From: Bacteroides caecimuris
GTDB lineage: Bacteria > Bacteroidota > Bacteroidia > Bacteroidales > Bacteroidaceae
Assembly: GCF_001688725.2 (NCBI RefSeq)
Contig: NZ_CP015401.2
Span: forward strand, 4,100,001 to 4,164,000
Length of the DNA: 64,000 nt
Direction of reading: 5' to 3'
A program made the position numbers and the translations under genes. The notes under the pieces were generated by a model that saw only the letters and a program-made list of their open reading frames with translations, was not told the origin of the DNA and did no database searches. This document shows, piece after piece, positions 1-64,000 of this stretch; position 1 is the stretch's first letter; each line of letters opens with the position of its first letter.

Positions 1-1071
1 TACTGTCAGCTTCAGGTCATACAGGTTTTGCGGTCCTTTATTGACAGGCCACCACAGTTTTGGAGAGTTAATAATCAGTTGCGGAAACTCTGCGGGGGAG
101 AAGGTTGCTGTTTTTTCTTCTCCACGCATCAGTCGGAAGGTCTTTTCGAAAGTGATATTTTCACCCACAATTTCACCCTTCACCTTGCAACTGACTACCC
201 GGTTACTGGTTGATGGATTGATAATTTCAACCGATACAGTCTCACGAGCCTGGTCATAATCGGGTTTTCGCAATTCAGATTTAACGAAAGGATGGCGTAA
301 TGCTACTCTGCCTGTAGCATAGAGGGAAATATTTTTCCATATACCTGTGTTACGGTCACGGATACCGTCCATAAAGGTAAAGTCCCAACCTACCGTCATC
401 AACATGGTAGTATTCAAACCAATGTTACCGTTTCCACCGTTATGGAATTCGCCGGCTGCTCCCCAAGATTTCGGCTTCGCACTTCCGGGAACATCTACCG
501 GATAGACCTTGATAGCCAGTCCGTTCTTCTCCCCGACTTTCACAAAATCCGTCACATCAATGTAATCCTGAATAAACATACCGTTTATTGTGCTTAACAG
601 GTTGCCATTCACCCATACTTCTGCCCGGTAGTTGATGCCATCCAACTGCAACCAGACAGTCTTTCCCTTGAATGATTGGGGAACAGTAAAATCTGTACGA
701 AACCAATAGGTGTAAAAGTCACGTCCGGTTTCAGAGATATCCGGTATCAATTTAGATTCAATCTTATTATTGATTCCATAATAAGGCTCTGGGTATTTTT
801 GGTTATATACCAAAGAATTCAAAACTGTTCCGGGAACGATGGCCGGCATCCAATTGGCAGTTGCATAATTGGATAACGAAATCTTTTCTCCGGGATCTGT
901 TGCATCTCCTGCTTTAATCATTTTCCACTGGTAGTCGCCCTGATGACCAATTTCAGAATCAAGCCAGATGCGTTGCGCATTTCCGATATTGTTTTTTTCA
1001 TTCTGTGCTGTCACTACTACAGCAAAAAGTAATAATAAAATCGGGAAAAAAGTTTTAGCAATGTTGTGCAT
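1..1071 (-). CDS. Glycoside hydrolase family 2 enzyme, N-terminal part (cut by window edge)
   Basis: The reading frame stays open from ATG at 1071 to the window edge, giving 357 residues. Residues 1-22 are a signal peptide ending VVVTAQ, so the protein is exported. The mature part begins a GH2 sugar-binding jelly roll: a W-x-x-A-x-VPGTV segment followed by PEPYYGIN, then GWDFTFMDGIRDRNTGIW and, near the edge, LWWPVNKGPQNLYDL, which closes the second immunoglobulin-like domain. These motifs resemble the beta-mannosidase / exo-beta-glucosaminidase branch of GH2. The catalytic TIM barrel lies outside the window, so substrate cannot be judged. It has its own promoter with a candidate HTCS operator, placing it in the PUL regulon. 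Confidence 0.88.
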   Translation of the reverse strand, partial: MHNIAKTFFPILLLLFAVVVTAQNEKNNIGNAQRIWLDSEIGHQGDYQWKMIKAGDATDPGEKISLSNYATANWMPAIVPGTVLNSLVYNQKYPEPYYGINNKIESKLIPDISETGRDFYTYWFRTDFTVPQSFKGKTVWLQLDGINYRAEVWVNGNLLSTINGMFIQDYIDVTDFVKVGEKNGLAIKVYPVDVPGSAKPKSWGAAGEFHNGGNGNIGLNTTMLMTVGWDFTFMDGIRDRNTGIWKNISLYATGRVALRHPFVKSELRKPDYDQARETVSVEIINPSTSNRVVSCKVKGEIVGENITFEKTFRLMRGEEKTATFSPAEFPQLIINSPKLWWPVNKGPQNLYDLKLTV

Positions 1072-1130
1072 ATTTGTACGTTACAATTTATTTGTTTATA
1101 TAATCTTAAAAGTCTAAAAACGGATGAGGA

Positions 1131-1197
1131 CAAAAATAGTGTTTTCTATCTGTCCGGCATGCTAAAAACAAGTCAATAAATGAAATTTGAGTCCCAA
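1131..1197 (-). promoter_or_regulatory. GH2 promoter with candidate HTCS operator
   Basis: On the minus strand a -7 box TATTTTTG lies at 1138-1131. Upstream of it are two direct half-sites, TTGAC (1176-1172) and TTGGGAC (1197-1191), whose matching ends are 21 bp apart; the proximal one is 38 bp from the -7 box. The same geometry recurs at 15034-15100, 29247-29314 and 40016-40082. Confidence 0.65.
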
Positions 1198-1290
1198 ACT
1201 GCCATATATTGCCCATTTGAAAGTTATCTGGCAATAAACAAAAAGACATTGGTTAATCATTGGTTTGTCTATTACAAATAGTTGGCATGT

Positions 1291-1372
1291 CAGCTATTAA
1301 TAGCTGAATTCTCGGGTATTAATACCTGACACGACAGGTATTAACACCCGAGACCTCAATAATTAACAGCCT
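1291..1372. repeat. 22-bp-pitch palindrome array 1 (TTAA cores)
   Basis: Four 16-bp units (1291-1306, 1313-1328, 1335-1350, 1357-1372) are separated by 6-bp spacers. Unit 1 is a perfect palindrome (CAGCTATTAATAGCTG); unit 2 has a perfect 12-bp palindromic core (GGTATTAATACC); units 3 and 4 are degenerate but keep the central TTAA. Centres fall at 1298.5, 1320.5, 1342.5 and 1364.5, exactly 22 bp apart. Units 2 and 3 are also inverted copies of each other. It fills most of the gap between the fusion lipoprotein and the GH2 operator. Function unknown. Confidence 0.85.
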
Positions 1373-1403
1373 GGAGACTCTCTAATTCCGGTACACCGTT
1401 CCG

Positions 1404-3134
1404 TCATTTTGTAAAGACAAATTCTGTCCGTAATCCCCGGTGATCGAACACTTCTTCGAAAGGTCCCCAATCAGGAAGAACGATATCCGATGTTTCCGTG
1501 TTCTCTCCTATTACCTGACAACTTTTCACTTCCATGCGGGGCGACAAGGTATAAAGAGTGAGGTCTAACCGGTCTTTGGTGTCTTTCTCGCTCGGACGCG
1601 GTGTCCATGTGAATCCCGGATGCGTCACAGGGTCCGGATGTATCGTCCGGTAGGCATCACCTTTTATGCCGCCTTCCCACAGGGAACGAGTGGTAGGCCA
1701 CTGAACAACGTATGGGGCAAGACCTGCTGCCAAGGCTTCTTCCGTCCAGTCAAGCCACGATGGTTCGTTGAAGTCACCGGAGAGACAAACAAAAGGAGTG
1801 GTAGATGAATTAAAATCCTCCAGCAGTTTGTCCACCATGCCTTGACGGACTTCTTTATTGACTCTTACTACCTCGTCGACATTGTCCGTAGCGGGATATC
1901 CTCCATAGTCAATGCCGTTCAACTGATAAGGACCGTAAGGTTTGAAAGCGCCATGACAATTCATCACCAACACGACAATCCCCTCTCCTAAGTCGATATA
2001 AACACCATATTTGTTCGGTGTAATCCCCGAGAAAGGATAGCGCGATATAATGCTGCATTTTCCTTGTCCATTGTTGGAGTGAGTATGCACGTAAAGCCCC
2101 TGAGCCTGTATATCAGATTCGGAGAGATTACTGCATTCCTGCGCACAAAGCACGTCCACATCAATTCTATTGAAGTAATCCAACACAACGGAAGTCGATT
2201 TGCCCCATAAGTTTTGTGTAGCAAGTTTCAGCGTTCTGGGTGCTACATGTGTTGCCCAAGTAGCGGCAACTTTTCCGTTTGCGTCAGCAGACATTTCAAT
2301 ATAGTAAGTCTTTCCACTGCCTACATTCAGCGCCAACCCCACTGGTACCGTTACCCGTACGTCCTGTTCTCCAGAAATCGGATGAGTGATGTGCAGCGTA
2401 GCATTCACTCCAAAAGTTCCGGCACACATATCCGGAAGCATATAACATACATCCTCTTGGGGCGCACACTGATAGGTCTTTCGGGTGGCTACCGGAAGAT
2501 TCTCATATTCACTGTAATGTTGAGGTTCGATATGGGCATAAGGAACAGAAGAAGCGGCATCTGCAAAAGTCACGGAGTTCACCGTAATATCCGAAGCCGT
2601 TTGCGGATCCTTTTGCAAAACAACCTTGGATGCACGCGGAGCAAGAGTAACCTGCACCGATGCAGACGCAGCAACTACACGAAGTGTACCATCTTTTTCA
2701 TTCCCTCTACTGACAAGCATCGCCATCGGATCAGCTAACGGCAATTGAGGAGCATACGCTTCTAAATCCCAATAAGTCTTACCGGAAGCCAAGTCCGGGA
2801 ATATGTTATCGGCTGTGGTGCACAAAAACAGGAATCGATAAACGACGCCTTTAGTTACAGAAACCTTTATTTCATTTGCTGCATCTCCTATACTTCCTGT
2901 TTTGTCAAACAGATAATTATATTGATCGTCAAAACAGAATATCTTCCATTTCATTCCGTCCAAAGACACAGAAGCCCTGGTGGAGGACATCGTTAGCCCT
3001 CCCTCCATATTCAGGCTGAAACGTATTTCTTTTGTGTCATCCTCCTTCTGCACATCACTTACATATCCTTCAGCACAAGCCGTGAATAAGCTGGAAATCA
3101 TCAGGAGAATCACAAATAAAGTATTCTTTAGCAT
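1404..3134 (-). CDS. Fimbrillin-like lipoprotein fused to an endonuclease/exonuclease/phosphatase domain
   Basis: A 576-residue lipoprotein with signal peptide and lipobox Cys near residue 20 (SLFTAC). Residues about 35-300 look like a fimbrillin/Mfa-type beta-sandwich region, as seen in Bacteroides surface proteins. Residues about 303-576 are an endonuclease/exonuclease/phosphatase (EEP) fold with expected metal and catalytic elements: QNLWG, CAQEC, SGDFNEP, KDRLDLTLY and FDHRG. This C-terminal half is nearly the same as the stand-alone protein at 16418-17389, so one is a copy of the other. In a PUL such a domain may act as a phosphodiesterase or esterase on a glycan decoration; nucleic acid is another possible substrate. 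It is the last gene of the second SusC/SusD unit. Confidence 0.82.
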   Translation of the reverse strand: MLKNTLFVILLMISSLFTACAEGYVSDVQKEDDTKEIRFSLNMEGGLTMSSTRASVSLDGMKWKIFCFDDQYNYLFDKTGSIGDAANEIKVSVTKGVVYRFLFLCTTADNIFPDLASGKTYWDLEAYAPQLPLADPMAMLVSRGNEKDGTLRVVAASASVQVTLAPRASKVVLQKDPQTASDITVNSVTFADAASSVPYAHIEPQHYSEYENLPVATRKTYQCAPQEDVCYMLPDMCAGTFGVNATLHITHPISGEQDVRVTVPVGLALNVGSGKTYYIEMSADANGKVAATWATHVAPRTLKLATQNLWGKSTSVVLDYFNRIDVDVLCAQECSNLSESDIQAQGLYVHTHSNNGQGKCSIISRYPFSGITPNKYGVYIDLGEGIVVLVMNCHGAFKPYGPYQLNGIDYGGYPATDNVDEVVRVNKEVRQGMVDKLLEDFNSSTTPFVCLSGDFNEPSWLDWTEEALAAGLAPYVVQWPTTRSLWEGGIKGDAYRTIHPDPVTHPGFTWTPRPSEKDTKDRLDLTLYTLSPRMEVKSCQVIGENTETSDIVLPDWGPFEEVFDHRGLRTEFVFTK

Positions 3135-3185
3135 TGTCTTACAAATTTAATCATTGAATATATATCCTTTCGAGAATCCATATAA

Positions 3186-5057
3186 TTATTCCCAACCGGC
3201 TTTATCACGGATACATCTATAGGGGATTCCGTAATCCGCCTTCACTGACCATTCACTATTAAATGTCTGGTCCTGTATAGTAAGGCCCGGCAGTTTGATG
3301 TTCACCCAAGCTACGTTCGGCCACGTACCATAACAAGCTAAGTCTTTCACATTAGGAGTAGCTTTATTGAATGGGTATCCCCCCAATATACGCAAATTAG
3401 TAGCCTCGCCGTCTTTATCGAACCAACAGTAAGTATATAAAGCCTCTGCCACTTGCGATTTAAGATGCTGTCCTACCCATAAAATATAATCTTTTGCCTC
3501 TGCATCATTCAGTGCTGTCCAGCCCTCGGGACAAAGATTCTTCGCCCCCTCATTACCCGTTTTACCTTTCATAGGAGTATTAAACGTGTAGCCTTCAGTT
3601 CCACAGAAATAAGCCTTATCCACAGTGTTATGCACAAGATAGGTGGACTGACGACAGTGAATCGGCGAATAGAGCTTCTCTCCCCACGATAGACAGGGAA
3701 GCGGAGTGCCCGGATACGGATCGGCAAACCCGATTACCAACAAGTTCTCATCTGAAACGGCTCCGTTAAGATGTGTGATAGCAAACTGACTTGTCTTCGC
3801 AGGATGTGCAGTCACCGTGTAAACAATCTCGTGACGATAAAGACCGCTACCTGCGTCTTTAGTAGATGAAGAAACGGTAAGCCATTTAGGTAAGCTTCCG
3901 TCATACGCAGCGTCCAATGCTGCTGAACTATAATCCGTAACAACACGTTTTATAGTATATGGCATTGCAGCATCAGCTGCAATCTTTACATAAGTCCCTT
4001 TAATATCTGTACCAGCAATGACAGTAGCTTTGTCATCCATTACAGAGATTCCGTCTTCAATCGTTACCCAATCAATTGAAGTACCGTCTTTCCATTCTTC
4101 TACTGAGATGTCGAAGCCTGTAGAACCGGCTATCTTTTTCGTATTAAGCTGATAGAGATAGTTTGCCTCCACATTGATATCAGCAGTAAGATTCAGATAA
4201 AGAGTCGGACCTTCCGTATTGGTATTGGCAAGTTTAGTGGTAGCCCATACTACTGTTTTTTCATTCTGCTCAAGAGTTGAAGTCAACTGAGTAGGATAAA
4301 GGTAGAAACTCTTCCCATCATTTGCTAAATCAGCCGCCGGTATTTCCAAAACATCAGCAGATATATTGCCTGCATTACCACTTACGTCACCGATGAATCC
4401 TTGCGTGTATCTATTTTTAATATATACCTTATCAATCACCAATCCCGATTCTGCTGGATCATTCAGCAAATCAAATCTGGCTACACGCCTTTTAAGTTTT
4501 ACATCAACCTGATTGTTGGAAGATTCTACATCGGCAACTGTTACGTACTCCTTACCATCTGTTTTGACATTGGACATAACAAATGGAGGATTCAACTTAC
4601 CACTCTCTGCAACAGTCTTACTATTCAGCAATTCATCGATTGTATTTGTTGCACTCAAATTAGGGAAGTTGTTCTCATCCTCACTCTCCACAATGATGAA
4701 TCTCTTTTCTCCTCCAGTCGAAGAAGTTAACTCAACAGTATATGATCTTGTATCACCGTTTGCACTTACGGAAGCAGCTGCATAATTTAAGACATACCTT
4801 TGTTCATACTTACCTTCTTTGCTAAATTGATAAAAGGCTATTTTGTCATTAGTGCCTCCATTTTCGTTACCTACACCCACTGCCTTGGTAAGAAATGCAC
4901 CCGGAGTATGGAGGTTGAATGTTATTTTAGCTTTGCCAGAAGGCTGGGGATCATCAGAGATCGGGGTTTCATCACTTTTTGAACAACCAACTAATAAAAC
5001 GGTTGAGAATAAAGCCAGACAGATATAAATATTCTTTAGAATTTTGTAGTTTTTCAT
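3186..5057 (-). CDS. Fimbrillin-like surface lipoprotein, probable glycan-binding or adhesin protein
   Basis: A 623-residue lipoprotein (signal peptide then lipobox LLVGC at about residue 25). The first 330 residues have the beta-rich pattern of the fimbrillin/Mfa-like family (KAKITFNLHTPG near the start, then LKRRVARFDL). The C-terminal third contains NLCPEGWTALND and ends YGIPYRCIRD, a pattern like the FISUMP domain of Bacteroidetes surface proteins, which I infer rather than prove. No catalytic motif is visible. It follows the SusE-position lipoprotein after a 151-bp gap that contains a terminator-like hairpin, so it may be made at a lower level than SusC/SusD-2. Confidence 0.7.
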   Translation of the reverse strand: MKNYKILKNIYICLALFSTVLLVGCSKSDETPISDDPQPSGKAKITFNLHTPGAFLTKAVGVGNENGGTNDKIAFYQFSKEGKYEQRYVLNYAAASVSANGDTRSYTVELTSSTGGEKRFIIVESEDENNFPNLSATNTIDELLNSKTVAESGKLNPPFVMSNVKTDGKEYVTVADVESSNNQVDVKLKRRVARFDLLNDPAESGLVIDKVYIKNRYTQGFIGDVSGNAGNISADVLEIPAADLANDGKSFYLYPTQLTSTLEQNEKTVVWATTKLANTNTEGPTLYLNLTADINVEANYLYQLNTKKIAGSTGFDISVEEWKDGTSIDWVTIEDGISVMDDKATVIAGTDIKGTYVKIAADAAMPYTIKRVVTDYSSAALDAAYDGSLPKWLTVSSSTKDAGSGLYRHEIVYTVTAHPAKTSQFAITHLNGAVSDENLLVIGFADPYPGTPLPCLSWGEKLYSPIHCRQSTYLVHNTVDKAYFCGTEGYTFNTPMKGKTGNEGAKNLCPEGWTALNDAEAKDYILWVGQHLKSQVAEALYTYCWFDKDGEATNLRILGGYPFNKATPNVKDLACYGTWPNVAWVNIKLPGLTIQDQTFNSEWSVKADYGIPYRCIRDKAGWE

Positions 5058-5129
5058 ATGTAAACAAATTAATTACGCTCCTTATCCCAAAAGAGCCGTC
5101 TAAACCATTAATAAATCGTTTTGATAGTT

Positions 5130-5182
5130 TTAAAAAACTTGAGAGGCTGTACCCAATCCCAAATTTGAACACTGCCTCTCAA
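5130..5182 (-). terminator. Intra-operon hairpin with T-run (possible attenuator)
   Basis: Inverted repeat TTGAGAGGC (5139-5147) / GCCTCTCAA (5174-5182) with a 26-base loop. On the minus strand it is followed by GTTTTTT. It lies between two genes of the same orientation, so it may only partly stop transcription. Confidence 0.5.
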
Positions 5183-5208
5183 TATTATATTCATTAATCA
5201 ATAACCTA

Positions 5209-6276
5209 TCAATTCCATTCGATTTGTTGGTCTTCGTCCGGAATCAATGTATTCAAGTCACGTTGCATACTTAATGTACCTTCTACTCTATATTTCATAC
5301 GGTTGCCCGGACTAAGCGTATAGTCCTCAAATGAGTATCCCATAGACAAAGTGATATAAATATGCTTCAAATAAGGCTTCACCGGATCGTTCTCTTCAAC
5401 AATTGTATAATATGGAGCTTCTTTAAATTTATCATCATCTCCTTCGCCCAGTAGCACAACTTTAAAGTTATTGCCATCCTCACCCCCGTTATCGGTCCAC
5501 AGCCTTAGTTTCTTCTTCAACTCACTTCCTTCATTAAGCGGTTCATCCGTAAACTCCACATACAACTTATACTTTTTACGATCTAAGTAATTCACATCAC
5601 GAACCCCCATGTAAAGCATAATAGTCTTCTCGTCATACACATAAGCTTTATGGGTAGCTAACATGAAATTATCCTTTTGATTCTCCAAAAAAATCTTTAA
5701 TAAGCTACCATCATACGAACCGGAGTAATCATTGAACGGAATGATATTCAACAATGCTTTCCGATAATGCAGACGGTTATTCACCTGATAGTTATAAGAT
5801 GGATCATCTTGAATAGTCAATGGTAGAATATATTTATCCGACATATCCAACGGTCTCGCATTGTTCTGCCCTCCTAGTGTGAAATCAACAGGTAACAGTG
5901 CTTCAGATTCACCAGCAGGAATTTCTACAGTTTCTGGTATGGAATAGTATTGTTGATCCAACAAATGGTAAAAAAGTTCCCGACGACGTTCACCAAAACG
6001 TTCCTGATTCAACACATCCAAAGTATCCTTATCAAGTGCTACATGAATAGTTCTTTCCTGTGCATTCATGGTTGAACCACTCAACAAAACCGGAAGCTGA
6101 TAAGTCACCACTCCTCCTGGTTTGTAGCGTACATAAGTAGAAGTTACTCCTTCGTTATTAATCTCTGCTTTGAAAGATGCCAGCTGTTTGAATTGTTCAT
6201 CTTCCCACTCATTGTTACATGAAGTGCAACATACTGCCGCCATCATGCCAATCAATAATTTACATATATTATTCAT
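5209..6276 (-). CDS. SusE-position surface lipoprotein (DUF1735/DUF4973-like)
   Basis: A 355-residue lipoprotein with signal peptide and lipobox CTSC at about residue 20. The N-terminal region (about 35-180) resembles the DUF1735 (BT_3987-like) beta-sandwich found in SusD-linked lipoproteins, and the rest a DUF4973/DUF4361-like lipocalin-type region. It lies 24 bp downstream of SusD-2, the usual place for a surface glycan-binding protein that helps the SusCD complex capture substrate. No catalytic residues are seen. The family assignment comes from overall pattern and context, so the exact DUF could differ. Confidence 0.7.
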   Translation of the reverse strand: MNNICKLLIGMMAAVCCTSCNNEWEDEQFKQLASFKAEINNEGVTSTYVRYKPGGVVTYQLPVLLSGSTMNAQERTIHVALDKDTLDVLNQERFGERRRELFYHLLDQQYYSIPETVEIPAGESEALLPVDFTLGGQNNARPLDMSDKYILPLTIQDDPSYNYQVNNRLHYRKALLNIIPFNDYSGSYDGSLLKIFLENQKDNFMLATHKAYVYDEKTIMLYMGVRDVNYLDRKKYKLYVEFTDEPLNEGSELKKKLRLWTDNGGEDGNNFKVVLLGEGDDDKFKEAPYYTIVEENDPVKPYLKHIYITLSMGYSFEDYTLSPGNRMKYRVEGTLSMQRDLNTLIPDEDQQIEWN

Positions 6277-6300
6277 ATTTTCTATCCAAATTTAGTAGGT

Positions 6301-8379
6301 TTATTCCGGATCTTTCCAGCCCGGATTCTGAATCATCCACATATTTCGTTTCATTATATTGTGATGGATTGGCCAAAACCACATCTTCGTAGTAAACATG
6401 GTAGGCAACGAAGTGACTTCTATCGGTGTATGAAAACTATCTGGATTTTCCGAAGTCAAATAGATATTACAACCATAAATGGGAAGAGCCTCTTCAACTG
6501 GAGCATCACACCAACGACGAATATCAAAGAAACGATGACCTTCTGCAAATAGCTCAATCTGACGTTCTCGTTTTACTTTAAAACGGAACTTCTTTACATC
6601 ATTGTACACCTCATAATCCGGCAATCCGGCACGAATACGAATAGGCTGAATGCCTTCCTTTAAAGCTGTTGCCGAACGTGTGATAGTATACATAGTCTCA
6701 CCATTCCAAGAAGGAATCTCATAAGAACCCTCGACCTCATTCAGTGCTTCTGCATAATTCAACAGAATCTCTGCATATCGAATGTCCGGAGCGTACTTTT
6801 GAACTACACGACTTACGTCATACGATTTCTCAGAATCTGCTAAATCCTTCGGATGTACAAACTTCTTAATACCAATACCTGTACTCAAATAATTGGTACC
6901 TGCTTTGTAACCATCTTGAGCATCTCTATAGTAGAAAATAGGAACGTTCGTTTCTTCTTTATCCTCTGCACTTGCATTCAACATATGCCATACACTACCA
7001 TTGTAGGCTACTGATGCATAGAAACGAGGTTCACGGTTCGCATACTGTTTAGAAACACCTTTTCCCAATGGACCTAATTCAGGATAATTAGACAATTCAG
7101 ACGTTTCAACCACCCCTGAAACACGTGGCTGTTCATTGTAACGGCTTGGGTCGGTATATCCTTCCATTCCCTTATACATAGAATTCATACCCGGACAATC
7201 GCTACCATCTTTCATATAATAAGCATCACATTGTTTCTGTGTCATGCCATGGCAGTTATATCCGCCTCCTTGTGAACGGGGCAACTGATGGATAACCATT
7301 ACCCTGATATTCTCAGCACCCTGATTGACACCTCTGGTAAATATAATTTCATCATTATTGTATGCACCCACTTCTCCATCAAACAAAGAACGGTATGATT
7401 CGAACGGATCAATATTTTTCCAACCATAAGGCCAATCCTGAGAATGGAAAGTTCCATTATCGTCCGGCGGAGTAATAGTTGTCGGGTAAGCCATATCATC
7501 ACTTTCTCTTTTATAAGCAACATACAATTGATACCGTTTCAATTCCATCACATCCTTAGCAGCAGCTACTGCTCTTGCCCACTTCCGATTGTCGTATGTA
7601 TCAGACAGTAACTTACGCCCGCTTTTATCAACCAATGCATCGATCACCTCTGATGGTGCTTGTCCGTTATATAAAGGACTTGCTGCATATAAAAGCACAC
7701 GTGAACGAAGTGCCAATGCTGCACCACGTGTAGGACGCACAATATTTTGTACGTCGCGCTCGTCATCTAACATCGTAGCCGCCTTCACCAATTCCTCGGC
7801 AATGTAATCCGCACATTCATCATACGTACTCCGAGGATAAGCTATTTCATCATACTCTTTCGTATAATCCACTCCTTCATCCGGAATAATGGGGACCGGA
7901 CCGAAGGAACGAATCAACATCCAATAAAAATACGCACGCAAGAAATGAGCCTGCCCTTTCATATCCGTAATCTCAGCTTCAGTAAGCTCTTTATTGCCAT
8001 CCACGTTATGAATAAAAATGGAGACGTGACGAATCGCCTGATAAGCGGCCTGCCATATATACAAACTGTTTCCACTACCTAATCCTTTTTCCGTATAATT
8101 TCCACCCTTCCAGTCTACATAATTCAAATCTATGTAGTACATATCATCTGCAAAGTTGAAAGTAGTGTTCTTCTTGCTATTCACTTGTTGCAGATAATCG
8201 TGATTCATATAAGCGTATCCCTTTGCCAACCATTCATTGGTATAGTCCTTACTCTGAAACACATTTTCAATGTTAACACGTTCCTCAAAAAGGTAGTCTG
8301 AGTCCAAATAATCGGCACATCCGACAACCATGGTACTCACACCTAATATAAAACCTAAGTTTATGATAAGTTTCTTCAT
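6301..8379 (-). CDS. SusD/RagB family nutrient-binding lipoprotein (pair 2)
   Basis: A 692-residue SusD-like protein: lipobox STMVVGC at about residues 15-21, an N-terminal SusD domain with the typical helical TPR segment (AYQAIRHVSIF, GQAHFLRAYFYWMLIRSFGPVP), and a C-terminal RagB region including YAEILLNYAEALNE and RERQIELFAEGHRFFDIRRW. SusD proteins sit on the cell surface as a lid over SusC and bind the glycan. It lies 13 bp after SusC-2 and is clearly co-transcribed. It is longer than the average SusD (about 550 residues), as are many that handle complex plant glycans. Confidence 0.95.
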   Translation of the reverse strand: MKKLIINLGFILGVSTMVVGCADYLDSDYLFEERVNIENVFQSKDYTNEWLAKGYAYMNHDYLQQVNSKKNTTFNFADDMYYIDLNYVDWKGGNYTEKGLGSGNSLYIWQAAYQAIRHVSIFIHNVDGNKELTEAEITDMKGQAHFLRAYFYWMLIRSFGPVPIIPDEGVDYTKEYDEIAYPRSTYDECADYIAEELVKAATMLDDERDVQNIVRPTRGAALALRSRVLLYAASPLYNGQAPSEVIDALVDKSGRKLLSDTYDNRKWARAVAAAKDVMELKRYQLYVAYKRESDDMAYPTTITPPDDNGTFHSQDWPYGWKNIDPFESYRSLFDGEVGAYNNDEIIFTRGVNQGAENIRVMVIHQLPRSQGGGYNCHGMTQKQCDAYYMKDGSDCPGMNSMYKGMEGYTDPSRYNEQPRVSGVVETSELSNYPELGPLGKGVSKQYANREPRFYASVAYNGSVWHMLNASAEDKEETNVPIFYYRDAQDGYKAGTNYLSTGIGIKKFVHPKDLADSEKSYDVSRVVQKYAPDIRYAEILLNYAEALNEVEGSYEIPSWNGETMYTITRSATALKEGIQPIRIRAGLPDYEVYNDVKKFRFKVKRERQIELFAEGHRFFDIRRWCDAPVEEALPIYGCNIYLTSENPDSFHTPIEVTSLPTMFTTKMWFWPIHHNIMKRNMWMIQNPGWKDPE

Positions 8380-8392
8380 TTTCTGTTCTTGT

Positions 8393-11300
8393 TTATAGAT
8401 TAACTGATACGCCTAACGAAAGCGTCTTGTTCAACGGGTATTTCTTTCCGTCCGAACTTCCCAATTCCGGATCCCAATATTTAAACGGAGAGAATGTCAG
8501 CAAGTTGGTTCCGATAAAGAAAACACGTACTTGATTCAAATGAATCTTATTAACCCAAGCTTTCGGAAAAGTATAACCGATATCCAAAGTCTTCAGACGA
8601 AGATAAGAGCCATCTCTCAACCAATAATTAGATTCTTGATAGTTATTTGAATTATTACCATAAGTCAAACGTGGGAATTCCGCATTCGGATCTTCATTCT
8701 CTCCCAAAATCCAACGGTTGCTTTCTGCCATTTCCTTCAAAACATTTCCCCAACCGTCACCACCTTGGAACATAAAGACAGTTGTACCTTTGACAAAGAA
8801 AGACGACTTGCCAGCTCCCTGGAAATGAGCATTGAAATCCAATCCTTTCCATTTGGCCGAAAAGCCAAAGCCATACACCAAGTTAGGACGAGTAGTAGCA
8901 CCGATAGCAACCCGGTCATTTGAGTCAATTATACCATCACCATTAACATCTTTATATTTGATATCACCGGGCATCACCTCACCAAAGGTTTGCTTCGGAC
9001 TATTTCTAATTTCTTCATAGTCTTTAAACAACCCTAAAGCAATAAGTCCTCTTGCCTGATTAACACGATGTCCTTGCGCCAACTTATATTCGTAAATCGT
9101 ATTTTCTTCATCTTTTTCTATCACTTCATTCTTGCTGTAAGTAATATTACCACGTAAAGTAAAATTCACTTTACCAATATTATGTTTGAATGCAAAATGA
9201 CCATCAAATCCTTTTGCCTCTACAATACCAACATTTGCTTTTGATGCATCGCCAATTCCCACTTCATAAGGGATATATGAACGAGTCATATAAATACCAT
9301 CACGACGTTCTTTAAAGTAGTCAACCTCACCAGTCAATTTGTCATTAAAGAAAGAAAAGTCAATACCCAAATCTTGTTTGGTAGCAACTTCCCACGAAAT
9401 GGCAGGAGAAGCCACTGTTGAGTAATATTTTCCATTCCACAATTTTTCTCCAGTTCCTATATCCTCAAAATGGTAAACATTATTATCAGTCGCTATCGAA
9501 TACAAATAGGGGAAACGTACTCTTTTATTGCCTTCATATATAGCATCATTTCCAGTCTTTCCATAAGAATAACGGATTTTCAACATATTCAGCCACTTTC
9601 CGGCAATCTTTTTCATGAAAGGTTCCTCAGCCAGATTCCATGCACCGGAAATAGCTGGGAAGAATCCGAAACGATGATCTTTGTGGAAATTCTCCGAACC
9701 GTTGTATCCAAAATTAAAATCAATAAAATAACGATAATTCCAGTTATAGTTGAAACGTCCGGCTATTCCCTGATTACGATAAGGAATACCATTCTTCAAG
9801 TCTGTACCTATATTTTGAGTAAAAATCTTAGAAGCCTGTGTATACTTCAAAACACCTCCAACATGATGAGTTTTGAAAGCACGACTATAGTGCAGTTCCC
9901 ATTCAAAGAACTCTCTCTTTTCTCCTTCCGAATTGGAAGTTTGCGACATCACTTTCTCGTCTCTGATTTTCGTGAAATTCAATGTTCCGTCCGGCTGACG
10001 ATAACGGTCGGCCTTATAAGCAGCCGGAGATTTATAACGTTTAATCCAATTGGAGTTATACGTATCATATCCGAATCTACCTACAAAACGCAATCCTTTG
10101 GTTACAAAATCCAATTTCTGTTCCAGCGTAAGACTGGTTTGAATATTATTCTTCCAACTTTCATTATATCCGGATTGTGTAGTCATTACCCAAGGATTCA
10201 TATTATCATCCTTATCTGCCCATCCCGGGATTTTTCCATCCGAATATTCTGCTGGCATCATGATAGAATTATATCCCATCAATACAGTCCACAAATTATC
10301 TGTACCACTACCAGTATCATTCTGTTTACGTAAAGAACCGGACACACCAACCTTCAACAAAGTCGTTTTCGTAATATCAATATCCACATTCATACGGTAC
10401 GTCCACTTTCTGAAATGTGCGTTTGTATTATAATCCTTAAGGCTTTTGTCGGTCTTATACATACCTTGTTGATCCTGATAACTTCCGGAAACAAAGTAAC
10501 GCGCTGTTTTACCGCCACCACGCATATTCAATGTAGCACGTGAACTCCAAGCACCGTCACGCAATACCATATCCATCCAATCTACATCCGGGAAACGGTC
10601 CGGGTCAAGTTGTGTACGAAACAGTTCCAATTCTGATGGCGAGTATAAAGCCTCTTGATTTCTTGTCAAACGAGCTTCATTAGCCATAGAAGCGTATGTG
10701 TAGCCGTCTACAAATTCCGGGGCCTTCGTGAAAGTGCTATAGAAGCCTTCAACCTTTGCGTTAATATTGATTTTACCTTCCTTACCACGTTTTGTATTAA
10801 TCAAGACTACACCATTAGCTCCTTTACTTCCATAAATGGCCGTTGCAGAAGCATCCTTCAACACTGTAAATGATTCAATATCTTCCACGCTCACTTCATC
10901 AATGTCACGTTCGAATCCGTCTACAAGTACCAATGCGGCCGTATTAGCACCAAAAGTGGATATACTACGAATCCAGAACTCGGACACACTACCTGGTCGT
11001 CCGGAAGTTTGCATAGCCATTACACCCGGAACAACACCTGCCAATCCATCCACCACAGAAGTGGAAGGAACTGACTTCAATGCATCTACATCCACATTGG
11101 TTATGGCACCGGTCACCGCTATCTTCTTCTGTGCTCCCGTACCTGTAATTACGACTTCGTCAATAACCGTATTTGACGATTCTTTCATCTTTATATTGAT
11201 GGTTCGTTGTTCTTTTACCAATATCACCGCTGTTTCATACCCTACATACGAGAATACAAGCCTGTCATAAGCAGATGCTTTTATCTTGTATTGACCATTT

Positions 11301-11473
11301 ATGTCAGTGATGACACCCAATCCTGGCATATTCTGTATTGCAATATTCACACCAATCAAAGGTTCCTTATTCTCATCGGTCACCACTCCGGTTATCACTG
11401 CACTTTCCTGCGCCCAAACGGTTATGGAAAAGAGCAGCAATAACATACATGCAATTAAATTTTTACTCCTCAT
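8393..11473 (-). CDS. SusC/RagA TonB-dependent outer-membrane transporter (pair 2)
   Basis: A 1026-residue transporter. Residues 1-21 are a signal peptide (VWAQ). A carboxypeptidase-like domain follows (ITGVVTDENKEPLIGVNI), then a TonB box region (NTVIDEVVITGTG), the plug (LVLVDGFERD, VLKDASATAIYGSKGANGV) and a large beta barrel ending in LSLGVSVNL, with a terminal aromatic-free strand. It imports oligosaccharides across the outer membrane using TonB energy. It differs markedly in sequence from SusC pair 1, so the two import systems probably take different parts of the glycan. No anti-sigma extension is present, consistent with control by the HTCS. Confidence 0.96.
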   Translation of the reverse strand: MRSKNLIACMLLLLFSITVWAQESAVITGVVTDENKEPLIGVNIAIQNMPGLGVITDINGQYKIKASAYDRLVFSYVGYETAVILVKEQRTINIKMKESSNTVIDEVVITGTGAQKKIAVTGAITNVDVDALKSVPSTSVVDGLAGVVPGVMAMQTSGRPGSVSEFWIRSISTFGANTAALVLVDGFERDIDEVSVEDIESFTVLKDASATAIYGSKGANGVVLINTKRGKEGKININAKVEGFYSTFTKAPEFVDGYTYASMANEARLTRNQEALYSPSELELFRTQLDPDRFPDVDWMDMVLRDGAWSSRATLNMRGGGKTARYFVSGSYQDQQGMYKTDKSLKDYNTNAHFRKWTYRMNVDIDITKTTLLKVGVSGSLRKQNDTGSGTDNLWTVLMGYNSIMMPAEYSDGKIPGWADKDDNMNPWVMTTQSGYNESWKNNIQTSLTLEQKLDFVTKGLRFVGRFGYDTYNSNWIKRYKSPAAYKADRYRQPDGTLNFTKIRDEKVMSQTSNSEGEKREFFEWELHYSRAFKTHHVGGVLKYTQASKIFTQNIGTDLKNGIPYRNQGIAGRFNYNWNYRYFIDFNFGYNGSENFHKDHRFGFFPAISGAWNLAEEPFMKKIAGKWLNMLKIRYSYGKTGNDAIYEGNKRVRFPYLYSIATDNNVYHFEDIGTGEKLWNGKYYSTVASPAISWEVATKQDLGIDFSFFNDKLTGEVDYFKERRDGIYMTRSYIPYEVGIGDASKANVGIVEAKGFDGHFAFKHNIGKVNFTLRGNITYSKNEVIEKDEENTIYEYKLAQGHRVNQARGLIALGLFKDYEEIRNSPKQTFGEVMPGDIKYKDVNGDGIIDSNDRVAIGATTRPNLVYGFGFSAKWKGLDFNAHFQGAGKSSFFVKGTTVFMFQGGDGWGNVLKEMAESNRWILGENEDPNAEFPRLTYGNNSNNYQESNYWLRDGSYLRLKTLDIGYTFPKAWVNKIHLNQVRVFFIGTNLLTFSPFKYWDPELGSSDGKKYPLNKTLSLGVSVNL

Positions 11474-11496
11474 AAAATATATGTGTTTATCATTTA

Positions 11497-12930
11497 TTAT
11501 TCTTCCATAGCAATTTTACGTATCACCGCTTGTTCTTTTCCATCACGATTCATACCTCTTTCGCCCACATAGAAGCATTTTCTCTTTTCATCGTATGCAA
11601 GTGCCCATGGATAAGCGAAGCGAGCTTCTGAACGTAATGCACCGTTTGCAAAACCAGGATCACTTGAGTCATTTCCACGTCCTGCAAATGTTACTACTCT
11701 TCCTGTAGGTGTCAGAATACGAATACAATGATTGCGTTCATCACAGAAATAAAAATCATATTCATCTTCCTCACCTGCATATTCCGGATTCTTGACAAAC
11801 ACCCCTTGAGTAGGACCATTCAATTGCGCCCTGCTACCTACTCCGTCACGATAACCGCTTCCACTCGCACTTCCCGCCACGATATAAGGGGTCGAGAACT
11901 GATCAGTAGTAGAATTATAGTCCATACGGGAGATATACCCATTTCCTCTTTCATTGTATTGACGAAGCAAATAGGCATATTTTCCTGTAGGATGAACTAC
12001 CATGCGCAATGTTTCCTTTACACGCGGATGCGTAGCTATTTTCGTTGTTGTCTTGTTCTCAAAATCATATTCATAAATCACTTGATCTGGATAAAGAGCA
12101 TAATAAATCCTTCCCGTCTTAGGATGAACAAAGGCACCAACCACCTGCCTTTGCTTTGATTCGCCTAATTTTACTTCCGTTTTAAACTCTGAAGCACGTT
12201 TCTTCAATACGTTTACATTTCCATCTTTAGCCAAATCACGAGAAATAATCATATCTTGATTCTCATCTGCCGTCCAATTAATGATAGCAGGTTTATCACC
12301 AGTAGCACTTAAGGAAGGCTGCATAGTCACCGTTTTTTCTTCCAAATCAATCAGACGAATAGAACTTATATTATAACAAGTTAAATACAAATGGTCAAAA
12401 TTTGATTTCGGATCAAACGAAAACCATGTAGCTCCTTTTATACATCCACATGCATCGAACGCTCCTTCGCCCTGAAAAGCATCTTTCTCGTTCTCAAAAC
12501 GTTGACCAGCTAATGTAGAAACTAACCACTGTTTTACGTAAGTAAACTTTTCTTCTGCTTCAGCAAAAGCCACTTCTTCACCATTGTCATCATACACACT
12601 AATTTCCACATCACCTTCAGTAGCCATACGTGGTACTACACAATACAATATATTGTTCTTAACTGAAATGATATTAGCTTCTTTACCACCAACTATCACT
12701 TTCAATTTTTTGGGGTCGTTCCCAAAGTTTTCTCCATACAATATAATATTGTTACCAATACCACCCGATTTTGGGGAAAAATCTGTAATTACCACTGGCT
12801 TAGTAGGATCGAAAGGAAGGTTTTCTTCCTTTTCTTCATCCTTACAAGCTGTAAAGCAAAGTACGATCAATGGCAATACCACTGCGCATAATCGGATAAA
12901 CCGAGTTTTCCAATCACTTTTCTTTTTCAT
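11497..12930 (-). CDS. IPT/TIG-domain lipoprotein with NHL-type beta propeller
   Basis: A 477-residue lipoprotein (lipobox LCFTAC at about residue 29). Residues about 45-130 form an IPT/TIG immunoglobulin-like domain (VVITDFSPKSGGIGNNIILYG). The remainder looks like an NHL/SMP-30-type propeller, with repeated blades such as GSGYRDGVGSRAQLNGPTQGV and DPGFANGALRSEARFAYPWA. Proteins with this arrangement are common beside SusC/SusD and are thought to be surface glycan-binding or scaffold proteins. It lies 23 bp upstream of SusC-2 in the same unit. No catalytic motif is visible. Confidence 0.8.
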   Translation of the reverse strand: MKKKSDWKTRFIRLCAVVLPLIVLCFTACKDEEKEENLPFDPTKPVVITDFSPKSGGIGNNIILYGENFGNDPKKLKVIVGGKEANIISVKNNILYCVVPRMATEGDVEISVYDDNGEEVAFAEAEEKFTYVKQWLVSTLAGQRFENEKDAFQGEGAFDACGCIKGATWFSFDPKSNFDHLYLTCYNISSIRLIDLEEKTVTMQPSLSATGDKPAIINWTADENQDMIISRDLAKDGNVNVLKKRASEFKTEVKLGESKQRQVVGAFVHPKTGRIYYALYPDQVIYEYDFENKTTTKIATHPRVKETLRMVVHPTGKYAYLLRQYNERGNGYISRMDYNSTTDQFSTPYIVAGSASGSGYRDGVGSRAQLNGPTQGVFVKNPEYAGEEDEYDFYFCDERNHCIRILTPTGRVVTFAGRGNDSSDPGFANGALRSEARFAYPWALAYDEKRKCFYVGERGMNRDGKEQAVIRKIAMEE

Positions 12931-12986
12931 ACATTAAATTTTAGTTTTACTTAGAAGTCTATATATTATCTATAGTTTCACACATA

Positions 12987-14882
12987 TCAGTTATTAAATA
13001 CCGGCAGTAAATCTCCCTTTGAAGGCACACATTTTTTAATGGTCGGCCAGCCGTCTGCCGACCACACAATACGATCAAGCATACCCAAACGTCCTCCAAC
13101 TGCACCATTCTCTTTTACATAACTATGATATATCATCCAGTCAGTTCCTGCATCGTCCGGAATTATAATGGAATTATGGCCAGGACCAAAGAACGTCTCA
13201 CCATCACCTTCCAGCACCAGTGTCCAAGAATTGCTCATCATATCTTTTCCTTCTCTATTTACATACGGACCAAGAAGATTCTCCGAACGACCTACTACCA
13301 CTTTATATCTACTGTCTATTCCATCACAACAGTTATTAATCGACGCAAACAAATAGTAGTATTTACCTTTCTTATAAATATTGGTGCCTTCAAATGCCCT
13401 GCCGCAAACCTGTTTCTTCAGCACAGGCTTACCATCTGCTCCCCGTTTCACAGAAAGACCATCATCCGTAAGTTCCGTCACATAAATACCATTGAAGCTT
13501 CCGACAAACATATATTTCTTGCCATCTTCTTCATAATAAAACTGGTCTATACAATTGGAACCGAAATCATCTGTTATCAGCAACGGTTTAGCATTTAAGA
13601 AATCACCGACCGGACTATCTGAGGTAGCAACCGCCGTATAACTCTTACTTCCATCGCCCCATTTTGCCCATGAGAAATAAAGCACATACTTTCCATTGAT
13701 ATAGCGAATTTCTGGAGCCCAGAACGCACCTCCATCAGGAAGTACATCTGGTTTAGGTCTGGTTGCATTTCTGAAAGCACTTCTTTTAAATTCCCAATTA
13801 ACCAAGTCTTTAGAAAAATAAATAGGAATCCAATAGGAATTAGTTTGAGTAGCATACAAATAAAAGCCTTCATCAGTACGAATAACCGTAGGATCGGCTG
13901 CACTAGAAAAAGTTATTACCGGATTTGTATAAGTCATACCTATTTTGAAATAACAAATTTCATTATGAAGAGCAACGCTTTCATGAGAAGCCTCCCTTAG
14001 CTGTACAGGTAACAAATATTTTACAGCTTCCATCCCTTCACGCTTCACTATAATTCCTCCAGTAGCTTCATTCTCTCCAGCTTTAAAAGATATCCCTTCT
14101 CCTAAATCATAGTTAGCCGAAGGAAGAAGACGATAAGAAGTCTTATAATCCTCATTATACTTAGCCACCAGTTCCTCTGCATTAGAAGGCACTGCTAATG
14201 TGCACGTAAAGTTCCAAGGATTAGTCTGTATTTCTCCGTCTGCCCTACAATTAAAAGTAGCATCCACCGAAACCGGCATTGACATTTTACTAACACTAAT
14301 TTCCTGTGATGGCATAACCAAACTAACCGTTGGATAATCAAACGATATATGCAGAAGAAAATCGCTTTGACTTTTACGGACCTTAGCAACAGATGAAGTA
14401 AGTCTCAATGCAATGACATATTCTGTTCCATTTTTTTTGAATTCAGTGAACACTTTATCCGGGGCAAATTTCACCTCTACTTTCTTCGAAGCAATGCCCT
14501 GTTCGAGAGTAATCTGTGGCGCACTTATCGAATATAATGAAGAGGGCAACAATTTATAATCAGTTTCTTCCTCTTTATTATATGCCTCCAGATCTTTTTC
14601 ATTCCACGCTTCCAACTGTGCAGTAAGAGCAACACTCGCACTGCCCCCCTTCAATTCTACAGAGAAAGGGTACACAACTTGTGCCACATCACTACTGGAA
14701 ACTTTAATCACATTTAGTCCATTAGGCTGTACTTGTAAATACTGGTTCGAATTGACATCTCCATTTTCACCAGAAACATCCTTAGTATCATCAGAACCAC
14801 ATGACAGAAAAAGCAGAAGTCCCACACTAAGAAACATTAGCCCTATTTCTCGAATATTTTTTTTAATTAAATTGTAATTCAT
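12987..14882 (-). CDS. GH43 glycosidase with two N-terminal DUF1735-type domains
   Basis: A 631-residue lipoprotein (lipobox FLSC near residue 28). Residues about 45-185 and 190-315 are two DUF1735-like beta domains, and residues about 318-631 are a five-bladed GH43 propeller. Likely catalytic residues are Asp330 (AADPTVIR), Asp446 (CIDQFYY) and Glu498 (RAFEGTN), with a propeller-centre His in GPGHNS. GH43 enzymes release arabinose, xylose or galactose by inversion. The catalytic part resembles the protein at 34899-35906, including the shared end PVFNN, so the two are paralogues. It opens the second transcription unit, downstream of an HTCS-type operator. Confidence 0.9.
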   Translation of the reverse strand: MNYNLIKKNIREIGLMFLSVGLLLFLSCGSDDTKDVSGENGDVNSNQYLQVQPNGLNVIKVSSSDVAQVVYPFSVELKGGSASVALTAQLEAWNEKDLEAYNKEEETDYKLLPSSLYSISAPQITLEQGIASKKVEVKFAPDKVFTEFKKNGTEYVIALRLTSSVAKVRKSQSDFLLHISFDYPTVSLVMPSQEISVSKMSMPVSVDATFNCRADGEIQTNPWNFTCTLAVPSNAEELVAKYNEDYKTSYRLLPSANYDLGEGISFKAGENEATGGIIVKREGMEAVKYLLPVQLREASHESVALHNEICYFKIGMTYTNPVITFSSAADPTVIRTDEGFYLYATQTNSYWIPIYFSKDLVNWEFKRSAFRNATRPKPDVLPDGGAFWAPEIRYINGKYVLYFSWAKWGDGSKSYTAVATSDSPVGDFLNAKPLLITDDFGSNCIDQFYYEEDGKKYMFVGSFNGIYVTELTDDGLSVKRGADGKPVLKKQVCGRAFEGTNIYKKGKYYYLFASINNCCDGIDSRYKVVVGRSENLLGPYVNREGKDMMSNSWTLVLEGDGETFFGPGHNSIIIPDDAGTDWMIYHSYVKENGAVGGRLGMLDRIVWSADGWPTIKKCVPSKGDLLPVFNN

Positions 14883-15033
14883 TACATATAGATTTAAGTA
14901 ATACCCTGTGTTTTATTAAAAAAATGTTATCCTTTAAACTATCTTTTTAACTGTGTCTAAAAACTAAATTTCGTATTATATAATAATGATCATTATCTTA
15001 TATAAAAGGTGTTAGCACCCTTATTGTGTGATA

Positions 15034-15100
15034 CAAAAGTAGAAAAATGGAGCTATTTAGAATATTAAATACAGGTCAATAAATGAAAAATTAGTCTCAA
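15034..15100 (-). promoter_or_regulatory. Promoter and candidate HTCS operator of the GH43/SusC-2 unit
   Basis: Minus strand: -7 box TACTTTTG (15041-15034), half-sites TTGAC (15079-15075) and TTGAGAC (15100-15094), 21 bp apart and 38 bp from the -7 box. The segment between the half-sites is nearly identical to that of the GH2 operator (both contain TTTCATTTATTGAC). No TTG is seen at -33, as expected for an activator-dependent promoter. Confidence 0.7.
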
Positions 15101-15235
15101 ACTAATCTAAAGTATTCAAAGATAATACAGAAGAGCATTTATTAGTACCTATCTGAACAATATCTTTCTTTTATTGGGTAATTTCTTCTTCAACAATCCA
15201 CTATTTTGTGATAGTGAATATACCCCTAAACAAAT

Positions 15236-15282
15236 AGCGTGAGTTCGGAATAAGAGTTTATATCAAATTCCGAACTCACGCT
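15236..15282 (-). terminator. Strong hairpin after the SGNH gene
   Basis: Perfect 16-bp inverted repeat AGCGTGAGTTCGGAAT (15236-15251) / ATTCCGAACTCACGCT (15267-15282) with a 15-base loop, 16 bp beyond the stop of the SGNH gene. The T-run is weak. It separates the upstream enzyme unit from the promoter of the GH43/SusC-2 unit. Confidence 0.65.
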
Positions 15283-15298
15283 AATAACAATTGGCATT

Positions 15299-16378
15299 TT
15301 ATCTAATTGCTTTCTTTATAACCGGACAAACTAAATCGGCATATCTCATCATGCCTAAATCCGTAAAATGAATACCATCTACAGTAGCTTCTCCATCCTC
15401 TCCCAGCATATTCTTGGATGAAATAAAGATAATATTCTTTTCTTTTTGTTGTTTCAAATGATTAAATATCTCTTTCAACGTATCATTCTTTCGTCGCACT
15501 TCCTTAGCAACCCTTTCATCATAAAATGTATGAGGGAAAATAGGATCCTCTATAAAAATAATCGGTGTATCCGGATGTTTATTACGAATGATACGATAAA
15601 ATGTTTCCATCCGTTCTTTCATCTTTGCAACAGAAGCATTAGGCACAAAGTCCAAAACAAAAGCACCAGCTTCTACTTCAGCTATTACTTTGGCCACCTC
15701 CAAATCTAGAAATGCATTTCCACTGAATCCTAAATTGATACATTCACGGTTTAATCTTCTTGATATGATATTGGTATGTGCCATCCCCGGACGTGAAGCA
15801 CAACCTCCTTGAAGAATGCTAGTCCCATAAAAAACAACAGGTTTCTTACGAATTGGATAATCCATTAACGGCTGACTGATAGTAGCTAATGAGTCAATTC
15901 CTACAGACAGAGAAACAAGACCATCATACAATGGCAGATAAAGCATATATTCTCTTTCTTCAGGATGCATATTTTTTATGATGATTGCCTGATTGGTTTT
16001 TCCTTTCGGACGGGCGCTATTGACAAAACGCCAGTTACCATTCTTCTGAAGGCAGTACAAATCTAAACCTTTAGCCCCTGTATCAGTCATGTGGTTCATG
16101 TGAGTGTTGGAAAGCACTGTCCACTTGACAGCTACTGTAGTAGAATTACTGCGAAAACGTATCGCCATTCCGGCAGAATTACGGCTCAAATTCCATAATG
16201 GAGTACGAGATACATGCTTTAATGAATCCGGGAATCTTTCATAACGTGCTCCGGAAAAATCTGTAGCCTTTCCTAACAGTGGAAAAAGGGATGCGTCATG
16301 ATACACTAACTGTGCGTATGCATTACACACCACAAGAACAATTATAATAAAACAAAACAACCTATTCACCATCGTCAT
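15299..16378 (-). CDS. SGNH/GDSL-type carbohydrate esterase
   Basis: A 359-residue secreted protein (signal peptide ending NAYAQ). Residues about 25-170 match the beta-sandwich domain that often precedes SGNH hydrolases in PULs; residues about 175-359 are the SGNH catalytic domain. Its blocks are visible: YGTSILQGG (nucleophile Ser), LGFSGNA (Gly and Asn of the oxyanion hole) and VDGIHFTDLG (Asp/His pair). Such enzymes remove acetyl or other acyl groups from sugars. It lies 39 bp after the EEP lipoprotein and ends before a strong terminator. The acyl group and sugar are unknown. A second possible start is the Met at residue 3. Confidence 0.87.
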   Translation of the reverse strand: MTMVNRLFCFIIIVLVVCNAYAQLVYHDASLFPLLGKATDFSGARYERFPDSLKHVSRTPLWNLSRNSAGMAIRFRSNSTTVAVKWTVLSNTHMNHMTDTGAKGLDLYCLQKNGNWRFVNSARPKGKTNQAIIIKNMHPEEREYMLYLPLYDGLVSLSVGIDSLATISQPLMDYPIRKKPVVFYGTSILQGGCASRPGMAHTNIISRRLNRECINLGFSGNAFLDLEVAKVIAEVEAGAFVLDFVPNASVAKMKERMETFYRIIRNKHPDTPIIFIEDPIFPHTFYDERVAKEVRRKNDTLKEIFNHLKQQKEKNIIFISSKNMLGEDGEATVDGIHFTDLGMMRYADLVCPVIKKAIR

Positions 16379-16417
16379 TCAATCCCATTATATTCTACAA
16401 ATGTCTATATAACATAT

Positions 16418-17389
16418 CTACTTTAAGACAGAATATACAAACTCCGTTCGTACTCCTCTATGGTCGAACACTTTTTCGAAAGTAAAAGAAGGGAGAACGA
16501 TGTCGGAGGTTTCATAACTCTCGCCTATTATCTGACAACTCCTTACAGCTGTATTGGAAGATATTTTATAAAGCGTAAAATCAATGCGGTCCCTCGTATC
16601 CTTCGCACTCGGACAGGTTGTCCAGGTATATCCGGGATGTGTCACCGGATTGGGATGTATAGTCCGGTATGCATCACCATCAAGACCACCTTCCGATAAC
16701 GCACAAGTGACAGGCCACTGCAAGGCGTGAGGCGTCATACCGGCCGATCGCGTCTGTTCCGTCCAATCAAGCCAAGACGGTTCGTTGAAATCACCGGAGA
16801 CAGATATAAATGGAGTAGTAGCCGAAGCCAAATCCTCCAGCAGTTTGTCTACCATTTCCTGACGCACTTCCCTATTCATCTCAAACACTTTATCCACATC
16901 ATCAGAAGGCTCATAGCCGCCATACGCAATTCCTTCTAACTGATATGGTCCATAAGGCTTATATGCCCCATGACAATTTATCACCAAAGCTACAATCCCC
17001 TCACCCAAGTCGATATAAACTCCATATTTATGGGGAGTAACGCCCGAAAAGGGGTATCGCGAGATAATGCTGCATTCCACTTGCCCATTGTTGGTATGAG
17101 TATGCACATAAAGCCCTTTTTCCCTAATCTCCGCTTCGGAAAGATTACCACATTCTTGCGCACAAAGCACATCAACATCTATCCTGTTGAAATAATCTAG
17201 AACCACAGCAGTCGGTTTACCCCACAAATTCTGCGTAGCAACTCTTAATGTTTTTGTTACGACTGTGGGCGTGTTGTCGGCCATCACTTTTCTACTTACA
17301 CTTTTGCAACCAGCAAAAAGAAATACCGCCAACAACAAAAATAGATTTCCGCAAATGCGGTTTGCATTTCTCATGCTAACTCTCTTCAT
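16418..17389 (-). CDS. Endonuclease/exonuclease/phosphatase-family lipoprotein
   Basis: A 323-residue lipoprotein (lipobox FLFAGC near residue 28) made up almost wholly of an EEP domain. Metal and catalytic elements are present: QNLWG, CAQEC, SGDFNEP, RDRIDFTLY, FDHRG. The domain is about 80% identical by eye to the C-terminal half of the protein at 1404-3134. A stand-alone copy and a fimbrillin-fused copy in one PUL suggest duplication and relocation to another surface scaffold. Function is probably cleavage of a phosphoester or related bond on the substrate, but this is inferred from fold only. It has its own -7 box upstream at 17547-17554. The Met at residue 6 is an alternative start. Confidence 0.82.
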   Translation of the reverse strand: MKRVSMRNANRICGNLFLLLAVFLFAGCKSVSRKVMADNTPTVVTKTLRVATQNLWGKPTAVVLDYFNRIDVDVLCAQECGNLSEAEIREKGLYVHTHTNNGQVECSIISRYPFSGVTPHKYGVYIDLGEGIVALVINCHGAYKPYGPYQLEGIAYGGYEPSDDVDKVFEMNREVRQEMVDKLLEDLASATTPFISVSGDFNEPSWLDWTEQTRSAGMTPHALQWPVTCALSEGGLDGDAYRTIHPNPVTHPGYTWTTCPSAKDTRDRIDFTLYKISSNTAVRSCQIIGESYETSDIVLPSFTFEKVFDHRGVRTEFVYSVLK

Positions 17390-17546
17390 TCTTTTGTTTT
17401 CTTAATTCCGCAACACTTTACTATGGATAATTAGTTAAAATCCTAATCAACACAACACGCTATTATTACTCAGGACTTTGTCATATCAGAAGGTTCGCTT
17501 AACTTAGTGTCGCTGTAAAAATCAAACAAACCTTTATCAGACATAG

Positions 17547-17554
17547 CAAAAGTA
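17547..17554 (-). promoter_or_regulatory. -7 promoter box for the EEP/SGNH unit
   Basis: TACTTTTG on the minus strand matches the Bacteroides TAnnTTTG box, about 158 bp upstream of the EEP start. No HTCS half-sites are found at the distance seen in the other four promoters. Confidence 0.4.
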
Positions 17555-17615
17555 CAAATAAATTCTGGAAGTTTAAACAGGCTCTAACTATAAACATATA
17601 TGTATGAAAAGAAAA

Positions 17616-17660
17616 CCTCTTATCTCCACCAAGCATAGGCTTTAGGGCAGAAACAAGAGG
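17616..17660 (-). terminator. Weak terminator after GH105
   Basis: Inverted repeat CCTCTT (17616-17621) / AAGAGG (17655-17660), followed on the minus strand by TTTTCTTTTC, 20 bp beyond the GH105 stop. The stem is short and the loop long, so confidence is limited. Confidence 0.4.
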
Positions 17661-17680
17661 ATTCTATATGTAGACAATAC

Positions 17681-18799
17681 TTATTGGTTCAGTAAAGCAT
17701 AAGCACACCATATTATCGGTGCCTGTCCATGATAATCACCAGCAATACGGGGGCGATCCATATAATATTGTTTACTGTTTTTCTTTCCGGTTCCAATACA
17801 AACTTCAGTAAGATCGTTCTTGTCATTAATATAATTACATAAGCCAAGCCATGCACGACGTGCCACCGGAGCATATTCTTCTTTATCCAGCCAGCCGTTG
17901 TTGACACCCACAATCATAGCATAGGCAAACATTGCCGAGCCAGATGTCTCTGTCCAAAAGTCCGGTTCGGTAATCAGCTGGTTCCAAAGTCCATCTTTAT
18001 TGACGTATTTTTTCAGATTATCCATCATCAACAAGTAACCTTTCATGATACGTGCACGATTAGGATCTTTCTCCGGTAAGTTATAAAGCAGCTCCGTCAT
18101 ACCGACAGCCATCCAACCATCACCACGTCCCCAATAATAAGGTACATCCGGTGCATGATAGAAAAGACCGTTGGGATGTTGCAATTCATCCAAATACAGA
18201 ACCATTTCTTTGGCAGCTCTATTGATATACTTAGGATCACCAGTAGCTTTATAAGCCTCAGATTGCACAATAGTAATCATATACATATCATCAATCCAAA
18301 GACGAGTTTGCCAAGAGTATCCCTTTTTATCCCATTTACGTTCCTCTTCGTTTGCATTGGCAGGAAGTTGCCATTGAGTATCAGCATAGGGCAGTCCTAG
18401 ATCCAAATAACGCTTATCTTTCGTTATATTATAAAATCTTAGAGGCAGACAACCAAACATATTCTGGTCTACGTGTATGGGTGGAGGAAGGAGTTCCTTT
18501 TCCAGGTGGAACAATAGTTCGAAACGATTTCTCAACAGCTTGATCAATTCTTTATTATTTGTCAATTCTGCAAAACGAAGGGCTCCGTACCATGTACACA
18601 CCTCTGCATAATGTATTCCTCTATCACCATACAATTGATGTTTGGTCTCCATTAAACGCTTACTAAGTTTATTTCCAACAGTCTTAGGATCAGCCTTTAC
18701 AGGAAAATCTCCAAAATAATTTTGAGCGGAAATCACATTCGAGCTCAAAAAAACGGCCATCCATAAAGCATAAATCAAATAATTCTTTTTCATAATCAT
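17681..18799 (-). CDS. GH105 unsaturated glucuronyl/galacturonyl hydrolase
   Basis: A 372-residue secreted enzyme (signal peptide ending VISAQ). The (alpha/alpha)6-barrel pattern of GH105 is clear: TRLWIDDMYM (with the catalytic Asp), YYWGRGDGWMAVG and WTETSGSAMFAYA. GH105 enzymes hydrate the 4,5-unsaturated uronic acid left at chain ends by polysaccharide lyases or at capped side chains. No polysaccharide lyase is seen in this window, so one may be encoded elsewhere, or the enzyme may act on an unsaturated or modified uronic acid made by another route. It lies 42 bp after the BNR enzyme and is the last gene of the SusC/SusD-1 unit. An alternative start is the Met at residue 3. Confidence 0.92.
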   Translation of the reverse strand: MIMKKNYLIYALWMAVFLSSNVISAQNYFGDFPVKADPKTVGNKLSKRLMETKHQLYGDRGIHYAEVCTWYGALRFAELTNNKELIKLLRNRFELLFHLEKELLPPPIHVDQNMFGCLPLRFYNITKDKRYLDLGLPYADTQWQLPANANEEERKWDKKGYSWQTRLWIDDMYMITIVQSEAYKATGDPKYINRAAKEMVLYLDELQHPNGLFYHAPDVPYYWGRGDGWMAVGMTELLYNLPEKDPNRARIMKGYLLMMDNLKKYVNKDGLWNQLITEPDFWTETSGSAMFAYAMIVGVNNGWLDKEEYAPVARRAWLGLCNYINDKNDLTEVCIGTGKKNSKQYYMDRPRIAGDYHGQAPIIWCAYALLNQ

Positions 18800-18841
18800 A
18801 GTGTTTTATATAATTAATTATCCAATAATAAATTCTCCGAA

Positions 18842-20638
18842 TCATAACCCAGTCACCGGTATCCAACGTGCCGTGCTTGTAGATGTTACATCACAAATAG
18901 CATCTACCGAATTGCGCTTTGTAACGGAAAAATTGACAAGTATTTGCCCGGAAGTTATAGTTAATTTAGAACGTGGGATAGCAACTTCAGCAATATATCC
19001 ATAATTATCGATACGCCTCTCGTTTGTTTCATCACAGACATAAGTTTTGACCTGGGCATCCAATTGCGCTTCTTTCCATACTGAATCATATATTTCACAA
19101 TTCTTCAGTCCATTCATTGTTACTTGTATGCAACAAGCCCCTTTGGACAGTTTATTATTACCCACAGGAGATATGTATAAGGAAGTGTAATCAGAAGCTA
19201 GCAAGTTTCGATCAAGTACTTCTAACAGAAAATAAATATTATCATCATCATACGAACAACGTAGCGTTCCTTGCGCTTGTGACTTACCACCCACAAAAAG
19301 TGCATGATCTGTATTTGCCCACTCTTTATTGTTACCATCTACCGTAACCTCTCTTTTCACGGCATCAATGCGATGATTAAGTACGAACTGTGCCATCTGA
19401 ACCGGTCCTTCTTTCACTTTAACATTAGTTCCAACCAATGTATGTGAATCAATCATACAAAGTGAACCCCAATAACCACCTGAAAAAGGTTGATAAGCAC
19501 TACCAAAATTACGAGCAGTGGCATCTCCTATTTTAAGAGTATATTTGCTTGACGATTCATACGAAAGGACGGTTTCTCCCGAAGGGAACTGTCCCAAATA
19601 TGGTCCCATACCGGAGAAAACACAATTATTACTATCGGCAGGCCCTTCCTGATCGGCAGCCAAATATTCCCATTCGTCTTTATCTGAATAACAAAGCGAA
19701 ATATGATATCCTGAATTATTGGTTTCTACAGCTGCAGCTAATCCTTTATTATCATTGAGTCTCACAACAGAAGGCATCTGATGATTATAGCCGACAATTC
19801 CATTTTTCTCCCATCTCATTCGCAACACATAATAAGGAGAAGAGCTAAAGTCGGGGCTCCATGTCTTTCCTCCATCAGCAGAAACAACCATTGCCGTACC
19901 TGTATCTGTGTCATGTCCTTCCAAACCAGTACGACTGCTATCTGTAAAGTAACAGTGTAGTTCACCTGTAGGCAACTCCAACAAGAAAGGTTCCCAATTA
20001 ACTCCCTGATATATCTTGACAGGTTCACTCCAGGTGACACCATTATCCGTACTGCGCCTTAATTCAATTCCTGCATCTTCCGGTAAATCGCGATAACCGG
20101 AATTAGCCCTGCAAGATGCAACCGCTAATATATCTCCATTAGAAAGCACCAGTCCATCACAATTAGCATAGCAGTGTATATTCTTATTGCCTTTGCTATC
20201 GATAATATCATAACTGTTAAATATCTCTCCTTTCTTTGTCCACGTTCTCAGATCCTTACTGAGCGCATAAACACAACGCCGACCAATATTACTGTTAGCA
20301 CTGCCATTGTGATAGAACAGAATATAGTCGCCATTTTTCATTTTTTTTATACGAGGATAACGGGGATAAGAATCCTCCATAGTCACAAGCGTCCGATAAT
20401 TCATCATCAGCGATGAACGTTTCGTAACATCTGCATGGGAATTTATAATAGGAGTCCCCTGATTCAATTCCCCTATAGGCGTGATGCTACAGACCACAGG
20501 CTCTTTGGTTTCATCATCCTTTGGTTTCTCCGTATTCCCGCTATCAGCAGGTAAATTCTCATCATTCTCCCCACCGCCTTCACACGCCATAAATGAAATA
20601 GCGATGGAGACAAATAACATAAAAAAAGTGTGTTTCAT
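18842..20638 (-). CDS. BNR/Asp-box propeller lipoprotein with C-terminal CBM9-like domain
   Basis: A 598-residue lipoprotein (lipobox ISFMAC near residue 19). Residues about 70-420 form a sialidase-like propeller with Asp boxes STDNGVTW and SADGGKTW. Residues about 430-598 look like a CBM9/DOMON-type beta-sandwich (VDGNNKEWANTDHALFVGG). The fold is used by GH33 sialidases, GH93 exo-arabinanases and some lyases. An arginine triad typical of sialidases is not obvious to me, so a sialidase call is not justified; given the GH43 and GH115 neighbours, an exo-arabinanase-like role is possible. It lies between GH115 and GH105 with short gaps. Confidence 0.72.
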   Translation of the reverse strand: MKHTFFMLFVSIAISFMACEGGGENDENLPADSGNTEKPKDDETKEPVVCSITPIGELNQGTPIINSHADVTKRSSLMMNYRTLVTMEDSYPRYPRIKKMKNGDYILFYHNGSANSNIGRRCVYALSKDLRTWTKKGEIFNSYDIIDSKGNKNIHCYANCDGLVLSNGDILAVASCRANSGYRDLPEDAGIELRRSTDNGVTWSEPVKIYQGVNWEPFLLELPTGELHCYFTDSSRTGLEGHDTDTGTAMVVSADGGKTWSPDFSSSPYYVLRMRWEKNGIVGYNHQMPSVVRLNDNKGLAAAVETNNSGYHISLCYSDKDEWEYLAADQEGPADSNNCVFSGMGPYLGQFPSGETVLSYESSSKYTLKIGDATARNFGSAYQPFSGGYWGSLCMIDSHTLVGTNVKVKEGPVQMAQFVLNHRIDAVKREVTVDGNNKEWANTDHALFVGGKSQAQGTLRCSYDDDNIYFLLEVLDRNLLASDYTSLYISPVGNNKLSKGACCIQVTMNGLKNCEIYDSVWKEAQLDAQVKTYVCDETNERRIDNYGYIAEVAIPRSKLTITSGQILVNFSVTKRNSVDAICDVTSTSTARWIPVTGL

Positions 20639-20662
20639 AGCTCTACTATATTATTCAGCTTA

Positions 20663-23617
20663 CTATTTCGCCTGTCTTGTCGGCTGTGGTCCTAAATAAG
20701 AACGCTTCATACCTCCGAAATCCAAAACAATCTTTTGCAGGACAGTTCCGGCATCGCCACATATAATTTTCACTGTGTGTTTACCCGGTTTATCGATATG
20801 CAAAGTGGTCTTGTTTATTCTACAGTTCTTCAACACACTTTCGTACCAGATTTGTGCATACTCAAAAGAAGAAGTGGAAGGATTCATTACAGGACCTTCG
20901 TCAATACATACTCCATATTTCGTTTCTACATTCGTCGCTTCATGTCCGGCATATCCACGATCCTTACTTAAAGTAAATGTAGGCAGTACATACGTATAAA
21001 CATCAACCGAACCTTGTTCGAATGTATAGAAATCATATTCCAGGCGAGGTGTGCTGCGACCTGCAGTCCGCTGTGGAGCGGCTGTCGGATCACCTAGCTG
21101 AATGGCTGTATTCTCTATTCCCAAATTAGGAATCGTTCTCATTTGAATAGCTTTGTTCTCTACTTTCCGGTGGAAACCGGCAGCATCAATGGAAACATAT
21201 CCGTTGTGTTCTACAAACAAAGTATCCATTTCCGCTAATGAAGGAGAGGAAGGATGGAAGACAGAAATATAGACATTCTCCTTCTCACCACGATCAGATG
21301 CGATCTCCAATATTCCGAATACTTTATCACCAGTCGGGACCTTAGCCCAGTCGATTGATACTTCTATACGATTTTCTGTAGCAGTTTCTCCGGCTTTCTG
21401 ACTTAATAGAATCCAGTTATCTGAAACCGATGCTTTCCATTTCAAAGGAGTCGTTCCTTTATTGAAAACGTCTACGTAATATGATTGACGGAAATATGTG
21501 TTGAAAGACGGCAGTGAATGGAAGCTTTTCTGCCCTTTCAGAATATCTTCTCCTTCTGCCAATATACCCAAAGAGGCTGTAGGTGCCAGATTTGCCTTCC
21601 GCAGAGCCGGGAGTTCAAAGTAGGCTGCGGCAAATCCTTGTTTCATGGTCATTACATGATCCCATTTACCTCCAAGTAATGAGTTATATCCTTTTGTGAT
21701 TACTTCCAGACTGTCATAACAAGCCTTAGTCATTTTCTCCAATTCTGCGGTAGTTGCCCTTTGCTGAATAGAGTACCAACGGTTTCTCTGTCCGTTGAGA
21801 ACCATACGGTTCAACAGTTCACATCCTTTGACCGGATAGTATAATAATTGATAATAACATGCTTTCTTGTCTTCCGGCAAAGCTTTCAAAATTTTCTCCG
21901 CTACATTTCCTATCCGACGATATTCAGCCAGACGAGTATCCACTTCACGATAATTGACAAGTGAGAAATCAGTATCTGTATTCCGTTCTCTGCCGTGTTT
22001 GTCGGTAGCCCACTGGTAACCCCATCCCATAAACTCCGGTTTACGTGCAAAGGCCAGTTTATAGAAAGAGTTTATTACATCCTGATATTCATTGCGATAA
22101 TCGTTGCCTAACATGCCACATAACCATTCAGTACGATAATTTGCCGCTCTTTCAAAGTTGAATGAATCAATATCAAAAGCCATTGTCAGAAAGTAGTCAA
22201 CAGCAAATTCACATGATTTGATGTCTCCGGCATTGAGCAGCCAGATACGGTCGGCCGTCAAGTCGTATGCTTTACGTAGTTCTTCATACATTAATGTGGG
22301 TGAAGTTGTGTTCATCCAAAGATGATCGTGAGGTTTACCCAGATAAGAAGAATGATAATATACTCCCGAACGTCCGGAACGTTTCTGCTCTTTCGGACTA
22401 CTCAAACGTTTCATATATCCATAATTGTCATCCGGCCAGATAATAGTCACATCATCCGGAAGTTCCAATCCCTGATCGTATACATCGAGCACTTCTTTAT
22501 AAGGAGTAAAGGCTTGAGGAATATCTTCCGCACGTTTGCCGATTGCATCCACCAACATTTGCCTTTGTGCCATCAAAGCTTCCTGAAGCATTTCCTTTCT
22601 ATCGCTCATATTATTGCTTGCATTCATTGCCCGGTCGTGCAATCCACGCAAAGCCAAAGTATATACATTTTCAAACGGAGCACATTCATCTACACGTGAT
22701 TTCAACACTTTGTTGACTCCATCCTTATTATTGATATAGTCCCATTCACCCATTTTATCACGTTTCCACTCACTTGCCGTATTAAACAATAACGGTTCAC
22801 AATGGGAGGACCCCATGACAATAGCAAAGCTATCCGCTACCAGGCGATTTTCAGGAATACGGTGGAATGCCATAGATGCATCGTGCATAGCCGGACAAAG
22901 ATAATTAGCCTGAAGACGCAACAGCAGTTCACACACTTTTGCATACGTTCTCGGTCCGAAGTTTCCACGTTCTTTCTCAAAATTGCGTTTCGACCAACGA
23001 TAAAGCCCCCAGTCTTCATCGTTGATAAAGACACCTCTGAACTTGACAGACGGTGTTTTAGAAATGAACTTATCAACTTTTACACTAACTTGTTTTTGCT
23101 GTTTGATTGGAGCGTCTGCCCACCAATACCAGGGAGATACTCCTATTGCCTTTGATATGGAAAGAAGTCCGTAAGCAGTACCACGTCTGTCACTTCCGGC
23201 TACGACAATTGCTTTCTTGATGCCCGGAACAGGATTGTTGACCACCTCTATCATATAACGTTCCCAACTCCCGGCAATGGCAGCTGTATCTATTTTATTT
23301 CTCGATGCCAAAACATCAATCCATCCGCTTTCTCCTATAGTACCGGCAATAATCGCATACCGCGCAGATACCTTTCCTGGCTTGCTTTCATCCATTTTCA
23401 ACTCTTGCCCCGTCACACGACGAACATCATCCACAAAAAGAGAAGCACTCTTACGTACTACAGTTGCATCTTTTCCATCAAAGCAAACAACTGCATTCGT
23501 TGATGAAGAAACAATAGGAAAACTATTTTTTCCGGTTCCTTTGTCGAGTAAAACTTGTGCTTTTGCCGAAATCAAGCCACAACAAAATAAACCCAGCAAT
23601 AGAATTTTATTTTTCAT
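20663..23617 (-). CDS. GH115 alpha-glucuronidase
   Basis: 984 residues from the ATG at 23617, chosen because it begins a proper signal peptide (MKNKILLLGLFCC...SAKAQ); the frame is open 16 codons further upstream. The order fits GH115: an N-terminal alpha/beta domain (AIIAGTIGES, GSDRRGTAYGLLSISKAIGVSPWYWWAD), then the TIM-barrel part (VKFRGVFINDEDWGL, MWPA-like CPAMHDA, IIWPDDNYGYMKRL, YYHSSYLG, WLLNAGDIK) and C-terminal helical and beta domains. GH115 removes glucuronate or 4-O-methylglucuronate from xylan or arabinogalactan. It follows SusD-1 after a 172-bp gap containing a terminator-like hairpin. Confidence 0.93.
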   Translation of the reverse strand: MKNKILLLGLFCCGLISAKAQVLLDKGTGKNSFPIVSSSTNAVVCFDGKDATVVRKSASLFVDDVRRVTGQELKMDESKPGKVSARYAIIAGTIGESGWIDVLASRNKIDTAAIAGSWERYMIEVVNNPVPGIKKAIVVAGSDRRGTAYGLLSISKAIGVSPWYWWADAPIKQQKQVSVKVDKFISKTPSVKFRGVFINDEDWGLYRWSKRNFEKERGNFGPRTYAKVCELLLRLQANYLCPAMHDASMAFHRIPENRLVADSFAIVMGSSHCEPLLFNTASEWKRDKMGEWDYINNKDGVNKVLKSRVDECAPFENVYTLALRGLHDRAMNASNNMSDRKEMLQEALMAQRQMLVDAIGKRAEDIPQAFTPYKEVLDVYDQGLELPDDVTIIWPDDNYGYMKRLSSPKEQKRSGRSGVYYHSSYLGKPHDHLWMNTTSPTLMYEELRKAYDLTADRIWLLNAGDIKSCEFAVDYFLTMAFDIDSFNFERAANYRTEWLCGMLGNDYRNEYQDVINSFYKLAFARKPEFMGWGYQWATDKHGRERNTDTDFSLVNYREVDTRLAEYRRIGNVAEKILKALPEDKKACYYQLLYYPVKGCELLNRMVLNGQRNRWYSIQQRATTAELEKMTKACYDSLEVITKGYNSLLGGKWDHVMTMKQGFAAAYFELPALRKANLAPTASLGILAEGEDILKGQKSFHSLPSFNTYFRQSYYVDVFNKGTTPLKWKASVSDNWILLSQKAGETATENRIEVSIDWAKVPTGDKVFGILEIASDRGEKENVYISVFHPSSPSLAEMDTLFVEHNGYVSIDAAGFHRKVENKAIQMRTIPNLGIENTAIQLGDPTAAPQRTAGRSTPRLEYDFYTFEQGSVDVYTYVLPTFTLSKDRGYAGHEATNVETKYGVCIDEGPVMNPSTSSFEYAQIWYESVLKNCRINKTTLHIDKPGKHTVKIICGDAGTVLQKIVLDFGGMKRSYLGPQPTRQAK

Positions 23618-23712
23618 ATATACATTAGATTGACTATTGATAACGCAAAGTAAGGCAAAAAGCAATTAAACGGATAAAAGAAATCGACCTATAAATAGCA
23701 AAATATGTTCAA

Positions 23713-23751
23713 AAAACAACCACCGCAACTCAAAATCCGAGATTACGGTGG
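23713..23751 (-). terminator. Hairpin with T-run after SusD-1
   Basis: CCACCG (23720-23725) pairs with CGGTGG (23746-23751), with an inner CTC/GAG pairing. On the minus strand it is followed by TTGTTTTTTG, and it begins 38 bp past the SusD-1 stop. This is the usual Bacteroides arrangement in which SusC/SusD are expressed more than the enzymes behind them. Confidence 0.6.
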
Positions 23752-23789
23752 CTATTTATTATCTATTTATCAAAAGCTTTACTCATCTA

Positions 23790-25832
23790 TCAGAATCTGT
23801 CTTCATCGGCCACAGCCTCTTCCCAAGTTTCCCATATCTTCACACTTGGATCATAACCATCATAACCGTAGTTCTGATACAAAGGAGCCTTTCCGTTAGA
23901 AACGATTGCTTTTTCAGGAATAGGCCAATAAATGTTATGTTTACCCATGATATAATTGATGTCTGTTTTAGTAGCGTTTACGTTAATAGTAACGCCTTTG
24001 TTGTACATACCTTTCTTGATGCAACGCTGATACCAATAGCTGCCACCTTCCAGATCGGTGCCGGATTGCTTGTCGAATGTTTCTACCTTATATGTATTCC
24101 CAAACTCGTCCGCTCTGCCGCTGATAGCCAAGCAGAGAGATACACGGGTCAACTCTACATTACGCCATTCTTCAAAGAAAAGTTCACGCGCACGTTCGTC
24201 CATGATATCACCGATAGTAACCTTGCCTGCATAAAGCTCCGTACAATGAGCACGTTCTCTGATGATGTTTATATCATCCTTGATTGTCGGATCATCCGGA
24301 TTGATATAGAATTTTGCTTCTGCACGCAGTAGATAAGCTTCCGCCAAACGATACAGATACCAATCAGCAATACTACCATCCGTAGCTCCTTCCAGACCAT
24401 TATTGGTTTCTTTCGCTTGATTGATGACATCATTCAGGCAGAAAATATAATGAGGAACGTCATACCAACGACGAATCGTGTCAGAACACAACAAAGCTCC
24501 CTTGGGGGTAACCAGTTCATTTTTATCATTGTAATAATCCTCTTCTGCGTAAAGCTTGATATTTTGCCCGAAGAATTCAGAATCCGGATTATTACATTTC
24601 AGGTTTTCCATGTGCATCCAGTTTCCCGTTTCCGCACTATGCCGCAAATCGCCTTGATCCATTTTATTATTAACAGCCCACAAATCGTCTTGATAGAAAG
24701 TGGTAGTACGGAATGTTGATATACCACGTCCCAGTCCGCGCATATAATCATATTCTTTATGGTATTTATCATCTTTGCGAGTATAGTTGAACAGAGCTTG
24801 CTTTCCATCAGGCATTTTGATTTTATTATCAAAGAAGAAAGGGTACATAATACGCATAGTCAACATCGGGATGAATGATTCTTTCTCTGCTCCCCGGTTG
24901 GGCATACCCATAATCACTTCCTTGTTGGCAGCAATCAACTTGTTCTCCGGACGATGTAAATCCCAGATAACATTACGGGTAATACGCCATGATGCAGATT
25001 CGCCGCCTTCAAAAAAGGTTCCGAAGGATTCTTTCATCAAAGAATAGCCTGAGTTATCAATTAAGATATCCAACTGTTCCTTTGCCTTCCCGAATTCGCC
25101 AATAGACATATAGAGTTTAGAAAGCAACATGCGGCAAGCGCCTTTATTTACCATACCCACATAATCCATATCTTTCTGTTCAGGAACCCATTGTACAGCA
25201 AATTCCATATCTGCTACCATTTTTTTCAGAATAGCATCACGGTGAGTAGATCGATAGTTCTGCTTAGGAACTTCCGGAAGTTTTGTCAACAAAGGTACAT
25301 GTCCAAACTGAAAGACTAATGAATAATAACGATACGCCCGATGGAAATAAGCACGGCCAATGTATTCGTTTTTCAAAGTTTCATCCATCGGTACATTGTC
25401 AATAAATGAAAGTATTGTATTAGCATTTCTAACACCTTCAAAATTTTGTCTCCAGAAGAAGTATATACTGTTTGTGCGTCCTAGATTCTTTTCGTCACTT
25501 TGGTCGCTGTTCGGCCTCAACAGATTGTCAACATTATCCAACAATCCGCTTTTATCAGTTGCAGACGGTACCATCAAATCAGAAAAAGTATATTCTGTGG
25601 GCAGCGCTATCATCTCTCTGGAATCTTCGCTCACATAATTACGTTTAAGCTGACGGTCGCAAATAGCCAATACAGATTTGATACCATTTTCCGTAGAAAA
25701 CACAGTTTCCGGTTCAAACATTGTTTGAGGATCCGGATCTAAAAAACTTTCCGAACATCCGGTCAACATCAATGAAGTGCCCACAAATAAAGTGACACTT
25801 TTACAAATATATTTTTGAATATAATTTTTCAT
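23790..25832 (-). CDS. SusD/RagB family nutrient-binding lipoprotein (pair 1)
   Basis: A 680-residue SusD-like lipoprotein (lipobox LMLTGC near residue 26). SusD family motifs are FLDPDPQTMFEPETVF after the signal, YIGRAYFHRAYRYYSLVFQFGHVPLL in the TPR segment, YRLAEAYLLRAEAKF and DERARELFFEEWRNVELTRV in the C-terminal half. It binds glycan at the cell surface as the lid of SusC-1 and lies 20 bp downstream of that gene. The stop is followed by a strong hairpin, and the enzyme genes come after it. Confidence 0.96.
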   Translation of the reverse strand: MKNYIQKYICKSVTLFVGTSLMLTGCSESFLDPDPQTMFEPETVFSTENGIKSVLAICDRQLKRNYVSEDSREMIALPTEYTFSDLMVPSATDKSGLLDNVDNLLRPNSDQSDEKNLGRTNSIYFFWRQNFEGVRNANTILSFIDNVPMDETLKNEYIGRAYFHRAYRYYSLVFQFGHVPLLTKLPEVPKQNYRSTHRDAILKKMVADMEFAVQWVPEQKDMDYVGMVNKGACRMLLSKLYMSIGEFGKAKEQLDILIDNSGYSLMKESFGTFFEGGESASWRITRNVIWDLHRPENKLIAANKEVIMGMPNRGAEKESFIPMLTMRIMYPFFFDNKIKMPDGKQALFNYTRKDDKYHKEYDYMRGLGRGISTFRTTTFYQDDLWAVNNKMDQGDLRHSAETGNWMHMENLKCNNPDSEFFGQNIKLYAEEDYYNDKNELVTPKGALLCSDTIRRWYDVPHYIFCLNDVINQAKETNNGLEGATDGSIADWYLYRLAEAYLLRAEAKFYINPDDPTIKDDINIIRERAHCTELYAGKVTIGDIMDERARELFFEEWRNVELTRVSLCLAISGRADEFGNTYKVETFDKQSGTDLEGGSYWYQRCIKKGMYNKGVTINVNATKTDINYIMGKHNIYWPIPEKAIVSNGKAPLYQNYGYDGYDPSVKIWETWEEAVADEDRF

Positions 25833-25852
25833 ATACGTTTCTGTTTAAAAGA

Positions 25853-28800
25853 TTAGAATGTTAAATTAAGTCCAAGCGTCCAAATACGAGATGCAAAATT
25901 TCCGGTTTCAGGGTCGCCATATCCTTCCCAATCTTTAGCCCATACAGCAGCGTTGCGAACAGAGCCATACACTTTCACACGATCGATTTGTACTTTTTCC
26001 GTCCAAGCCCTTGGCAATGTATAGCCGACAGATATATTTTCTAAACGAATGAAAGAACGATTATATAATCTACGTGCGCCTTTTGCACCTTCCGGACCTT
26101 GCGCCTCGATACGTGCATATTTATTAGTCGGATTGTCTACAGTCCAATATTCCTTCGCATTCTTGTTCACCAATCTGTAAGTCATGCCACCACCGTCGTC
26201 ATCATTGTTCAAATACATACTTTCCAGACTCTTATGCCCCATACGAGAGTAAATATTCACAGAGAGAGTCAGATCTTTCCACAAGGTGAAATCATTACGC
26301 AATGCCCATGTAACCGGAGCGGCAGTTTGTCCTTGGAACACTTTATCATCATTATTATAGATAACCTTCACCAAATTGCCATCAGCATCGTATTGGTCGT
26401 TAGCCGGATTGTTCCATACTTTCGGGTCACCAGGAACCTGCCCGTATTTTTTAGCTTCTTCAACCTCATCTTTCTGCCAGATTCCTGTTACTTTATAATC
26501 CCAAATCGCACTAATAGGCTTGTCGATAAACCATCCGGCTGCCACATAATCCGCTTCTCTGGAACCTACCACAGTTCCATTAGCATCTACTATATCTTGA
26601 CGATCACCGAACAAATGTTTGATTCTGTTTTTATTATATGAGAGACTGAATGACGAACTCCATTGGAAATTCTTCTTATCAATATTCAGCGTATTCAATG
26701 CCACCTCAAAACCACTATTGTCCACCTGTCCTAAATTGGTGGTGATATTTTCAAATCCGGTGAAATTAGACAGAGGTTGTCTCATAATCATATCTTTGGT
26801 ACTCATTCGATAATATTCCAATGTACCTGTGATACGGTCGTTCAAGAATCCAAAGTCCAATGCAAAGTTCCACGATTGTGTCTTTTCCCATTGCAGATTC
26901 GGGTTCATCATACGTTGGGCCATCAAATAACGCATTAAATATAAGTCACCTGAGGAAGTGATATAACCTTGCATCTTACCACCCCCCGGATAAAGATTGG
27001 CAAGTGCTTCGTAAGGATTTTCCAATGAACGGTTACCGTTTTTACCGTATGAAACACGCAGTTTACCGCTATTCATGATATGAGTATATTTTTGGAAAAA
27101 ATCCTCATTGGTGAATGACCATGCCAGACCTCCCGAAGGAAACCATGCATAAGGATTATTTGCTCCAAAAGCCGAATAACCGTCACGTCTGATGGTACCG
27201 GTAACCATATAACGATCACCGTAAGAATAGAATGCACGTGCCATCAATGCATCAGCCGTTTGATGATTATCATCTGTTCTGAATGTACTGACAGCCTTAT
27301 CTCCATTCTGGGTGTTATGGAACCCAAGCGCATCAGATGGCAAGATATTACGGGCTTCAATTCGGTCCGACCAATATTGGCGTTCTTCCGCTTCTTGCAC
27401 AAGTGTCAGAATAACATGGTGCTTGTTGGCAAAAGTTTGATCCCAAGTAATAGTATTGTTCAGCGACCAGTTAAAACGTTTGGCTTGTTCCCGGTTTGTT
27501 CCACGGTCGTTAGGATTGGAATTGGGTCTTTCTGCAGACGTAAAATAGCGGTCGTAGAAAAATTGGAAACGAGGTGCAATATTAAACTGATAAGTGATGT
27601 TGAAAGGCAGTTTTACTTTAGCATTGAAGATCGTATTCAATGTAGTATACCCTTTTTCCAATTGAATGTATTGCTTCTCAAAATACCAGTTCTTTTCATT
27701 AGCACGGTCATATTGATACATCAAGGGGTCTTGTGTATAGTTTCCGTTTTCGTCTTTCAGCATGGCGTATGGACTGTTTTCCATAAAACCACCTTTATCC
27801 ATGCCGATTTCACCATCCGAACGATCTTGAAAGTTTACATTTGCACCCACTTCAAACCAATCGGTTACTTTTGCATTTAGTTTCAAGTTTGCACGAATAG
27901 CCCGATAAGTATCGTCGACAAACGCGCCTTCATTACGCAGATAACCTAAAGACAGGTAATAATCCACTTTATCACCGGCACCACTAATGCTTACATTATA
28001 GTCTTGGTTGAAACCTAATCGGAACGCTTCATCTTGCCAATCGACGGTCTTTCCCAACAAAAGATTGTCAAGTGCAGCCGTATCATATCTAAATCCCAAA
28101 CGTCTTGCCCATATACTAAGATCAGATTCTCCTTCCCGGTTGGTCGAATAATTACGCCACTGTTCCAAGGACACTCCCGACAAATTATTAGGATTCCGGA
28201 AATACTCCGGCTTTGAAGTATATTCATTACCTGGTCTTGAATAAGCTGCATATTCTCCTGTTTCAACATTCACACCATAAGTGTTTTTTTCTTTCCAGTC
28301 TACATAGTGCTGCAGATATTCGTCCGTAGTTTGCCATCTATCACGATAGGCAGCCTTTTGAGTTAAACCTACGCTAGCTGTGAAATTAACAACAGGCTTG
28401 CCTTTTTTACCTTTTTTCGTTGTGATGATGATTACACCGTTAGCAGCCTGTGCTCCATAAACAGCAGCTGCCGACGCGTCTTTCAAAACATCTATCTGCC
28501 CAATATCATCCGGATTAATTTCCGAGAGTTCTCCTTGGAAGAACATACCGTCGAGGATAATCAACGGATTGTTATGACCACCATCTGTATAAACAGAACG
28601 CTGTCCACGGATTTTCATCTCACCGCCGCCTTTTGCGCCAGCATCGCCTTCACCATAACCTACCACTAATCCCGGTGTTCCGCGTAAAATGTCTTGAACA
28701 GTTTTAGGATTTTCATTCGCAATTTTATCAGGACGGACTTGGACGACCGAACCAGTCAGGTCTTTTTTACGCATCGTACCATAACCTACTACAACTACTT

Positions 28801-29131
28801 CATCCAGCGTCTCTGAATCATCTTTCATTGTGACGTTAATCAGTTTTTTACCTGCTACCGGAATTTCTTGATTTTTATAACCAATATAACTGAAATTCAA
28901 CACAGCATTTGAAGCCTTTACCACAATGCTATAGAATCCGTTCAGATCGGTTACGGTTCCATTAGTGGTCCCTTTTTCCATCACATTTACTCCAATCAAC
29001 GGTTCACCCGATTGGTCTTTCACATATCCCGTAATCTTAGAACTTTGAGCCTGTATTGCACCAAGACAAAAAGTCACCAATAGTAAGAACAATCCTACCC
29101 GAGGCGTGAAACCTTCTTTTCTGTTTTTCAT
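25853..29131 (-). CDS. SusC/RagA TonB-dependent outer-membrane transporter (pair 1)
   Basis: A 1092-residue transporter: signal peptide ending AIQAQ, carboxypeptidase-like domain (ITGYVKDQSGEPLIGVNV), TonB box (ETLDEVVVVGYGT), plug domain (IILDGMFFQGELSEINPDDI, VLKDASAAAVYGAQAANGV) and beta barrel ending LGLNLTF with a terminal Phe typical of outer-membrane proteins. It imports oligosaccharides with SusD-1. The promoter carries a -7 box at 29247-29254 and candidate HTCS half-sites at 29287-29314, so it is probably switched on by the HTCS of this locus. Confidence 0.97.
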   Translation of the reverse strand: MKNRKEGFTPRVGLFLLLVTFCLGAIQAQSSKITGYVKDQSGEPLIGVNVMEKGTTNGTVTDLNGFYSIVVKASNAVLNFSYIGYKNQEIPVAGKKLINVTMKDDSETLDEVVVVGYGTMRKKDLTGSVVQVRPDKIANENPKTVQDILRGTPGLVVGYGEGDAGAKGGGEMKIRGQRSVYTDGGHNNPLIILDGMFFQGELSEINPDDIGQIDVLKDASAAAVYGAQAANGVIIITTKKGKKGKPVVNFTASVGLTQKAAYRDRWQTTDEYLQHYVDWKEKNTYGVNVETGEYAAYSRPGNEYTSKPEYFRNPNNLSGVSLEQWRNYSTNREGESDLSIWARRLGFRYDTAALDNLLLGKTVDWQDEAFRLGFNQDYNVSISGAGDKVDYYLSLGYLRNEGAFVDDTYRAIRANLKLNAKVTDWFEVGANVNFQDRSDGEIGMDKGGFMENSPYAMLKDENGNYTQDPLMYQYDRANEKNWYFEKQYIQLEKGYTTLNTIFNAKVKLPFNITYQFNIAPRFQFFYDRYFTSAERPNSNPNDRGTNREQAKRFNWSLNNTITWDQTFANKHHVILTLVQEAEERQYWSDRIEARNILPSDALGFHNTQNGDKAVSTFRTDDNHQTADALMARAFYSYGDRYMVTGTIRRDGYSAFGANNPYAWFPSGGLAWSFTNEDFFQKYTHIMNSGKLRVSYGKNGNRSLENPYEALANLYPGGGKMQGYITSSGDLYLMRYLMAQRMMNPNLQWEKTQSWNFALDFGFLNDRITGTLEYYRMSTKDMIMRQPLSNFTGFENITTNLGQVDNSGFEVALNTLNIDKKNFQWSSSFSLSYNKNRIKHLFGDRQDIVDANGTVVGSREADYVAAGWFIDKPISAIWDYKVTGIWQKDEVEEAKKYGQVPGDPKVWNNPANDQYDADGNLVKVIYNNDDKVFQGQTAAPVTWALRNDFTLWKDLTLSVNIYSRMGHKSLESMYLNNDDDGGGMTYRLVNKNAKEYWTVDNPTNKYARIEAQGPEGAKGARRLYNRSFIRLENISVGYTLPRAWTEKVQIDRVKVYGSVRNAAVWAKDWEGYGDPETGNFASRIWTLGLNLTF

Positions 29132-29246
29132 ATTAAATAAATTTGAGTTAATATTAATAAGATAATATTCAAGCTTATATTGAATTCATCTACTTACTTC
29201 CGTTTTATATTCCAATGCCTATATTAATAGACAATGCAATTTACGG

Positions 29247-29314
29247 CAAAGATAAAAGATGTGAGCTTATCTCAAATAGTATTTTTGTCTCAAAAAACAG
29301 AAATAACAGGTCAT
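29247..29314 (-). promoter_or_regulatory. SusC-1 promoter with candidate HTCS operator
   Basis: Minus strand: -7 box TATCTTTG (29254-29247), a TTG at 29275-29273 that could serve as -33, proximal half-site TTGAGAC (29293-29287) and a degenerate distal half-site ATGAC (29314-29310). The half-sites are 21 bp apart and 39 bp from the -7 box, one more than in the other three promoters. Confidence 0.6.
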
Positions 29315-29425
29315 ATTCAATTATGGGGATATTTGCCCGTATTTAACAATTAATTTTACTCGTCTACAGGCTATCTAAGTGAGTCGGATAAGTATCGTTG
29401 GATATAGATACTCAATACAGTATGG

Positions 29426-29507
29426 TGGGTATATATGTCCAGCACGGTGAGTATATATACTCAGCACGGTGGATATATATATACACGACAGTGTGCATAT
29501 ATACCCA
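29426..29507. repeat. 22-bp-pitch palindrome array 3 (TATATA cores)
   Basis: Four 16-bp units (29426-29441, 29448-29463, 29470-29485, 29492-29507) are separated by 6-bp spacers, two of which are identical (GCACGG). Unit 2 is a perfect palindrome (TGAGTATATATACTCA). Centres are 29433.5, 29455.5, 29477.5 and 29499.5. The geometry is the same as arrays 1 and 2, but the core is TATATA rather than TTAA. The array overlaps the last codons of the ApbE gene, and a worn unit may precede it at 29404-29419. Confidence 0.85.
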
Positions 29508-30300
29508 TCAAAGCTTTACGCTGTTCACCGTCAGCGGCAAACAAAGCGGTAGACAATATTTCTCCTATTGCCCCATTCGTTGTAACTACAGATATCTGTC
29601 GGGCGCCTTCCACCAATTTTCCATCTCGAGGAGAAACAATGTGCCGACGTTCAGAAGAGTCATTGCCAGAGGTTGTAAGACACTCATCATGAAGAAGTAT
29701 ATCATTGACTTTCCATCCCGTTCCTACCGGATGATTACCTAATGCAAGGACAGAACTGTTTCCCATATTTATCAATGCATTTTCTATCACGCACTCATTC
29801 AATATGCTTTTAATTGTCTCCAAAGCATATCCCTTGAGGAAACCGGATAAGTTGACAGCAACTCCCGGTCGTGAAAAATAGATACTATGATCTTCGGCTG
29901 ATAAATGGACCGATTGTATCGTGGTCTGATTGTAATTTTCTGAATGGACTGTAATATCAAAACACCCCAGAGTCTTCTCATTATATTCCAGACATAAATC
30001 AATCATTGAATAGAGTTCTTCGCTAAGAACGACCGGAGAAACAAAAGCTGTCCGGTTGACATAAGCCAATTTACTGGTCGGATCATAAAAGTTCGCCATC
30101 TTTTCCAACCGGCACAATGCATCATAAATACGATTGACCACAAGCAACAATTCTCCTTCCGTTTTCTTGCTATACAGGATAATATCCACCCGTGTATGCA
30201 TGGAAAGAAACCAGGCGTAAAGCAGTCCACTGCCTTCACGGGATGGCTTATAGATATGTTGAATAGGGACTTGCATCGTATAGCAGGACAAATTAGGCAC
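29461..30300 (-). CDS. apbE: ApbE-family FMN transferase
   Basis: 279 residues with the ApbE pattern: ANFYDPTSKLAYVN, GCFDITV, VNLSGFLKGYALE, ENALINMGNSSVLALG, CLTTSGNDS and GEILSTALFAADG. ApbE proteins attach FMN to a Ser/Thr in target proteins, usually exported flavoproteins. No signal peptide or lipobox is visible, unlike many ApbE proteins, so the true start or location is uncertain; the Met at residue 9 is another start. The last codons run into the 22-bp repeat array, so the C-terminus (HCRVYIYPPC) is encoded by repeat DNA. It follows the oxidoreductase/DUF1080 cassette by 123 bp, hinting at a redox link, but no flavinylation-site protein is evident nearby. Confidence 0.8.
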   Translation of the reverse strand: MPNLSCYTMQVPIQHIYKPSREGSGLLYAWFLSMHTRVDIILYSKKTEGELLLVVNRIYDALCRLEKMANFYDPTSKLAYVNRTAFVSPVVLSEELYSMIDLCLEYNEKTLGCFDITVHSENYNQTTIQSVHLSAEDHSIYFSRPGVAVNLSGFLKGYALETIKSILNECVIENALINMGNSSVLALGNHPVGTGWKVNDILLHDECLTTSGNDSSERRHIVSPRDGKLVEGARQISVVTTNGAIGEILSTALFAADGEQRKALMGIYAHCRVYIYPPC

Positions 30301-30337
30301 GAATTACCCGAACTACACGGTTGCTATTTCATTAGAA

Positions 30338-30370
30338 CAACCGTGAAATCCGCGCAATCCGTGCCTGAAT
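30338..30370. repeat. Dispersed intergenic repeat with CCGTG steps
   Basis: A short stretch with repeated ACCGTGAAATCC / GCGCAATCCGTG steps, of the type often seen between Bacteroides genes; related in style to the copy at 46584-46622. Its left end forms an 8-bp hairpin with 30316-30323. No function assigned. Confidence 0.4.
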
Positions 30371-30423
30371 AAAAATTTATAAGGAATTTTCGACGTATCT
30401 CCCACAATAATATGGAATACGCC

Positions 30424-31782
<1,359 letters not shown>

Positions 31783-31841
31783 TTAGTCTTTCCCATCCTT
31801 TTCTCTTGAAGAGGAGGAATGGAAAAGGCTGTTTCTATTTA

Positions 31842-33260
31842 TTATAATTTATAAAATTCATCCCAACCTTTACGCGGCGGAAGTCCCGCCAGCATTGCAT
31901 TGGCAAATTCATTATTTGTAATCTGCTTCGTACGAGGATCAAAGAACAACTGTGTATTAAGTCGTTGAGCCATCACACCCAGTGAGAATACCTGACTCAA
32001 CACTCCATTGATTTCGAACGGCGAGCGTGTCTTTTCAATACCGTTACATGCCAATAAGAAGTTCTCGAAGTGATTGGAAGGACTTTTAGGAACTTTCGGC
32101 AACTTGTCTGCCATCTCTTTTGCTTTCTCCTCCGGAATAATGGATAGAGTGCTTCCATGACTACCGCCCTTGAAGATCAAATCCTTCGTATAAATGATCT
32201 TTCCCGGATTCAACTTAGATTTCGGAGTATCTCCCTGATTAGTTGCCGGGATGTTCGGGTCTAGTCCCGACACTCCATAACCGGCAGGAATAGGAGGAAG
32301 ATTATCCAAACCATCATACCAGGTAATATCTACCGGTGGCATTCCTTTACGTTGCGGAAAACGGAAGAGAATTGTGGAAGAATACGGGAAAAAGTAATCA
32401 TTATGTCCATTTGCATATTGCATGGTGACTTCGTATGGCAATCCCAGTTCCAGGAATTCGTGAGCCGTGTCGAGGATATGTGCTCCCCAGTCGCCCAATG
32501 CTCCCATACCGAAATCATACCAACAACGCCATTGTCCTAAATGATAATCTTTATTATACTCGTGATAAGGAGCGGCTCCGAGCCAAGTGTCCCAATCCAG
32601 ATCTTTCGGCAGTTGCTGACCGGAAGGAAGTTTATAAATATTGGTGTCCCATTTATGCCAACGGCGCGGGTTATTCATGTGGGCAGTGATAGCAGTAACG
32701 TCTTTGATGATACCTGCATCCATCCAAGCCTTGAACTGAAAATAGTTGGCTTCGGAGTGACCTTGGTTTCCTACTTGCGTCACCAAGTTCGGACGTTTAC
32801 GCGCCGCTTGCATCAACAGTTCCGCTTCATAGAAAGTACGTGCCAGCGGTTTCTCTACATATACATGCTTTCCGGAAGCCAAAGCCAGCATACTGATCGG
32901 GAAATGCGAATGGTCGGGAGTAGCAATTGCTACGGCATCAAATTCGTTACCGGCCTTATCAAACATTTGGCGGAAATCCCTAAACTGCTTTGCTTTCGGG
33001 TATTTAGCCATTATCTTTTGTGTATGTTTGGCGCCCATGTCTACATCACATAAAGCCACCACTTCCACCATGCCTGTGCGTGCAAAGTCTTCAATAATCT
33101 GCTCTCCACGGTTACCAATGCCGATATAAGCAATCTTCACTTTGTCACCTCTTCCTGTTTTAGGTGAAGCGGTTTGCGCATGTAATAAATCACCGGTTCC
33201 CAATGCCAATCCGGCTGAAGCCATCGACATCGTTTTCAAAAAATCCCTTCGTGTTACCAT
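31842..33260 (-). CDS. Exported Gfo/Idh/MocA-family oxidoreductase (1)
   Basis: A 472-residue NAD(P)-dependent sugar oxidoreductase. The N-terminus is a Tat-type signal (TRRDFLK then a hydrophobic stretch, ending LHAQ). The Rossmann motif GIGNRG is at residues 47-52, ATPDHSH follows, and the EKP motif is at 136-138. The C-terminal part has the open beta-sheet substrate domain, with a conserved GDWGAHILD segment. Gfo/Idh enzymes of this exported group oxidise a hydroxyl (often C3) of a sugar unit and may reduce it again after bond cleavage using tightly bound NAD. It sits between the DUF1080 gene (62 bp) and the small membrane protein (60 bp). Confidence 0.9.
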   Translation of the reverse strand: MVTRRDFLKTMSMASAGLALGTGDLLHAQTASPKTGRGDKVKIAYIGIGNRGEQIIEDFARTGMVEVVALCDVDMGAKHTQKIMAKYPKAKQFRDFRQMFDKAGNEFDAVAIATPDHSHFPISMLALASGKHVYVEKPLARTFYEAELLMQAARKRPNLVTQVGNQGHSEANYFQFKAWMDAGIIKDVTAITAHMNNPRRWHKWDTNIYKLPSGQQLPKDLDWDTWLGAAPYHEYNKDYHLGQWRCWYDFGMGALGDWGAHILDTAHEFLELGLPYEVTMQYANGHNDYFFPYSSTILFRFPQRKGMPPVDITWYDGLDNLPPIPAGYGVSGLDPNIPATNQGDTPKSKLNPGKIIYTKDLIFKGGSHGSTLSIIPEEKAKEMADKLPKVPKSPSNHFENFLLACNGIEKTRSPFEINGVLSQVFSLGVMAQRLNTQLFFDPRTKQITNNEFANAMLAGLPPRKGWDEFYKL

Positions 33261-33320
33261 AAATTATTTATTTTCATTGATATTGATTAAGTTCTTCTTT
33301 AAAATTATGCAAGAAAACTA

Positions 33321-33566
33321 TCAACTCCTGCTTTTCTTTTTAAACAGTGCTTGCATTCCATAAAACAAGAGACGCAAAATCCCCCAGAAAACATAAAGCA
33401 CAAAAGTAAATATAACGATATAAAATATAGACGTTATCATCTCCGTAAATGGTGCATGATAAGCAATAATTGCATAAAGATGTAGCAAATTAGAAACTAC
33501 GAAACAAACGAGTAAAGTAATTAACTCTGTTTTCTTACGTCGTGCGGTTATAATCGTGTCTTTCAT
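33321..33566 (-). CDS. Small two-helix membrane protein of the oxidoreductase cassette
   Basis: 81 residues with two predicted membrane helices (about 14-35 and 43-70), a basic N-terminus (ARRKK) and a basic tail (FKKKSRS). The start overlaps the stop of Gfo/Idh 2 by ATGA, so it is translationally coupled to that gene and unlikely to be a chance ORF. I do not recognise the family. By position it could anchor the exported oxidoreductase or pass electrons to the membrane, but no haem, flavin or metal ligand pattern is visible, so this is conjecture. Confidence 0.7.
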   Translation of the reverse strand: MKDTIITARRKKTELITLLVCFVVSNLLHLYAIIAYHAPFTEMITSIFYIVIFTFVLYVFWGILRLLFYGMQALFKKKSRS

Positions 33567-34858
33567 ATTGCTTCGGGTGTTTTTACAGATTGATGGTTCA
33601 GATAATCTATTTTATACTCATCAGGGAAATAAAGCGTCCGCTCTTCTTCCAACGCCTGATGACCCAGCAAACAGAGCATACTTGCATAATATCCTTCTTC
33701 CGCTATGTTTTTAGGTTGTTTTTGTGTTATGACGGCTTCAACGAAAGCTTCCAACAACAATGACGTACCGTCGCTCTTGGGACGTTCTCCGATAATAAAT
33801 TCTCCTTTGTTTTCGTTTGCAGTTTCCGGTGCCCAGCTTGTTCCGGCAAAAGGCAGAGAGTCAAACACCTTGTTTTCCCAGTCATTCACCATTTGCAGGA
33901 AGGCCGGTGCAGGAGCTACACTTTCAAAGTAATATTTTCCCTTTTCCGGTTCTACCGTTCCGAGATTACCCATGATCTGTTCTTCCAGTCCATAGAATTT
34001 ATTGGAAATGACAGAGTCAAATGTCATTTTCACACCATCATCAAACACATATACACAGCTCACATTGTCATACACCTCTCTGCCGTCTTTCCAATAAGTG
34101 ATGGCACCGTGTCCCATCACCTTTTCGGGTATCTTACGCAAAGCCCAGCTTCCGATCTGAAGCTGATGGCAAGCAAGTTCCGTCATCAGTCCTTTTGAGA
34201 ATTCCTTGTAGAGACGCCAATTTATCAGGCGTTCCAAATTGGGTGAAGGTACCGAACGTCTCCAGTCCCCGTTCCGGTTCCAGAAAGTACGGATGGCATT
34301 TATTTCGCCAAAGGTACCGGCATGAATCATCTCCATTGCTTTGATGTAACGAGGATCGAACAGGCGCTGTTGCCCTGTAAAGAAGATCTTTCCCGTACTA
34401 CGATGCTTCTGATACATACGGTAACACTCTTCCATCGTGAAACCTATTGACTTTTCACAGAACACATGCTTTCCTGCGTCGAAGGCATCCAATACAATTT
34501 TACAATGCGAGCTAAGAGGGGTAGCTACGAGTATAGCATCTATCGACTTATCCTCCAGCACTTCCCGGTAGTCACCATACACTTTGGCATTAGGTGCAAG
34601 TTTCAATGCGCTCTCGATAGACGGTTTATAAATGTCGCACAATGCTACAATATCGACTTTGGGGTTCTTAGCCAAAAATCCCATTAAAAACTGTCCCCGG
34701 GAACCGGGTCCGATAATTGCCAGACGACACTTCTCGTTTGAGGTGTTCATCACCTCCGAAAAAGCAGAAAGCCAAGGGCTTGCTGCAAGAAGGGTACCTG
34801 CCCCGGCTATGCCTAAATTCTTTAGAAAATCCCGCCTGCTAATAGGGGTATGTTTCAT
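33563..34858 (-). CDS. Exported Gfo/Idh/MocA-family oxidoreductase (2)
   Basis: A 431-residue relative of the preceding oxidoreductase. It also has a Tat-type signal (SRRDFLK near residue 8, followed by GIAGAGTLLAAS). Rossmann motif GPGSRG is at residues 50-55, and the lysine motif is EKS (135-137) in place of the usual EKP. The domain after that includes FFTGQQRLFDPRYI and ELACHQLQIGSW. The two enzymes are quite different from one another, as expected if one oxidises the intact glycoside and the other acts at a separate step or on a different sugar. It lies 40 bp after the GH43 gene and overlaps the small membrane-protein gene. Confidence 0.88.
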   Translation of the reverse strand: MKHTPISRRDFLKNLGIAGAGTLLAASPWLSAFSEVMNTSNEKCRLAIIGPGSRGQFLMGFLAKNPKVDIVALCDIYKPSIESALKLAPNAKVYGDYREVLEDKSIDAILVATPLSSHCKIVLDAFDAGKHVFCEKSIGFTMEECYRMYQKHRSTGKIFFTGQQRLFDPRYIKAMEMIHAGTFGEINAIRTFWNRNGDWRRSVPSPNLERLINWRLYKEFSKGLMTELACHQLQIGSWALRKIPEKVMGHGAITYWKDGREVYDNVSCVYVFDDGVKMTFDSVISNKFYGLEEQIMGNLGTVEPEKGKYYFESVAPAPAFLQMVNDWENKVFDSLPFAGTSWAPETANENKGEFIIGERPKSDGTSLLLEAFVEAVITQKQPKNIAEEGYYASMLCLLGHQALEEERTLYFPDEYKIDYLNHQSVKTPEAI

Positions 34859-34898
34859 GCTTGTGGTATTTAAGATTATAATTAGTTTATTTGAAAAA

Positions 34899-35906
34899 TC
34901 AGTTATTAAATACAGGTGCTTTTTGTGTTTCGTAAGAAGGAGATCCTCCTTCTACATAAGGCCATCCTTCTTTATCCCATTTGATTTGGTCCAGCAACAG
35001 AATACGTCCGTTCTCCGGGGCCGATCTTGAAAAACCATGATACAGAAGCCAGTCTTGTCCGGCATCATCCCGGATAATCTGCGAGCCGTGCCCATTGCCT
35101 ACAAAATGATCATTCGCACCTATCACCAAAGAATAACCATTTTTCAACATCGGTTTGCCAGTCTTGTCTTTGTACGGTCCCCACACTTTTTTAGAGCGTC
35201 CCACTACGACTTTATATGTACTCTTGACTCCTTCGCAACAAGTTCCTACGGAGGCGAACATATAATAATAACCGTCGTGCTTATGAACATAGGCAGCCTC
35301 AAAAGCAGTTCCTGCTATTTTCTTCTTTTTCGCTCCAGGCATGATCGACAGTCCATCCGCAGTCAGTTCAATAACATATATTCCCCGGAAGCTGCCCCAT
35401 ACCAAATAGTTTCTCCCCTTATACTGCAGGAGGCTGGGATCGATCGAATTCTGCACACCAATCTCATTGCTACGGAACATCTTACCATGATCCGTAAAAG
35501 GTCCCTGCGGAGAGTCGGCAGTAGCCACCCCAATGCCGCACGTTTGTTCTCCTCCCCACACTGACATTGCATAATAAAGCACATATTTACCGTTCATATA
35601 ATGAATATCAGGTGCCCAAATTCCAGCTTTAGGTTCAAACCTGGGACGAGTTTTATTCGTGAATGCTGTGTTGCAATACGTCCATTCCACCAAATCTTTC
35701 GACTTCATGATCGGAACGTTTCTGGTAGACTCGGTAGCATACACATAAAAATACCCATCTGCCGCCTTAATCACCGTAGGGTCGGGCATATCAATATCTA
35801 CAACCGGATTCTTATAACTGACTGCAGACTTTGTCTGTGCTTTCACCTGCGAAAAGCAAACACCTATCATAAAAACGAAGACAAACAAATTTACATACTT
35901 TTTCAT
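34899..35906 (-). CDS. GH43 glycosidase, single domain
   Basis: A 335-residue secreted enzyme (signal peptide ending QVKAQ). A compact five-bladed GH43 propeller: catalytic Asp42 (MPDPTVIK), pKa-modulating Asp in SIDPSLL, general acid Glu in TAFEAAYV, and the central His in GNGHGSQ. GH43 members act as arabinofuranosidases, xylosidases or exo-galactosidases; the subfamily cannot be set here. It resembles the catalytic half of the protein at 12987-14882 but lacks its two accessory domains and lipobox, so it is probably periplasmic while the other is lipid-anchored. It follows the HTCS gene by 56 bp. Confidence 0.92.
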   Translation of the reverse strand: MKKYVNLFVFVFMIGVCFSQVKAQTKSAVSYKNPVVDIDMPDPTVIKAADGYFYVYATESTRNVPIMKSKDLVEWTYCNTAFTNKTRPRFEPKAGIWAPDIHYMNGKYVLYYAMSVWGGEQTCGIGVATADSPQGPFTDHGKMFRSNEIGVQNSIDPSLLQYKGRNYLVWGSFRGIYVIELTADGLSIMPGAKKKKIAGTAFEAAYVHKHDGYYYMFASVGTCCEGVKSTYKVVVGRSKKVWGPYKDKTGKPMLKNGYSLVIGANDHFVGNGHGSQIIRDDAGQDWLLYHGFSRSAPENGRILLLDQIKWDKEGWPYVEGGSPSYETQKAPVFNN

Positions 35907-35962
35907 TCCATCATTCTTTTAAAAGATACTTTTTACCTAATCTTTATAGCTATAAATTAATA

Positions 35963-38900
35963 TTAACTCATGAAATTCTTTGGCAATACTCCAAATTGTT
36001 TTTGGAAACACTTAGCAAAATAAGATGGAGAACTAAAACCTACCATATAACAAATCTCATTTACCTGTTTTTCTCCCTCTTTCAATAATTGAGCAGCTTT
36101 CTTCAAACGCTCCAGACGAAGATACTCATTCGGACTCAAATCCAAGACGCCCTTCATCTTCCGATAGAAATTGGAACGACTCATATTCAAACTATCCGCC
36201 ATATCATCCATGCTAAACTCCGGATTGCTATAATTCGTCAGAATTACCTCATTCAGTTTCTTTATAAAATCTTCGTCAGCTTTTGTCAGCGCCATCGTAT
36301 TGGCGGCCACAAAAGGAGACTGCGCAAAAGCCTTACGTAGTTTCTCTCTATTCTGAATAAGGTTGGAAACACAAGCCTGCAAATATTCCACAGAGAAAGG
36401 TTTCTCCAGATAAGCATCTGCTCCCAATTCCATTCCCTCTATCTTAGACTGGATATTCGTCTTCGCAGTCAACAGTATAACAGGAATATGGCTATAATTC
36501 AAATCAGACTTGATCGTCTTACACAATTCAAAACCATCCATCACAGGCATCACGACATCACTAACCACCAAGTTCACATAATTACCATCCAACACTTGCA
36601 ACGCTTCCGCACCATTAGTGGCAGTCAATACAGTATATTCTCTCGACAGCTGACGCACCACAAAGGCAAGCATATCCGGATTATCTTCTACAATCAGCAC
36701 TGTAGACCGATTGTCCTTATTTTCCGTCTCTCCAACAGGAACTTCATTCATCGTGTCTATTTCAACTACCGGTTCCGGTGTTAAGGTTATTGTCATATCC
36801 TGAACGATCGGCAAAGTCAGACAGAAGGTGTTATTCTCTTCTCCTTTTCCCATGGCCAGAGTCCCCTGATGCAGTTCGGCCAATGAACGGGAAAGAGCTA
36901 AGCCAATCCCTGTTCCGGTAGTCACTTTTCCGTCTTCTTTCTCATTAAAACGAACGAAAGGTTTGAAAATTTCCTCTTTCATCTCATTAGGGATAATCAC
37001 TCCATCATTCTCTGTACGAATACGGAATGAATTATTATTATCCGCTTCCGGCACCTCCAAAGATATATGTACGTAGCTTTCAGCATACTTCACCCCATTG
37101 TTCAACAGATTACTGATAATCTTCGTAAACGCCTCCCGGTTCACATGTGCATAGAAGTCCTTTTCAGGCACTTGCAAGGTGAACTCCAAACCTTTTTGTT
37201 TGGCAAGGGAAGTGAAACGTACATGAGTCTCCTTCAAGACCTCCGTTACATTACATTTCGCAAAATTCAAACGGAATCCCTGACTTTCCGTTTTACGGAA
37301 GTCAAGCAACTGATTAGTCAGGTTCAACAATCGTTCCGTATTCTGTTTCATTACATTCAGGTCTTCCCGCGTTTCCGCATCGACCCGTTTCTTTAATATA
37401 ATGTTCTCCAACGGACCTTTAATCAATGTTAGCGGTGTACGTATCTCATGGGCCACATTCGTAAAGAAATCAATCTTTGCATAGTAAACTTCACGCTCCT
37501 TCTCCTGCTCGAATTTCTCCATCTGCCGGCGATGTTTCCTATTACTGCGTCTCTTGAAATACACAACAATTTGTAAAGAACAGCCGATAATCAGCAAAGC
37601 ATACGCACAGTACGCCCACATAGAAAGATAGAAAGGAGGAAGAATATGTACTTCCAATACCACCTCATCGTCACTCCATACTCCATCACTATTGGAAACC
37701 TTCACCCGGAAGGTATAATCACCATATCGAAGATTAGAATAGGTAACAATAGGACTTTCTCCAATGGTCAGCCAGTCCGTATCAAAGCCTTCCAGCTTAT
37801 ACATAATCCGACTTGTCTTAGGAGCCTGAAAATCCAATGCTGCCACCCGGAAAGAAAAAGAGTTCTGATTAGACTGGAGAACAAGCTGATCAGAGAAAGT
37901 AATACTCTTTTCTAGCGGGGAACCCGGTTCACCGGCATATACTTCCTTTCCAAACAAGAAGAAATCAGTAATTACAATAGACGGAAGAGACTTGTTCTCG
38001 GAGAAATTCTTGGGATTAAAGGCTATAAAACCATCGATGCTACCCAAATAAATCGTACCATCCTCGGTTTCCAAGCTTGAACGATAATTAAACTGGTCGC
38101 CCAACAAGCCATTGGAGGTGGTATATACCTTCTTCATTCCGGTAGTAGGTTGAAAGCAGACCAAACCGTTGTTAGTTGTCAACCACAAAAAACCTTCTTT
38201 GTCCTCCACAATCTGGTATACAACATCGTTCGGCAGTCCCTCCGACAAAGTATAATTGGCAAATGTGTCCGTATCCGGCTGAAAACGACAAAAGCCTCCT
38301 CCTTGAGTGGTCAGCCAAATTTGCCGGTGAGAGTCTTCAAAGATACTTAATACCTTATCATACGGGAGACTCTTCGGATTATTTTCATCATGCAAATAGT
38401 TTTTCCATTTCTTTTCGCTCACATTGTAACAATAAGCCCCATTTGCATAGGTTGCCAGCCATAGATTGCCTCCGGAATCTTCCTTTATATCATATACAAA
38501 CTTGCCGTTCAGTTCCGATATCCGGTCAAAATCATCAGACTGTTTATTATATCTTAGCAAACCGAACAAAGTTCCCAAGTAAATATCACCGGTCGTTGTA
38601 CAGTAAATAGAGAAAACACTATTATCCATCAATGAACGGGGAGAATCTGTTTTCTGATAGGTTTTCACAATAGCTCCCGTACGTGTATCCACTACTTTCA
38701 CTCCTTTTGAGAAGGTTCCCACCCAAAGATAATCGCCAACCAAGCACAAACCATGCACATTGGTAAAAGCACTGCTGGGCGTAAAGAAGGAGAAAGTTTT
38801 GGTCTTAGGGTTGAAACGGTTCAAGCCACCATCTTCCGTACCAATCCACAGAATACCCTGATTATCCTGGCAAAACTCACGTACTCGTTTGCCATGCAAA

Positions 38901-39979
38901 CCATTATCAGTTCCTTTGGGATAATATTTCTCGAAATACGTATAAAAACGAGGATAGTAGTTCACACCTCCAAAATAAGAACCGATCCAAATGCCACCCT
39001 CGCGATCCTTACATAAGGAATAAATAGCATTGTCGGACAAGGAATAAGGATCATTGATCGAACTGCGCAAATGAACGTATTTACCCGTTCGGAGATTATA
39101 AATATAAAGTCCCGATTCTGTGCCAATCCACAATTCGTTATCAGAAGCGACCAACAACTCACGACAAAAAACAGACTCTCCATTTTCATCTTCTGAAAGC
39201 AAGTCATGCAATTTGTTAGAAGTCAGGTTCAGTTCTTTTACTCCTCCCTTTAAAGAGCCTATATATAAACAATTATATGCTCCTTTCACCAAGCCTATCA
39301 CAACATCATTTTCATAAGTTTTTTGATTGTCTACAGGTGAAACATAAGGATGAAGGGTTTTCAGACGGTCTTTCGAATAGAAAAGCCCGTCACCATAGCA
39401 TGCAATCCAAAGGGTTCCGCTATTATCGAAAACAAAAGACTGCACATTGGTGGAGATAAAAGAAAAGTTCTTCAATGTATGGTTCCGGAGTTTTCCTTCC
39501 TCCAGATCATAACAAAATAGTCCCTGCGACTCTACCGCTACCCAAATACACCCTTTGTTGTCTCCGGAGATTGCAGTTACAGTACGTTCTATTTTCGTGT
39601 TTTCTGCGCTCAAATCAGCAAAATACCGAAAAGAATCTTTTTCCGGGTTATAAATATAAAGTCCTACGTCCGTACCTACCCAGATATTTCCTTTCGCATC
39701 CTCATATAGAGCTGTAATAAAATTATTACCAATGCTCCGCTGTGTACGGTCATCATGTTTGAATTTGCGGAATGACAAACCGTCATATCTATTCAAACCA
39801 TCTTTTGTGCCGAACCACATAAAGCCTTGCCTATCCTGCAAAATCGCATTGACCGTATTTTGAGATAATCCGTTCTGTACACTAAGATTTTTGAAATAAT
39901 AATGCTCGTCCGCCATTTGCGCATGGCAGCCGATCTGATAGCCGATTAAACAGATTAAAAATATGAGAACTTTCTTCAT
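35963..39979 (-). CDS. Hybrid two-component system (HTCS) sensor-regulator
   Basis: 1338 residues from the ATG at 39979; the frame is open upstream to a TTG at 40018, but that lies at the -7 box, so it cannot be in the message. Order: signal peptide (ending GCHAQ), a periplasmic double propeller of Reg_prop repeats (many WIGT/GLNRY steps, about 30-700), a Y_Y_Y domain (about 715-775), one membrane helix (about 780-805), HisKA with His844 (AHEIRTP), HATPase, receiver with Asp1141 (VVSDVVMP) and a C-terminal AraC-type helix-turn-helix. HTCS proteins sense an oligosaccharide of the target glycan in the periplasm and activate the PUL. Only one regulator is seen for both SusC/SusD units. Confidence 0.97.
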   Translation of the reverse strand: MKKVLIFLICLIGYQIGCHAQMADEHYYFKNLSVQNGLSQNTVNAILQDRQGFMWFGTKDGLNRYDGLSFRKFKHDDRTQRSIGNNFITALYEDAKGNIWVGTDVGLYIYNPEKDSFRYFADLSAENTKIERTVTAISGDNKGCIWVAVESQGLFCYDLEEGKLRNHTLKNFSFISTNVQSFVFDNSGTLWIACYGDGLFYSKDRLKTLHPYVSPVDNQKTYENDVVIGLVKGAYNCLYIGSLKGGVKELNLTSNKLHDLLSEDENGESVFCRELLVASDNELWIGTESGLYIYNLRTGKYVHLRSSINDPYSLSDNAIYSLCKDREGGIWIGSYFGGVNYYPRFYTYFEKYYPKGTDNGLHGKRVREFCQDNQGILWIGTEDGGLNRFNPKTKTFSFFTPSSAFTNVHGLCLVGDYLWVGTFSKGVKVVDTRTGAIVKTYQKTDSPRSLMDNSVFSIYCTTTGDIYLGTLFGLLRYNKQSDDFDRISELNGKFVYDIKEDSGGNLWLATYANGAYCYNVSEKKWKNYLHDENNPKSLPYDKVLSIFEDSHRQIWLTTQGGGFCRFQPDTDTFANYTLSEGLPNDVVYQIVEDKEGFLWLTTNNGLVCFQPTTGMKKVYTTSNGLLGDQFNYRSSLETEDGTIYLGSIDGFIAFNPKNFSENKSLPSIVITDFFLFGKEVYAGEPGSPLEKSITFSDQLVLQSNQNSFSFRVAALDFQAPKTSRIMYKLEGFDTDWLTIGESPIVTYSNLRYGDYTFRVKVSNSDGVWSDDEVVLEVHILPPFYLSMWAYCAYALLIIGCSLQIVVYFKRRSNRKHRRQMEKFEQEKEREVYYAKIDFFTNVAHEIRTPLTLIKGPLENIILKKRVDAETREDLNVMKQNTERLLNLTNQLLDFRKTESQGFRLNFAKCNVTEVLKETHVRFTSLAKQKGLEFTLQVPEKDFYAHVNREAFTKIISNLLNNGVKYAESYVHISLEVPEADNNNSFRIRTENDGVIIPNEMKEEIFKPFVRFNEKEDGKVTTGTGIGLALSRSLAELHQGTLAMGKGEENNTFCLTLPIVQDMTITLTPEPVVEIDTMNEVPVGETENKDNRSTVLIVEDNPDMLAFVVRQLSREYTVLTATNGAEALQVLDGNYVNLVVSDVVMPVMDGFELCKTIKSDLNYSHIPVILLTAKTNIQSKIEGMELGADAYLEKPFSVEYLQACVSNLIQNREKLRKAFAQSPFVAANTMALTKADEDFIKKLNEVILTNYSNPEFSMDDMADSLNMSRSNFYRKMKGVLDLSPNEYLRLERLKKAAQLLKEGEKQVNEICYMVGFSSPSYFAKCFQKQFGVLPKNFMS

Positions 39980-40015
39980 AAATATACGTATTTTCCATCC
40001 TTCCGTTAGCGCTAC

Positions 40016-40082
40016 CAAATGTAGGCAAAATCACATCGGAAAGATAATAAATATGTCTCAATGAATGAAAAAATAGTCCTAT
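40016..40082 (-). promoter_or_regulatory. HTCS promoter with candidate autoregulatory operator
   Basis: Minus strand: -7 box TACATTTG (40023-40016), half-sites TTGAGAC (40061-40055) and ATAGGAC (40082-40076), 21 bp apart and 38 bp from the -7 box. The distal half-site overlaps the end of the acyl-CoA synthetase gene. The -7 box fixes the HTCS start at 39979 with a leader of about 30 bases. Confidence 0.65.
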
Positions 40083-42139
40083 TTTTCTATTCGAATACGC
40101 GCGTCAACTGCTACAACGGTCTTTTGCGTTGCCAGAAGCGGATTTATATCCATTTCTTTGATCTCTGTAGCGAAACGTAGCAAAGTGGACAAACGGACAA
40201 TAATTTCGGCAAATTTGTCTTCATTGACTCCCTTTTGTCCACGTGTTCCCTGAATGATTTTATAAGCACGCAAAGAATGAATCATTGAATAAGCTTCTTC
40301 GTAAGAAAGCGGAGCGAGACCGGAAGATACGTCTTTCAGCACCTCTACAAAAATACCTCCCAAACCACAAAGTACCACATGTCCGAATTTCTCTTCATAT
40401 TTTGCACCAATAAACAGTTCCGTACCTTTCAGCATCGGCTGTACCATAATTGCTCTTGCATCAGGTATCTGCATCATACGATCAAATTCCAGTGCCAGAT
40501 GTTGCTCACTTTTAATGTTCAGAACGACACCGCCGACATCCGATTTGTGCACAGGACCAACCACTTTGGCAACTACCGGAAATCCGCACCGACGGGCAAA
40601 AGCTACTATCTCCTCTTTATTATCGGAAACAAATTCATCTACCAACGGAATACCGGCAGCGTGCAACAATGCTTGTACATAATTAGGAGCGATATAACCA
40701 TCTTCCTGAATGGAATCAATAATACGACGAATCCTCGGAACGTCCACTCCGAACAGTTCTATCTCAGGAGCTGCCGGCTTAGGAGCATTGACGATACGTG
40801 AAAGGGCAGTACCCAAGGTCACTTCGTCTGCAAAGTTCACATGTCCTTTTGCCAGAAAGGCGGAAACCTCCGCTCCGGCTGTATTAATGGAAGGAAGAAT
40901 GGGGAAAATCGGCTTCTTGCAAGTCTGCATCTTTTCGTGAAGCACGTCGTACATTTCAAACATAGTAACCAATCCCGGAGTTCCGAAGATGGCCATCATG
41001 GCGTCTATATTGTCAAGTTTCTCTTCACAATAGTCGATGCAAAGGCGCAGATGCTCCGGTGTTCCGGTAGCCAGAATATCAATAGGATTCCCGACGGCAG
41101 CACCGGGGAATAGTTGGGCTTTTAATTCCTCGGTCACTTTTCCTTCCAGTTTAGGCACATTCAGTCCGCCTTTACTCAAGGCATCTGTCAGCATCACTCC
41201 CGGTCCTCCGGCATGAGTGATAATGGCAAAATTCTTTCCTTTCAATTCGGGTAAAGTAAACACGCAACCTACAGTAGTCAATTCTTCACGAGAGAAGCAA
41301 CGCACAATCCCCGCCTTACGGAACAACGCCTCCACTGCCGAATCGGAACTGGCAATTGCACCTGTATGGGAAGATGCCGCCCGGCTTCCGCTCTCAGAGC
41401 TTCCGGCTTTGATTGCCGCAATCTTACAGCCTTTTCTTATTAATGAAGAGGCATGGAAGAGCAATCTGTCCGGGTTCTGAATACTTTCAATATAGAGTAG
41501 TTTCAGATGAGAATCTTTTTCGGGATCGAAGTTCTCATCCATAAATTGCAGCACATCTTCTACGCCGATCTGCTTGGCGTTTCCCACCGACCAGACTGAG
41601 TTGAACTGCAAACCTTTTGTTACGGCACTTTCGAGAATAAATACCGCCGTAGCACCGGAACTGGAAATCAAGTCCACCCCTTTGGGGTTTAAGTTAGGAA
41701 TCGGTTGGCTGAACACGCTATGATGCCATGTATTCATCAATCCGATGCAGTTCGGACCAATCAACGAAGCCCCGTATTTATTGACTGTTTCCAAAATACG
41801 TTCTTCCAACAGTGCTCCTTCGTGAGTTTCTTCACCAAAACCAGCCGAAAGTATGATAAATGCCCTGGTTTGTTTCTTGCTGGCCAATGTTTCCACCATA
41901 TCAGGACACATCGAGGCAGGCACAGCCAACACCGCCAGATCTGTGTCCGGCAGATCATCCACATCCGCAAAGGCGGGAACTCCTTGCACTTCTGTCTCCT
42001 TCGGGTTCACCGCCCGAAGTTCTCCCTGATAACCTCCGTTTATCAAATTCTTTAATATTGCGCCACCCGGCTTATGCACATTATTCGATGCCCCTACTAC
42101 GACAATGCTTTCAGGACGAAGCAACTGGGTTGTTATCAT
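40079..42139 (-). CDS. ADP-forming acetyl/acyl-CoA synthetase, fused alpha and beta subunits
   Basis: A 686-residue cytoplasmic enzyme. Residues about 8-130 are a CoA-binding Rossmann domain (SIVVVGASNN), about 150-440 the succinyl-CoA-ligase-like pair including the likely phosphohistidine (SSHTGAIAS), and about 465-686 an ATP-grasp domain (FPVVAKVVGPVHKSDVGGVV, GGIFVEVLKD). It interconverts acyl-CoA plus ADP and phosphate with the free acid plus ATP, gaining ATP during acetate or other acid formation. It is not part of the PUL by function, although its 3' end overlaps the HTCS operator. Its own -7 box is at 42172-42179. Confidence 0.93.
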   Translation of the reverse strand: MITTQLLRPESIVVVGASNNVHKPGGAILKNLINGGYQGELRAVNPKETEVQGVPAFADVDDLPDTDLAVLAVPASMCPDMVETLASKKQTRAFIILSAGFGEETHEGALLEERILETVNKYGASLIGPNCIGLMNTWHHSVFSQPIPNLNPKGVDLISSSGATAVFILESAVTKGLQFNSVWSVGNAKQIGVEDVLQFMDENFDPEKDSHLKLLYIESIQNPDRLLFHASSLIRKGCKIAAIKAGSSESGSRAASSHTGAIASSDSAVEALFRKAGIVRCFSREELTTVGCVFTLPELKGKNFAIITHAGGPGVMLTDALSKGGLNVPKLEGKVTEELKAQLFPGAAVGNPIDILATGTPEHLRLCIDYCEEKLDNIDAMMAIFGTPGLVTMFEMYDVLHEKMQTCKKPIFPILPSINTAGAEVSAFLAKGHVNFADEVTLGTALSRIVNAPKPAAPEIELFGVDVPRIRRIIDSIQEDGYIAPNYVQALLHAAGIPLVDEFVSDNKEEIVAFARRCGFPVVAKVVGPVHKSDVGGVVLNIKSEQHLALEFDRMMQIPDARAIMVQPMLKGTELFIGAKYEEKFGHVVLCGLGGIFVEVLKDVSSGLAPLSYEEAYSMIHSLRAYKIIQGTRGQKGVNEDKFAEIIVRLSTLLRFATEIKEMDINPLLATQKTVVAVDARIRIEK

Positions 42140-42171
42140 ATCATGCTTTGGTTTTCGTTTAAACTAGGATA

Positions 42172-42179
42172 CAAATATA
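42172..42179 (-). promoter_or_regulatory. -7 promoter box of the acyl-CoA synthetase
   Basis: TATATTTG on the minus strand, 32 bp upstream of the ATG at 42139, matches TAnnTTTG exactly. No clear TTG at -33. Confidence 0.5.
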
Positions 42180-42378
42180 TTCTTTCTTATGAGAAAAAAG
42201 AAAGAAAAAGGGGAGAAATATAAGAGAAAACATAGGATAATGGGAAGAAAGATGAAGAAATCAGGTGGATGATGCTGACTTATTGATTAGTTTAAAAGAT
42301 TATCCTGATATAAACTGTTTTTAGCCAACTTATGTCAGGGAAATACAGATTCAAGACATTACCTTAATACAAGAAAGA

Positions 42379-42409
42379 CTCTGGCATAAGTTGAAATCTT
42401 ATGCCAGAG
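42379..42409 (-). terminator. Terminator after the small membrane protein
   Basis: Perfect 12-bp inverted repeat CTCTGGCATAAG (42379-42390) / CTTATGCCAGAG (42398-42409) with a 7-base loop; on the minus strand it is followed by TCTTTCTT. The stretch 42180-42378 beyond it shows no gene. Confidence 0.7.
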
Positions 42410-42414
42410 AAAAG

Positions 42415-42648
42415 TTACTTTAACAAGGAATGTACCCATTCACGAGGAATACCGATATAATGATCATAGCCAACAATATGATTGTTCAAGGCAATAGATA
42501 ATATAACAATTATTGCTGTAGCCACACCTATAATTGCTAAAATTATTGTGTATGGCGTATTTTTATATTCAATAATCTCTTTTTTCCTTTTTCTTTCTAT
42601 ATGGGTATTCTTAGTTGTCCACTTCTTTCTTCTCTTTTTCATAAACAT
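42415..42648 (-). CDS. Small membrane protein next to the RHS gene (possible immunity protein)
   Basis: 77 residues: a very basic N-terminus (KKRRKKW, ERKRKK), one membrane helix at about 33-53 and a short tail. The ATG follows the stop of the RHS gene by one base, implying translational coupling. A small gene directly after an RHS protein with a variable C-terminus is the place where immunity proteins sit, but the RHS gene here is decayed and its tail is not a recognised toxin, so this role is a guess. No family recognised. The Met at residue 3 could also be the start. Confidence 0.6.
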   Translation of the reverse strand: MFMKKRRKKWTTKNTHIERKRKKEIIEYKNTPYTIILAIIGVATAIIVILSIALNNHIVGYDHYIGIPREWVHSLLK

Positions 42649-42649
42649 A

Positions 42650-44683
42650 TTAGTGTTGAATCAATTCAGGCAGGATTCTTCTTGTTGATGTTCCAAATCG
42701 GAACCTTTCAGGGTGAAGAAACAATTCTGTCTGTATAACCTCTTTCGGAGATATACCTATTTTGTCTTGTATAACTTTTTTGCGTTCTGCAAGCATTTCA
42801 AGACTTTCTACCAATGATTTTCCAGTAAAGTCGACTTCTCCCAATCCCTTTTCTATCTCCCTTGCTTTCATTTCGTAATCAAGTTGTTGCATAGCCAATT
42901 GAGGATCATCTATCACTATTTCCGTGCTATTTTGAACATTGCCATCTTCTCCATAACGCACAGTGCTAACAAGACTTATCAATTTTTCTCTGAATTCAAT
43001 ATGATTGCTTGTCAAATCACCAAAACCTGACAGCCACATTCCGAGTTCATTATTATTACTCATCTGCACCTCATTACCACCCGGAGTATTAACCGTATTT
43101 AAAATAGTCTGAGGTCCCATTCCTACCATCTGCCTTGTGCCATTCCCCCGATAAGTCATAGAAGTTTTTTGTACATAAGACTGCGGTCTCATACCTCTTG
43201 GATAGAAAGCATAAGGATTGGGTCTTCCTCCATTCCGATATCCTCTTCTTACAGGTGGGCGTGTGGGTCTACCTTGTTTTCCATCAGGGTCTATATATTT
43301 AACAGGATTATCGAAACAATAGTTATATGGACTGAACGGATAGAATTTCTCCGCCAACGGATCCACTGAATGCCAACGTCCTAACGCTGCATCATACTGT
43401 CTCGCCCCATAATCATACCAATCCAGTCCGCCTTTCCGATCCAATTCCTTGCCGTTATATTTATAAGGCTGAACAGAACCGACAGAAGAAGCCATCAACC
43501 CGCCGAACGGATAATAATCATTCACCTCCTCCACGATACCGTCCTCATCGGCAACCACACGGTTGTTGCCCTGATAATCCTGAATGAAGTAATGATACTT
43601 ATCATCGTTCAAAGAAACATAGCCAGTCTCAGTCAACAACAATCTGAGAACACCATTTTCATAGACCACATTGCCGCAATAGTCCGTAACAGTTGTATCA
43701 TCTCCTATCACATGTGTGGCGCGAAGTTTCGTTCCGTTTGCATCATACAAGTAAACAATACTATCTCCGTTTTCAAATTCTATACGACTTGGCAAATTTA
43801 AATAATTATATTGGATATCAACAATCTTCTTATTCAAATCTTTTATCAGATTACCACTGGCGTCGTAAAAATATTCGGTCGCTTCATCTGCACCGTCTAC
43901 AAATTCAAAGGCATTGGAATACACCGACTGTCCGGCTTTATCCTTTACTGCAAGCAAACGATTACCATCATAAGCCATCAACAGATTATCTATCAGACCA
44001 TAACTATGCTCAGACAACTTGCCTGAACGCTTTATTCCCAACATATTTCCATTCTTATCGTAGCCGGCCACTTGCTCATTGAAATAACCAGGATTGACAT
44101 CAAGGGAACTCCCTTCGCCATACATTGCATCCTTCATCCGGTTCAAACCGTCATAGCTGAACTTATATCCCGACAGTTTGCCCGACAGAGCCGATTGCCA
44201 CGTAACACTACTGATATTCCCATTGTAACAAGGAATACCTGCACCATCCACATAATACATCTTTTGTTTGAAAAGCGGGCTTTCAATACTTGTCAGCCAA
44301 TTACGAATATTGTAATCATAGCCCAATGTCATTGTCCCATTGTTCAGCTTCACTTTTTTCAACCGGCACAAATCATCATATTCATTCTCCGACAATACAC
44401 TTTCCTGCCCACCATTCAAGGTATGTTTTACTTGTTTCAAACGTTCGCCATTGTCATATATAAAATTACAATACTCTGCAATTACCACATTCCGTCCAGA
44501 ATCGAGCTGTAAATGAACGCATCCTTTGGTCAACCCCGTAAACGTGTACGAATAAAAATAGATATCATATCCTCCCAAATGGTTCGTGCCCCGTTGCTGG
44601 ATGATACGCCCTTTATTGTCATAATAAAACACCGTCAACAGGGATGTATTATCATCCAAATAAGAACGTTTTCCCGATTTCAA
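42650..44683 (-). CDS. RHS-repeat protein, C-terminal part
   Basis: 677 residues of YD/RHS repeats (YDNKGRI, YDGLNRM, YDKNGNM, YDASGNL, YDANGTK) followed by the RHS core (DYQGNNRVV, YYPFGGLM, YKYNGKELDR, GLDWYDYGARQYDAALGRWHS, NPVKYIDPDG). The tail of about 200 residues after the core is variable and not recognised. Such proteins form a shell around a C-terminal effector. The natural N-terminus is missing: the matching upstream part is found in two other frames at 44680-45208, so this ORF is what remains of a longer gene. It has no signal peptide of its own, so it may not be exported. Confidence 0.8.
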   Translation of the reverse strand: MKSGKRSYLDDNTSLLTVFYYDNKGRIIQQRGTNHLGGYDIYFYSYTFTGLTKGCVHLQLDSGRNVVIAEYCNFIYDNGERLKQVKHTLNGGQESVLSENEYDDLCRLKKVKLNNGTMTLGYDYNIRNWLTSIESPLFKQKMYYVDGAGIPCYNGNISSVTWQSALSGKLSGYKFSYDGLNRMKDAMYGEGSSLDVNPGYFNEQVAGYDKNGNMLGIKRSGKLSEHSYGLIDNLLMAYDGNRLLAVKDKAGQSVYSNAFEFVDGADEATEYFYDASGNLIKDLNKKIVDIQYNYLNLPSRIEFENGDSIVYLYDANGTKLRATHVIGDDTTVTDYCGNVVYENGVLRLLLTETGYVSLNDDKYHYFIQDYQGNNRVVADEDGIVEEVNDYYPFGGLMASSVGSVQPYKYNGKELDRKGGLDWYDYGARQYDAALGRWHSVDPLAEKFYPFSPYNYCFDNPVKYIDPDGKQGRPTRPPVRRGYRNGGRPNPYAFYPRGMRPQSYVQKTSMTYRGNGTRQMVGMGPQTILNTVNTPGGNEVQMSNNNELGMWLSGFGDLTSNHIEFREKLISLVSTVRYGEDGNVQNSTEIVIDDPQLAMQQLDYEMKAREIEKGLGEVDFTGKSLVESLEMLAERKKVIQDKIGISPKEVIQTELFLHPERFRFGTSTRRILPELIQH

Positions 44684-45208
44684 TCCGACAGGAGTTTGGC
44701 ATATACCCTTACATCCGAAACAGACGGAACATTGACAGAAAAACCTATGCCCGTTCCTTTTATAGCCTCTCTTCCTTTTTCGTCAGCAATGGAGAAAACC
44801 CATTCCTGCTTTTGCCGTTGAAGACTATTTTGAACATATATCAGCCTATCGGTCTTGTCATATACATAACGGCAGGACAGAAGCGCCATTGTTACCCACA
44901 ACGTGGAGTGGCAACCATTGTTGCGACAGCCTTCCTATGGAATCGTATGTAAAAGTAGATATCAAATCCCCTTTGGCTGGAGATATTTCATGCCATACTG
45001 TTTGTACAGGTTTTCCTAATCCGTCAAAATACCGGTATTCCTCAAGCATGGAATCCCCTTTGTCAGAAAGCATCGTTTGCTTATGGATAAAGCTTCTGTT
45101 AAAACTTGCCGAATTCCTTTCCATTGTTGTTGCGGCAGAAAAATGTTCGCTTCCCGATAAGACTATGCAAATTGACGATAATAATATAAATGCAAATATC
45201 TTTCTCAT
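44680..45208 (-). pseudogene. Frameshifted N-terminal part of the RHS gene
   Basis: The frame starting at 45208 encodes a signal peptide and a DUF6443-like start (RYFDGLGKPVQTV, FTYDSIGRLSQQWLP) but stops at 44858. A second frame (44901-44680) carries RYVYDKTDRLIYVQ, EWVFSIADEKGR, and a third frame continues as the 677-residue ORF. The order of the pieces matches an RHS protein, but several hundred residues expected between the first and second piece are absent. At least two frame changes plus an internal deletion are needed to explain this. Confidence 0.75.
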
Positions 45209-45226
45209 ATACTACAAGCTATGTTT

Positions 45227-45493
45227 TTAATTGTTTATACCCGAATCATAATGATAATCATATCTGGTGACTACATTCCTGTCATCATCCTTCACACACT
45301 GAAGTCTTCCTTCATTATCATATTCATAATAAGTCTTCACTCCCCTGGGATCTGTCATCGAAATTATCCCAATCAACGGTTTGTACTCGTAACTATACCT
45401 TAATCCGTTCTTTTCTATAATGACCGGATAACGTCCGTTGTATCCCCACACATAAGAAATGACACTTCCGTCTTTAAGCGTTCGTCGCGTCAA
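45227..45493 (-). pseudogene. 3' remnant of a second RHS-type gene
   Basis: 88 residues from a TTG start: DGSVISYVWGYNGRYPV, YEYKPLIG, DPRGVKTYYEYDNEGRL. This is the C-terminal end pattern of the large Bacteroides protein that normally precedes an RHS gene. The similarity ends abruptly at about 45490 where unrelated DNA begins, so only the 3' end of the gene survives. It ends 18 bp before the RHS start, keeping the usual gene order. Confidence 0.7.
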
Positions 45494-45516
45494 ATGTCTA
45501 GTTAAAAGCCAAATGT

Positions 45517-45648
45517 TCAGTTAAGCCTACGAAGTCTGTCGTTTACATTTTGTGTATTCCTCACTGCCGTGACGTCATTTATGCAGCCGGATCGGGCGCT
45601 TTTCTGGTCTTCCAGAGTTGACTGGAAGGGTTTGTACAATACTGGCAT
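45517..45648 (-). pseudogene. Truncated HU-like DNA-binding ORF
   Basis: A 43-codon ORF on the minus strand starting MPVLYKPFQSTLEDQKSA. Its first dozen residues resemble the start of Bacteroides HU-family proteins (MPVLYKP...QST), but the rest does not continue the HU fold and it stops early. It has a complete promoter (45716-45746) with about 60 bases of leader, so it is probably transcribed. I take it as a gene start joined to foreign sequence; a genuine short peptide cannot be ruled out. Confidence 0.4.
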
Positions 45649-45715
45649 AATTGTAATAGTTTTTTAGTTGTTAATAATTCTAGTTCGTCTGTGTCTTTAA
45701 GCTTATCGACAATGC

Positions 45716-45746
45716 AAATATAAGGCCTTATTTCCGCCTGTACAAG
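45716..45746 (-). promoter_or_regulatory. Full Bacteroides promoter of the truncated HU-like ORF
   Basis: Minus strand: -33 TTG (45746-45744), 20-bp spacer, -7 TATATTTG (45723-45716). This is one of the best matches to the Bacteroides consensus in the window. Transcription would enter the HU-like ORF and then the RHS remnants. Confidence 0.65.
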
Positions 45747-45985
45747 AGATTTTGAAAATGTGCGTTAATAAATTCGTTAATATAAATATTTGTCTATATA
45801 TGTCTTATTTACAATGTATTACGTGACAAAAACGGCATCATAGCCCTTATCCATTCAGTTATTCAGGGTACTCAACAGAAAATCTCCTCCCTTTTCTTCC
45901 TCATCCCCTCCTTTGGGCAAAGGAGGGTTAGGGAGGATGTTTTCTTTCCTTTCTTTTTCTTTTCTTTTTAGGAGGGTGCTTTTTG

Positions 45986-46069
45986 TTACAGTATCCGGGG
46001 ATTCTGTTACAGTATCGGGGGGTTGCGTTACAATATCCGCGGTTTCTGCAACAGCATCCGGGAGGATCG
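45986..46069. repeat. 21-bp tandem repeat, four copies
   Basis: Repeats begin at 45986, 46007, 46028 and 46049, each close to TTACAGTATCCGGGGATTCTG. The first three are well conserved. Because the unit is 21 bp, the plus-strand frame reads a heptad (VTVSGDS, VTVSGGC, VTISAVS), but no credible gene surrounds it. It follows a pyrimidine-rich stretch (45886-45985). Confidence 0.75.
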
Positions 46070-46216
46070 AGTGTACGGTTTCAAGGGCAGGCTGACAGTT
46101 TTACGGCATTCCTTACAGTAGTTGCCGGGAAATGTTAGTTTTTATCAGTCAGGCCTGTAATCAGCCAAATACGGAGTATTCGTATACAATATGTTGTCCT
46201 TCTGTTATCCTATCGG

Positions 46217-46298
46217 CAAGTATTAACATCCGGCATTTCAGGTATTAATAGTTAGAGAAATGACTGTTAACACTTGAGGGAACAGCTGTTAACAGCTA
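46217..46298. repeat. 22-bp-pitch palindrome array 2 (TTAA cores)
   Basis: Four 16-bp units (46217-46232, 46239-46254, 46261-46276, 46283-46298) with 6-bp spacers; centres at 46224.5, 46246.5, 46268.5 and 46290.5. The best unit is the fourth, with a palindromic AGCTGTTAACAGCT core. All units keep the central TTAA, as in array 1. The array stands in the 1.2-kb gene-free stretch before metG, far from any HTCS operator. Confidence 0.82.
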
Positions 46299-46361
46299 TC
46301 AAACGCGATGGCAATTGTGAAATTCTCCATCAGGAGGCACATGATGATGTAAGTTTCAAGG

Positions 46362-46622
46362 TTTCACCACAGAGGACACAGTGGACACGGAGGAGATAAA
46401 GGGGACGGAGGAGACAGAGGAATACTGATCTTTCATATTCATCCTCAAAGCCCCCCCGCAGGATGTGTTGCATAAGCGCAGTTGCCACATACCGTACAGG
46501 CAATCACAACTACAAAGCAACCACGACCACAAGGCAGCCGCAACCACAAGACAATCACAAAACCACCACAACTAATGAGAATGAAAAATCTGTGTTAATC
46601 CGTGTAATCTGTGGTGAAAAAT
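46362..46622. repeat. Inverted pair of CACCACAGA dispersed repeats upstream of metG
   Basis: A repeat reading TTTCACCACAGAGGACAC starts near 46360; a related one reading AATCTGTGTTAATCCGTG then TGTGGTGAAAA ends at 46622 on the same strand, i.e. inverted. The second is a form seen widely between Bacteroides genes. Between them (46500-46574) is a run of imperfect CAACCACA repeats. The right copy directly abuts the metG promoter. Confidence 0.5.
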
Positions 46623-46625
46623 CAT

Positions 46626-46633
46626 TATCTTTG
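46626..46633 (+). promoter_or_regulatory. -7 promoter box of metG
   Basis: TATCTTTG matches TAnnTTTG, 41 bp upstream of the metG ATG. The -33 region falls inside the dispersed repeat and lacks a clean TTG. Confidence 0.5.
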
Positions 46634-46673
46634 CACATTGCAAAGCTGAAAACAACAAAAATCACACTATATA

Positions 46674-48713
46674 ATGGAAAAGAAATTCAAAAGAACCACC
46701 GTCACATCGGCACTGCCGTATGCGAACGGTCCTGTCCATATCGGTCACTTGGCTGGTGTATACGTACCGGCAGATATTTATGTGCGTTATCTGCGTTTGA
46801 AAAAAGAAGATGTATTATTCATCGGAGGTTCGGACGAACACGGGGTGCCTATCACGATTCGCGCCAAGAAAGAAGGAATTACTCCGCAGGATGTAGTAGA
46901 CCGTTATCATTCGCTGATAAAAAAATCATTCGAAGAATTCGGTATCTCATTCGACGTGTATAGCCGCACCACTTCGCCGACGCATCACCAATTGGCTTCG
47001 GATTTCTTCAAAACATTGTACGATAAAGGCGAATTCATCGAGAAAACGTCTGAACAATATTACGACGAGGAAGCAAAAACATTCCTTGCCGACCGTTATA
47101 TCACCGGAGAATGTCCCCACTGCCATTCCGAAGGCGCTTACGGCGACCAATGCGAAAAGTGCGGAACCTCACTTTCTCCTACGGATCTTATCAACCCGAA
47201 AAGCGCCATCAGCGGCAGCAAACCGGTGATGAAAGAAACCAAACACTGGTATCTTCCTCTCGACAAGCACGAAGGATGGCTGCGCAAATGGATTCTGGAA
47301 GACCACAAAGAATGGCGTCCGAACGTGTACGGTCAGTGTAAGAGCTGGCTCGACATGGGACTGCAACCACGTGCCGTGAGCCGTGACCTCGACTGGGGTA
47401 TCCCCGTCCCCGTAGAAGGAGCAGAAGGAAAAGTGCTTTATGTATGGTTTGACGCACCTATCGGCTACATCTCCAACACCAAAGAACTGCTCCCCGACAG
47501 CTGGGAAACATGGTGGAAAGATCCTGAAACCCGCCTGATCCATTTCATCGGGAAAGACAACATCGTGTTCCACTGCATCGTATTCCCCGCCATGCTGAAA
47601 GCAGAAGGCAGCTATATCCTGCCGGAAAACGTGCCGAGCAACGAATTCCTCAACCTCGAAGGAGACAAAATCTCCACTTCCCGCAACTGGGCTGTATGGT
47701 TGCACGAATACCTGGCGGACTTCCCCGGCAAACAGGACGTACTCCGCTACGTACTGACCGCCAACGCACCGGAAACGAAAGACAACGACTTCACCTGGAA
47801 AGACTTCCAGGCACGCAATAACAACGAACTGGTAGCCGTATACGGTAACTTCGTGAACCGTGCAATGGTATTGACTCAGAAATACTTCGACGGGCGCGTA
47901 CCTGCACAAGGCGAATTGACCGACTACGACAAAGAAACGCTGAAAGAATTTGCAGACGTAAAAGCAGAAGTGGAAAAACTGCTCGACGTATTCAAATTCC
48001 GCGACGCACAGAAAGAAGCCATGAACCTGGCACGTATCGGCAACAAATACCTCGCCGACACCGAACCGTGGAAACTGGCAAAAACAGACATGGAGCGTGT
48101 AGGTACCATCCTCAACATCTCCCTGCAACTGGTTGCCAATCTTGCCATCGCCTTCGACCCGTTCTTGCCGTTCAGCTCGGAGAAACTCCGCAAAATGCTG
48201 AACATGGAAAGCTTCGAATGGTCGGAACTGGGACGTGACAACCTTCTGCCTGTAGGTCACCAGCTGAACAAACCGGAATTATTGTTCGAAAAGATTGAAG
48301 ATGCTACGATCGAAGCACAAGTACAAAAATTGCTCGATACAAAGAAAGCAAACGAAGAAGCCAACTACAAGGCTAATCCTATCCGTCCGAACATCGAATT
48401 CGAGGATTTCACGAAACTGGATATCCGTGTAGGTACCATTCTTGAATGTCAGAAAGTGCCGAAAGCGGATAAATTGCTGCAATTCAAGATTGACGACGGA
48501 CTGGAAACACGTACCATCGTATCGGGCATTGCCAAGCATTACCAACCGGAAGAGCTGGTAGGCAAACAGGTTTGCTTCATCGCCAACCTTGCTCCGCGCA
48601 AACTGAAAGGCATCGTCAGCGAAGGCATGATTCTAAGTGCCGAAAACAACGACGGTAGTCTGGCAGTCATCATGCCGGGACGTGAGGTGAAGCCGGGTAG
48701 CGAAGTAAAATAA
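46674..48713 (+). CDS. metG: Methionyl-tRNA synthetase
   Basis: 679 residues, class I aminoacyl-tRNA synthetase that charges tRNA-Met. HIGH motif at residues 22-25, zinc knuckle from Cys147 (CPHCHSEG...CEKCG), KMSKS-type loop in the form KISTS at 332-336, anticodon-binding helical domain about 400-550, and a C-terminal tRNA-binding OB fold from about 575 ([30 protein letters not shown]) typical of the dimeric bacterial form. It stands alone upstream of a surface-glycan cluster in the same direction; a MITE-like element separates the two. Confidence 0.98.
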
Positions 48714-48732
48714 TAAAACTTAAATAGGGAAT

Positions 48733-48870
48733 GAGGCTGTCTACAAAGTCGGTTCTATCATCTACAATAAGATAGGAGGAATCTCGTTTATCCTACCACC
48801 CCGTCCTTCGGACACCCCTCCTTCCCGAAGGAGGGGAGTTAGAGTGACTGACGACTTTTTAGACAGCCTT
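48733..48870. mobile_element. MITE-like element (copy 1, complete)
   Basis: Terminal inverted repeats GAGGCTGTCTACAAAGTCGG (48733-48752) and ACGACTTTTTAGACAGCCTT (48851-48870) flank about 100 bp with no gene and a CTCCTTCCCGAAGGAGGGG hairpin. A related but right-truncated copy lies at 62327-62458. It fits a small non-autonomous element that spreads between Bacteroides genes. Confidence 0.65.
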
Positions 48871-48886
48871 ATTTTTTGCAAATAAC

Positions 48887-50341
48887 ATGAGCGAGAATCA
48901 GTCACTAAAAGAAAAAACAGCCAAAGGACTATTTTGGGGAGGATTCAGCAACGGCATACAGCAGTTGTTAAACCTGCTTTTCGGAATATTCCTCGCACGG
49001 TTGCTCACTCCGGCAGACTATGGAATGGTGGGAATGTTGGCTATCTTCTCCCTCATTGCCAGTTCGATACAGGAGAGCGGTTTCACAGCCGCCCTTGTCA
49101 ACAAGAAGGAGGTGACACACAATGATTACAATGCTGTCTTCTGGTTCAATGCCGCCATCAGCTTATCCTTGTATCTACTGTTATTCCTGTGCGCACCGCT
49201 CATTGCCGATTTTTACAAGACTCCCGAACTGATACCGCTGGCACGTTATTCCTTCATCGGATTCTTCATAGCCAGCCTGGGAATATCCCACAGCGCCTAT
49301 CTTCTGCGAAACCTGATGGTGAAACAGCGTGCCCTGTCTTCCGTCATCGGGCTTACCGTATCCGGAATCACCGGAGTCACTCTTGCCTACTTCGGTTTCT
49401 CTTATTGGGGTATTGCCACGCAAAGCATCGTTTATGTAGCCGTCAACACAGCCTGTTACTGGCATTTCACCCGTTGGCGACCGAGCTTGCAGTTCAGCTT
49501 CACCCCGATTAAGGAAATGTTCGGATTCAGCGGGAAGCTACTGGTTACTAATGTATTCAATCACATCAACAACAACCTGTTCTCTGTGATACTGGGCAAG
49601 TTCTACACCGAAAAGGAAGTAGGATATTACAACCAAGCCAATAAATGGTGCGGCATGGGACAGCTCTTTATATCCGGCATGATAAACGGAGTGGCGCAAC
49701 CGGTACTCACCAAAGTGTCGGACGACCTTGAACGGCAAAAACGGGTATTCCGCAAAATGCTGCGTTTCACCGCCTTCGTCTCGTTTCCTGCCATGCTCGG
49801 ACTGGGCATCGTATCAGAAGAGCTGATTACCATCACCATCACCGACAAATGGTATTCCAGCATATCCATCATGCAGATTCTGTGTATCAGCGGAGCCTTC
49901 ACTCCCATCGCATACCTCTATCAGCAACTCATCATCAGCAAAGGAAAATCCCGCATCTATATGTGGAACACCATAGCGCTCGGCATTATTCTACTGTCAG
50001 GCGTTCTGTTAGTCCACGCACACGGGATCTATGCCATGCTCGCCGTCTATGTATCCACCAATATACTGTGGCTACTGACGTGGCACTACTTCGTATGGCA
50101 GGAAATCGGACTAAAGCTGCGCCATGCGCTGATAGACATACTTCCATACGCTGTCATTGCCGCCACCGTCATGGTAATCACCTATTACTCCACCCGTTCC
50201 ATCGAGAATATTTATCTCCGCCTGGCAAGCAAGATAGTGCTCGCAGCAGCACTCTACGTAGCCGCCATGTGGGGCAGCCGTTCGGTCACCTTTAAAGAAA
50301 GCATCCAGTATTTCATCAAAAAGAAGCCACATGAACCCTAA
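48887..50341 (+). CDS. Polysaccharide flippase (Wzx/WzxC-like)
   Basis: 484 residues with about 12-14 membrane helices and a typical start (KGLFWGGFSNGIQQLLNLLFGIFLARLLTPADYGMVGM). This is the lipopolysaccharide/exopolysaccharide flippase family that moves lipid-linked glycan units across the inner membrane. It is the first gene of a same-direction cluster of glycosyltransferases, overlapping the next by 11 bp. Whether the product goes to lipid A-linked glycan, capsule or exopolysaccharide cannot be told; no polymerase is recognised in the cluster. Confidence 0.92.
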   Translation: MSENQSLKEKTAKGLFWGGFSNGIQQLLNLLFGIFLARLLTPADYGMVGMLAIFSLIASSIQESGFTAALVNKKEVTHNDYNAVFWFNAAISLSLYLLLFLCAPLIADFYKTPELIPLARYSFIGFFIASLGISHSAYLLRNLMVKQRALSSVIGLTVSGITGVTLAYFGFSYWGIATQSIVYVAVNTACYWHFTRWRPSLQFSFTPIKEMFGFSGKLLVTNVFNHINNNLFSVILGKFYTEKEVGYYNQANKWCGMGQLFISGMINGVAQPVLTKVSDDLERQKRVFRKMLRFTAFVSFPAMLGLGIVSEELITITITDKWYSSISIMQILCISGAFTPIAYLYQQLIISKGKSRIYMWNTIALGIILLSGVLLVHAHGIYAMLAVYVSTNILWLLTWHYFVWQEIGLKLRHALIDILPYAVIAATVMVITYYSTRSIENIYLRLASKIVLAAALYVAAMWGSRSVTFKESIQYFIKKKPHEP

Positions 50342-51383
50342 TGATCTTGCCACCAAATACCGCCTTCTGAACAGTTCTTTCAAAAAGACGATGATCTATC
50401 ACATAGGTATAGACGCCGGATTCTTTACCGAATATACCTATATGCTCCATGCAATGCTCTATTGCCTGCAACACAAAATACAGTTCAAGCTTTACTCCGA
50501 CGACGCCAACTTCGGATGGGAAAAAGGCTGGGAAGACTGTTTCGCACCTTTCTGCGAGCAAGTGCACGAACCGTTTCACCACACCTACAACACCCATCGC
50601 CTGCCTTCATGGCAAGCATTGATGCAAGACAAAAAACTATCTAAAACGAAGTTACTGAAATGGAAACTGAAAGTAACGTGCAAGAACATCATCGGAAAAA
50701 CCCTTGCTTTCTTCACATATGGCAAACCGGTGTTGCTCAACTTCCAGGTGACGTTCAACCCCAACCAGCACTTCCATATCCCCGAACTGGGAATAGACGG
50801 TGACTACCTCCACACCTTCCAAAAGCTGACGGAAATCACTTGGAAACTCAACGACACCACCGCACAGGAATGTCGCCAATTTGCCGCCACCCTGCAACTT
50901 CCGCCTCAATACGCCGGATGCCAGATACGCGGAGGAGACAAGATAACCGAAACCAACCTGCTGCCGCCGGAACACTACATACGCCTCATCAAAGAAAAAA
51001 CAGCCATCCGCGACGTCTTTGTACTGACCGACGACTACCGCCTCTTCGAGCAAGTGCAAACCCTTGCCCCGGACATACATTGGTACACCCTTTGCAGCCC
51101 CAACGAGCAAGGATACGTCAACAGCGCTTTCACGCAGACCGCCAAAGAGCTGAAACAGAAACAAATGGCACGTTTCCTCTGCTCGATACAGCTATTGATG
51201 GATGCTTCCGTCTTTATAGGAAGTATCACCACCGGTCCCAGCCTGTTCCTGTTGAAGAAGTTCTATCCGGAGATCCATCCGGCAGACTGTCTGCTCAAGG
51301 ATTTCCCACAGGCATCCGTCCTCCCCATTCCGAGACGCGGGCGAGTGGCGACCGAATTTATGCAAGGAAACTTAAAGTTATAG
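50331..51383 (+). CDS. Putative glycosyltransferase, fucosyltransferase-like
   Basis: 350 residues, not a standard GT2 or GT4. The segment YAGCQIRGGDKITE followed by a VFVLTDD block resembles the nucleotide-binding loop (H/Q-x-R-x-GDK) of the GT23/NodZ and related GDP-fucose transferases; SITTGPSLFLLKKF near the C-terminus fits the same fold. The donor and linkage are not shown by the sequence. It overlaps the flippase stop; a Met at residue 21 (50391) is another possible start. Confidence 0.6.
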   Translation: MNPNDLATKYRLLNSSFKKTMIYHIGIDAGFFTEYTYMLHAMLYCLQHKIQFKLYSDDANFGWEKGWEDCFAPFCEQVHEPFHHTYNTHRLPSWQALMQDKKLSKTKLLKWKLKVTCKNIIGKTLAFFTYGKPVLLNFQVTFNPNQHFHIPELGIDGDYLHTFQKLTEITWKLNDTTAQECRQFAATLQLPPQYAGCQIRGGDKITETNLLPPEHYIRLIKEKTAIRDVFVLTDDYRLFEQVQTLAPDIHWYTLCSPNEQGYVNSAFTQTAKELKQKQMARFLCSIQLLMDASVFIGSITTGPSLFLLKKFYPEIHPADCLLKDFPQASVLPIPRRGRVATEFMQGNLKL

Positions 51384-51438
51384 TAACTTAGCAATATAAT
51401 TACTACATTTGCAAGACAACGTGCATTAACCATTTCCG

Positions 51439-52302
51439 ATGAACAAGAAATATACAGCCGAAGAGCTTGATTTATTACATGCCGAACTTTACGACATATT
51501 GGGAGAAACCATCCGGGTGTGTCAGAAGCACGATATCCCCTATTTTGTGATAGGCGGCACAGCCATCGGCGCACTCTACGATCAGGGAATTCTCCCCTGG
51601 GATGACGATATAGACATCGGCATGACGCGGGAGAATTACAACAAATTCTTAAAAGTAGCCCCCGGGGAACTGGGTCCCTCCTACTTCCTTTCATGGATAG
51701 AGACAGACCCTCACACCCCCTATTACTACGCGAAGGTTAAGAAAAACAACACCCTCTTTGTAGAAGAAATGTTCAAGAACGTCCCGATGCATCCGGGCAT
51801 CTTTGTAGATATCTTCCCGTTCGACAGGATTCCCGACAACAAACTGCTGCGGCAAATGCAATCCGGCATACTCGGCTTCCTCAAATGCTGCCTGATGGGA
51901 AAAGAGATATGGATGTGGAAACACTTCGGCAAGTGCGAAATAGAGAACCCTACCAACCGGGGAGCCTTCTCCTGTCTCCTGAACAGAATAGTCGACTTTC
52001 TTTTCTCTAAAAAAGCAATTTACCGGATGCTGGTATCCGTGCAAAGCTGTTTCAACTCGCGAAACACCCGCTACTACAACAACGTCATGGCAACCGCCGA
52101 CCACGTGACCGTAGAGAGCCTCCGCCACCTGCAACCGGTGAAGTTCGGTCCCCTCACCGTGACCGCTCCCGATGATCTGGAAGGGTTCCTGCGATACAAC
52201 TACCCGACCTTGCATCGATTTACCAAGGAGGAACAGGAGAAAGTGAACAACCACTATCCTGCCGCCCTGTCATTCAGTACAACCCCAAAACAAGAACGAT
52301 GA
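51439..52302 (+). CDS. LicD-family phosphotransferase
   Basis: 287 residues. The LicD/nucleotidyltransferase-fold signature is clear near residues 35-60: FVIGGTAIGALYDQGILPWD followed by DDIDIGM, the metal-binding acidic cluster. LicD proteins add phosphocholine or related phospho-groups (phosphoethanolamine, or a phospho-sugar) to glycans. This gives the cluster's product a probable phospho-decoration. The stop overlaps the next start (ATGA), and it lies 55 bp after the preceding gene. Confidence 0.9.
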   Translation: MNKKYTAEELDLLHAELYDILGETIRVCQKHDIPYFVIGGTAIGALYDQGILPWDDDIDIGMTRENYNKFLKVAPGELGPSYFLSWIETDPHTPYYYAKVKKNNTLFVEEMFKNVPMHPGIFVDIFPFDRIPDNKLLRQMQSGILGFLKCCLMGKEIWMWKHFGKCEIENPTNRGAFSCLLNRIVDFLFSKKAIYRMLVSVQSCFNSRNTRYYNNVMATADHVTVESLRHLQPVKFGPLTVTAPDDLEGFLRYNYPTLHRFTKEEQEKVNNHYPAALSFSTTPKQER

Positions 52303-53321
52303 ATATGAAATCCGCTTTAGTAGACGTCCCGGTACTTATCCTGTTCTTCAACCGCCCGCAACAGTTGTCGCAAGTGTTCGAGCAAGTGAAGAAAGCACGT
52401 CCGTCCCGGCTCTTCCTCTATCAGGACGGAGCACGAAACGAACGCGATTTGCCCGGAATAGAAGCCTGCCGTGAAATCGTATCACAGATAGACTGGGAAT
52501 GCGAAGTAGAACGCCTTTATCAGGAAAAGAACTTCGGCTGCGACCCTTCAGAATACATTTCGCAGAAATGGGCCTTCTCCAAAGTCGACAAGTGCATCGT
52601 ATTGGAAGACGACGATGTGCCCTCCGTCTCCTTTTTCCAATTCTGCAAGGAGATGCTGGATAAATACGAACACGACACCCGCATCAGCATGATTGCCGGA
52701 TTCAACCCCGAAGAAATCACCCAGGATATGCCATCCGACTATTTCTTCGCAACCACCTTTTCCATCTGGGGATGGGCGAGCTGGAAACGGGTAGTCGACC
52801 AATGGGACGAGTTTTACAGTTTCCTGGACGACTCCTTCAACATGCAACAACTAAAGCAGCTCATCAAGGAGCGCAAATACCGGAGCGACTTTATCTATAT
52901 GTGCCAGCGTCACCGGGAACAACAGAAAGCCTTTTATGAAACCATCTTCCACGCCTCTATCCTGTTCAACTCCGGACTAAGCATCGTGCCTACCCGCAAC
53001 ATGATAAACAACCTCGGAGCAACGGCAGATTCCACCCATTTCGCCGGCTCGGTCCACACCCTGCCCAAGGGCTATCGCCGCATCTTCACCATGAAGCGTT
53101 ACGAGGTGGACTTTCCGCTGCGGCATCCCCGCTACGTCATTGAAAACGTAGCCTACAAAGAGAAGGTTTACCGCATCATGGGCTGGGACCATCCATGGAT
53201 CAAGATAGGGCGTTCGTTCGAAGAACTGTTCCTCAACCTGAAATACGGTAATTTCTCCATCATTATGAAAGCTGTCAAAAACCGAATAAACAAATGGCTG
53301 AAAAGAAACAAGCACCACTAA
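52299..53321 (+). CDS. GT-A fold glycosyltransferase
   Basis: 340 residues. It begins VDVPVLILFFNRPQQL and has a metal-binding EDDDVPS motif and a later WGWASWKR segment; this is the GT2-like group seen in Bacteroides surface-glycan loci, related to GNT-I-type enzymes. The donor sugar cannot be told. Translation is coupled to licD by an ATGA overlap, and the next gene starts 28 bp before its stop. Confidence 0.8.
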   Translation: MNMKSALVDVPVLILFFNRPQQLSQVFEQVKKARPSRLFLYQDGARNERDLPGIEACREIVSQIDWECEVERLYQEKNFGCDPSEYISQKWAFSKVDKCIVLEDDDVPSVSFFQFCKEMLDKYEHDTRISMIAGFNPEEITQDMPSDYFFATTFSIWGWASWKRVVDQWDEFYSFLDDSFNMQQLKQLIKERKYRSDFIYMCQRHREQQKAFYETIFHASILFNSGLSIVPTRNMINNLGATADSTHFAGSVHTLPKGYRRIFTMKRYEVDFPLRHPRYVIENVAYKEKVYRIMGWDHPWIKIGRSFEELFLNLKYGNFSIIMKAVKNRINKWLKRNKHH

Positions 53322-54412
53322 ATAAGTTGCTTACTATTTATTTTTACCATACCCGCCTCACACGGGAAAGTTACGAGGAATGGAAAGAATATAAATTCCC
53401 CGGGCATATTTTATACGGACTTCCTCTGCTGGAAAATTACGGAATACATTCCGTAATGCACAAATGCAAATATTTCTCCAGTCGCCTGAAGCTCATGTTT
53501 TACGCCACCAAAGAGATTCTCTTCTGCAAGGAAAAATACGACATGATCTATGCCACCTCTTTCCGGGGGATAGAACCTGTCATCTTCCTCCGTGCGCTGG
53601 GGCTGTACCGCAAACCTATTGTCATCTGGCATCACACAGCAGTCGTCACCAATCCCAAACCGTGGCGCGAACAAATCTCCCGCCTTTTCTACAAAGGCAT
53701 CGATCAAATGTTCCTGTTCAGCCGGAAACTGATTCAGGACTCGCAGAAAACCCGGAAAGCTCCATCCCACAAACTGAAACTGATACATTGGGGACCCGAT
53801 CTTCCTTTCTACGACCATCTGTTGGCAGAAATGCCCGACCGGAAGCCCGAAGGATTTATCTCCACCGGCAAAGAGAACCGGGACGTGGACACCTTACTCC
53901 AAGCATTCGCGGCAACCAACGAGGAATTGGATCTGTACATTGCTGTCTCATGCGGCAACATCAACTATAAAAAGATACTCGACCGCTATTCAGTGCCCGA
54001 CTCCATCCGTATCCACTATACCGACGGAGTGATTCCCTACGAACTGGGAAAACTGGTAGCCCGCAAAAGCTGCATCGTCATCTGCTGCCTGGACTTCCCC
54101 TACACCGTAGGACTGACCACTCTTGTAGAAGCATTTGCCCTCGGCATCCCCGTCATCTGCTCACGCAACCCCAACTTCGAAATCGACATCGACAAGGAAG
54201 AAATTGGCATCACCGTAGAATATAACGATGTACAAGGCTGGATAGACGCTATCCGCTACATCGCCAGCCATCCCGAAGAGGCACGACGCATGGGAAAGAA
54301 TGCACGCAAACTGGCAGAAAAACGCTTCAACCTCGAGATCTTTTCGCGCGAAATAGCAGAAAGCTTGTTGGAAATATCAAACATTTCCTCTAAAAACCGT
54401 ACATTTGCATAA
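53294..54412 (+). CDS. GT4-type glycosyltransferase (1)
   Basis: 372 residues with a GT-B fold. The second half has the usual donor-binding sequence: GLTTLVEAFALGIPVICSRN then a helix with RRMGKNARKLAEKRFNLE. The start codon lies in the end of the preceding gene. The N-terminal acceptor domain (YDMIYATSFRGIEPVIF) is not specific enough to name a substrate. Confidence 0.85.
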   Translation: MAEKKQAPLNKLLTIYFYHTRLTRESYEEWKEYKFPGHILYGLPLLENYGIHSVMHKCKYFSSRLKLMFYATKEILFCKEKYDMIYATSFRGIEPVIFLRALGLYRKPIVIWHHTAVVTNPKPWREQISRLFYKGIDQMFLFSRKLIQDSQKTRKAPSHKLKLIHWGPDLPFYDHLLAEMPDRKPEGFISTGKENRDVDTLLQAFAATNEELDLYIAVSCGNINYKKILDRYSVPDSIRIHYTDGVIPYELGKLVARKSCIVICCLDFPYTVGLTTLVEAFALGIPVICSRNPNFEIDIDKEEIGITVEYNDVQGWIDAIRYIASHPEEARRMGKNARKLAEKRFNLEIFSREIAESLLEISNISSKNRTFA

Positions 54413-54422
54413 ACTTTTGCCC

Positions 54423-55688
54423 ATGAGAGTCCTGATAATAAATACATCTGAACGAATAGGAGGAGCAGCCATTGCAGCAAGCCGGTTGATGGAGTCACTG
54501 AAAAACAATGGTATCAAAGCCAAAATGCTGGTGCGCGACAAGCAGACCGACCAAATTAGCGTGGTCCGTTTAAAAAGCAACTGGTTGCAAGTATGGAAGT
54601 TCATGTGGGAACGGATCGTTATCTGGAGTGCCAATCGTTTCCGCCGATACCATCTGTTCGACGTTGACATCGCCAACACAGGTACAGCCATCACCTCACT
54701 CCCGGAATTCCGCCAAGCCGACGTGATCCATCTGCATTGGGTCAACCAGGGAATGCTCTCGCTGAAAGATATACGGAAAATACTCACCTCCGGCAAACCT
54801 GTGGTATGGACCATGCACGATATGTGGCCATGTACCGGTATCTGCCACTACGCACGGGAATGCAAGAACTATCAGCAGGAGTGTCACGACTGCCCTTACA
54901 TCTACAAAGGCGGCAGTCGGAAAGATTTATCTTACCGCACTTTCCGTAAGAAACAAAAGTTATACAGCTACGCTCCCATCCATTTCGTCACGTGCAGTCA
55001 CTGGCTGAAGGAGCAAGCACAAACCAGCGCATTGTTTGAAGGAAAAAGCGTCACCAATATTCCGAACGCTATTAATACCAACCTGTTCAAACCCATGAAC
55101 AAAAAAGAAGCACGTGCCAAGTTCATGTTGCCGGAGGGTAAGAAACTGGTTTTGTTCGGCTCGCTAAAGATCACCGACAAACGGAAAGGAGTCGACTATC
55201 TCATTGAAGCCTGCAAACTGCTGGCAGAAAAGCATCCGGAATGGAAAGAGTCACTGGGGGTAGTCGTATTCGGCAACCAGTCGCAGCAATTGCAGGAGCA
55301 GCTTCCTTTCCATGTCTACCCGCTCCCTTATATCAAGAATGAGCATGAGATAGTAAATATCTACAATGCCGTAGACCTCTTCGCCATCCCGTCCCTGGAA
55401 GAAAATCTTCCTAACATGATTATGGAAGCAATGGCGTGCGGAGTACCCTGTGTCGGCTTTAACGTAGGAGGTATCCCCGAAATGATCGACCACCTGCACA
55501 ACGGTTACGTGGCACAATACAAATCTTCGGAAGATTTTGCCAACGGCATCCATTGGATATTGACGGAACCGGAATACGATGAACTCTCCGCACAAGCTTG
55601 CCGCAAGGTCTTGGGCAATTATTCGGAGAGCATCATCGCAAAGAAATATACAGATGTCTACAATAAAATAACGGGGAAATATGCATAG
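54423..55688 (+). CDS. GT4-type glycosyltransferase (2)
   Basis: 421 residues from the ATG at 54423, preferred because it starts the Rossmann strand directly (MRVLIINTSERIGGAAIAA); the frame extends six codons to a TTG. The GT-B fold is shown by VDYLIEACKLLAEKHPEW and FAIPSLEENLPNMIMEAMACGVPCVGF. It contains a Cys-rich insertion (ECKNYQQECHDCPY) that recurs in one group of Bacteroides GT4 enzymes and may bind a metal. The next gene overlaps by 8 bp. Confidence 0.88.
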   Translation: MRVLIINTSERIGGAAIAASRLMESLKNNGIKAKMLVRDKQTDQISVVRLKSNWLQVWKFMWERIVIWSANRFRRYHLFDVDIANTGTAITSLPEFRQADVIHLHWVNQGMLSLKDIRKILTSGKPVVWTMHDMWPCTGICHYARECKNYQQECHDCPYIYKGGSRKDLSYRTFRKKQKLYSYAPIHFVTCSHWLKEQAQTSALFEGKSVTNIPNAINTNLFKPMNKKEARAKFMLPEGKKLVLFGSLKITDKRKGVDYLIEACKLLAEKHPEWKESLGVVVFGNQSQQLQEQLPFHVYPLPYIKNEHEIVNIYNAVDLFAIPSLEENLPNMIMEAMACGVPCVGFNVGGIPEMIDHLHNGYVAQYKSSEDFANGIHWILTEPEYDELSAQACRKVLGNYSESIIAKKYTDVYNKITGKYA

Positions 55689-56430
55689 TGTCCATCCTAC
55701 TCCCAAGTTCTCTATCATTACGGTGACGTACAATGCTGAAAAGGTATTGGAAGACACGATTCAGAGTGTCATTTCACAGACCTATCATCATATAGAATAC
55801 ATCATCGTAGATGGAGCTTCCAAGGATGGAACCCTCTCTATTATCAACCGCTACCGCCCGCACATACACACCGTTGTCAGCGAACCGGACAAAGGGCTGT
55901 ATGACGCCATGAATAAGGGCATCGCCCTTGCCAGCGGCGATTATCTCTGTTTCCTGAACGCGGGCGACTGTTTTCACGAAGACGACACACTGCAACAAAT
56001 GGTGCATACCATCAACGGCAATGAACTGCCCGATGTGCTGTATGGAGAAACTGCTATCGTAGACCAGGACAGGCACTTCCTGCGGATGCGCAGATTGTCC
56101 GCCCCCGAAACGCTCACCTGGAAAAGTTTCAAACAGGGTATGTTAGTCTGCCATCAGGCATTCTTTCCTCGTCATACGCTGGTGGAGCCTTACAACCTGA
56201 AATATCGTTTTTCAGCCGATTTCGACTGGTGCATCCGTCTTATGAAGAAAGCGCGCACCTTACACAATACCCATCTGACGATTATCGATTATCTGGATGA
56301 AGGAATGACTACCCGCAATCAGAAAGCCTCCCTGAAAGAGAGATTTCGCATCATGGCAAAGCACTACGGATTGATTGGCACCGTAGCACATCATATATGG
56401 TTTGTGATCCGTGCGGTGATTCACCGGTAA
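55681..56430 (+). CDS. GT2 glycosyltransferase
   Basis: 249 residues, classic GT-A: FSIITVTYNAEKVLEDTI at the start, YIIVDGASKDGTL, EPDKGLYDAMNKGIALA and a CFLNAGD motif in place of the usual DxD. The donor sugar is unknown. It is the last intact gene of the cluster; a methyltransferase fragment follows directly. Confidence 0.9.
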   Translation: MHSVHPTPKFSIITVTYNAEKVLEDTIQSVISQTYHHIEYIIVDGASKDGTLSIINRYRPHIHTVVSEPDKGLYDAMNKGIALASGDYLCFLNAGDCFHEDDTLQQMVHTINGNELPDVLYGETAIVDQDRHFLRMRRLSAPETLTWKSFKQGMLVCHQAFFPRHTLVEPYNLKYRFSADFDWCIRLMKKARTLHNTHLTIIDYLDEGMTTRNQKASLKERFRIMAKHYGLIGTVAHHIWFVIRAVIHR

Positions 56431-56723
56431 AGCTGGTTCTCTTTAAAATGTTGCAGGCAACGCAAGCAACTGGTACATCAGCGTACGTGCCACAAATGGA
56501 AAAAGCCGGATATATCCCGACAGCCCATTTCATCTTACCGGAAAATTGCTGGACCGAGCATTTCTATGCTCCCCAATTCCCGGTTCAGGAAGCCTTTCTG
56601 AAAGAATATGCAGGAAATAAAGCTGCCGCAGACTTCATCGCCGGTCAACGGCATGAAGAGAGCCTATATAATAAGTATAAGGAATACTACGGCTATGTAT
56701 TCTATATAGGACAAAAAAGATAA
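56431..56723 (+). pseudogene. C-terminal fragment of a class I SAM methyltransferase
   Basis: The frame reads PQMEKAGYIPTAHFILPENC, then HFYAPQFPVQEAFL and KYKEYYGYVFYIGQK, which is the C-terminal end of a small Bacteroides SAM-dependent methyltransferase of about 250 residues. The SAM-binding part is absent: the similarity begins about 60 bp after the GT2 stop. No start codon of its own is credible. A deletion has fused the glycan cluster to the tail of an unrelated gene. Confidence 0.7.
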
Positions 56724-56749
56724 TTGACTATCTGCCGGAGAAGAAAGTC

Positions 56750-57448
56750 TCAAACTCCCAACAATTGTTTCAATTCGCCCATTCCTTCAGAAGCCCCCTT
56801 CTGAATTACATGTATCGAACGGGAAGTATGTGTATCTACCGGTTTCGGATCAATCAGATACACCTCTGCTCCTCTCGGTACATAATGAAGCAGTCCCGCC
56901 GCAGGATATACATTAAGCGACGTACCGATAATGACGAAAATATCTGCTTTCTCCACATAGCGGATAGCTGTTTCAATTTCCGGCACGGCTTCTCCAAACC
57001 ATACAATGAAAGGGCGTAATTGAGTGCCGTCACCGGCCTTGTCTCCCATCTTCACTTCATATTCTTCCGGTTTCAGCTCTTTTACAAATTGAGGATTATA
57101 TGGATCTCTGCTGGAACATACCTTTGTCAGTTCGCCATGCAGGTGAATGATGTGGCTGCTGCCGGCGCGTTCATGCAGATTATCCACATTCTGCGTCACT
57201 ACCGTTACATGGAAGTTTTTCTCCAGTTCCGCCAACAATTCATGTCCACGGTTCGGATTCACTTCCAACAACTGTTTACGGCGTTCATTATAGAAATTAA
57301 TCACCAGAGCCGGGTCGCGCTGATAACCTTCAGGAGTAGCCACCTGCTCCACAGGATATTTATCCCACAAACCGCCCGCATCCCGGAATGTACTAATCCC
57401 GCTCTCGGTACTCATACCGGCACCCGTCAAAACTACCAGATTCTTCAT
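56750..57448 (-). CDS. NAD-dependent sirtuin deacylase (SIR2), zinc-less type
   Basis: 232 residues from the ATG at 57448, chosen because MKNLVVLTGAGMSTESGI is the canonical start; the longer frame has 16 extra hydrophobic codons upstream of the message. GAG (9-11), QNVDNLHERAG, catalytic His in HLHGEL and a RPFIVWFGE segment identify the family. The zinc site is lost: only one Cys (KVCSS) is present where four are expected. It uses NAD to remove acyl groups from lysines. It faces the methyltransferase fragment tail to tail. Confidence 0.93.
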   Translation of the reverse strand: MKNLVVLTGAGMSTESGISTFRDAGGLWDKYPVEQVATPEGYQRDPALVINFYNERRKQLLEVNPNRGHELLAELEKNFHVTVVTQNVDNLHERAGSSHIIHLHGELTKVCSSRDPYNPQFVKELKPEEYEVKMGDKAGDGTQLRPFIVWFGEAVPEIETAIRYVEKADIFVIIGTSLNVYPAAGLLHYVPRGAEVYLIDPKPVDTHTSRSIHVIQKGASEGMGELKQLLGV

Positions 57449-57477
57449 TATTGTTCCTTCTTTTTTTAATAGCCACA

Positions 57478-57485
57478 CAAATGTA
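57478..57485 (-). promoter_or_regulatory. -7 promoter box of the sirtuin gene
   Basis: TACATTTG on the minus strand, 29 bp upstream of the ATG at 57448. Its position rules out the longer start at 57496. Confidence 0.5.
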
Positions 57486-57615
57486 ATCAGAATCATCGAA
57501 TAAAAGAAGACTTTCTTACGCTTAATCTAATACGAAACTTTAAAGAAAAGCGATCAACTTTCACAGATATAAGAATTTTTAAATAGCAAATGCTAAATCA
57601 TTCAAATAAAACACG

Positions 57616-57623
57616 TACTTTTG
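57616..57623 (+). promoter_or_regulatory. -7 promoter box of the FKBP pair
   Basis: TACTTTTG matches TAnnTTTG; a second match, TAAATTTG, lies at 57631-57638. The leader to the ATG at 57701 is about 65-70 bases. Confidence 0.5.
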
Positions 57624-57700
57624 CGTTTCATAAATTTGCAATTGATTGAAAGCTAAAACCATGAAGGTGATACATTTCAATCGCCAACAAAAAACATTAT

Positions 57701-58285
57701 ATGGATAAATTCAGTTACGCTATTGGCCTCGGAATTGGTCAAAACTTATCAAGCATGGGAATCGGAAACCTTGCGGTAGATGATTTCGCACAAGCAATCA
57801 AAGATGTATTAGAAGGCAATCAGACGGCTATCAGCCACAATGAAGCCCGCGAAATAGTAAACAAATATTTCGAAGAATTGGAATCCAAGATGGGTGCCGC
57901 TGCCATTGAGCAGGGACAGGCATTCCTCGAAGAAAACAAAAAAAGACCGGGTGTAGTGGTCCTTCCCAGCGGATTACAATATGAAATCATCAAAGAAGGA
58001 ACAGGTAAAAAGCCGCAGGCTACCGATCAGGTAAGATGCCACTATGAAGGTACATTGATCGACGGTACACTGTTCGACAGCTCTATCCAACGCGGAGAAC
58101 CGGCTGTATTCGGCGTCAACCAAGTAATCCCGGGATGGGTGGAAGCTTTGCAGCTGATGCCGGAAGGCTCTAAATGGAAACTGTATATTCCATCAGAACT
58201 CGCTTATGGCGCAAGAGGTGCCGGAGAAATGATTCCTCCTCACAGCACACTCATTTTTGAAGTAGAATTACTCGAAGTATTATAA
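57701..58285 (+). CDS. FKBP-type peptidyl-prolyl isomerase, cytoplasmic
   Basis: 194 residues. Residues about 1-80 are the helical dimerisation domain of the FklB/Mip type, and 85-194 the FKBP domain (GTLIDGTLFDSSIQRGEPAVF, VIPGWVEALQLMPEGSKW, LIFEVELLEV). It speeds proline isomerisation in folding proteins. No signal peptide is seen. The lipoprotein paralogue follows 20 bp downstream, so the cell makes a cytoplasmic and an exported form from one unit. Confidence 0.94.
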   Translation: MDKFSYAIGLGIGQNLSSMGIGNLAVDDFAQAIKDVLEGNQTAISHNEAREIVNKYFEELESKMGAAAIEQGQAFLEENKKRPGVVVLPSGLQYEIIKEGTGKKPQATDQVRCHYEGTLIDGTLFDSSIQRGEPAVFGVNQVIPGWVEALQLMPEGSKWKLYIPSELAYGARGAGEMIPPHSTLIFEVELLEVL

Positions 58286-58305
58286 ATAAAAAAATTCAAA
58301 GCAAA

Positions 58306-59184
58306 ATGAAAAAAGTTAGTATTTTTATGGCAATCGCCGCTGCAGCAAGCCTTGCTTCTTGCACAGCTCAAGCTCCTAAAGCAAATCTGAAAACAGACAT
58401 CGACTCACTGTCGTATTCTATCGGTATGGCTCAGACTCAAGGTCTGAAAGGCTATCTGACAGGCCGTCTGGATGTTGATACTACTTACATGGCAGAATTC
58501 ATCAAAGGTTTGAACGAAGGCGCAAACAAGACTAGCAAAAAAGACATCGCTTACATGGCAGGTCTGCAAATCGGCCAGCAAATCAGCAACCAGATGATGA
58601 AAGGTATCAATCAGGAATTGTTTGGCACAGACTCTACTAAAACGATCAGCAAAGAAAACTTCATGGCAGGTTTCATCGCAGGTACTTTGGAAAAAGGCGG
58701 CGTAATGACTATGGAAGCAGCTCAAGAATATACTCGTACAGCTATGGAAACAATCAAAGCAAAAGCTTTGGAAGAAAAATATGCTGACTATAAAGCTGAA
58801 AACGAAAAATTCCTTGCTGAAAACAAGACTAAAGAAGGCGTAAAAACTACTGCAAGCGGTCTGCAATACAAAGTAATCACTGAAGGTAAAGGTGAAATTC
58901 CGGCTGACACTTGCAAAGTGAAAGTGAACTACAAAGGTACTTTGATCGACGGAACAGAATTCGACAGCTCTTACAAACGTAACGAACCGTCTACTTTCCG
59001 TGCTAACCAAGTAATCAAAGGTTGGACAGAAGCATTGACTATGATGCCTGTAGGTTCTAAATGGGAACTTTACATCCCGCAAGAACTTGCTTACGGTGCA
59101 AGAGAATCTGGCAACCAAATCAAACCGTTCTCTACTTTGATTTTCGAAGTTGAACTGTTGAGCATCGAAAAAGATAAGAAATAA
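58306..59184 (+). CDS. FKBP-type peptidyl-prolyl isomerase, lipoprotein
   Basis: 292 residues with lipobox SLASC at about residue 18. An N-terminal helical dimerisation region (about 30-160) is followed by a long charged helix and a C-terminal FKBP domain (GTLIDGTEFDSSYKRNEPSTF, VIKGWTEALTMMPVGSKWELYIPQ... within the usual order). It is a periplasmic or membrane-facing folding factor like Mip/FkpA. Codon use is strongly biased, pointing to high expression. A strong terminator follows. Confidence 0.94.
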   Translation: MKKVSIFMAIAAAASLASCTAQAPKANLKTDIDSLSYSIGMAQTQGLKGYLTGRLDVDTTYMAEFIKGLNEGANKTSKKDIAYMAGLQIGQQISNQMMKGINQELFGTDSTKTISKENFMAGFIAGTLEKGGVMTMEAAQEYTRTAMETIKAKALEEKYADYKAENEKFLAENKTKEGVKTTASGLQYKVITEGKGEIPADTCKVKVNYKGTLIDGTEFDSSYKRNEPSTFRANQVIKGWTEALTMMPVGSKWELYIPQELAYGARESGNQIKPFSTLIFEVELLSIEKDKK

Positions 59185-59211
59185 GAAAGTTCTTTTCTAA
59201 ATAGAAAAAGG

Positions 59212-59247
59212 AAAGAGGCACAAAACGTTTGTGCCTCTTTTTTTGCT
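59212..59247 (+). terminator. Terminator of the FKBP unit
   Basis: AAAGAGGCACAAA (59212-59224) / TTTGTGCCTCTTT (59228-59240), 13-bp perfect stem with a 3-base loop, followed by TTTTGCTTTTT. Confidence 0.92.
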
Positions 59248-59295
59248 TTTTCCTATTTTTTCTCTCGGAAAAGAAGAATAATTAAAATAAATCTC

Positions 59296-59303
59296 TATAT
59301 TTG
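59296..59303 (+). promoter_or_regulatory. -7 promoter box of the Lrp-family gene
   Basis: TATATTTG, an exact TAnnTTTG match, 40 bp upstream of the ATG at 59344. Confidence 0.55.
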
Positions 59304-59343
59304 CTTACTATTTGATAACAACAGGAAATTACAATTTATTATT

Positions 59344-59808
59344 ATGGAAAGAATAGACAACCTCGACAGGCAGATCTTAGAGATTATCTCCCAGAATGCC
59401 CGCATCCCTTTTAAAGACGTAGCAGCCGAATGTGGAGTATCACGCGCAGCTATTCATCAGCGTGTGCAAAGACTGATTGACCTAGGTGTCATTGTAGGCT
59501 CTGGTTACCATGTGAACCCGAAATCATTGGGCTACAGAACTTGTACATACGTGGGTATCAAGCTGGAAAAAGGCTCTATGTACAAATCTGTCGTAGCGGA
59601 ATTACAAAAGATTCCCGAAATAGTGGAATGTCATTTCACTACAGGCCCGTACACAATGCTGACAAAACTTTATGCATGCGACAACGAACATCTGATGGAT
59701 TTGCTGAATAACAAAATGCAAGAAATACCAGGTGTAGTAGCTACCGAGACTTTGATTTCTCTGGAACAGAGTATCAAGAAAGAGATTCCCATCCGCGTTG
59801 AAAAATAA
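59344..59808 (+). CDS. Lrp/AsnC-family transcriptional regulator
   Basis: 154 residues. Residues about 4-60 hold the winged helix-turn-helix (LDRQILEIISQNARIPFKDV, CGVSRAAIHQRVQRL), and about 70-150 the RAM ligand-binding domain (VAELQKIPEIVECHFTTGPY). These proteins sense amino acids or related small molecules. The gene is followed by a DUF4491 gene 5 bp away, which may be co-transcribed. Confidence 0.95.
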   Translation: MERIDNLDRQILEIISQNARIPFKDVAAECGVSRAAIHQRVQRLIDLGVIVGSGYHVNPKSLGYRTCTYVGIKLEKGSMYKSVVAELQKIPEIVECHFTTGPYTMLTKLYACDNEHLMDLLNNKMQEIPGVVATETLISLEQSIKKEIPIRVEK

Positions 59809-59813
59809 TTGTG

Positions 59814-60125
59814 ATGGAGTTTCTAAATGAATATCACCTTGCAGGGTTATTCATCGGAATCTGTACCTTTTTGATTATCGGCCTTTTTCACCCCGTCGTG
59901 GTAAAGGCCGAATATTACTGGGGCACAAAATGCTGGTGGATATTTCTGGTACTCGGTATTGCCGGTGTGATTGCCTCCTTAAGTATCGATAATGTGATCT
60001 TATCTTCTTTATTAGGCGTGTTTGCGTTTTCTTCCTTCTGGACGATCAAAGAGGTTTTCGAACAGGAAGAACGGGTACAAAAAGGATGGTTCCCCAAGAA
60101 TCCGAAGCGCAAATATAAGTTCTAG
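59814..60125 (+). CDS. DUF4491-family membrane protein
   Basis: 103 residues with three predicted membrane helices (about 10-28, 42-60, 63-80) and a charged C-terminus (GWFPKNPKRKYKF). The pattern LAGLFIGICTFLIIGLFHPVVVKAEYYWG matches the Bacteroidales family DUF4491; its function is unknown. Start at ATG 59814; a GTG lies one codon upstream. Confidence 0.8.
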   Translation: MEFLNEYHLAGLFIGICTFLIIGLFHPVVVKAEYYWGTKCWWIFLVLGIAGVIASLSIDNVILSSLLGVFAFSSFWTIKEVFEQEERVQKGWFPKNPKRKYKF

Positions 60126-60158
60126 AAGCAGAGGATGATAGTTTTTTCTCGAAAGAAT

Positions 60159-60189
60159 TTGCATAATTCGACGAAAAATACTACTTTTG
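60159..60189 (+). promoter_or_regulatory. Promoter of the tRNA-Met gene
   Basis: -33 TTG (60159-60161), 20-bp spacer, -7 TACTTTTG (60182-60189), 27 bp upstream of the tRNA. This is a full match to the Bacteroides consensus. Confidence 0.7.
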
Positions 60190-60216
60190 TCACCGCATCC
60201 AGTTAATGGATACATC

Positions 60217-60290
60217 GGGCTTTTAGCTCAGTTGGTTAGAGCAACAGACTCATAATCTGGAGGTCCTAGGTTCAAGCCCTAGATGGCCCA
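60217..60290 (+). tRNA. tRNA-Met (CAT anticodon)
   Basis: A 74-base cloverleaf: acceptor GGGCTTT / ATGGCCC, D arm GCTC...GAGC, anticodon stem CAGA/TCTG with CAT at 60251-60253, T arm CTAGG/CCTAG with TTCAAGC loop, discriminator A at 60290, CCA not encoded. The acceptor has a U-U mismatch at 6-67 and a G-U at 5-68. CAT could also be an Ile2 tRNA read after lysidine change; the elongator Met form is more likely by similarity to Bacteroides tRNA-Met. It lacks initiator features. Confidence 0.92.
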
Positions 60291-60292
60291 CG

Positions 60293-60333
60293 AAAAATTC
60301 CTGTAAGTGAAATACTTACAGGAATTTTTCTTT
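60293..60333 (+). terminator. Terminator after tRNA-Met
   Basis: AAAAATTCCTGTAAGT (60293-60308) / ACTTACAGGAATTTTT (60314-60329), a 16-bp perfect stem with a 5-base loop, then CTTTT. Confidence 0.9.
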
Positions 60334-60402
60334 TATACAGTCAGAATAATGAAATTTACAAAATTAGGAACAGTGCTCCATATTGAAATAAGAATATCAA
60401 TA

Positions 60403-61179
60403 CTAAATGATTCCAAAGTGTTTCAAAGCCTTACGCAAACCGTCATTCTCAACGGTATCAGTAACAAAATCGGCTGAAGCCTTGACAAGCTCCGATGCAT
60501 TTCCCATAGCAACTCCGATACCGGCAGCTTTCAACATAGGAATATCATTACCGCCATCGCCGCAAGCCATTATTTCCGTCATTTCAATCCCATAATAATC
60601 GGCAAAAGCTGAAAGTCCGGTTGCCTTACTGATTCCTGCAAGGTTCACATCAGCAAATAAAGGATGCCAGCGTGATAAGGAAAGGTTAGACAGAAGCGGC
60701 ATTACTTGCTGTTCCATTTCATCATCGATATAAAAACAAAGCTGGCAACACTCTTTTCTGTCAAATAGTTCTTCAATGTCTACAACGGTGGGGATGGGAT
60801 GCTCTACGATTTTGGCAATCCGTTCGACAGTCGGAGTCAGCCGATTGACAAACACGCCTTCATCCAATTCAATAGCAACTGCGAAATCAAAAGCCTTTGC
60901 TATTTCCATGGCTTTCTTAAAATCGTCCTTTGGAATAAGGTGTCTCCTTATCACAGTGCCATCCGGTAAAACACAGTCAGCTCCATTCAATGCAATAATT
61001 CCATCATACGGAACAGCAGCTATTTCATGAAGGTCGCCTGCCGCTCTACCGGTAGCAATGACTATTCGAATCCCACGGTCATGAATCTCCTTAAGAGCTT
61101 CAACAGAAGATTGCAGTACTTTATGAGTCTCAAAACTCACTAATGTTCCATCTACATCGAGCATGATTGCTTTTATCAT
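60403..61179 (-). CDS. HAD-superfamily phosphatase (Cof type)
   Basis: 258 residues, Cof/HAD-IIB group: motif I DVDGTLV at 8-14 with the nucleophile Asp, motif II IATGRAAGD, motif III Lys region in the middle and motif IV ACGDGGNDIPML, with a C2-type cap between. Such enzymes remove phosphate from sugar phosphates or cofactors in the cytoplasm; substrate not defined. It is in its own unit behind a TAACTTTG -7 box at 61226-61219, between tRNA-Met and the sigma factor gene. Confidence 0.92.
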   Translation of the reverse strand: MIKAIMLDVDGTLVSFETHKVLQSSVEALKEIHDRGIRIVIATGRAAGDLHEIAAVPYDGIIALNGADCVLPDGTVIRRHLIPKDDFKKAMEIAKAFDFAVAIELDEGVFVNRLTPTVERIAKIVEHPIPTVVDIEELFDRKECCQLCFYIDDEMEQQVMPLLSNLSLSRWHPLFADVNLAGISKATGLSAFADYYGIEMTEIMACGDGGNDIPMLKAAGIGVAMGNASELVKASADFVTDTVENDGLRKALKHFGII

Positions 61180-61218
61180 AACATCTATATTTTTTATTTA
61201 CAGTCTATTACCCAGCGA

Positions 61219-61226
61219 CAAAGTTA
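61219..61226 (-). promoter_or_regulatory. -7 promoter box of the HAD phosphatase
   Basis: TAACTTTG on the minus strand, 39 bp upstream of the ATG at 61179, an exact TAnnTTTG match. Confidence 0.5.
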
Positions 61227-61265
61227 CTGAAAAAAATCCCCATAGCAGGTATACCTCCAATACAT

Positions 61266-61305
61266 AAAACAAAAAAGGCAAAAGGAAACGAGATCCTTTT
61301 GCCTT
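61266..61305 (-). terminator. Terminator of the sigma-factor gene
   Basis: AAGGCAAAAGGA (61275-61286) / TCCTTTTGCCTT (61294-61305), 12-bp perfect stem; on the minus strand followed by TTTTTTGTTTT (the loop is 7 bases). Confidence 0.85.
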
Positions 61306-61343
61306 ATACCTATTGATACCTACTGAAAAATGATAGTGAACGT

Positions 61344-61847
61344 TTAGCGGAAGTCCTTCAACTCTTCTTGTAATTTCTGACGGGTAAAAAATATGCGGCT
61401 TTTTACAGTACCTAACGGAAGATTCAACTTCTCTGCAATCTCACGGTACTTGAATCCTGAAACGTGCATAGCAAACGGAACTCTGTATTCTTTAGGCAGA
61501 GCATTGACTACGCGGTGCATTTCCTTTAAATCGTAAGCACTTTCTGTGCTTTCAAAACCTGACTCTTGTGGCAGATTCAGATGATAGAGGTTTTCAGTCT
61601 GATCGACAAATGTCTGATCGCGCACTACTTTGCGGTAATTATTAATAAAGATGTTCCGCATTATAGTATACATCCATCCTTTAAAATTTGTGTCGGGGGT
61701 ATATTTGTCTTCGTTATCCAATGCTTTTAATGAAGTCTCCTGTAACAAATCGTTTGCTTCTTCACGATCGGTTGTCAATTTGTATGCGAAGCGGAGTAAT
61801 TCATCCTGTACTCCTATCAGATCTTTCCTGAAGCTTACACTTTTCAT
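61344..61847 (-). CDS. ECF-like RNA polymerase sigma factor
   Basis: 167 residues. Region 2 (about 12-80: ELLRFAYKLTTDREEANDLL, FKGWMYTIMRNIFINNYRK) and region 4 (about 110-160: LPKEYRVPFAMHVSGFKYRE, LNLPLGTVKSRIFFTRQKL). No anti-sigma gene is adjacent and no SusC extension pairing is seen, so it does not look like a PUL-type sigma. It is transcribed alone and ends at a strong terminator. Trigger and regulon unknown. Confidence 0.93.
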   Translation of the reverse strand: MKSVSFRKDLIGVQDELLRFAYKLTTDREEANDLLQETSLKALDNEDKYTPDTNFKGWMYTIMRNIFINNYRKVVRDQTFVDQTENLYHLNLPQESGFESTESAYDLKEMHRVVNALPKEYRVPFAMHVSGFKYREIAEKLNLPLGTVKSRIFFTRQKLQEELKDFR

Positions 61848-62022
61848 ATACGTTATTTTTAAATTGTGAGTATTCGTTGTTATAATTTTGATGCTGCAAG
61901 TTTACGGCTTTTCAACAAATGCGGCAGGTGAAGAACAGACATTGTTGAGGGGAAAATCTATCGGTTGATAGAATTTAGGTCATTTTTGATAGGATTCAGG
62001 TGGTTTTAATCTGCCGGTATAG

Positions 62023-62189
62023 CAAAAAAATCCCATTTTGAAGTCACACCTGACTCAAAATGGGATAACACAAACAAAACAAACAATATTAGCGATTTTC
62101 ACAAACAGCTTTCTTTTTATAAGAAAAAATTCACAAGACTTAATTTTAGAATATGTCGCTTAAACATTCTATTTATGGGAACAAAAATA
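62023..62189 (-). ncRNA. Candidate small RNA ending at an orphan terminator
   Basis: On the minus strand a -7 box TATTTTTG (62189-62182) is followed about 116 bp later by a perfect 12-bp hairpin (TCAAAATGGGAT / ATCCCATTTTGA at 62030-62066 on the plus strand) and then eight T residues. No gene of more than about 32 codons lies between. The predicted transcript is about 150 bases. It could be a free small RNA or an early-terminated leader of the sigma-factor gene; the sigma start lies 176 bp beyond. Confidence 0.4.
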
Positions 62190-62326
62190 TTACTTTCCGG
62201 TAAAAAGGAATGCATAATTTAAGAATAGTTATGAAAAATAATTGTTTTATGCATAAAGAACTGTGTCTGACTATAACGAATTATATTTCATGACTTAATA
62301 TAAAAGACTCATAAATTAGTCTTTCG

Positions 62327-62458
62327 GAGGCTGTCTAAAAAGTCGGCTCTATCCTCGTTCTCCTCCTTCAGGAAGGTTGCTCTCCCCCGATAACGGGGAA
62401 GTCGGAGGGGATGAGTACCCGTAGGGAGGGGGGGATGTAAATTCTCCGACTTCTTTTT
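62327..62458. mobile_element. MITE-like element (copy 2, right end lost)
   Basis: Left end GAGGCTGTCTAAAAAGTCGG (62327-62346) matches the copy at 48733, followed by the same kind of CTCCTTCAGGAAGG core and a GGAGGGGGGG stretch. The right side keeps the CCGACTTCTTTTTT inner part but lacks the terminal AGACAGCCT. Confidence 0.6.
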
Positions 62459-62477
62459 TCACGTAAGAATTAATTTC

Positions 62478-62485
62478 TATATTTG
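62478..62485 (+). promoter_or_regulatory. -7 promoter box of the gene at 62519
   Basis: TATATTTG, an exact match, 33 bp upstream of the ATG at 62519; it rules out the longer start at 62483. Confidence 0.5.
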
Positions 62486-62518
62486 GGCAATGTACAACCA
62501 AATACCTATTTATTATCT

Positions 62519-63388
62519 ATGACTGATACTATTTCTTATCAATATGCAACTCCTTCCACATTGCAACGATCGGCCGATCGGGACGAACTGTTTCTTGCCA
62601 AATATAGCGAAATAGAAAAGAAAGAAGCCCCCTGTTTCTTTTGGGGAAAGCTGACGCAACCTTATATGACGGCACGTTGCCTTATTGCATTATCCAACGT
62701 TGTGCAGTCCAGTTTCAATCTGACGCCGGCACAACTTGAGATGCTGAAAGATCCGATTGTAACGGCCGGAAATAATCGTCTGCGCTTTGAAGGATTTTCT
62801 AATTGTGCAGGTGTATACGCCAGGGTGGATGTACTTCCTGACGGACACGACGGAGAATTCCTGGAAAACGGAACAACGAATGTAGATTTTAATCCCGGAA
62901 TGATTTCCGCTTTAGGAGGAATAGGCAGACAAGAAAATGTAGTAATGTCGGTCGGTCCCAAAGAAGTGGGACTCTATAATAAAGGTGAGAAGGTGATAGA
63001 GCGAAAAGTGCCTCTTCCCGTAAAATGGATAAAGGGGCTGACTACGGTACAGCTTTATCAGTCCGTTGCCGAAAAGGTCTATTCCTTCAATCGCATACAA
63101 GCCTTGCAACTCTTCCAGACACTGCCGAAAACTAGTGTGAAATGTGACTATTATTTAGTGATGCGTGGTCAAAAACCTGCCTTTTCACCGGTGAAAAGTA
63201 TGAATGCCATCTGTATTGGAGGAGTCCATCGTTTACGCTTGCTCGAACCCTTGCTTCCGTTTGCTGATGAACTGAAAGTATTTGCACATCCTACTATGCA
63301 ATCTACTATCTGGCAACTCTATTTCGGTCCGGTCCGCTTCAGCCTTTCCCTTTCCCGCGAATGTTGGAGAGGATTCTCCGGAGAATGA
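62519..63388 (+). CDS. Probable 5' part of a SWIM-protein-type gene (no SWIM motif present)
   Basis: 289 residues from the ATG at 62519, starting MTDTISYQYATPSTLQRS and with blocks DVLPDGHDGEFLENGTTN, IGGVHRLRLLEPLLPF and FSLSLSRECWRGFSGE. The pattern resembles the N-terminal half of a Bacteroides protein that elsewhere continues past WRGFSGE to a SWIM zinc-binding motif. Here it stops immediately after that point, in the middle of what should be a domain, and the downstream frame lacks a start. So it is likely truncated, though it may still be translated. Cytoplasmic; function unknown. Confidence 0.6.
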   Translation: MTDTISYQYATPSTLQRSADRDELFLAKYSEIEKKEAPCFFWGKLTQPYMTARCLIALSNVVQSSFNLTPAQLEMLKDPIVTAGNNRLRFEGFSNCAGVYARVDVLPDGHDGEFLENGTTNVDFNPGMISALGGIGRQENVVMSVGPKEVGLYNKGEKVIERKVPLPVKWIKGLTTVQLYQSVAEKVYSFNRIQALQLFQTLPKTSVKCDYYLVMRGQKPAFSPVKSMNAICIGGVHRLRLLEPLLPFADELKVFAHPTMQSTIWQLYFGPVRFSLSLSRECWRGFSGE

Positions 63389-64000
63389 AGAGAAGATACT
63401 AATCCCTTTTATCAAGAGATTATTGGAGTTGCCCATGAAGGACAGGCGGAAGTTGCTGCCGCTTATCCGGGAATTGCAATGGATAAAAGGCAGGTTCGCT
63501 GGTTTCAGCAGTGAGACAACCTGTAGTGCGGCGCAGGCACATTTTCTATCGGCTGTACAGTTTGTATGTGCCAACAAACGGGAGATGAATATGGCATATC
63601 ATATAAAGTCTGATATGCTTTGCAAACGACTCCCGCTACATGGAGCCTCTATTGTGTTGCTACCCTAACCGCCCGGAACCGTTGATAGCCCAGATTATCT
63701 CCAATTACATGGCTTTCGGCAGTCCGCAGGAAGACAGCAAACGTACCCTTGCCTGTGCCTTGCGCATGCTGTTGTCCTTCCATTGCCCGCTCAAAGAAAT
63801 GAGTCTGCTCCTATTAAGCGGCTCGCTGCTTTTTGTAGACAAAACAGTCCGTTCCTATGCAGCGGAGTTATGGGTAGAAGGGCTCACTGCCGGAAGAATA
63901 AACAACCGCCGGGTAGGAGAAATCCTCGCCCGGCTTATCAACATGGAACTTGCGCCGCTGAAACGCTTCACCACACAAGTGTACGAAAGCATGTACAAAC
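63386..64000 (+). pseudogene. Frameshifted second gene (DUF6493-like), cut by window edge
   Basis: Frame 1 (about 63364-63668) reads ENEEKILIPFIKRLLELPMK and onward but has no start codon. Frame 2 takes over at about 63615 with NDSRYMEPLLCCYPNRPEPL and stays open to the edge (DKTVRSYAAELWVEG, RRVGEILARLINMEL). Both look like one helical-repeat protein of the DUF6493 type that is broken by a frameshift near 63610-63640. A sequencing error is possible. Confidence 0.5.

What the first reader, a model, noticed from the sequence alone, without database searches (positions are those of the whole stretch)
1291..1372. Array of four palindromes on an exact 22-bp pitch (array 1)
Seen directly: four 16-bp units, one a perfect 16-bp palindrome and one with a perfect 12-bp core, with centres 22 bp apart and 6-bp spacers. 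Units 2 and 3 are also mirror copies of each other. Two helical turns per unit would put every site on the same DNA face. It lies about 95 bp upstream of the GH2 operator. I know no named element of this kind; candidates are a regulator-binding array, a nucleoid-protein platform or a folded single-stranded structure used in recombination.
Basis: seen in the sequence. Interest (0 to 1): 0.78.

Follow-up and report, generated by a model that had tools for sequence, protein, structure and literature searches.

The report
Phased palindrome arrays in Bacteroides
Between genes, some Bacteroides carry evenly spaced rows of small mirror-image DNA sites that look like docking stations for an unidentified protein, and one such row lies where chromosome copying probably starts.

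Summary
The array is real, though its fourth unit keeps only the phase and most of the core. It belongs to an element family that I found nowhere described. The window holds two more arrays (29426-29507, 46217-46298). Three TRTTAAYA cores at a 22-bp pitch match 372 times in 75 genus genomes, against 8 for the reversed control. Paired positions do not covary and arrays on average fold no better than motif-matched resamples, so hairpins are not what is kept. In orthologues the fixed core changed at 5.2% of sites, the spacer at 19.9%. This fits double-stranded sites for a symmetric DNA-binding protein. Arrays avoid genes and hug 3' ends, so they are not typical promoter operators. Some sit in dispersed MITE-like elements. 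Arrays cluster within 0.5 Mb of the GC-skew origin, and one orthologous array lies at the skew switch in four genomes. Against an essential role: 48 of 75 genus genomes have no match. The binding protein is unknown; a CI-like repressor, RAYT and canonical parS do not explain the arrays. Best reading: a phased docking platform of chromosome-level function; main rival: a selfish minisatellite.

The parts
1291..1306 (.). Array 1, unit 1: CAGCTATTAATAGCTG, perfect 16-bp palindrome
1313..1328 (.). Array 1, unit 2: 7 of 8 pairs, perfect 12-bp core
1335..1350 (.). Array 1, unit 3: 6 of 8 pairs, inverted copy of unit 2
1357..1372 (.). Array 1, unit 4: decayed, 2 of 8 pairs, phase and most of the core kept
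1247..1284 (.). Two weaker in-phase positions upstream (1247, 6 of 8 pairs; 1269, 4 of 8), possible decayed units
29426..29507 (.). Array 2: four units with TATATA cores, pitch 22 (6, 8, 7 and 6 of 8 pairs)
46217..46298 (.). Array 3: four units with TTAA cores, pitch 22 (4, 5, 5 and 7 of 8 pairs)
1404..3134 (-). Neighbour whose 3' end faces array 1: endonuclease/exonuclease/phosphatase family (PF03372)
1..1071 (-). GH2 gene (cut by the window end), its start 219 bp from array 1

Best explanation
Array 1 is one copy of a Bacteroides element family: a row of 3-8 double-stranded sites, consensus YARSTRTTAAYASYTR, set 22 bp apart (about two helical turns), so that dimers of an unidentified symmetric DNA-binding protein can sit side by side on one DNA face. 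The rows lie in intergenic DNA, mostly near gene 3' ends. They probably work at the level of the chromosome (a multi-dimer patch that bridges, organises or titrates) and not as the operator of the next gene. Part of the family spreads inside MITE-like elements, whose copies differ by whole units; part is inherited vertically and clusters around the replication origin. Shown: arrays, pitch, symmetric consensus, independent half-sites, conserved core, gene-end location. Inferred: that a protein binds, that it is a dimer, and what binding does.
For: Genome-wide excess over the reversed control. Symmetric consensus with no covariation of paired positions and no inverted similarity between units. 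Fixed core positions changed at 30 of 581 sites against 116 of 582 in spacers over 18 orthologous pairs; in 4 pairs whose second member was found by a flanking gene and not by the motif, 7 of 132 against 33 of 132. R/Y positions changed 32 times, by transitions only. None of 83 arrays inside a called gene; 16 of 18 non-redundant tandem arrays nearer the 3' end. Clustering around the skew origin.
Against: No binding protein was found. Arrays are patchy: 48 of 75 genus genomes have no match, among them G043, a fairly close relative. The 18 pairs share loci and are not all independent, and flanks changed less (13.3%) than spacers. For array 1 itself (L166) core and spacer both show no change, 0 of 24 each. 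Pitch constraint by indels is not significant (P 0.11). At the positions next to the core, G..G and C..C units (41) outnumber G..C and C..G (32), which simple symmetry does not explain. MITE-like carriage fits the selfish rival as well.
Confidence: 0.5

Rival explanations
1. Selfish minisatellite: the arrays are internal repeats of MITE-like elements (transposase sites or plain tandem-repeat dynamics), and single-locus arrays are old remnants without host function.
For: Family (b): seven copies at different places with terminal inverted repeats of about 50 bp and whole-unit differences. A second dispersed family (a). Neighbouring units resemble each other in direct orientation. Patchy presence and turnover at the purD site. 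BrickBuilt is a published precedent (PMC4596501).
Against: Core constraint in orthologues outside family (b). Clustering near the skew origin. No terminal repeats seen around array 1.
Confidence: 0.25
2. Operator network of the CI-like repressor (PF07022 plus PF00717) whose gene has an array upstream in some genomes: 16-bp operators with 6-bp spacers, as in lambda operators (recalled).
For: 13 of the 15 genus genomes with at least 5 array matches have a near full-length homologue. Array about 300 bp upstream of the gene in G000 and G009 and upstream of it in L053.
Against: G101 has 17 array matches and no homologue, G051 only a fragment; G043 has a 91% identical copy and no array match; 24 of the other 60 genomes have a match, weak and partial ones included. 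The homologue loci L188-L192 and L186 have no array within the fetched flanks.
Confidence: 0.1
3. Local operators: each array regulates the gene next to it, array 1 the GH2 gene.
For: Array 1 lies 219 bp upstream of the GH2 start.
Against: 3 of 32 non-redundant arrays with both neighbours called are divergent where room predicts 28%; 16 of 18 tandem arrays are nearer the 3' end.
Confidence: 0.1
4. Folded single strand or RNA hairpins (terminator, recombination or stability element).
For: Array 1 folds well as single-stranded DNA (z -5.88; z -4.2 against column-resampled units).
Against: No covariation within units or between units. Over 38 arrays the mean z is -0.38 with standard error 0.24 against column-resampled and -0.12 with 0.21 against whole-unit-resampled arrays. 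No Rfam match at gathering threshold in the window except a tRNA.
Confidence: 0.05

Closest known systems
BrickBuilt MITE minisatellite of Porphyromonas gingivalis (PMC4596501; abstract, the identification section and the first of two parts of the homology section read)
   Same: Imperfect tandem repeats of about the same length, always intergenic, about 19 places per genome, in some copies inside an element with terminal inverted repeats, in the same order of bacteria.
   Different: 23-nt unit, other sequence and other termini (GAGACC..., related to IS5-family ends); no symmetric TTAA or TATATA unit described in the sections read; array 1 has no flanking terminal repeats that I saw.
REP/BIME elements (PMC1525189, passages; PMC2817692, listing with abstract start)
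   Same: Short palindromes in many intergenic places, favouring gene 3' ends and convergent pairs; REPs are reported to bind several proteins.
   Different: Pairing is not conserved here; RAYT transposase genes are missing from several array-rich genomes.
Chromosome-organising sites such as parS, SlmA and Noc sites, and DnaA-box clusters (recalled)
   Same: Short symmetric (parS, SlmA, Noc) or clustered (DnaA boxes) sites, several of them near the origin.
   Different: Other sequences; a canonical-looking parS lies elsewhere; fixed 22-bp rows and MITE-like spread.
Lambda operators and plasmid iterons (recalled)
   Same: Adjacent sites near two helical turns apart for cooperative binding.
   Different: Dozens of chromosomal rows, mostly away from promoters; no replicon or prophage context shown.

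Membership tests
BrickBuilt-type MITE minisatellite | Tandem repeat of fixed unit length, intergenic | tested here: met
   22-bp pitch; none of 83 arrays inside a called gene
BrickBuilt-type MITE minisatellite | Carried in an element with terminal inverted repeats | tested here: inconclusive
   Seen by eye in family (b), not seen around array 1; target-site duplications not determined
BrickBuilt itself | 23-nt unit with its own sequence and GAGACC-type termini | tested here: not met
   Unit is 22 bp, family (b) termini read TTTCACC...GGTGAAAGCG
REP/REPIN with RAYT | RAYT (Y1_Tnp, PF01797) in the genome | tested here: not met
   5 of 24 genomes; absent in array-rich G009, G021, G001, G050, G084 and others, though present in G000, G012 and G100
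REP/BIME | Palindrome kept by pairing | tested here: not met
   No covariation
parS of ParB | Canonical TGTTNCACGTGNAACA-like site | tested here: not met
   Array units differ; TGTTTCACGTGAAACG occurs in 8 of 10 genomes, in G000 at 4,428,650, though the pattern count is near control level
CI/LexA-like repressor operators | Arrays occur with the repressor | tested here: inconclusive
   Associated, with exceptions both ways
Origin-domain sites | Concentration near the origin | tested here: met
   Within 0.5 Mb of the skew-switch array: G000 9 of 16, G050 8 of 17, G021 4 of 4, G100 3 of 4, all listed arrays counted; genomes share orthologues and the test was post hoc
Origin-domain sites | A binding protein with a role in segregation or initiation | not testable with these tools
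   Needs affinity purification, ChIP or genetics

The most novel reading that the evidence does not exclude
The vertically inherited arrays form an origin-domain system of Bacteroides: a protein binds phased TTAA palindromes at oriC and at several sites within half a megabase and shapes, counts or segregates the origin region, while MITE-like elements have copied the site elsewhere. One orthologous array lies at the GC-skew switch in four genomes, beside a conserved AT-rich block that may be oriC.
Probability: 0.2. Interest if true: 0.85.

Novelty: new variant of a known kind. Interest (0 to 1): 0.62.

Why it matters
If the arrays are docking platforms, an abundant group of gut bacteria has a chromosome-wide binding system that I could not find described (searches, open-access papers only). 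The short consensus, the fixed pitch and the array at the likely origin give direct ways to find the protein and to study origin organisation in Bacteroides. If they are selfish, they are a further Bacteroidales minisatellite-in-MITE system and a source of intergenic variation between strains.

Tried and rejected
Hairpin or cruciform: rejected for the family by covariation and resampling. RAYT-driven REP: PF01797 is missing from several array-rich genomes. parS: canonical-looking sites lie elsewhere. CI-like repressor as cognate: associated, with exceptions both ways. Viral origin: the 3-core pattern gave 4 stretches in viral contigs, none of which resembles the Bacteroides consensus by eye; metG gave none. 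Clusters of the E. coli DnaA box (4 or more within 600 bp, up to 1 mismatch) in 147.5 kb around the skew switch: none. Pitch constraint by indel counts: 6 gaps to 303 substitutions in arrays, 42 to 1020 in flanks, P 0.11. Literature: searches gave BrickBuilt and REPs but nothing on these arrays; the library is open-access papers only. (an RNA-binding-protein lead) was listed and not followed.

Limits and dropped rows. A few of the 372 matches are other repeats (G018, G060, G091, G093), and overlapping matches of one array count several times. Loci outside Bacteroides were left out of the unit statistics. One search counted distinct units, not independent arrays. Redundant arrays were dropped (83 to 38; 85 to 23). 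Of 83 arrays 12, and of 38 six, lay at locus edges and have no context. The origin test used hand-picked lists: dispersed families, a duplicate and the anchor array left out, in G050 also three look-alike arrays that all lie far from the origin; one search repeats it with all of them in (anchor out). In one search, 26 of the 75 matching purD loci were inspected, by eye.

Full report
What is there. The window lies at 4,100,001-4,164,000 of a 4.84-Mb single-contig genome (G000). Array 1 has units at 1291, 1313, 1335 and 1357 with 8, 7, 6 and 2 of 8 palindromic pairs and an exact 22-bp pitch; two weaker in-phase positions precede it. Two further arrays are in the window: 29426-29507 with TATATA cores and 46217-46298 with TTAA cores. 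In 100 dinucleotide shuffles the best 4-unit score at pitch 22 was at most 23; the window reaches 27, 25, 25 and 23.

Spread. In G000 two phased TRTTAAYA cores with up to one mismatch occur 88 times against 3 for the reversed pattern. Over 75 genomes of the genus the three-core pattern (up to one mismatch) matches in 27, in all 372 times (my sum of the table) against 8 for the control. In a broader draw 10 of 25 genomes of the genus and 0 of 16 from other families of the order matched; in a draw from the family 18 of 298 matched exactly, from 4 of 22 genera. Named genomes with arrays include B. xylanisolvens, B. finegoldii, B. congonensis, B. acidifaciens, B. faecis and B. reticulotermitis; rumen Bacteroidaceae and Prevotella records show a related form with TTGC flanks (capped list). 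Contig lengths suggest that G009 is the B. acidifaciens record and G100 the B. xylanisolvens XB1A record.

What is conserved. Aligned units give YARSTRTTAAYASYTR, symmetric about TTAA. If the palindrome were kept for pairing, the two sides would covary. They do not: in 165 distinct units of other Bacteroides the Watson-Crick matches at all six outer pairs are below the independent expectation, and in 50 own units no pair is significantly above it (lowest P 0.12); at the R/Y position A-T, A-C, G-T and G-C occur 99, 31, 31 and 4 times in the 165. Between units similarity is direct (z 8.9 and 5.0 at distances one and two), not inverted. Folding over 38 arrays equals that of motif-matched resamples within error, though array 1 itself is an outlier. 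In 18 orthologous pairs outside family (b), some of which share loci, the fixed core changed at 30 of 581 sites, R/Y at 32 of 194 (transitions only), outer positions at 143 of 775, spacers at 116 of 582, flanks at 13.3%. Most of these loci were found through the motif. In the 4 pairs found through a flanking gene the figures are 7 of 132 for the core and 33 of 132 for the spacer, with array 1 itself unchanged in both. Indels are rarer in arrays than in flanks, but not significantly. One oddity stays unexplained: next to the core, G..G and C..C units outnumber G..C and C..G ones, 41 to 32.

Where arrays sit. None of 83 arrays lies inside a called gene. Of 38 non-redundant arrays 32 have both neighbours called: 18 tandem, 11 convergent, 3 divergent, where intergenic room in the own loci predicts 53, 19 and 28%; 16 of 18 tandem arrays are nearer the 3' end. 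Array 1 fits: 31 bp from the 3' end of a PF03372 gene, 219 bp from the GH2 start. This speaks against operators of neighbouring promoters.

Turnover. Array 1 is kept in G021 with 94.5% identity over 328 bp; G021 alone of 14 genomes searched has the full neighbouring gene. Downstream of purD the same site holds a TTAA array in G000 and G021, a diverged one in G050 and G012, TATATA units in G042, G048, G049 and G084, traces in G100, G059 and G085, and none in others such as G009, G046, G101, G051 and G001 (read by eye). Family (b), seven copies, carries the units between inverted repeats of about 50 bp (one copy lacks the left end); copies differ by whole 22-bp units in the TATATA part, and also by one unit of about 21 bp and one other insertion. 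Array 3 sits at a junction where most of a CI-like repressor gene is missing, in a region with a second copy at 4.36 Mb.

Origin. In G000 the GC3 skew is -0.27 at 4.284-4.297 Mb, -0.02 at 4.297-4.317 and +0.12 at 4.317-4.337; an array lies at 4,307,254. The orthologous array lies at the switch in G050 (1.327 Mb), G021 (4.068 Mb) and G100 (2.763 Mb). Skew is noisy: single samples elsewhere have the other sign (G000 at 1.2 Mb; several in G100, one of them 40 kb past the switch). Beside the array is an AT-rich block that is conserved in nine sequences and may be oriC, though no cluster of E. coli-type DnaA boxes was found. Counting all listed arrays, dispersed families included, 9 of 16 in G000 lie within 0.5 Mb of that array (binomial P 0.002), 8 of 17 in G050 (0.002), 4 of 4 in G021 (0.0006) and 3 of 4 in G100 (0.016). 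The pattern was noticed after the fact and the genomes share orthologues, so it is a strong hint only. Against an essential role, G043 and 47 other genus genomes have no match.

Tests of named systems. RAYT is absent from several array-rich genomes. A canonical-looking parS lies elsewhere. The CI-like repressor (PF07022, PF00717) occurs near full length in 13 of 15 array-rich genomes, but G101 has arrays without it and G043 has it without arrays. The nearest published thing is BrickBuilt of P. gingivalis (PMC4596501), similar in plan and different in unit, termini and symmetry. No search of the paper library found these arrays.

Verdict. The finding is real and larger than stated. The best reading is a phased platform of symmetric protein sites with chromosome-level function (0.5); the main rival is a selfish minisatellite (0.25). 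The boldest reading not excluded is an origin-domain system (0.2).

Noticed in passing
L027:9800-10330 (G000:C1:4307099-4307629): Convergent intergenic region at the GC-skew switch with an AT-rich block conserved in nine sequences next to a 7-unit array: candidate oriC of these Bacteroides.
   Followed up: partly
window 29426-29507: Array 2 overlaps the last codons of an ApbE-family ORF (29461-30300), so that its C-terminus is encoded by array sequence.
   Followed up: no
window 46296-46340: Remnant of the 3' end of a CI-like repressor gene directly after array 3; an intact copy lies at G000:C1:4361000-4361710, itself with an array upstream.
   Followed up: partly
L017, L019, L020, L022, L023, L024, L025 (about 9700-10300 in each): Dispersed MITE-like element (family b) with inverted repeats TTTCACC...GGTGAAAGCG and three kinds of repeat unit inside; the CTATAA-type units have a pitch of about 21.
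   Followed up: partly
L001, L002, L006, L007, L008, L012, L021, L033: Second dispersed repeat (family a) of more than 300 bp with two phased TTAA cores; in L033 it follows a DDE transposase gene (PF13808, PF01609).
   Followed up: no
L018:7410-9934 and L029:6980-9883: DDE transposase genes (PF13808 and PF01609, found in the L018 copy) lie within about 100 bp of TTAA units; in L029 the gene is split by another ORF.
   Followed up: no
   Followed up: no
L027:1914-1995: Another row of palindromes at pitch 22 with a different core (TGAGAATAATTTCTCA type).
   Followed up: no
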